Virus record (IMG/VR): IMGVR_UViG_3300020020_000168
Location: 1-22,160 of that record
DNA length: 22,160 nt
DNA from: a virus
Reading direction: 5' to 3' (one strand)
Shown: piece after piece, positions 1 to 22,160 of the stretch
How positions within the stretch are numbered: position 1 is the first letter of the stretch
How the letters are laid out: each line of letters starts with the position of its first letter
The notes under the pieces: model-generated
The model's database searches: none
Told to the model about the DNA's origin: nothing
Seen by the model: only the letters and a program-made list of their open reading frames with translations
Position numbers and translations under genes: made by a program

Positions 1-523
1 ACCACACTGAGCGGGGCATCGTTTCCTCCTTGGTTGACTGCGACCACGCGGCTTGCCCCCGAGCCCATCGGCTCGGTTCCCGCGTGCGTTTCGACCCTGC
101 CAGAGGTGCTCGGTGCGGTGGGTCGCTCGGGGGTATACCCGAGCCCGGCTGTCGCCGGTCATCAGAGAGTCGCCGCACCTTCTGGAACGAAGGGGAGGAT
201 GTGTGTGCCGCGCTACCCTCCCTCGGACGGCTGTCGTTGGCGCAGGTGGGCGGCGGCAGGTGGCTCGATGGTGAGCGTACCGCTGGCCCTGGCTCCACGC
301 GGGTCACGTCTCAGGTGCTCCTCACTGGGTGGCGACTCTACGTCGCTCCCTTCCCGGCTCTGCGCTGCGCCTCCTACTGGCGGGGGGAGTGTTCCGGGTG
401 GAAACCCCATGATCGGGGCAGCACCCCCGAGAGTCCATCCCTCGAAAGGGTGATCTTCATGACACGAACGTACATTCGCTTTGGGATGCCTGCTGGGTTT
501 GCGACGCACCCCTGTGCGTCCAG
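1..523. other. Non-coding, highly structured leader region (possible ncRNA)
   Basis: I find no believable gene in this 523-base stretch; its open frames have random-looking composition (rich in R, S, P, G, C) and no good ribosome binding site. It does contain many strong stem-loops when read on the + strand: 60-65/70-75; an outer 9-bp stem 112-120/171-179 (one GU) enclosing hairpins 125-131/138-144 and 145-149/154-158; 193-198/217-222; a 9-10 bp stem 327-336/342-350; GGGT-GGAA-ACCC at 396-407 with a GNRA loop; 413-418/425-430; CCCT-CGAA-AGGG at 439-450; and 503-509/514-520. The density and branching suggest a structured RNA, but a packaging or replication site is possible. Strand and boundaries are inferred, and no known RNA family was recognised. 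Confidence 0.5.
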
Positions 524-1054
524 GTGCGCATGACTGCGCCGGACACGGAAGGCACTGACCCCACGGGAGAGCTACAGGAGGAGCAGGGAGACGATCCAAG
601 ACCTATCTTCGAGGGTGACTGGCGTACTGCGACAGGAGTACAGAAGGGAGACCATTCGGAGCGGGTTCGCCAGTGGCGGGCTCGCCACCCTGGGAGTGAG
701 GGGGGAGCAGGAACGACCCCCGACCCTTCCTCCGTTTCTGGCTTGGTTCCACCGTCGGCGCCCGACGCCAATGACGTAGAGACCACGTTGCAGGCCATGA
801 GGGCGATCATCGCCGACCCCAACGCCCTCGACACCTCCAAGGTGGCGGCGGGGAAGGTGCTCGTGCAGGCAGCAGGGGCAGGCGCCCGAGGTGGAGGGGG
901 CGACGCCACCACTGCATGGCTCGCACGTAGGGACGCACTGAGGGAGCTACCCCCACATGACAGGCTCGCGCTGCTTCGTGAGGTGCTCGACCTGGACAAG
1001 GGAGGCACCGAAGACGCCGACGAGCTTGGCGACGATGACGCCTGGCCAGACTGA
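524..1054 (+). CDS. Hypothetical phage protein, 176 aa (weak small-terminase resemblance)
   Basis: First convincing gene of the window, starting at GTG 524 or two codons later at ATG 530; no clear Shine-Dalgarno sequence decides between them, and the 7-bp hairpin 503-520 sits directly upstream. The N-terminal third is acidic and Pro/Gly-rich. Residues 46-58 (SERVRQWRARHPG) form a basic Trp/His motif that I associate with small phage and plasmid proteins. Residues 85-115 look helical (AMRAIIADPNALDTSKVAAG) and resemble the N-terminal helices of some small terminase or DNA-packaging proteins, and the tail is acidic (EDADELGDDDAWPD). A small-terminase role is only a guess, because TerL lies 9 kb away. 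A GC-rich hairpin follows the stop. Confidence 0.65.
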   Translation: MRMTAPDTEGTDPTGELQEEQGDDPRPIFEGDWRTATGVQKGDHSERVRQWRARHPGSEGGAGTTPDPSSVSGLVPPSAPDANDVETTLQAMRAIIADPNALDTSKVAAGKVLVQAAGAGARGGGGDATTAWLARRDALRELPPHDRLALLREVLDLDKGGTEDADELGDDDAWPD

Positions 1055-1060
1055 CAGAAG

Positions 1061-1081
1061 GCGGGGGAGCCCTCCCCCCGC
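1061..1081 (+). terminator. GC-rich stem-loop after the 176-aa gene
   Basis: GCGGGGG at 1061-1067 pairs with CCCCCGC at 1075-1081 (7 G-C pairs, with A1068-T1073 possibly extending the stem). It starts seven bases after the upstream stop codon. No T-run follows, so it is at best an imperfect intrinsic terminator or an RNA 3'-end stabiliser. Confidence 0.45.
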
Positions 1082-1166
1082 GGCGATGTCGGAGTCCCGG
1101 AGGTTCAGAGCGGGAACCCGCCGTCAGCATCGTCCACACCCGCACGAAACGTAACGAGGAGGCATC

Positions 1167-1301
1167 ATGGCACTCGCAAAAGGCCCAAAGGTCTTCGGCC
1201 ACTCCCTAGACAACACGGGAGGCCCCGGCCACTACTCAGGAGAGCCCGCAGAGGCAAAGCAGGCCGTCTCCGTGGGGCATACCTCGAACAAGTCCGCCTG
1301 A
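1167..1301 (+). CDS. Hypothetical small protein, 44 aa
   Basis: A short gene with an excellent ribosome binding site (GAGGAGG ending five bases before the ATG) preceded by one AAACGTAAC repeat. The product begins MALAKGPKVFGH and is Gly/Pro/His-rich and hydrophilic, with no membrane segment or recognisable domain. It stands alone between non-coding DNA on both sides, unlike the tightly overlapping genes downstream, so its expression may be set separately by the repeats. The strong start site is the main support. I do not recognise a family. Confidence 0.6.
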   Translation: MALAKGPKVFGHSLDNTGGPGHYSGEPAEAKQAVSVGHTSNKSA

Positions 1302-1334
1302 CGCTGTTCCCAGCGAGGCAAACGTAACGGCGAA

Positions 1335-1356
1335 GGGGGCAAACGTAACAGCCCCC
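1335..1356 (+). promoter_or_regulatory. Perfect hairpin displaying the AAACGTAAC repeat in its loop
   Basis: GGGGGC (1335-1340) and GCCCCC (1351-1356) form a 6-bp all-GC stem whose 10-base loop, AAACGTAACA, is the third repeat copy plus one base. It lies 34 bases before the start of the 111-aa gene. It could be a binding hairpin for an RNA-binding repressor, or a terminator or attenuator between the 44-aa gene and the fibre operon. The structure is seen; the role is inferred. Confidence 0.45.
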
Positions 1357-1389
1357 AACCAGGCTCGACCGTACGGGAGGAAACGTAAC

Positions 1390-1725
1390 ATGGCGAAGTC
1401 CCAGCTCGACAGGATCGAAGAGAAGCTCGACAAGCTCCTGGAGCGCGCCCAGCCCATCGAGGAGCTGATGCTCCCCGGTCACGTCGTAGATGGGCTCGCC
1501 AAGCGTTACGGAACACCCTCACTCGCTACGGCAGGGCCTGGCGAGACGCTTCCCTTCAAGCAGAAGCCGATCACGGCCGAGACGCGCCCGGATCCGTTCG
1601 GTGGCGCTCCGCCCGTGAAGATTCAAGAGGCCGACCCCGACCCGCTCGGGTTCCTCGGCCTCTCGCCCTTCCGTGACGGAGAAGAGCCCCACGAGGTGAA
1701 GCAGAAGGCGGTTGAGGCGAAATGA
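1390..1725 (+). CDS. Hypothetical protein, 111 aa, N-terminal coiled coil
   Basis: Starts at ATG 1390 after GGGAGG and an AAACGTAAC repeat, and overlaps the collagen-like gene by four bases (ATGA), so the two are probably translationally coupled. Residues 1-30 (SQLDRIEEKLDKLLERAQPI) form a clear heptad-type amphipathic helix, suggesting oligomerisation. The rest is Pro-rich, with repeated PDPFGG/DPDPLGFLG-type segments, and probably disordered. The coupling suggests it works with the fibre protein, as a trimerisation partner, chaperone or base, but that is inference. No family was recognised. Confidence 0.75.
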   Translation: MAKSQLDRIEEKLDKLLERAQPIEELMLPGHVVDGLAKRYGTPSLATAGPGETLPFKQKPITAETRPDPFGGAPPVKIQEADPDPLGFLGLSPFRDGEEPHEVKQKAVEAK

Positions 1726-2741
1726 CGATCAACCCGCTCGACGACCACGTTCCCGTTCGCGAGTTCTCGCAGAAGGCCCTCATGGAGTACGTCCTCCAGT
1801 GGATCCAGGACAACCCCGGTGGAGGGTCAGGCGTTACTCTTCGCGTGGCAGGTGTCGATGTCGGCACCCGCGCCGCGCTCAACCTGATCGAGGGCGCGAA
1901 CGTCTCGATCTCCGCGGTAGATGACGCACCCGGCGGCGAAGTGGAAGTCACGATCACCGCCACGGGCGGTAGTGGCTCTTCCGGCCACGACGGTATGCCC
2001 GGCCTCGACGGCGATCCCGGAGAGCCCGGCGAACCTGGGCCTCCCGGCCCGGCTGGGGTAGCGGGCGCCGCAGGCGCTCCCGGTGGAACCGGCCCGGCTG
2101 GCGCCCCCGGCCAGATCGGGCCATGGGGCTTCGACGGCGACGAGGGCGCAGAAGGCTTCCCCGGACAACCGGGGCCGCGCGGCACAGCAGGTACAGCAGG
2201 CGCTCCTGGAGCCGCCGGACAACCCGGCCTCCAGGGGCCATTCGGATTCGACGGTCAAGACGGCGAGGACGGCATGTCTCTCCCCGGCCCCGCGGGCTCA
2301 TCCGGCGCAGCCGGAGCCCCAGGCTCCCCAGGCGTGCCCGGAGCCGCAGGCCCCGCCGGAATCGGCATCCCCGGCCAGGACGGCGAGGACGGAGACTGGT
2401 TCTTCCTCCCCGGCCAGCCCGGCGCCAAGGGCGACACTGGAGCGCCCGGCGCAGGCGGTTCTGGCGCCACGGGGAGCACCACCGTAGATCTCGGAACGCC
2501 CGGCGTGGGTCTCGTCAAGAAGGCCATCGCCGACGCGGCCGTAGGAGCCTCTTCGGTCGCCGAGGCGTTCATCATCGCGAAGGCCACCGCCGATCACAGT
2601 GCCGACGAGCACACGCTTGAGAACCTCAACGTCACCGCTGAGGCTGTTGCCGGAGTCGGCATCAACATCTACGTCATGGACATGAACAAGGCCCCGGCCA
2701 GCGCTTACGGCGTTTGGTCTGTCGGGTGGCGCTGGGCATAA
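1722..2741 (+). CDS. Collagen-like phage fibre protein, 339 aa
   Basis: Residues 1-85 form a non-repetitive N-terminal domain, which probably attaches the protein to the virion. Residues about 88-252 are Gly-X-Y repeats (GLDGDPGEPGEPGPPGPAG and onward), the hallmark of a trimeric collagen triple helix. Residues about 253-339 form a globular C-terminal domain ending in WSVGWRWA, a likely trimerisation or host-binding head. The repeat is broken at fairly even spacing by acidic/aromatic segments around residues 136-144, 175-187 and 217-230 (FDGDEG, FDGQDGEDG, GQDGEDGDWFFLPG). Collagen-like tail or head fibres are well known in phages. ATG 1722 overlaps the preceding gene. The exact virion location is not visible from sequence. 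Confidence 0.9.
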   Translation: MTINPLDDHVPVREFSQKALMEYVLQWIQDNPGGGSGVTLRVAGVDVGTRAALNLIEGANVSISAVDDAPGGEVEVTITATGGSGSSGHDGMPGLDGDPGEPGEPGPPGPAGVAGAAGAPGGTGPAGAPGQIGPWGFDGDEGAEGFPGQPGPRGTAGTAGAPGAAGQPGLQGPFGFDGQDGEDGMSLPGPAGSSGAAGAPGSPGVPGAAGPAGIGIPGQDGEDGDWFFLPGQPGAKGDTGAPGAGGSGATGSTTVDLGTPGVGLVKKAIADAAVGASSVAEAFIIAKATADHSADEHTLENLNVTAEAVAGVGINIYVMDMNKAPASAYGVWSVGWRWA

Positions 2742-2750
2742 GGAGAGCGA

Positions 2751-3413
2751 ATGGCGATTCAGCTTCAAGGCGCAGGCGCAGTCAACATCGGTTCGAGCGA
2801 GGACGCTTCTGCACCGATGCACGTTGCGTTGCATCCCTTCGCGGGGAACGCCTACCGCTACGCGGGCTTCACTGGCACCATCGGCGCGGCTCTCGGAGCC
2901 AACTCTGAGGTGCTCCAGTTTCGGTTTCTGACCGGCACCAAGACCAAGTGCGTCGTCCGTAAGGTCATGTTCGATGGCATCGGCATCGTGGCCGTCGGCA
3001 CGGCCCTCGGCCCGCTCGGGTTCATGGTCAAGCCAGCTAGGTCATGGTCGGTCGCCGGTTCCGGCGGTACTCGTATCGCTGTCACGGGCGACAACCTCCA
3101 GTTGCGCCAGGCCAACCCGGCGTCCCAGGTGAACGACCTTGGCATCGCCACGACCGGCGCGCTGACAGCGGGCACCAAGACGCTCGACGCGAACGCGATG
3201 GGCCAGGTGCTCTTGAGCATCGGTACCGGAGCGGTGACCACCTACCAGATGCTCTCGGCGGTGCAGCCGCTGATCGACGTGTCCGGCGGCGGAGCGCCGC
3301 TTGTGCTCGGCGACCAGGAGGGCTTCTCCATCCTCACCACACATGTCGGCCCCGCAGGACTCACCTACGCGGCTGGCTTCACCATCGACTGGCTCGAAGT
3401 AGCCGCCTTCTAA
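2751..3413 (+). CDS. Putative phage virion structural protein, 220 aa
   Basis: The stop codon region of the collagen gene doubles as an AAGGAG ribosome binding site eight bases before ATG 2751. The product is rich in Gly, Ala, Thr and Val with alternating hydrophobics, consistent with an all-beta virion protein. It has no signal peptide or transmembrane segment. The segment YRYAGFTGTIGAALGANSEV followed by LQFRFLTGTK resembles a conserved module I recall in uncharacterised phage structural proteins lying beside tail-fibre genes. Its place between the collagen fibre and another small structural-type gene supports a tail or head-decoration role. The biochemical function is unknown. Confidence 0.75.
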   Translation: MAIQLQGAGAVNIGSSEDASAPMHVALHPFAGNAYRYAGFTGTIGAALGANSEVLQFRFLTGTKTKCVVRKVMFDGIGIVAVGTALGPLGFMVKPARSWSVAGSGGTRIAVTGDNLQLRQANPASQVNDLGIATTGALTAGTKTLDANAMGQVLLSIGTGAVTTYQMLSAVQPLIDVSGGGAPLVLGDQEGFSILTTHVGPAGLTYAAGFTIDWLEVAAF

Positions 3414-3422
3414 GGAGAGAAC

Positions 3423-3767
3423 ATGCCCGGCATCCCTAAGAGAGTCGTAGGCCCCGCCCTGGTGGCCACCGGCCCGACGACGGTCTACACCGTCCCGGCG
3501 AGCACGCGCACCGTGTTGCGTCACATCCACATCCAGAACCCATCGGGCTCAGTCGTGACCTTCTCGCTGTCCATCGGCGCGGACGCGGCAGGCACGCGCT
3601 TGTGGGACGCCTTCTCGATACCCGCCGCAGCGGCCGGTGAGCGTGAGTCCGTCAAGGACTTCTACGTCTACCTCCCTATGGAGGCGACGGAGACGATCCA
3701 GTTGAAGGCCGGGACGAACAACATCCTCACCGCCACGATCAGCGGGGACGTGATCCAGCTCTCCTAA
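3423..3767 (+). CDS. Putative small phage structural protein, 114 aa
   Basis: Preceded by TAAGGAG, again formed by the upstream stop codon. The sequence is beta-rich: TVYTVPASTRTVLRHIHIQN, followed by VTFSLSIGADAAGTRLWD and a C-terminal TISGDVIQLS. This layout (a 'tvYtvPa...lr.ihi.N' opening, a 'l.ig.daagtrl.d...ipa' centre and a short strand end) is one I associate with small virion proteins encoded next to tail fibres. No catalytic motif, membrane segment or signal peptide is present. It shares one base with the next gene (TAATG), so it belongs to the same operon as the fibre genes. Confidence 0.75.
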   Translation: MPGIPKRVVGPALVATGPTTVYTVPASTRTVLRHIHIQNPSGSVVTFSLSIGADAAGTRLWDAFSIPAAAAGERESVKDFYVYLPMEATETIQLKAGTNNILTATISGDVIQLS

Positions 3768-3979
3768 TGACTGATCTTGGAACCCCCGGAGAGCTGCGTC
3801 CCCTTGCCGAGCAGGTGCTCGTCTGGGTGCAGCGTGAGCGGTCGTGGAAGTCGCCGGAAGACGTGCTTATGCCGTCCGAAGATGACATCCGCCGCATTGA
3901 GCTGATGGCCCTCGCCGTCCGCGAGTGGTCGATGTTCTTGACCTTGTACGGCCTCAACCAGAAGGAGTCCCATGCGTAA
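3767..3979 (+). CDS. Hypothetical protein, 70 aa
   Basis: Starts at ATG 3767 on the TAATG overlap with the upstream gene and overlaps the secreted hydrolase start by eight bases. The product is acidic-amphipathic with predicted helices (LAEQVLVWVQRERSW, then DIRRIELMALAVREWSMFLT), three Trp residues and no signal peptide. The hydrophobic stretch near residues 45-62 is too interrupted for a confident membrane span. Coupling to both neighbours suggests co-expression with the secreted hydrolase. I do not recognise a family. Confidence 0.65.
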   Translation: MTDLGTPGELRPLAEQVLVWVQRERSWKSPEDVLMPSEDDIRRIELMALAVREWSMFLTLYGLNQKESHA

Positions 3980-5708
3980 GGCCATCGTCATCTTCATCGC
4001 CGCTCTCGCGCTCTCTCTTGTGGGAGCGCAAGCGGCGCTTGCCATAGGCCCTCCGGTCATCAACTCTGGCCCGGCTAGCCCGACGACCGCAACGGACGCC
4101 ACCTTCGTCTTCTCTCTCGACATCCCGCCCCCGAACAACACGATGGTCGCGGAGTGTTCGCTTGACGGATTCCCCTTCACGGTCTGCGCGAGTCCGAAGA
4201 CTTACTCGAACCTCTCACCGGCCACCCATCAGTTCCAAGTGCGCCAGAAGAAGTGCAAGGACGGCGTGTGCTCGCGCCCCTCTTCTCCGGCGACCTACTC
4301 TTGGACGATCACCGGCAGCGGCGGCAACCCCCCGAACATCGCGGGCGTCACTGACCCCTCCACCAACGAGGGCCTGAACGCCGTCTTCCGGGTCTGGTTC
4401 ACCGGCCCGACCGTAGCCTCGACGTTCCGCCTGGGGGTCACGTATAGCACCGCCTCGGCCGCGGACATCGGCCCGTTCACCTACTCGACCAACGGACAGT
4501 CCACCTGGCAGTCTCCGGCCGGTAACGGTGACATGACGCTGCCCGCAGGGCTCGCGGAGTTCCACATCCGCACCATGGCCCTCATCGACGGGCTGGCGGA
4601 GGCCAACGAGCGGTTTGACATCTCGATCTCTCCGATCACGAACGGAGGCACTGTCACAGGCAGCGCCTTCGCGACCATCATCGACGTGACCCAGCCGCCC
4701 GGAGTGGAATACCCGGCCTCCTACTTCACGGGCCCGCTCGGACAGGGCAACCTCCTGCCGACCGAGGACGGAGCCTTCCTGATCGCCTGGATCAACGCTC
4801 CGTTGTCAGAAGGATCGGGTTGGCCAGTCCATCAGGCCCAGATCGTCCAGCGTGAGTTCGAGATCGGGCGCGCGTACGACGGCCTCATGGTGACGGACTG
4901 GAACTTCGAGTGGGGCGAGAACCACATGTCGTGGATCAACTCTCGTGGCAGTATCCCCATCGCGAGCCTGAACTTCGGCTCTAGCGCGAGCGTGCTCAAC
5001 GGCTCGCAGAACTTCACCATCGACACCTATGCGGCCCACTACGCGGCGATGCCGTTCAAGGTGATGCTCCGCCTCAACCACGAGTTCAACTACGCGGGCC
5101 TCTCGTACACGTCGGTCGGCAACACGCAAGGCTTCGTGGACGCCTGGCGTTACGTCGTCAACCGCTTTACAGCGGCTGGCGCGAGCAACGTCGGCTTCTG
5201 GTGGAGTCCCGCCGAGGGCGGTGACCAGTCTCGCGCTGCAGACTGGGCCTCCTACCCCGGTGATGCGTACGTGGACTGGGTGGGTTCCGACCAGTACAAC
5301 CACTGCTACGTCGGAGAGGACTGCTACGCCACGCCGTACACCCCAGGCTGGGCTTCTTTCGGCGCGATCCTGGACTACGCACCCACTCCTCCGTGGGATC
5401 CTAACGCCACTCCGATCCCCACGAAGCACAACCAGCTCGGCCCCAGCAAGCCGTACATCGTCGGAGAGACCGGGACGGTCTACGACGCCGCGAACCCGTC
5501 CCTCAAGGGGCAGTGGTACGACGCGATCCCGGAGTACGCCGACGCCAACATGGAGTGGTTGCGCGGCGTCGCCTTCTTCGACGTGAACGCGGCGGAGCAG
5601 GGCGAAGACCCGAAGAACAACTGGCTCGTGGACTTCCCGACCTCGAATCCGTCCGTCCTCCAGGGCTTCCGCAACATGGCCCAAGACCCGTTCTTCAACG
5701 CACGATGA
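3972..5708 (+). CDS. Secreted GH26-like glycoside hydrolase with Ig-like and Calx-beta modules, 578 aa
   Basis: Preceded by AAGGAG. Residues 1-24 form a Sec signal peptide (basic MRK, hydrophobic core, ALA before the cleavage site). Residues about 27-113 form an Ig/FN3-like module of the CSLDG...C type, with four further Cys nearby. Residues about 122-240 fit a Calx-beta repeat (STNEGLNAVFRV, later GLAEANERFDISIS). Residues about 260-575 resemble the TIM barrel of GH26-type beta-mannanases and related glycan hydrolases: LRLNHEFN with H370/E371 as likely acid/base and IVGETG with E499 as likely nucleophile, about 130 residues apart. It would cleave a beta-linked polysaccharide outside the membrane. 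The substrate cannot be read from the sequence. A signal peptide is unusual for a virion depolymerase, so it is more likely secreted by the infected cell. Confidence 0.88.
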   Translation: MRKAIVIFIAALALSLVGAQAALAIGPPVINSGPASPTTATDATFVFSLDIPPPNNTMVAECSLDGFPFTVCASPKTYSNLSPATHQFQVRQKKCKDGVCSRPSSPATYSWTITGSGGNPPNIAGVTDPSTNEGLNAVFRVWFTGPTVASTFRLGVTYSTASAADIGPFTYSTNGQSTWQSPAGNGDMTLPAGLAEFHIRTMALIDGLAEANERFDISISPITNGGTVTGSAFATIIDVTQPPGVEYPASYFTGPLGQGNLLPTEDGAFLIAWINAPLSEGSGWPVHQAQIVQREFEIGRAYDGLMVTDWNFEWGENHMSWINSRGSIPIASLNFGSSASVLNGSQNFTIDTYAAHYAAMPFKVMLRLNHEFNYAGLSYTSVGNTQGFVDAWRYVVNRFTAAGASNVGFWWSPAEGGDQSRAADWASYPGDAYVDWVGSDQYNHCYVGEDCYATPYTPGWASFGAILDYAPTPPWDPNATPIPTKHNQLGPSKPYIVGETGTVYDAANPSLKGQWYDAIPEYADANMEWLRGVAFFDVNAAEQGEDPKNNWLVDFPTSNPSVLQGFRNMAQDPFFNAR

Positions 5709-5842
5709 ACCAGGCGTTCCTCGACGCCACGTCCCTTCTCGAAGAGGGCTACACCTGGATGCCCCAGGTGCTACTGATCGACCTCGTGGCCTTTCACGCG
5801 CTAGTCCGTCTGTACCGACGGCGCGGCCAGAGGATCGAATGA
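5705..5842 (+). CDS. Hypothetical small protein with hydrophobic segment, 45 aa
   Basis: ATG 5705 overlaps the hydrolase stop by four bases (ATGA), which is why I choose this start over longer readings of the frame inside the hydrolase gene. The product has an acidic N-terminus (LDATSLLEEGYTW), a hydrophobic stretch of about 16 residues (VLLIDLVAFHALVRL) and a basic end (YRRRGQRIE). This looks like a short amphipathic or membrane-associated helix with a cytoplasmic positive end. It lies between two secreted-protein genes. Function unknown. Confidence 0.6.
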   Translation: MNQAFLDATSLLEEGYTWMPQVLLIDLVAFHALVRLYRRRGQRIE

Positions 5843-5886
5843 TGGCCTACCTGTCCGACCAGACCAAAGGAGCTTCAGATGCGTGA
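5839..5886 (+). other. Possible 15-codon leader ORF overlapping the next gene start
   Basis: ATGATG at 5839 opens a 15-codon frame that carries the AAAGGAG ribosome binding site of the next gene and stops at 5884-5886, eight bases into that gene. It probably acts only as a coupling frame that carries ribosomes from the 45-aa gene to the 456-aa gene. It may be chance. Confidence 0.25.
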
Positions 5887-7249
5887 TCGTTTTTTCTTGC
5901 GATGGGCGGGCCTCCTTGCCCTCGTCGTTCTTGTAGCGGTGCCCGCGGCGTCTGCACTAGACACAGCACAGGCTCAACTGGCTGCGGCCGAGTCCGCTGT
6001 CGACATCCCATCGAGGGGCGTACAAGCCATCGTTAGTGTTCCGCAAGTGGTTCTCGACGGCGGTTCTGTCGTCTACAGCCATGTGAGGCTCGAAGCGGAC
6101 GCCGGTCATGCCCAGATCGGGTGGATGAAGTCAGAGGGTAACTCCAACAGCGACTTCGACTGCGACCCTGGGGGCAACGATGGAGGTGTCACCTTCGCCG
6201 GTATTCAGATCGAATCGCGGATCGGTGACACTTACTCCTGTCAGTTCATGGCAACCCCGCTCGGATATACCTGGGGGCAAGCGGTCGAGATGCGGGTTCA
6301 GTACGTCGGTACGGAGGAAGGCGACCCTGAGATCGACGGGGATTTCATCGCCTGGTTCGACAACTTCATTCCGTTCACGATGTATGACCTTGGCTGGATA
6401 CCGAGTTTCGTAGGCACGGCCGCGAGCGTTGGAAGTGAATGGTTCGCGGATTCGGCCGACTCTCCTTACCTATACAGGACGGCTTTCTCCGGCTTGGCAT
6501 ACCAGCCTGTTGATGCAGAGTTGGAAGATCCTTTCGTAGTTGCTGACGATGCACTCTTCCATCCGAAAGACCCTGTTTCGGAGCCGTTTGCATATAACTT
6601 CTACCACGGTTCTGACACTAACAGCGGCAGTATCGTCTACCCGGCTGAATCCATTATTTCCAATATGGTGCTCGACAACTTCAACCGTGCGGATGAGAAC
6701 CCGCTCTCGTTCGGCGGCAACTGGGCGCAGGGTCATACCTCTTGGTGTACGCATCCGCTGAAAGTTCTTTCCAACCGAGCGCGCTCGACCGCCAACAACT
6801 TCAACGGTGCCTACTGGACGCCCTCAACGTTCTCTGGGGACATAAAGGTATTCGGCAAGATGACAGACGGTTGGCCGACGAACTCCGCTTCCCAGCTAGG
6901 GCTTCTGAAAGACGTGACCGGAAACAACACTGTCGACGGCTATGTGACCTTCCTCGTCAAGACGATTGGTGGCTACAAAGTCCAGATACGCAGACTGACC
7001 AACAATGTCGCGACGATACTCAAGAACGTGTCTATGCCGGTCAATCCAGTACCCGGCGACCTGCTTCTGTTCCGCACAAACGGAGCCCTTCTACAGACCT
7101 TCATCTCGAAGGACTTGGGGCTAAGTTGGCTGAAGATCACGGAACACTCGGACAACACCTATCGCACCGGGCTATCGCTACACATCGGCGTAGGAGCAAC
7201 GAGCGGCGGCGGGCCGGGTTGGGACGACTTCGGCGGCGGGCTCGACTAA
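5879..7249 (+). CDS. Secreted protein with LamG-like C-terminal domain, 456 aa
   Basis: AAAGGAG lies seven bases before ATG 5879. Residues 1-26 form a Sec signal peptide (MRDRFFLRW, hydrophobic core, ASA). Residues about 45-180 are beta-rich with a Cys pair (C95, C121), followed by an Asp/Pro-rich linker to about 262. Residues about 264-456 begin VLDNFNRADENPLSFGGNW, a motif I associate with concanavalin/LamG-like jelly-roll domains in phage tail and secreted bacterial proteins, and end in GWDDFGGGLD. A carbohydrate-binding role beside the glycoside hydrolase is plausible. I see no catalytic motif. Composition is unlike the neighbours: 6541-6660 is 49% GC against 65% in a terminase sample, with many AT-ending codons, a sign of recent transfer. 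Confidence 0.75.
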   Translation: MRDRFFLRWAGLLALVVLVAVPAASALDTAQAQLAAAESAVDIPSRGVQAIVSVPQVVLDGGSVVYSHVRLEADAGHAQIGWMKSEGNSNSDFDCDPGGNDGGVTFAGIQIESRIGDTYSCQFMATPLGYTWGQAVEMRVQYVGTEEGDPEIDGDFIAWFDNFIPFTMYDLGWIPSFVGTAASVGSEWFADSADSPYLYRTAFSGLAYQPVDAELEDPFVVADDALFHPKDPVSEPFAYNFYHGSDTNSGSIVYPAESIISNMVLDNFNRADENPLSFGGNWAQGHTSWCTHPLKVLSNRARSTANNFNGAYWTPSTFSGDIKVFGKMTDGWPTNSASQLGLLKDVTGNNTVDGYVTFLVKTIGGYKVQIRRLTNNVATILKNVSMPVNPVPGDLLLFRTNGALLQTFISKDLGLSWLKITEHSDNTYRTGLSLHIGVGATSGGGPGWDDFGGGLD

Positions 7250-7563
7250 TGAAGCTCCAGGGCATCATCTACGTCATGGTCGTGGCGCTGGCCGCGGTGG
7301 CATGGTTCGCCCCGGTGGGCACCTCGCAGGAGGTGCTCCCCGAGCAGTCCGTGCTTCTCACCGCGTGCAAGTCGGCGACCCAGCTCGGACAGATCGGAGG
7401 CGTCAACGTCTCCCGCTGCCGGAAGGTCGTTGTGGTTGAGGAAGGGAACATCGCGCTCGTCACCGTGAAGGTCTGGGTGGACGGGCAGGGTACGTTCATC
7501 ATTCGCTTCGCGTACCAGAAGAGCGTCTGGAGTCAGTCCGCCGTGGATGTGCAGCCGGGATGA
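7249..7563 (+). CDS. Small exported protein, 104 aa
   Basis: ATG 7249 shares a base with the stop of the preceding gene (TAATG). Residues 1-26 form a signal peptide or N-terminal anchor (KLQGIIYVMVVALAAVAWFA, then PVGTSQ). The mature part has two Cys (in TACKSA and VSRCRKV), about 19 residues apart, that could form a disulfide outside the membrane. It continues as beta strands (KVVVVEEGNIALVTVKVWVD, then GTFIIRFAYQ). The fold looks like a small beta protein, and no family was recognised. It is translationally coupled to the metalloprotease downstream (ATGA), so an inhibitor, chaperone or partner role is possible but not shown. Confidence 0.75.
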   Translation: MKLQGIIYVMVVALAAVAWFAPVGTSQEVLPEQSVLLTACKSATQLGQIGGVNVSRCRKVVVVEEGNIALVTVKVWVDGQGTFIIRFAYQKSVWSQSAVDVQPG

Positions 7564-8093
7564 GGCTGGTCGCGGTCACGACCGTGATCTGGTGCGTCGT
7601 CGCGGTCTTCTGGTGGTTCACGATAGGAGCCGAAGTGGCACAAGCCCAGTACTCCCCCAGGAGCTTCAACGAGGCGTTGTCCGAGTTCATGGGCAGGCCG
7701 ATCCGCGTGGGCTACCAGGGCGGACAGGGCAACCTCTTCGCGAGTGGAGCCACCTCAAACGCTAAGGTCGGGCGCATCCACCTCCAGCGTCCCCACTATC
7801 GCGCGCTGACTTCGCAGGATCCGAACGCCGAGGGCCTGCCCCTCGCGCTCGGGATGCTGGCGCACGAGATGGGCCACTACTCGCCCGGCGCGGCGGACTA
7901 CCGCGGCACGCCGAACGGCACGGGGGGCTTGGACTACGATCTCAGCGTCCCAGAGGGGCTCGCCGACACCTACGCCTACACGAACATGCTCAAGATCGCC
8001 AAGTTCCTCGGCTACAGGCAGCCGAAACTTGTGGCCGCTCGGGCCGTCACCCGGTTCAAGCAGTTCCGCAAGGCCAACCCCTACGATCTGTGA
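7560..8093 (+). CDS. Exported zinc metalloprotease-like protein (HEXXH), 177 aa
   Basis: ATG 7560 overlaps the preceding stop (ATGA). Residues 1-29 form a signal peptide or N-terminal anchor (VAVTTVIWCVVAVFWWF, with AQA at 27-29 as a possible cleavage site). The mature domain carries the zinc motif HEMGH (H102, E103, H106) in the helix LALGMLAHEMGHYSPG. It is followed 26 residues later by PEGLADTYAY, whose E132 and D136 fit the third-ligand E-x-x-A-D segment of gluzincin-type peptidases. A basic C-terminal tail follows. At about 150 mature residues it is a minimal catalytic domain with no obvious propeptide. The likely role is peptide-bond cleavage outside the membrane, of a host envelope protein, a cross-link or a virion partner. 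The substrate is unknown. Confidence 0.82.
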   Translation: MRLVAVTTVIWCVVAVFWWFTIGAEVAQAQYSPRSFNEALSEFMGRPIRVGYQGGQGNLFASGATSNAKVGRIHLQRPHYRALTSQDPNAEGLPLALGMLAHEMGHYSPGAADYRGTPNGTGGLDYDLSVPEGLADTYAYTNMLKIAKFLGYRQPKLVAARAVTRFKQFRKANPYDL

Positions 8094-8106
8094 TCGGGAG
8101 GCCCTA

Positions 8107-8283
8107 ATGCCCATGCCCCGCAAGTACCGCAACAACGCAGAGAAGCAGGCCGCGTACCGTGCGCGCCAGAAGGCGGGCAGGGTCGTGCCGCATCCCACGC
8201 GAGGCAACGAGGCCATCACCCGGCGTGTCATGGACGAGGGTCGCAAGTCCCTCGACGCCATCCTCGGGGACAGGAAGAAGTGA
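8107..8283 (+). CDS. Small basic protein, 58 aa
   Basis: Chosen start is ATG 8107, nine bases after GGGAGG; a longer reading into the protease gene has no site. The product is strongly basic, opening MPMPRKYRNNAEKQAAYRAR. That YRNNAEKQAAYRARQKAG motif is one I recall in many short phage and plasmid proteins and resembles a basic nucleic-acid-binding helix. The second half (EAITRRVMDEGRKSLDAILG) is probably a second helix. It may bind DNA or RNA. The actual target and role are unknown. Confidence 0.7.
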   Translation: MPMPRKYRNNAEKQAAYRARQKAGRVVPHPTRGNEAITRRVMDEGRKSLDAILGDRKK

Positions 8284-8286
8284 GCC

Positions 8287-8637
8287 ATGGGGCTACGCGG
8301 GAGCAAACCCGAACCCCAGAGCTGGAGCTACCGTTGCTCGATCTGCGCGATGAGCTACCCGATGGTCGGGCCGTGCAAGATCTGCGGCGAGCCTACTTCT
8401 GCGATCTCGCACTCCCCTCCCGACCCTGACTGGGAGTACAAGGTGGAGCTAGCTCTCGCGGTCGATCCCGAGTTCTTCGACAAGCCGACGCACTGGCGCT
8501 TCGAGCAGCTCGTGTTTGCCGGAGCCCCAGTCAAGTTCGCCGAGAAGATCGCCGCTGACCGCACCATCGACCTGCACAAAGCGTGCAAGCTCTTCCGTGA
8601 GGCGCCTGCGGATCTCGCGGTAGCGATCCTCCTGTGA
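8287..8637 (+). CDS. Zinc-ribbon protein, 116 aa
   Basis: ATG 8287 follows AGGAAG by several bases and lies three bases after the preceding stop. Residues 17-33 contain CSIC and CKIC (C17, C20, C30, C33), a compact CxxC-x9-CxxC zinc ribbon (rubredoxin-knuckle type). The remainder is helical (EYKVELALAVDPEFF, later LHKACKLFREAPADLAVAIL) with no catalytic signature. Such short zinc-ribbon proteins between phage late genes often turn out to be structural or head-maturation accessory proteins, but this is not established here. It has an overlapping GTG frame at its end. Confidence 0.75.
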   Translation: MGLRGSKPEPQSWSYRCSICAMSYPMVGPCKICGEPTSAISHSPPDPDWEYKVELALAVDPEFFDKPTHWRFEQLVFAGAPVKFAEKIAADRTIDLHKACKLFREAPADLAVAILL

Positions 8638-8729
8638 ACGAAACTGACCCCGATCCTGGGGCGGTACAACGACCGGCACTGTCGCGGCTACGGGCCGCAG
8701 ATGTGCAGAAGGAGTACAGCGATGGCTGA
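8634..8729 (+). CDS. Possible 31-aa small protein
   Basis: GTG 8634 overlaps the zinc-ribbon stop (GTGA) and the frame runs to 8729, overlapping the next gene's ATG at 8722. It fills the only gap between those genes and ends in ADVQKEYSDG. No ribosome binding site is evident apart from coupling. It may be a real micro-protein or only a spacer. Confidence 0.35.
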   Translation: MNETDPDPGAVQRPALSRLRAADVQKEYSDG

Positions 8730-9042
8730 AAAGCTGATCGTCAACGGTACGAACGCGGCTCTTGCCGCGCAGGGGGAGACCACCCCCGCTTTCACGGCTG
8801 CGAACTCGACGGGCGCGATCACGGCGGCGGAAGCCGACGCGGTGGCTGACCTGGAGGGGTACGCGGTCATGAAGCTGAACGCCACCACGGCAGGCAAGGC
8901 AGCCGTGATCCTGACCCTCCTCGACAACCTCTCGTCAGGGCTCGACCTGAGCACTACGGCCAAGCGTAAGCAGTTCCGCCTCAAGGCGGGCTTGCAGGAC
9001 TACGTTGACCTGCTCAAGTCGATCCCGTCACAAGGAGCGTGA
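8722..9042 (+). CDS. Hypothetical protein, 106 aa
   Basis: ATG 8722 is preferred over an earlier in-frame ATG at 8701 because AGAAGGAG lies nine bases before it. The product is Ala/Thr-rich: MAEKLIVNGTNAALAAQGET, an Ala/Asp helix (AITAAEADAVADLEGY), a second helix (AGKAAVILTLLDNLSSG) and a basic C-terminal helix (TAKRKQFRLKAGLQDYVDLL). No Cys, signal peptide or membrane span is present. It looks like a small soluble, possibly virion, protein and sits in a run of short genes ahead of the packaging module. No family was recognised. Confidence 0.7.
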   Translation: MAEKLIVNGTNAALAAQGETTPAFTAANSTGAITAAEADAVADLEGYAVMKLNATTAGKAAVILTLLDNLSSGLDLSTTAKRKQFRLKAGLQDYVDLLKSIPSQGA

Positions 9043-9045
9043 GTC

Positions 9046-9237
9046 ATGGCTCACTTCATCGAAGAGCGCGAGATCGTCATTCCGGTTGGCGTCGAAGTGG
9101 TGAAGGTCGTCGGTTCGCGAGACGGCACCTACACCGGCTCCAAGTTGCTCGTGAAGGCCCACTCGGACGTGAACGCTGCGACCGCTAAGGGCCTCGGCGA
9201 CGACCTGGGCGACAACATCAAGACGGCGTACGCCTGA
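9046..9237 (+). CDS. Hypothetical protein, 63 aa
   Basis: AAGGAG lies about eight bases before ATG 9046, formed at the end of the preceding gene. The N-terminal half is beta-like (FIEEREIVIPVGVEVVKVVG) and the C-terminal half helical with Asp/Lys (SDVNAATAKGLGDDLGDNIK). There is no signal peptide, Cys or membrane span. The stop shares a base with the next gene's ATG (TGATG). Its small size and position suggest co-expression with the adjoining short genes. Function unknown. Confidence 0.7.
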   Translation: MAHFIEEREIVIPVGVEVVKVVGSRDGTYTGSKLLVKAHSDVNAATAKGLGDDLGDNIKTAYA

Positions 9238-9341
9238 TGTTCCCCGACTGGGATCTCATCCTCAACGTGGCGAGTGGAGTTCTGTTCGCATGGGCGGTCA
9301 TCACCGTGGCCAGCCTCCTCTTCGGAGCGGCTCGAAGGTGA
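9237..9341 (+). CDS. Single-TM small membrane peptide, 34 aa
   Basis: ATG 9237 overlaps the preceding stop (TGATG) and the stop overlaps the next GTG (GTGA). The peptide has a short polar start (MFPDWDL), one continuous hydrophobic span of about 22 residues (the centre is VASGVLFAWAVITVASLLF) and a short basic end (GAARR). That is a clean single transmembrane helix with a cytoplasmic positive end. Phage peptides of this size can act in lysis or as membrane inhibitors. Here only the topology is seen. Confidence 0.6.
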   Translation: MFPDWDLILNVASGVLFAWAVITVASLLFGAARR

Positions 9342-9532
9342 CCCAGCCCGAGGAACAGCCCTCGGCGATCAGGGTGCTCCCCCCTGACTACAACCCGAAC
9401 GTGGACGGGGGGCGCATCGCGTGGCAACTGTTCGATAGCTGGATGGTTCCGCCGAGAGAAGTGTTCCTCCGCAAGAACGACGAAGGGGAGACCATCGTGC
9501 TCGCGTACGGCGGTCACCCCATCGTCTTGTAA
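9338..9532 (+). CDS. Hypothetical protein, 64 aa
   Basis: I choose GTG 9338, which overlaps the preceding stop (GTGA); an in-frame ATG at 9290 would overlap the membrane-peptide gene by 52 bases and adds an unlikely basic tail. The product is soluble, opening TQPEEQPSAIRVLPPDYNPN and ending ETIVLAYGGHPIVL, with the centre IAWQLFDSWMVPPREVFLRK. No known domain was recognised. Its stop codon lies exactly at the start of the tRNA-like element. Confidence 0.65.
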   Translation: MTQPEEQPSAIRVLPPDYNPNVDGGRIAWQLFDSWMVPPREVFLRKNDEGETIVLAYGGHPIVL

Positions 9533-9582
9533 CCGACGCTCAGTGGATGTGCTCTGCGCGGGTTCGACTCCCGCCGTCGGTT
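9531..9582 (+). ncRNA. tRNA-like element lacking the anticodon arm
   Basis: AACCGACG (9531-9538) pairs with CGTCGGTT (9575-9582) as an acceptor-like 8-bp stem. Directly stacked inside is a perfect T-arm: GCGGG (9558-9562), TTCGACT loop (9563-9569), CCCGC (9570-9574). The 19 bases between the acceptor 5' strand and the T-arm begin CTCAGTGGAT, the usual tRNA D-loop sequence, but about 22 further bases expected for the D-stem closure, anticodon arm and variable loop are missing. No CCA follows (TTTGCC). It is therefore a decayed tRNA, a minihelix mimic or a tRNA-derived attachment remnant, not a working decoding tRNA. Confidence 0.65.
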
Positions 9583-9584
9583 TT

Positions 9585-9639
9585 GCCCCCGCTGGACTCC
9601 CGTCGCGTAGCCGCGAGGAGACCACCTTGGTGCGGGGGC
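9585..9639 (+). ncRNA. Three-way-junction hairpin next to the tRNA-like element
   Basis: GCCCCCGC (9585-9592) and GCGGGGGC (9632-9639) form a perfect 8-bp stem. Inside it the sequence folds into a bulged hairpin (CTCC ... TCGCG-TAGC-CGCGA-GGAG) and a small CACC-TT-GGTG pairing. It starts two bases after the tRNA-like element and ends 16 bases before the next start codon. The two structures may be one RNA, or this one may be a terminator or leader element for the holin-like gene. The structure is seen; the function is inferred. Confidence 0.45.
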
Positions 9640-9654
9640 TCTTACCGAAAGGAC

Positions 9655-9939
9655 ATGATGTACCCGAATGACGCTCTGGCTCTCACAGTTCCTCTTACGG
9701 TGGTGGTTGCGGCTGATCTCACTCCTCTGATGGTTGGTGGGATGGCTGGAGCTGTGTCGCTCGGGGGCATCTACCTGTCGCATCGACTGGCCTCGAAGAA
9801 GATTGCGGAGATCCACGTTCTCGTGAACAGTCGCCTTACCGAGGCCCTCAATGAGATCTCTGATCTCAAGACCATCGTGGCACGCAAGGATTCAGTCATC
9901 CAAGAACAAGCCGAAGAGAAGGAGTTGAGGCGCAAGTGA
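9655..9939 (+). CDS. Membrane protein with coiled coil, holin-like, 94 aa
   Basis: Start is ATG 9655 or the adjacent ATG 9658, after AAAGGA; the longer frame back to 9547 runs through the structured RNA and is rejected. Residues about 8-43 hold one or two hydrophobic spans (ALALTVPLTVVVAADL, then LMVGGMAGAVSLGGIYLS). They are followed by a long charged coiled coil (SRLTEALNEISDLKTIVA, then KDSVIQEQAEEKELRRK). This small TM plus charged-helix layout is common among phage holins and related membrane proteins. No endolysin gene adjoins it, so a holin role is inference only. Confidence 0.7.
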   Translation: MMYPNDALALTVPLTVVVAADLTPLMVGGMAGAVSLGGIYLSHRLASKKIAEIHVLVNSRLTEALNEISDLKTIVARKDSVIQEQAEEKELRRK

Positions 9940-10139
9940 TGGACTGGTGGGAGGCCCCCGAGTGGGGCAAGCCTGTGGTCATGAAGTTCCCCGACCGATC
10001 ACGGTCATCGTCGATACCCGTGAAGCAGATCGGATGCTCAGGAGGCCCCGCTTGCGAGTGCCTCCGCGTCCGCGTCTTCGCCGAGCGGCCGATGCGAGCT
10101 GAGGTGCTGTGTGACCGAAAGACACCTGACCAGGGCTGA
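9939..10139 (+). CDS. Hypothetical protein, 66 aa
   Basis: ATG 9939 overlaps the preceding stop (TGATG) and has GAGG eight bases upstream; a GTG one codon earlier is an alternative. The product opens MDWWEAPEWGKPVVMKFPDR and contains a Cys trio (GCSGGPACECLR) that could bind metal or form a disulfide. Its last 29 bases overlap the terminase gene in another frame, so terminase translation may be coupled to it. No family was recognised. Confidence 0.6.
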   Translation: MDWWEAPEWGKPVVMKFPDRSRSSSIPVKQIGCSGGPACECLRVRVFAERPMRAEVLCDRKTPDQG

Positions 10140-11817
10140 GGCCCTGGAGCACTACAGGTACGAGAAGGCGCAGTCACACCCGCGCTTCCTCCTGCCCCAC
10201 ATGAGCGTCCCGGACTCCCGCGAGGGCGTCTTCTTCCAGTTCGCCACGTTGAGCTGGGAGGAGGCAGTCGAGCTGGAGATGCCGTTCCTCGCCGAGAACA
10301 TCTACCGCGGCGACGAGCCCTTGGGCGAGACGAGCTGGGGCTGGCAGCGCGACTACCTCGACTTCATCATCGACAACCCGTTCACGGTCACGCTCAAGGC
10401 GCGGCAGCTCGGGGTGTCGTGGATCTGGGACGGCGCGATCTGCTGGGATCTCCTCTTCTTCGCGGGCATCGACGACTTGATCTACTCGATCAAGGAGGAC
10501 GACGCCATCGAGCAGATCAACCGCGTGTGGGATCTCTGGCTCTCCCTCCCCGACTACATGAAGGTCGGGCTCAAGGTGCTCAAGCCGTGGGGCGATGCTC
10601 GCCCCTCGAACCGCATCGAGATCGAGCACCAGGACGGCCGTGTCTCGACCGTGACGGGGATGCCCGCCACGAAGAAGTCCGGCCACTCGCGCGTCGCCCG
10701 GCGCGTCCTCTTTGACGAGGGCGCCCACCAGGAGTTCGCGCGGCCGATCTGGAAGGCCATCATCCCCGCGGCAGGCGACTCGGGCGGCAACATCGGCGCG
10801 GTCTCGACCGCGAACGGGATGTCCGACGGCGCTGGCGGCGGCAACTTCTTCCACGAGCTGTACTCCGGCGCGGGCGGGGTGGACTACCCCAACGTGAAGG
10901 CGATCTTCCTCGACGTGTTCCGGCACCCGCAGCGCGACGAGAAGTGGTACGCCTCGCAGAATCTCGACGCCTCGTCCATGGCGGAGCAGTACCCGCGGGA
11001 CGACGACGAAGCCTTCCTCCTCACCGGCAACCCGTTCTTCGAGCTGGAGGCCCTCCACTACTACGCCCGCGAGGCAGCAGTCGAGCCCCTCGGCCGGTAT
11101 GCGTTCAAGACCTTCGGCACCAACATGGCCGCGGCCCGACTCACACGAGTGGACGGCGGCGAGCTGGAGATATACCGGCGTCCGACCGAGGACGGCAGCT
11201 ACTTCATCGGCGCGGACTGTGCGACCGGCGACGGCAAGGACTACTCGGTGGCCGCGGTCATCGACCTTGCCGACGGCGCCCCGTGCGCCGAGCTACGGAT
11301 GAAGGCCGACTACACGGACTTCACGCGCTCGCTCCACTTCCTCGGCCGGTACTACAACAGCGCCTGGATCGCCCCAGAGAAGGGCGGCGGCTACGGAGAC
11401 GTGGTGATCGCCTACCTCCGCGACGGCCACGAGGGGCGCAAGCCCTACGCGCGGCTCTACCGCCACCGTCAGTTCGACGACCCGCGGCAGAAGACCCGGA
11501 AGGTGTACGGCCTGCCGATGACGAAGCAGACGCGCGGCATGGTCGTGTCCGAGCTGAACGAGTGGGTCAACAAGCACCACTGGCCGTGGCTGACCAAGCG
11601 GTTCCGCACCGAGGCCCGCACGTTCGTGCGCCGCACCTCCGGGCCGAGCCCAGCGGCGGATGACGGCGCGAACGACGACTCGATCATGGCATGGGGCATC
11701 GCGCTCCTGCTCTACGCCCGGTACGGCACGGGCCACAAGTTCGACCGGCGGAAGCAGAAGGCCGAGCCCCGCCCGACCCCCGTAACCAACCCGCTCCAAC
11801 CTAGTTCGAGGAGATGA
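10111..11817 (+). CDS. terL: Terminase large subunit (DNA-packaging ATPase/nuclease), 568 aa
   Basis: GTG 10111 has GAGGT six bases upstream. This is the motor that cuts concatemeric DNA and pumps it through the portal. The ATPase half shows a variant Walker A (KARQLGVSW, residues 96-104) and a Walker B with catalytic Glu (VLFDEGA, D202/E203). It is followed by a VSTANGMS coupling-type segment near 231-238. The nuclease half (from about 365) has an RNase H-like first strand, GADCATGDGKDYS (D369 the likely metal ligand), and a late acidic pair in NDDSIMAWG (about 521-529). Length is normal for TerL. It overlaps both neighbours and precedes the portal, the usual order. No small terminase was confidently recognised beside it. 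Confidence 0.95.
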   Translation: MTERHLTRAEALEHYRYEKAQSHPRFLLPHMSVPDSREGVFFQFATLSWEEAVELEMPFLAENIYRGDEPLGETSWGWQRDYLDFIIDNPFTVTLKARQLGVSWIWDGAICWDLLFFAGIDDLIYSIKEDDAIEQINRVWDLWLSLPDYMKVGLKVLKPWGDARPSNRIEIEHQDGRVSTVTGMPATKKSGHSRVARRVLFDEGAHQEFARPIWKAIIPAAGDSGGNIGAVSTANGMSDGAGGGNFFHELYSGAGGVDYPNVKAIFLDVFRHPQRDEKWYASQNLDASSMAEQYPRDDDEAFLLTGNPFFELEALHYYAREAAVEPLGRYAFKTFGTNMAAARLTRVDGGELEIYRRPTEDGSYFIGADCATGDGKDYSVAAVIDLADGAPCAELRMKADYTDFTRSLHFLGRYYNSAWIAPEKGGGYGDVVIAYLRDGHEGRKPYARLYRHRQFDDPRQKTRKVYGLPMTKQTRGMVVSELNEWVNKHHWPWLTKRFRTEARTFVRRTSGPSPAADDGANDDSIMAWGIALLLYARYGTGHKFDRRKQKAEPRPTPVTNPLQPSSRR

Positions 11818-12191
11818 CGATGATTCCACCCGACATGCAGGCGATGCTCGGCGGCGGGGGTGCTCCCGCAGGCCCCGCAGGAATCCCGCCCGAGCTGGCC
11901 GCGCTCATGGGTGGCGGAGAAGCGCCCCCGGAGGAGGCCGCAGGCCCGTCTGTTGTGGACGGACAACCCGGCGGCGGCGTGGATGCTCTGACCATGGCCA
12001 TCGACGCCATCCAGGACGCCATCGACGCAGAGGCCGACCAGGAGGACATCCAGGTCATGCTCAAGTGCCAGCAGCAGCTCCAGAGCATCCTCGCCAAGAA
12101 CCAGAAGGAGGCCGACGGCATGATGCAGGGCAAGATGTCCCCGCGCGGGACGCGCCAGGCAGCCGCGGCAGCCGGGGGCGGCGAGTACTGA
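11814..12191 (+). CDS. Hypothetical head-module protein, 125 aa
   Basis: ATG 11814 overlaps the terminase stop (ATGA). The N-terminal half is low-complexity Gly/Pro/Ala (GGGGAPAGPAGIPPELAAL) and probably disordered. The second half is an acidic-amphipathic helix (AIDAIQDAIDAEADQEDI, then QVMLKCQQQLQSILAKNQ). The last residues, RQAAAAAGGGEY, are again flexible. Lying between TerL and portal, it is probably a packaging or portal accessory protein, but no family was recognised. Confidence 0.7.
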   Translation: MTMIPPDMQAMLGGGGAPAGPAGIPPELAALMGGGEAPPEEAAGPSVVDGQPGGGVDALTMAIDAIQDAIDAEADQEDIQVMLKCQQQLQSILAKNQKEADGMMQGKMSPRGTRQAAAAAGGGEY

Positions 12192-12192
12192 C

Positions 12193-14118
12193 GTGGCGAA
12201 GAGGAAGAACCAGGACGCGCTTGACCGCGCGGTGAAGTTCATCGACGACTGCCGCGGCCATCACGACAAGCTGATGCGCGAGGTGGACACGCGGAGCGAC
12301 GCCTACCACGGCGTCGTGAAGAAGAACTCTGCCGCCGCCGAATGGCGGTCGAAGGTGTACGGCAAGTACGCCATGCACATCGTTGAGACGACCCTGGCCT
12401 CGCTCGTGGAGGACAAGCTCCGCTTCAAGATCCGACCGCGGATGACGCTGGCTGACCTCAACGACCCAGGAGCCCCCGAGCGCCTGCGTCTGGGTGCGGA
12501 GGCGCACACCATGCTCTTCGACTGGCAGTCACGGCAGTCGAAGTTCACGCGCGTCCAGCGCCCGTTCCTCCTCCAGAACGCCATCGCGGGGATCACCTTC
12601 GCCAAGACCTACTGGGAGGAGCGCGTCGAGCGCCGCCGCCGGATGATCACGGTGGATCGACCGCTGCTCGACGACAACGACGAGCCCATCCTGCACCCCG
12701 TGCATGGCCCGGTGATGTACCCGCAGCTCGAAGAGGACGTGCGTCCGGTGTCAGTCTATGACGGCCCGATGACGGACGTGATCGACGCCCACGACATGTT
12801 CTGGGCGGAGAACGCCACCACCCTCTCGCAGTCGCGCTACATCGGCCACCGCATCCGCATCTCCCGCGAGGACTTGGAGCGCGGCTTCCGCGACGGCGGG
12901 CCGTACGGCCCCGAGCAGGGCGGGTGGAGCTGGAAGGTCGTGTCGGCCGGACTCGGCGAGAACCGCCAGGGAGACCGCGACGGCGGGCCACGCTGGAGCG
13001 CCAAGGAGCAGACCCATGACAAGGATCTCCTCGAAGTCATGGAGGTGTACGACCTCTTCACGAAGGAGGTGATCACCTACGTCAACCGCACGCAGCTCAT
13101 CGCGTACAAGGATCAGTTCCCCTTCTTCCACGAGCAGCCGCCGTTTACCGTCTGCACCACGCAGCCTGACCTCTTCCAGATCGTCGGCGTGAGCCAGATC
13201 GAGAAGGTCGAGGCGCTCCAGACGATGCTCTGGCGGATCCAGAACCAGTCGCTCGACTCCCTGGAGTTGATCAACACTGCCATCGTCATGTACCGTCCCG
13301 ATCTGGAGGACGCGGACGCGCTCGTGTTCGCTCCGGGAGCGATGTGGGCGGTCGAAGATCCCGAGCAGGTGAAGATGTGGTCGCCGGAGGGCTACCCCGC
13401 TGACATCTCGCTCAACCGCGAGGGCCTGATCAAGGGTGACATGCAGCAGCTCGCCGGAGGCTTCCCATTCTCCTCGGGAGCCGAGTCGCAGACGGTCGAT
13501 CAGAAGACGGCCACGGGCGCGAGCATCGTCTCGCAGCTCGCCCAGCGCAGCATCGACATGGCGAAGCAGCCGGTCTACGACGCCTGGGAGGACATCGGCA
13601 ACCAACGCCTGATCCTCAACAACCAGTTCATCCGCGAGACCACGCTCGTCACCGTCCTCGGCCTCGAAGGGGTCGAAGAGGTGAAGCAGATCGAGCCCGA
13701 GCTGCTCGCCGGAGACTACGAGTTCGAGCTGGAAGCGATCCCCGACGCGATCATGAAGCAGCAGAACCAGGCGCAGGCGCAGGCCATGGTTCAGATCTTC
13801 CAGGGGCTCGCCCCGATCCAGCTCCAGCTCGCCGCGCAGGGTATGGCCAGCATGATCAACTTCGACGCCGTGGTGAAGTACTACCTCAAGGCTATGGACA
13901 TCGAGGACACCGAGCAGTTCTTCATCGCCAAGCAGCCCGGCCCTGGCGCCGCGGTGGATCCGCAGGGCTCGCAGCCCGCACCGGGTGAGGGGGCTCCGCT
14001 AGGCATCACCGCGGGCGAGGGCGGCACCGCCCCAGGCACGCAGTTGACCAGCTCGCCAGACCAGAACATGCAGCGGGCGCTCTCCATGGGTGGTGATCCG
14101 GGTGGCACTAACGTCTGA
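12193..14118 (+). CDS. Portal protein, 641 aa
   Basis: GTG 12193 follows the preceding stop by one base; no ATG fits the N-terminus (MAKRKNQDALDRAVKFIDDC). The portal is the dodecameric ring at one capsid vertex through which DNA enters and leaves and onto which the tail docks. Support: position directly after TerL and before scaffold and capsid, large size, helical N-terminal part, a central beta-rich region (residues about 180-340, with MTDVIDAHDMFWAENATTL and VYDLFTKEVITYVN), long helices around EKVEALQTMLWRIQNQSLDS, and a Gln/Ala-rich helix (QQNQAQAQAMVQIFQ) typical of a portal barrel region. The C-terminus is Gly/Pro-rich. It overlaps the later gene only if that gene uses its earlier GTG. 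Confidence 0.88.
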   Translation: MAKRKNQDALDRAVKFIDDCRGHHDKLMREVDTRSDAYHGVVKKNSAAAEWRSKVYGKYAMHIVETTLASLVEDKLRFKIRPRMTLADLNDPGAPERLRLGAEAHTMLFDWQSRQSKFTRVQRPFLLQNAIAGITFAKTYWEERVERRRRMITVDRPLLDDNDEPILHPVHGPVMYPQLEEDVRPVSVYDGPMTDVIDAHDMFWAENATTLSQSRYIGHRIRISREDLERGFRDGGPYGPEQGGWSWKVVSAGLGENRQGDRDGGPRWSAKEQTHDKDLLEVMEVYDLFTKEVITYVNRTQLIAYKDQFPFFHEQPPFTVCTTQPDLFQIVGVSQIEKVEALQTMLWRIQNQSLDSLELINTAIVMYRPDLEDADALVFAPGAMWAVEDPEQVKMWSPEGYPADISLNREGLIKGDMQQLAGGFPFSSGAESQTVDQKTATGASIVSQLAQRSIDMAKQPVYDAWEDIGNQRLILNNQFIRETTLVTVLGLEGVEEVKQIEPELLAGDYEFELEAIPDAIMKQQNQAQAQAMVQIFQGLAPIQLQLAAQGMASMINFDAVVKYYLKAMDIEDTEQFFIAKQPGPGAAVDPQGSQPAPGEGAPLGITAGEGGTAPGTQLTSSPDQNMQRALSMGGDPGGTNV

Positions 14119-14122
14119 TCGC

Positions 14123-14527
14123 ATGGCGCTCCTGTCTCGCGTCGCGGCCATAGCGGACGACGAGCTTGAGCTGATGGTCAAGATGGCCGACGCGGGCGCC
14201 TTCGCAAGCGACCCGCCCCTCGACCCTGACGACATCCTCGACGAGGAACAACTCCAGTCTGTCCAGATGAACGTCGCCGTCCTCAAGGAGCACGAGGCGT
14301 TCAAGCATCTCGCGATCTGGATTCGCTCGAAGCGTGCGCGCTACTGGCTGCGCATCGCCGAGGGCCTGGCCAACAACGACAAGCCTGTCGATCAACGTGA
14401 GATCGACTTCAAGCGCGGGTTCTGGACGGGGGCCAACTGGTTCGCGTCCGTAGCGCCCGGACAAGCCGCCGCCGCCTTCCTGCGGCGCGCGGCCGACGAC
14501 GAAGCAAGAGAGGAGTTGACTGACTGA
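14123..14527 (+). CDS. Hypothetical head-module protein, 134 aa
   Basis: I choose ATG 14123, five bases after the portal stop; a GTG at 14090 in the same frame would overlap the portal gene and is less likely. The product is acidic and helical (AAIADDELELMVKMADAG, later EEQLQSVQMNVAVLKEHEAF), with a Trp/Arg-rich central segment (LAIWIRSKRARYWLRIAEGL) and FWTGANWFAS near the end. It overlaps the scaffold gene by one base (TGATG). Its place between portal and scaffold suggests an assembly accessory role, unproven. Confidence 0.75.
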   Translation: MALLSRVAAIADDELELMVKMADAGAFASDPPLDPDDILDEEQLQSVQMNVAVLKEHEAFKHLAIWIRSKRARYWLRIAEGLANNDKPVDQREIDFKRGFWTGANWFASVAPGQAAAAFLRRAADDEAREELTD

Positions 14528-15609
14528 TGTCAGAACTCGAATCCGAGCTGCAAGAGCAGTTCGAGAAGGACGGCACGGCACAGTTCGTGAGAGATCACAT
14601 CGCTGCGGCCAACGCCGTTCAGTCCCCCGAGGCGGATGCCGAGGACACGGACTCGACCCCGAGTGAGACGGACGAGCTTGACACGACAGAGCCCGTCACC
14701 CCGGAGGAGCCGACTGCGGTCGCCTCCCCGGTCGAGGACGAGGCCGTCGAGCCGCTCGCGGACGGAGAGGACGAGGAGATGTTCCTCGAACTCACGCCCG
14801 AGTTGGAGGCTCTCATCAACGAGAAGTACGACGGCGACATCAACAAGGCGCTCAACGCCTTGCCGAACGCCCAGTCGGTCATCGGACGCCAAGGCAACGA
14901 GCTGGGCGATGTCAAACGCCAGCTCGCTGAGATCCAGGAGCAACTCGCCCGTCCGGCCCCGCAGTCCTACGCAGCGTGGCCAGACCCGGACGACGAGCCC
15001 GAAGAGATCGTCCCCGTCTACCGCGAGATCGCGGAGGCAGCGTTCGTCAACGAAGACCCCCAGACCTTCATCAGATCGGTGGAGACCTGGGCTCAGGTAG
15101 ACCCCCTCGGGGCTGCCACGTTCCGCGACTCTAAGCGAGTCGAGCTACTCCTCCGGGAACGGGAAGATCAACCCCTCTCGGCACAGGATGACCTCGAACC
15201 GCGCATGGCCGCGCTCGTGGCGAAGTACCCAGAGATCCAGAAGCCCGAGATCCAGCAGGAGATCGGGAAGCTGGCGCAGGCACGGCCCACCCTCGGCCGG
15301 TTGCTTGCGGACGCCACGACCGAAGAGCGCGTTCAGATCCTCGAAGATCTGTACGTCGAAGTTGCGGGCCGACAAGCGTCGGACACCTCGCAGACGGCGC
15401 TCAGGCGTGTGGCGATCAAGCGAAGCGAGGAAGCCACTCAGGCACGGCAGGCGGCGCAGGTCGCCCGCGGTGGCGGTGGAACACCGAAGCCGACGGAGCC
15501 CGAGGACGTTCGTATTCCCATGGGGAAGACGAAGCAGTCCATGAGCGCCAACAAGCTCGGTGCAGAACTCGAAGCGATCTTCGGCCACAAGGTCGAGATC
15601 GGCGAGTGA
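14527..15609 (+). CDS. Putative capsid scaffolding protein, 360 aa
   Basis: Starts on the TGATG overlap with the upstream gene. Residues about 30-90 are extremely acidic and disordered (repeated D/E, T, P, V). A charged helical and coiled-coil region follows (NELGDVKRQLAEIQEQLA near 120-137), and the C-terminus is Gly/Lys/Pro-rich with a basic-hydrophobic end (ELEAIFGHKVEIGE). This acidic-coiled-basic layout, directly upstream of the major capsid gene, is characteristic of scaffolds that bind capsid subunits through a C-terminal helix and leave before maturation. I see no protease motif. Confidence rests on position and composition, not on recognised family similarity. Confidence 0.82.
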   Translation: MSELESELQEQFEKDGTAQFVRDHIAAANAVQSPEADAEDTDSTPSETDELDTTEPVTPEEPTAVASPVEDEAVEPLADGEDEEMFLELTPELEALINEKYDGDINKALNALPNAQSVIGRQGNELGDVKRQLAEIQEQLARPAPQSYAAWPDPDDEPEEIVPVYREIAEAAFVNEDPQTFIRSVETWAQVDPLGAATFRDSKRVELLLREREDQPLSAQDDLEPRMAALVAKYPEIQKPEIQQEIGKLAQARPTLGRLLADATTEERVQILEDLYVEVAGRQASDTSQTALRRVAIKRSEEATQARQAAQVARGGGGTPKPTEPEDVRIPMGKTKQSMSANKLGAELEAIFGHKVEIGE

Positions 15610-15616
15610 AACGGGC

Positions 15617-15632
15617 CGTCCCTCCTGGGACG
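15617..15632 (+). promoter_or_regulatory. Stem-loop in the capsid gene leader
   Basis: CGTCCC (15617-15622), loop TCCT, GGGACG (15627-15632): a perfect 6-bp hairpin starting eight bases after the scaffold stop. No T-run follows. It could be a weak terminator, an RNA processing site or a stability element between scaffold and capsid. Confidence 0.45.
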
Positions 15633-15637
15633 ACACC

Positions 15638-15671
15638 CCTCCGTTAGCACCACTCCAACAAACGGAGGAGG
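15638..15671 (+). promoter_or_regulatory. Hairpin that sequesters the capsid gene ribosome binding site
   Basis: CCTCCGTT (15638-15645) pairs perfectly with AACGGAGG (15661-15668) across a 15-base loop. The 3' strand contains the first GGAGG of the very strong Shine-Dalgarno region GGAGGAGG (15664-15671), and the ATG is at 15678. When folded, the best ribosome site would be hidden. Translation of the scaffold gene stops just upstream and could not open this stem directly. It probably sets capsid output relative to scaffold. Structure seen; control inferred. Confidence 0.5.
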
Positions 15672-15677
15672 GCCATC

Positions 15678-16850
15678 ATGGCTCTTGCAGTAGCAACCGG
15701 AGTCCAGGACACAGAGACGGGGCTCGCAGACGAGCACGTCGTGGACATGGATCCCGCAATCGGAATGAAGCAGGACGACACTGCTCAGTTCATGACGATC
15801 CTCGGGAAGCTGCCTTCCAAGGCCGCAACCCAGATCAAGGTGAACTGGCTGGAGGACGAGTACATGCCGGTACTCACGTCCCTCGCGTCCGGCTCAATCA
15901 CGGCAACCGGCCAGACGGCGATCTCGGTCGCGTCCGGCGAAGGCGCGTACATCCGTGCCAACGACATCCTCTACATCGCAGAGACGGGCGAGAAGGTCTC
16001 GGTCACATCGCTGACCGGCGACGCTCTCACCATCGTGCGTTCGGTGGGTGGCGTTGCTGCGGCAACCGCCTCGACCGGCTCGCAGGTCGTGATCCTCGGG
16101 CCTTCATCCGCACAGGGAGCCGACACCGGCACCCTCAAGGCGACGAAGCGCGTTCTGGGGTTCAACTACACCCAGATCTTCCGTGACCCGTTCGGGTTCA
16201 CGGGTACCGAGGCAGAGGCCGAGCTGTACGGCGCAGACGACCCCGAGCGGGAAACCGCGAAGAAGGCCGTCGAGCACCGTCGGCACCTCGAAGCCAGCCT
16301 GTGGGTCGGAGGGCGCGACTTCACGTCGAACCCGCCGAACTCCATCGGCTACATGGGCGGAGTGTCCGAGTTCCTGGTCTCCAACGTCTTCGCGACGTTC
16401 GGAGCGATCAGTCTCTCGGGCTTCGACCTCAAGATGCAGCAGATCTTCCAGCAGGGCTCGATGAACAAGGTTCTGTTCATGGCGCCGACCGCTGCTGGCG
16501 CTCTGTCGCGTCTGCTCGCCAACAACTGGGTTCGTGCCACGCCTGGCGAGAACGTCTACGGCGCGAAGGTCAACGCCTTCGTGAACGGGGCGTATGGCGA
16601 CTCCGTTCCGGTGATCGTCAAGAGGGAGTGGGGAGCGTTCTCCACCGCAGGGTTTTCCCTGGGTGGCGCGGTCTTCGCCCTCGACCTCGACCGTGTTTCG
16701 CGGCGTCCGTTCAGGAACCGCGACACGCGCCTCCTGCCGAACCGGCAGGGCAACGGCGAGGACAAGGTGGTCTTCGACTACCTGACCGAAACGTCCCTGG
16801 AGCTGAAGAACGAGTCGGCTCATGGGGTGTTCTGGGGCGTCACCGGCTGA
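15678..16850 (+). CDS. Major capsid protein (SU10/DUF5309-like), 390 aa
   Basis: ATG 15678 lies behind the strong GGAGGAGG site. The protein forms the hexamers and pentamers of the icosahedral head. Residues about 60-145 look like an inserted beta domain (TSLASGSITATGQTAISVAS and SVTSLTGDALTIVRSVGG). NYTQIFRDPFGFTGTEAEAE at 163-182, followed by a helix rich in Glu/Arg, matches the pattern I recall in SU10-like (DUF5309) capsid proteins, which have the HK97 fold. Size is normal, the scaffold is upstream and a strong terminator-like hairpin follows. No prohead-protease delta domain is evident. Exact family placement should be taken as likely rather than certain. Confidence 0.9.
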   Translation: MALAVATGVQDTETGLADEHVVDMDPAIGMKQDDTAQFMTILGKLPSKAATQIKVNWLEDEYMPVLTSLASGSITATGQTAISVASGEGAYIRANDILYIAETGEKVSVTSLTGDALTIVRSVGGVAAATASTGSQVVILGPSSAQGADTGTLKATKRVLGFNYTQIFRDPFGFTGTEAEAELYGADDPERETAKKAVEHRRHLEASLWVGGRDFTSNPPNSIGYMGGVSEFLVSNVFATFGAISLSGFDLKMQQIFQQGSMNKVLFMAPTAAGALSRLLANNWVRATPGENVYGAKVNAFVNGAYGDSVPVIVKREWGAFSTAGFSLGGAVFALDLDRVSRRPFRNRDTRLLPNRQGNGEDKVVFDYLTETSLELKNESAHGVFWGVTG

Positions 16851-16875
16851 TCCAGCCTGGTGACCCTGGTGTGGT

Positions 16876-16893
16876 GGGGGGCCTCGGCCCCCC
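16876..16893 (+). terminator. Terminator-like GC hairpin after the capsid gene
   Basis: GGGGGGC (16876-16882), tetraloop CTCG, GCCCCCC (16887-16893): a perfect 7-bp all-GC stem with further partial pairing outside. It starts 25 bases after the capsid stop. No T-run follows, so pausing, transcript stabilisation or partial termination are all possible. It probably bounds a capsid-rich transcript. Confidence 0.6.
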
Positions 16894-16936
16894 GCCTCAC
16901 CGAATCCGACGCACCATCGAAGGAGAGTGAACGCGC

Positions 16937-17530
16937 ATGGCGCGATTCGTTTCGCAGTACAAGGGGTACTCGCACGGAGTGCGTGCAGGCAAGGAGGCTC
17001 GTCTCGGCCCGAACGGCGTGATGATCCCCGAGCAGCCCGCGTTGGAGGCCAAGTTCGAGCACGAGCAGATGGACGCCGAGGCGGTCTTGATCGCCAAGAA
17101 GCCCATTGAAGAGGGCGGGCTCGCGAACAGCAATCCGCTCAAGCCCCCGTTCCACGGTATGCAGGAGAACGAGGCCGGTCGTGAGTACGATGTCACGCCG
17201 CGTCTCGCGCTCTTCGACTCCGAGCGGGCGCAGCTCAAGAACGAGTGGACTGACGAGGATCGGATTCTCGTTGAGGACACTCTTCGGGCCTCGAACTTCA
17301 ACGGCGTCCACTTCGTGGAGGTTGTCCCCGAGCCACCCGTCAAGCCGTGGCGCGGATACGACGACGAAACCGATGCTGACCAGATCCTGTACCTGGCGAA
17401 GGCCATCGACGCCGACCTGAATCAGGTCATCGCGTACGAGGCTGCCAACCAGAACCGTCTCGAAGTCCTCTCGGGCCTCGAACTGGCGGCGCAGGAGCAG
17501 GCAGAGGAAACGACGGTCGTCACCGCGTGA
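16937..17530 (+). CDS. Hypothetical post-capsid protein, 197 aa
   Basis: ATG 16937 has AAGGAG about 12 bases upstream, somewhat far but the only good site. The protein opens MARFVSQYKGYSHGVRAGKE, then carries mixed charged segments (EQPALEAKFEHEQMDAEAVL), a segment with DVTPRLALFDSERAQLKNEW, and an acidic helical end (EVLSGLELAAQEQAEETT). No Cys, membrane span or signal is seen. Phage genes directly after the capsid often encode head-completion or decoration proteins, which is the best guess here. I recognise no family. It overlaps the glycosyltransferase start by four bases. Confidence 0.75.
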   Translation: MARFVSQYKGYSHGVRAGKEARLGPNGVMIPEQPALEAKFEHEQMDAEAVLIAKKPIEEGGLANSNPLKPPFHGMQENEAGREYDVTPRLALFDSERAQLKNEWTDEDRILVEDTLRASNFNGVHFVEVVPEPPVKPWRGYDDETDADQILYLAKAIDADLNQVIAYEAANQNRLEVLSGLELAAQEQAEETTVVTA

Positions 17531-18618
17531 GGCACGCAGAAACAGCGGCCCGGATCGCGCATGTAGAGAGCGTGATCCCGGACGTGTCTCGAACTCCCGA
17601 CGAAGGGTGCCTGGCGACCTTCTGGCGTCAGGCATCCATCGGGACTTCGTACGTCCGCTGCGCCGTCCCGGCGCGCTGGCTTCCAGCGCAGATGATCGGC
17701 TTCGAGATGTCCGACCTCAAGTGGGAGGGCGACGAAGACACTGGCCACATGGTCATGCCCCGACAGCGGGGCGCGGCGATCTGGCAGTTCCTCGGCGACG
17801 ACGTGCGCGGCCGTGTTGCTCTCGCGCAGCAGGAGACCGGCGTCCGCACCCTCTTGGAGGTGGACGACAACTACCTCTACTCGCCGGGCAAGTGGTACCC
17901 GTGGGCGAAGACCCACGAGGAAGCGATGGCCAACCGCGGCACGACCGTGGGCCATAGTCACGAGCAGCACCGCCACCTCGCAGGGCTCGTGGACGGCATC
18001 ATCGTCACCACCGACTTCCTGGGCGACCGCTACGCAGATTTCAACGACAACGTGTACGTGTGCCCCAACTCCGTTGACCCGAACGACTGGGACTGGGAGC
18101 GGCCCGAGCCCGACGGCATCCTCCGTATCGGGTTCGCCGGAGCGCCGACACACATCTTCGACTACGCCCTGGTCAAGCGCGCGCTCAAGTGGGCGCAGCG
18201 CCAGGAGGGCGTCGAGGTATACCTGATGGGGTTCCATGCCACCGGGTTCACCGGCACGCGTATGGACTGGACGGACTCCATCCCGGAGTACCAGCGCCAG
18301 CTCGGGCTCCTCGACGTGGGCCTCTGCCCCGTCGTCAACCAGAACTGGATCAAGGGCAAGTCCGACCTCAAGGCCCTGGAGTACGCCATGGCTGGCGCGC
18401 TGCCAGTGGTCTCCCGCACGCTGCCGTACCTGCCCTGGCTCGAACGCGACTACCCCTACGTCGCCCAGACGGAGGAGGACTGGATGCGCGTCGTCCAGGA
18501 TCTCGTGCGCAACCGTGACAAGATCGCGGGCGCCGCCGCCGAGGCGAAGGAGTACGTCGAAAACGAGCGCATGATCTACAAGAGCATCGACCGCTGGAGG
18601 GAGGCGATCCGCGCATGA
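17527..18618 (+). CDS. Glycosyltransferase, GT-B type, 363 aa
   Basis: GTG 17527 overlaps the preceding stop (GTGA). The N-terminal half (residues 25-180) has TLLEVDDNYLYSP at 108-120 and GIIVTTDFLGDRY at 157-169, ending with the GT-B marker PNSVDPNDW. The C-terminal half begins ILRIGFAGAPTHIFDYALV, a nucleotide-sugar-domain opening, and carries DVGLCPVV and SDLKALEYAMAGALPVVS (about 279-296), whose ALEYAMAGALPVV motif matches the donor-binding helix of GT1/GT4-type enzymes. It would transfer a sugar from a nucleotide donor. Beside the capsid gene, a role in virion glycosylation is plausible; modification of host surface or DNA cannot be excluded. Confidence 0.88.
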   Translation: MRHAETAARIAHVESVIPDVSRTPDEGCLATFWRQASIGTSYVRCAVPARWLPAQMIGFEMSDLKWEGDEDTGHMVMPRQRGAAIWQFLGDDVRGRVALAQQETGVRTLLEVDDNYLYSPGKWYPWAKTHEEAMANRGTTVGHSHEQHRHLAGLVDGIIVTTDFLGDRYADFNDNVYVCPNSVDPNDWDWERPEPDGILRIGFAGAPTHIFDYALVKRALKWAQRQEGVEVYLMGFHATGFTGTRMDWTDSIPEYQRQLGLLDVGLCPVVNQNWIKGKSDLKALEYAMAGALPVVSRTLPYLPWLERDYPYVAQTEEDWMRVVQDLVRNRDKIAGAAAEAKEYVENERMIYKSIDRWREAIRA

Positions 18619-19034
18619 CCGTAGTTGCCAAGCCCACAGGACGGCCGGTGATCCCCCGCGCCGTAGACAACGACCCGGAGAATGTCGTCATCCGTCGCGA
18701 CGAGCACAGGCCCGAGGCGAAGGCCGCGGCCCTGATCGCCTTGGAGCCCCACGACATGGGGCGCCTCAAGGCCGGGTATATCTGCGTGAACTGCTACGAG
18801 GATCTCGACACCGCGTACCCCGACGCCTGTCCCGTTTGCCGCTACCCGATGGCGACCAAGCAGGCCGAGCGCGTGGCCAAGGAGTTCATCGGCGACGTGG
18901 CGGTAGGCCCCACGACCACCCTCGAAGACGAGCGCCTGATCATGCAGGAGATGCGCGCGCGTCGAGAGCGCGAGCTGCGCTCGAACGACATCCTGGTGGT
19001 CAAGCCCCAGATCATCGTCCCCAGGGGCTTCTGA
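18615..19034 (+). CDS. Zinc-ribbon protein, 139 aa
   Basis: ATG 18615 overlaps the glycosyltransferase stop (ATGA). Residues 57-75 hold CVNC and CPVC (C57, C60, C72, C75), a CxxC-x11-CxxC zinc ribbon. The N-terminal 50 residues are charged with Pro, and a long charged helix follows (ERVAKEFIGDVAVGPTTTLE, then MQEMRARRERELRSND). The end, LVVKPQIIVPRGF, is a beta-like tail. It does not look like a copy of the other zinc-ribbon protein at 8287. A head or tail structural accessory role, or nucleic-acid binding, are both possible. Confidence 0.75.
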   Translation: MTVVAKPTGRPVIPRAVDNDPENVVIRRDEHRPEAKAAALIALEPHDMGRLKAGYICVNCYEDLDTAYPDACPVCRYPMATKQAERVAKEFIGDVAVGPTTTLEDERLIMQEMRARRERELRSNDILVVKPQIIVPRGF

Positions 19035-19138
19035 TGCCCCGCCGTGTCCGCTTCATGACGTGGCGCACCCGCAAGCAGCGGAAGCGCCGCGGCCAGGAGA
19101 AGGAGAGACGACGTGGCAAACTCAAGCGAAAAGACTGA
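19034..19138 (+). CDS. Very basic small protein, 34 aa
   Basis: ATG 19034 overlaps the preceding stop (TGATG), and the frame closes nine bases before the next gene. More than half of the residues are Arg or Lys (MPRRVRFMTWRTRKQRKRRG, then KERRRGKLKRKD). Such a peptide would bind nucleic acid or acidic protein surfaces. The overlap and gap-filling support a real gene, but composition bias in GC-rich DNA can give similar frames. Confidence 0.5.
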   Translation: MPRRVRFMTWRTRKQRKRRGQEKERRRGKLKRKD

Positions 19139-19147
19139 GGAGATCAA

Positions 19148-20197
19148 ATGCTGAACCCCATTGACTCCAACGACCCTATTAGCTCGATGTCCAGTAGGCA
19201 GTTGCTGGAGTCCATCTTCGGTGACACGTTCAAGCTGGCAGTCGGTAGCGTAGATCCCTCAAACCCACCCAACGTGATCGGGGCTAGTCGTGTGCTGCTG
19301 GCCGTCGGAGGAAACTACGCCGATAGCGGATCTGGCAACATCTACCAGCTTACGTCCTACATAGAGAACACGGGGACACGACCTGCTGTTGGTGTTTTCG
19401 GATTCGGCAAAGCTAAGGGCTCAGGAGCGAAGGCATGGGGCGGCAACTTCGCCGCCTACGCTGAACACGCCACCGCGGGGTCTGTGATCGCGCTGGAGAT
19501 CAACGGCGGGCGTCTCGTCGCGGGCTCCGGTGCGGCTTACGGAATCGTCGTCTCCAACTACGGCGGCAACGGCATGACGAACCACATCCAGCTCCAAACA
19601 GGAGCGGCGGGTTCTGTCGCCACTGACGGGATCGTGTTCGAGGCAGGAACCGGGTTCGAGCCTGTCTCCGGCCGGATGATCCGCACCTCTGGCGTCTGCA
19701 ACGCGCAGTACGGGATCGACTTATCCTCCGGCGTCTTCTCCGTCTACGGCATCTCGATAGGGACGAACCCGATGCTCGCGGGCCTTGGCACACACGCCAA
19801 GTCCACTGACGTTGCCGAGGTTCTGCTTGAGCTGGAGAACCTCTCCACCGGCAGCAACACGTCGAAGGGCATGGTGCTGTCGTTCGTCGGGCGCGACACA
19901 GTGAACGCGCGGAAGGTGGCGGCTTACATCCAGGCGTTGCCCCAGGATGTGAACTGGCAGGGAAGCGTCATCAGCTTCCAGACGCGTGTCTCGAACGTCG
20001 TCGCCGAGCGCATCCGACTTTCAAGCACCACGCTCCAACTCAACAACCTCTTCGAGGAATGGGACGAGATTGCCGCCCCGGCTAGCCCGGCTGCAAACAA
20101 GGCTCGACTGTTCGTCCGCGACAACGGCTCGGGCAAGACGCAGCTCGCCGCGATCTTCCCGACCGGAGCCGTCGTGCCGATTGTGACGGAACCGTGA
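19148..20197 (+). CDS. Tail fibre/spike-like protein, 349 aa
   Basis: TGAGGAG lies six bases before ATG 19148. The N-terminal 40 residues may be an attachment segment. The bulk is Gly/Ala/Asn/Ser-rich with repeating short strands (NFAAYAEHATAGSVIALEIN, AAYGIVVSNYGGNG, then QYGIDLSSGVFSVYGISI), as expected for a beta-helical or beta-prism fibre shaft. The C-terminus (EWDEIAAPASPAANKARLFV, then SGKTQLAAIFPTGAVVPI) matches a short closing motif (aaPasP...kaRlf.rdnGsGktql...fptGav) that I recall at the ends of phage fibre and neck-whisker proteins. No hydrolase residues are obvious, so binding rather than cleavage is likely. It overlaps the next gene by four bases. Confidence 0.8.
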   Translation: MLNPIDSNDPISSMSSRQLLESIFGDTFKLAVGSVDPSNPPNVIGASRVLLAVGGNYADSGSGNIYQLTSYIENTGTRPAVGVFGFGKAKGSGAKAWGGNFAAYAEHATAGSVIALEINGGRLVAGSGAAYGIVVSNYGGNGMTNHIQLQTGAAGSVATDGIVFEAGTGFEPVSGRMIRTSGVCNAQYGIDLSSGVFSVYGISIGTNPMLAGLGTHAKSTDVAEVLLELENLSTGSNTSKGMVLSFVGRDTVNARKVAAYIQALPQDVNWQGSVISFQTRVSNVVAERIRLSSTTLQLNNLFEEWDEIAAPASPAANKARLFVRDNGSGKTQLAAIFPTGAVVPIVTEP

Positions 20198-20403
20198 TAC
20201 TCAGACCTTTCAAGTACGTGCTCGTGGCTGTCGCCCTTGAGGTTGACGAAGACGGCCATCCTGTCGCGGAACACGCCAGCCAAGAGACCGTGGTCTACGG
20301 CAAGGAAAACCTCTTTGCGGCGATTGAGGCGTTTGAGTCGTCCCTGAAGTCCACAGAAGAGGAGTCTCGTGCCGAGCCTGACCGTGCTCAACGAAGCCAC
20401 TGA
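20194..20403 (+). CDS. Hypothetical protein, 69 aa
   Basis: GTG 20194 overlaps the fibre stop (GTGA). The product has a hydrophobic beta start (ILRPFKYVLVAVALEVDEDG), a middle with VVYGKENLFAAIEAFESSL and an acidic/basic end (KSTEEESRAEPDRAQRSH). Its last 35 bases overlap the next small gene. No domain was recognised. Its position between fibre genes suggests a tail accessory protein. Confidence 0.6.
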   Translation: MILRPFKYVLVAVALEVDEDGHPVAEHASQETVVYGKENLFAAIEAFESSLKSTEEESRAEPDRAQRSH

Positions 20404-20524
20404 GACTGCCACAGCCCTAACCGAAGACGCGCCAGGGCTGGCGTGCAGCGAAACCCTACCCTGTAGTGAGAACCTTGCCTGTCACGATGGCGGCGTCTCG
20501 CTCGCGATACTGACGGAGGCGTAA
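20369..20524 (+). CDS. Small Thr/Glu-rich protein, 51 aa
   Basis: GTG 20369 is preceded by AGAGGAG with good spacing, and the frame ends exactly on the next gene's start (TAATG at 20522). The product is PSLTVLNEATETATALTEDA..., with four Cys (C27, C33, C38 and the nearby HDGG segment contains none further beyond these three clear ones) and the ending SLAILTEA. The repeated LTE/ATE pattern is one I recall in short proteins beside phage tail genes. It lies between fibre genes; its role is unknown. The strong start signal and perfect junction are the main support. Confidence 0.6.
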   Translation: MPSLTVLNEATETATALTEDAPGLACSETLPCSENLACHDGGVSLAILTEA

Positions 20525-21201
20525 TGCCGTATTCCCCTACCACCTGGATCGAAGGCATCACCAAGCTCGGCCCCACGCGCATGAACGCCATCGAGCAGGG
20601 AATCGCCGCGGCGATCCCGGCGGACATCGTGGACGCCAAGGGTGATCTCATCCTGGGTACCGCGGCCGATACAGTCGGACGCCTTGCGGCGGGTGCGGAC
20701 AACGAGGTTCCGATCTACTCTTCCGGCCAGGCTACCGGCATGAAGAAGAGCAAGATCGCCGATGCCAACGTGAGCGACACCGCCGGAATCCTTCAGTCCA
20801 AGCTCGCGTTTGACGCCTGGGCGGCGTGGTCGCCCGCCTGGACTGCTACCGGAACGGCGCCCGCCCTGGGAGACGGAACGCTTGTTGGGCGTTTCGTGGT
20901 GATAGGCAAGACGGTCTTCTTCACGATCCTGCTTACCTCTGGGGCCAGCACCACTTACGGCACCGGAGACTACCGCTTCTCCCTGCCAGTGACGGCCCTC
21001 TCAACGGCGCAGATCAACGGTGTGGCGTACTCGGTGAATGCGGGGGTGGCGCGGTATGGTGCCCAGCCCTTGCTGCTAACGACTACCACGGTTGAGATGA
21101 TCAACAATGTGCATCCCGGAACCCGCGTGGGACAGTTGGTGCCGTTCACCTTCGCTGTCGCAGACCAGATTTCAGTGGCCGGACAATACGAGGCTGCCTG
21201 A
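20524..21201 (+). CDS. Tail fibre-like protein, 225 aa
   Basis: GGAGG lies six bases before ATG 20524, which overlaps the preceding stop. The N-terminus (TTWIEGITKLGPTRMNAIEQ) is a common phage fibre opening (W.eGiT.l.ptrmN.iE.gi). The next segment, AKGDLILGTAADTVGRL, is another frequent fibre module (GDliigtaadt..rl). The C-terminal part, residues about 100-225, is a beta-rich domain (WSPAWTATGTAPALGDGTLV, VVIGKTVFFTILLTSG, then TYGTGDYRFSLPV), a pattern typical of small phage receptor-binding or fibre-tip domains. No enzyme motif is visible. It probably contributes to host attachment together with the 349-aa protein. Confidence 0.85.
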   Translation: MPYSPTTWIEGITKLGPTRMNAIEQGIAAAIPADIVDAKGDLILGTAADTVGRLAAGADNEVPIYSSGQATGMKKSKIADANVSDTAGILQSKLAFDAWAAWSPAWTATGTAPALGDGTLVGRFVVIGKTVFFTILLTSGASTTYGTGDYRFSLPVTALSTAQINGVAYSVNAGVARYGAQPLLLTTTTVEMINNVHPGTRVGQLVPFTFAVADQISVAGQYEAA

Positions 21202-21902
21202 TGAACCTCACCACCTTCCGACTCCGCATCCAGCGCACCGTGGGCCTCGCAGGAGGCACCGCTGGGGACGAGCAGACCTTGATCGACGGCTGGGTCAACG
21301 AGGCCGTCGAGCAGTTCCTGATCGAGACCAAGGCCGTCAAGAAGACGGCCTCGCTCACGCTTGCGGCAGGGCAGGGGGACTACACCATCGACGCCGACAT
21401 CCTGGCGTTCGAGGATCTCTACATCGACCCCGCCGACGGCACGCAGGAGTACATGATGGTGCCCGTGGACACCTGGGACATCCGCCGCGCGCGGCGCGTC
21501 ACCAGCTCGCCGGGGGTGCCTCCCTACCATTACGCCTACGAGTCGCAGATGCTCATGATCTACCCGACTCCGGTCTCGTCGAGCGACACCGTTCACATCG
21601 TCTACGTCGCCAAGCCTTCGGCGCTCTTGGCGAGCGGATCTGACTCTCCGTCGGACGCCACGCGGGGCAACATCCCCTCCCAGTACCACCCCGTCTTGGA
21701 GGCATACGCCATGTGGAAGGCGGCTGAGTACTCGAACGACGCACCGTCCGGTATGGGCGAGAAGTTCCGGGCCGCGTACGAACGAGGCATCCTCCGCGTC
21801 AAGATCCTGGAGAGCCGCAAGGCCGGAGTGCGCGTCTCGCGCGCCCGTGTTGGCTGGCGGCGTAGCATCCCGGCGCGCCCTGGCATAGATCTGGGGGACT
21901 GA
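21201..21902 (+). CDS. Head-tail adaptor protein, 233 aa
   Basis: ATG 21201 overlaps the preceding stop (TGATG). The N-terminal helices (LIDGWVNEAVEQFLIETKAV) and the central beta segment (TLAAGQGDYTIDADILAFED, then LYIDPADG) are followed by PPYHYAYESQMLMIYPTPVS, HIVYVAKPSALL, and a helical end around YHPVLEAYAMWKAAEYSND. This order (helices, 'y.l..dil...d', 'l.lyPtP', 'yv.kp..l', 'yh..l..ya.wkaae') is a pattern I know from phage adaptor proteins that close the portal. The basic C-terminal tail may contact DNA or the portal. It would join portal and tail tube or nozzle. Confidence 0.8.
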   Translation: MNLTTFRLRIQRTVGLAGGTAGDEQTLIDGWVNEAVEQFLIETKAVKKTASLTLAAGQGDYTIDADILAFEDLYIDPADGTQEYMMVPVDTWDIRRARRVTSSPGVPPYHYAYESQMLMIYPTPVSSSDTVHIVYVAKPSALLASGSDSPSDATRGNIPSQYHPVLEAYAMWKAAEYSNDAPSGMGEKFRAAYERGILRVKILESRKAGVRVSRARVGWRRSIPARPGIDLGD

Positions 21903-21903
21903 C

Positions 21904-22160
21904 GTGGCTAGGCCGTTTCCCCTCCAGAAGAGCTACCGGGTGGGCATGAGGCGCGACGGCGCTCGCGAGGCTCTTCCCGAGGGTGCGCTCTGGAACATCG
22001 TGGACTGGATTCCCGAGATGCTGAACGCCCGCCTGCGCAAGCGTGGTGGGTATACACACGCCTCGCAGAACCTGGCGTCCGTGCAGCCCTCGGCGTCATA
22101 CGTCAACGCTGGGATCGTGGCTGAGTACCTGGCCGGGCAGTCGATCCTCGCGTTCGACGA
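21904..22160 (+). CDS. Phage tail protein, partial (cut by window end)
   Basis: GTG 21904 follows the adaptor stop by one base, with GGGGGAC just upstream; the frame is open to the end of the window (85 complete codons). The visible N-terminus reads MARPFPLQKSYRVGMRRDGA, then EALPEGALWNIVDWIPEMLN and ARLRKRGGYTHASQNL. The 'p.ga...i.dw.p.....l.kRgG' arrangement is one I associate with proteins encoded after the adaptor in phages with short or simple tails, where they form part of the tail hub or nozzle. Only the start is present, so size and family cannot be checked. Confidence 0.75.
   Translation, partial: MARPFPLQKSYRVGMRRDGAREALPEGALWNIVDWIPEMLNARLRKRGGYTHASQNLASVQPSASYVNAGIVAEYLAGQSILAFD

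Follow-up and report, generated by a model that had tools for sequence, protein, structure and literature searches.

Why does a phage late region encode a run of proteins that appear destined for export? The question is raised by a window that comprises a whole IMG/VR record, a linear fragment of 22,160 bases from a soil-type virus that infects bacteria. All of its genes lie on the + strand and encode, in order, a collagen-like protein, the exported-protein run, terminase, portal, SU10-type capsid and further late proteins. The terminase large subunit (10111..11817, +; phrog_2, 8e-19) is followed by a segment (12193..16850, +) that extends from the portal gene at 12193 to the SU10-type major capsid protein gene at 15678 (Pfam SU10_MCP in the set of the relative G001). 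G001 (IMGVR_UViG_3300043313_000750, 49.5 kb) is the sole close relative found, with identities of 80% for the portal and 88% for the capsid; G002–G005 are more distant 48-kb phages with terminase, portal and capsid in common at 28–40%. The collagen-like repeat protein (1722-2741) has a conserved 78-aa head with 76% identity to G001, and a glycosyltransferase (phrog_7162) at 17527-18618, within the structural gene run, is 78% conserved there.

DNA polymerase A, a primase-polymerase and endonuclease VII are among the 38 G001 proteins scanned, and the families listed for the 38 contain no integrase or repressor; the window phage is thus apparently virulent. A prophage search by capsid across 376 genomes returned matches of 25–27% only. 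Benefit to a lysogen, one of the roles proposed in the initial annotation of the run, is disfavored by the lack of an integrase or repressor among those listed families.

Export signals were assessed with a home-made score based on a positive n-region, a 10-residue charge-free h-core and small residues at positions −3/−1. Signal-like N-termini were found in 4 of the 31 window genes (3972, 5879, 7249 and 7560, named by their first positions) and in none of the remainder, and all four fall in one block of five consecutive genes; four random genes among 31 would lie within five consecutive ones in 109 of 31465 cases (~0.35%). As background, nine of 1,570 ORFs (at least 60 aa, any frame, six related phages) score at least 3.0. 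The two top scores belong to 5879 (4.66, first) and 3972 (4.45, second), followed by 7249 (3.86) and 7560 (3.19); 7249 is missing from the list of 1,570 because its frame opens upstream. The mature parts of the four proteins contain no further transmembrane stretch. The Sec-type signals noted earlier are therefore borne out by the score and confined to the five-gene run, and the four proteins are probably exported through the host Sec pathway. Export of envelope enzymes seems to be a habit of this phage group, as G002, G004 and G005 encode small, signal-bearing, transglycosylase-like proteins (G002:41084-41473, +; G004:43595-43939, −; G005:704-1036, −). Two of these adjoin the terminase, and only that of G005 has a Pfam match (PF06737, weak, E 0.0026).

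The gene at 3972..5708 (+) encodes a 578-aa protein with the signal peptide MRKAIVIFIAALALSLVGAQAALA, an Ig-like and a second beta-type region (aa ~28-235) and a GH26 catalytic domain (aa ~240-577). Its match to Pfam PF02156 passes the curated threshold (22.5 bits against a cutoff of 20.2), and its nearest solved relatives are endoglucanase H (PDB, E 0.0032) and mannanases. Both catalytic glutamates are kept, the acid/base in RLNHEFN and the nucleophile in VGETG; across 175 aligned domains the former is conserved in 174 and the latter in 170. The glycoside hydrolase proposed at the outset can thus be placed in GH26 and is catalytically complete by sequence.

Peptide-pattern searches retrieved no relative of 3972 from viruses or genomes, and none of 5879 from viruses. 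A scan of IMG/VR for the motif YPGDxYVDW found GH26 relatives that these searches had not, in 30 contigs, nearly all of which contain a GH26 domain. In the tree 3972 belongs to a five-member clade with full support, alongside the enzymes of G009, G010 and G011 and that of Pseudonocardia autotrophica, which is its sister (support 100/97; 46% over the catalytic domain). The Pseudonocardia enzyme has an N-terminal membrane anchor, and its gene lies among genes for a Wzz/kinase, an initiating sugar-transferase, glycosyltransferases and a Wzx-type flippase. This position within an exopolysaccharide cluster points to exopolysaccharide as the likely substrate class of 3972. It also lends support to the earlier suggestion of biofilm or capsule dispersal, and a role in polysaccharide breakdown is plausible, the balance tipping slightly in its favor. 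The Ig-like region of 3972 matches repeats in another actinobacterial genome (44%).

Other substrates of GH26 enzymes are mannans and mixed-linkage glucans; 3972 could thus alternatively act on a plant polymer. An exported GH26 that degrades plant or soil polysaccharide and feeds the infected host, as an auxiliary metabolic gene, would have company in a soil-virus GH5 with proven endomannanase activity (PMC6786970) and in the GH26 genes recorded for viruses of mangrove soil and tundra (PMC6460857, PMC10127799). We consider this improbable, as the nearest cellular relative lies within an exopolysaccharide synthesis cluster and the infection, given that no integrase occurs among the scanned G001 proteins, is probably short.

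The score assigns a signal to two of the 26 phage-encoded GH26 ORFs whose 5' ends are complete; visual inspection adds lipobox-type N-termini in another two, those of G009 and L057. A signal is thus lacking in 22 of 26 if the lipobox cases are counted as signal-bearing, and in 24 of 26 by score alone; among bacterial GH26s, 78 of 120 score as signal-bearing. Only in the window and in G009, verified as a phage by its terminase, portal and capsid, was a signal-bearing GH26 observed between packaging and head genes. G009 encodes two more signal- or lipobox-bearing proteins (31233-31979, −; 6069-6563, +), the former with the look of a TIM-barrel hydrolase by eye and no Pfam match. A separate set of signal-less GH26 proteins (G016:27696-30044, L037, L044, L054, L060, L064 and L065) shares a C-terminal extension of ~465 aa; these form a family apart, probably of virion depolymerases.

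The gene at 5879..7249 (+) encodes a 456-aa protein whose signal peptide ends in VPAASA. Its C-terminal ~190 aa (DNFNRAD...WDDFGGG) share homology with a segment of a 1458-aa protein from the phage G013; the gene for the latter lies near a terminase-like gene and two genes from one for a GH26 that has no signal. The homology is limited to this part, the N-terminal region having no detectable phage homologue. The protein has no Pfam match, PHROG, NCBIfam and PDB sequence searches gave nothing useful, and its AF2 model has a pLDDT of 30. Of the earlier description as a LamG-type sugar binder, a probable carbohydrate-binding partner is retained, but LamG itself finds no Pfam match and no backing in a model of such low pLDDT. 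That two unrelated phages pair a GH26 with a 5879-type domain suggests joint action of the two on one polymer.

These proteins might instead be virion depolymerases, with hydrophobic N-termini that are retained or assembly-related and with the proteins carried on the particle. The late regions of G010 and G011 do contain GH26s of the 3972 subfamily without a signal, and the 5879 domain occurs in the 1458-aa late protein of G013. Virion proteins of tailed phages assemble in the cytoplasm, however, and the products of two window genes combine strong signals, predicted to be cleaved at AXA sites, with soluble mature parts, which makes a place on the virion unlikely.

The last two genes of the run encode a small protein of 104 aa (7249..7563, +) and a putative zinc peptidase of 177 aa (7560..8093, +), both predicted to be exported. 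The start of 7249 overlaps the stop of 5879 (TAATG), and that of 7560 overlaps the stop of 7249 (ATGA). Protein 7249 had been called a small disulfide-type exported protein: the signal is present, and Cys40 and Cys57 allow one possible disulfide. No homologue of it was found, G001 included. Protein 7560 has a signal ending in EVAQA, the motif HEMGH and, later, EGLADTYA. Its G001 homologue is 39% identical and conserves the HExxH together with flanking residues. This conservation favors the metalloprotease originally proposed, but no family match was obtained in Pfam, PHROG or NCBIfam, and a PDB sequence search gave nothing useful. Assignment as a metzincin was rejected on the HExxHxxGxxH/D motif, as in HEMGHYSPGAAD and HELGHFSTGGRS the Gly falls one place late and position 11 holds no H/D. 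The M48-like gluzincin arrangement, with HEMGH and EGLADTYA, is seen in the window, but in the G001 homologue the Glu of ExxAD is displaced by one residue; a gluzincin-type zinc site is possible. The AF2 model (pLDDT 60) gave a weak match to the zinc peptidase 3c37 (Z 2.7, 109 residues, rmsd 5.2), and Foldseek searches against PDB and viral libraries returned nothing with E <0.001. Neither 7560 nor 5879 was found in 396 Actinomycetota genomes in a phylum-wide search run without a positive control.

The G001 homologue (L003:5475-5999 = G001:29945-30470, −) has no signal peptide when read from its first standard start, GTG. Its frame is open upstream and encodes RLLHPLVSLAAVAALALTGAPVAQSA; this stretch ends in AQSA, at the site aligned with the end of the window signal. 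An ATT start with a purine-rich stretch upstream, overlapping the end of the upstream gene, would yield a signal. We infer that the ATT is used and that the signal peptide is probably conserved. An uncharacterized HExxH protein, predicted to be exported, is thus common to at least two phages.

Comparison with G001 also bears on how the run arose. The window ORFs were confirmed, with coupled translation or strong ribosome-binding sites: 3972 (AAGGAG) and 5879 (AAAGGAG) have strong sites of their own, and at 5705, 7249 and 7560 an overlap of stop and start codons couples each gene to its predecessor. To the left of the GH26 gene lies a conserved 70-aa protein (3767..3979, +; G001 homologue 69% identical by tblastn, and gene order), and to the right a small conserved protein of 45 aa (5705..5842, +). 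The G001 homologue of 5705 aligns without gaps, at a score that 0 of 5000 shuffles reach, and lies directly 3' of the 3767 homologue. The GH26 gene is therefore an exact insert between the two. Protein 5705 had been taken for a small hydrophobic protein; it has no 19-residue window with mean hydropathy of at least 1.6 and no signal peptide, and is a conserved gene product that is neither membrane-bound nor exported. G001 has no homologues of 5879 and 7249, and the nearest phage relatives lack both GH26 and 5879. The GC content of 5879 is the lowest of the run (57%, z −2.4), making it compositionally foreign. Judged by this comparison, 5879 and 7249 represent a further acquisition, separate from the GH26 insertion, and the HExxH gene 7560 is a resident common to G001. 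Two conserved small genes, 8107 and 8287 (8107..8637, +), have homologues upstream of the peptidase homologue in G001, so the local order there differs from that in the window. The single coordinated cassette of the initial annotation thus dissolves into two separate insertions and one resident exported gene, and the four genes as a single coordinated system are unproven. Its remark that no known phage system has this exact set holds, the full set being absent from the phage collections searched: nowhere else in them do an exported GH26, an exported lectin-like protein and an exported HExxH protein share one late run.

This history gives weight to a reading in which no joint system exists: 7560, with or without 7249, would be an exported lysis helper, and GH26 and 5879 independent, late-acquired depolymerase genes. 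G001 shares 7560, lacks GH26, 5879 and 7249 and has a different gene order; relatives have signal-bearing transglycosylase-like proteins at comparable places; and precedents exist in Mtz-Tim, with increased phage lysis (PMC8235301), and in Lys44 (PMC6116005). On the other side, coupling in the window ties 7560 to 7249 and 5879, making their co-expression probable, the metzincin motif is missing, and no peptidoglycan hydrolase domain was detected in 3972, 5879, 7249 or 7560 with Pfam, PHROG or NCBIfam. Two unrelated jobs are a serious contender, though we would not bet on them. A lysis module of all four genes was rejected, as the NlpC/P60 protein and small membrane protein of G001 lie far off, after a 2281-aa protein.

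We favor, with a probability of roughly 0.55, a late-infection role for an exported depolymerase and lectin acting on host polysaccharide and for a separate exported metallopeptidase that targets the envelope. From the N-termini, catalytic residues, insertion boundaries and homologies evident in the sequence we infer export, substrate, timing and joint action as follows. Products of the late-region genes would leave the infected cell via the host Sec pathway. The GH26 would cut a host-made extracellular polysaccharide, capsule or biofilm matrix, probably actinobacterial, to which the 5879 protein would also bind. The HExxH protein, possibly with 7249, may attack proteins of the envelope or material linked to the wall, thereby aiding lysis and virion release. 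Jointly, the coat around the dying cell would be loosened, allowing progeny to escape and reach neighbors. The genes would have arrived separately, the peptidase being older and GH26 and 5879/7249 later insertions into a site that tolerates exported proteins. Exported enzymes could conceivably also remove a receptor, and superinfection exclusion by stripping infected and neighboring cells of a polysaccharide receptor has a parallel, by another mechanism, in the suggestion made for the secreted P1312 ORF22 (PMC4569894); we regard it as very unlikely here.

A bolder version of the coat-loosening reading, a pre-lysis secretion programme of depolymerase, lectin partner, new-family zinc peptidase and cognate small protein, is doubtful. 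If true, the matrix around the infected cell would be dissolved while that cell still lives, a public good from which the burst profits. To our knowledge, phage depolymerases have been studied almost entirely as parts of the virion tail. If depolymerase, lectin-like partner and peptidase are all exported, infected cells could be turned into secretion factories that target their own coat, and enzyme activity would be predicted in the supernatant ahead of lysis. Annotators of "auxiliary metabolic genes" in soil viruses should weigh host exopolysaccharide as a substrate over plant carbon.

Several components have counterparts among known systems, as Sec-exported endolysins, a secreted carbohydrate-binding phage protein, signal-less biofilm-polysaccharide enzymes and soil-virus GH26/GH5 enzymes are already described. 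Lys44 of Oenococcus phage fOg44 is a signal-peptide endolysin exported by host Sec during infection (PMC6116005). The window shares the use of host Sec by phage enzymes, as predicted from its genes, and a cleavable N-terminal signal peptide by sequence score alone; unlike that single cell-wall lytic enzyme, it combines a GH26 with a lectin-like protein and a putative peptidase. In Listeria, the phage-derived metzincin/TIMP-like pair Mtz-Tim sensitizes cells to phage lysins (PMC8235301). Here too an exported HExxH protein of phage origin adjoins a small exported protein, with a proposed envelope effect, but the window lacks HExxHxxGxxH/D, 7249 has no lipobox and no TIMP-fold assignment, and the order is reversed. 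With no 7249 homologue in G001, the pairing is not general. ORF22 of Thermobifida phage P1312 is an actinophage protein with a signal peptide and a carbohydrate-binding module, proposed to be secreted (PMC4569894); unlike the window run, it is a single gene with a metallophosphatase domain. Bacillus phage GH32 levan enzymes, proposed to act extracellularly on biofilm exopolysaccharide (PMC4595243), lack the signal peptide of the window GH26. The soil phage Caudovirales GX15bay (MK557849; PMC6460857) has GH26-type "endoglucanase" and "mannanase" genes. By its sequence the "endoglucanase" (L002:8441-9970) is GH26-like with an N-terminal hydrophobic anchor, and it adjoins a multi-span glycosyltransferase. 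Unlike those of the window, the GX15bay genes lie among glycosyltransferases with no peptidase or lectin partner seen, and their similarity to 3972 is distant (36% over about 100 aa). The closest parallel in position is G009 (IMGVR_UViG_3300039437_000036), whose GH26 belongs to the same subfamily (35%), has a signal/lipobox N-terminus and lies between terminase and portal, but in an unrelated genome whose 38-kb contig has no significant homologue of 5879, 7249 or 7560.
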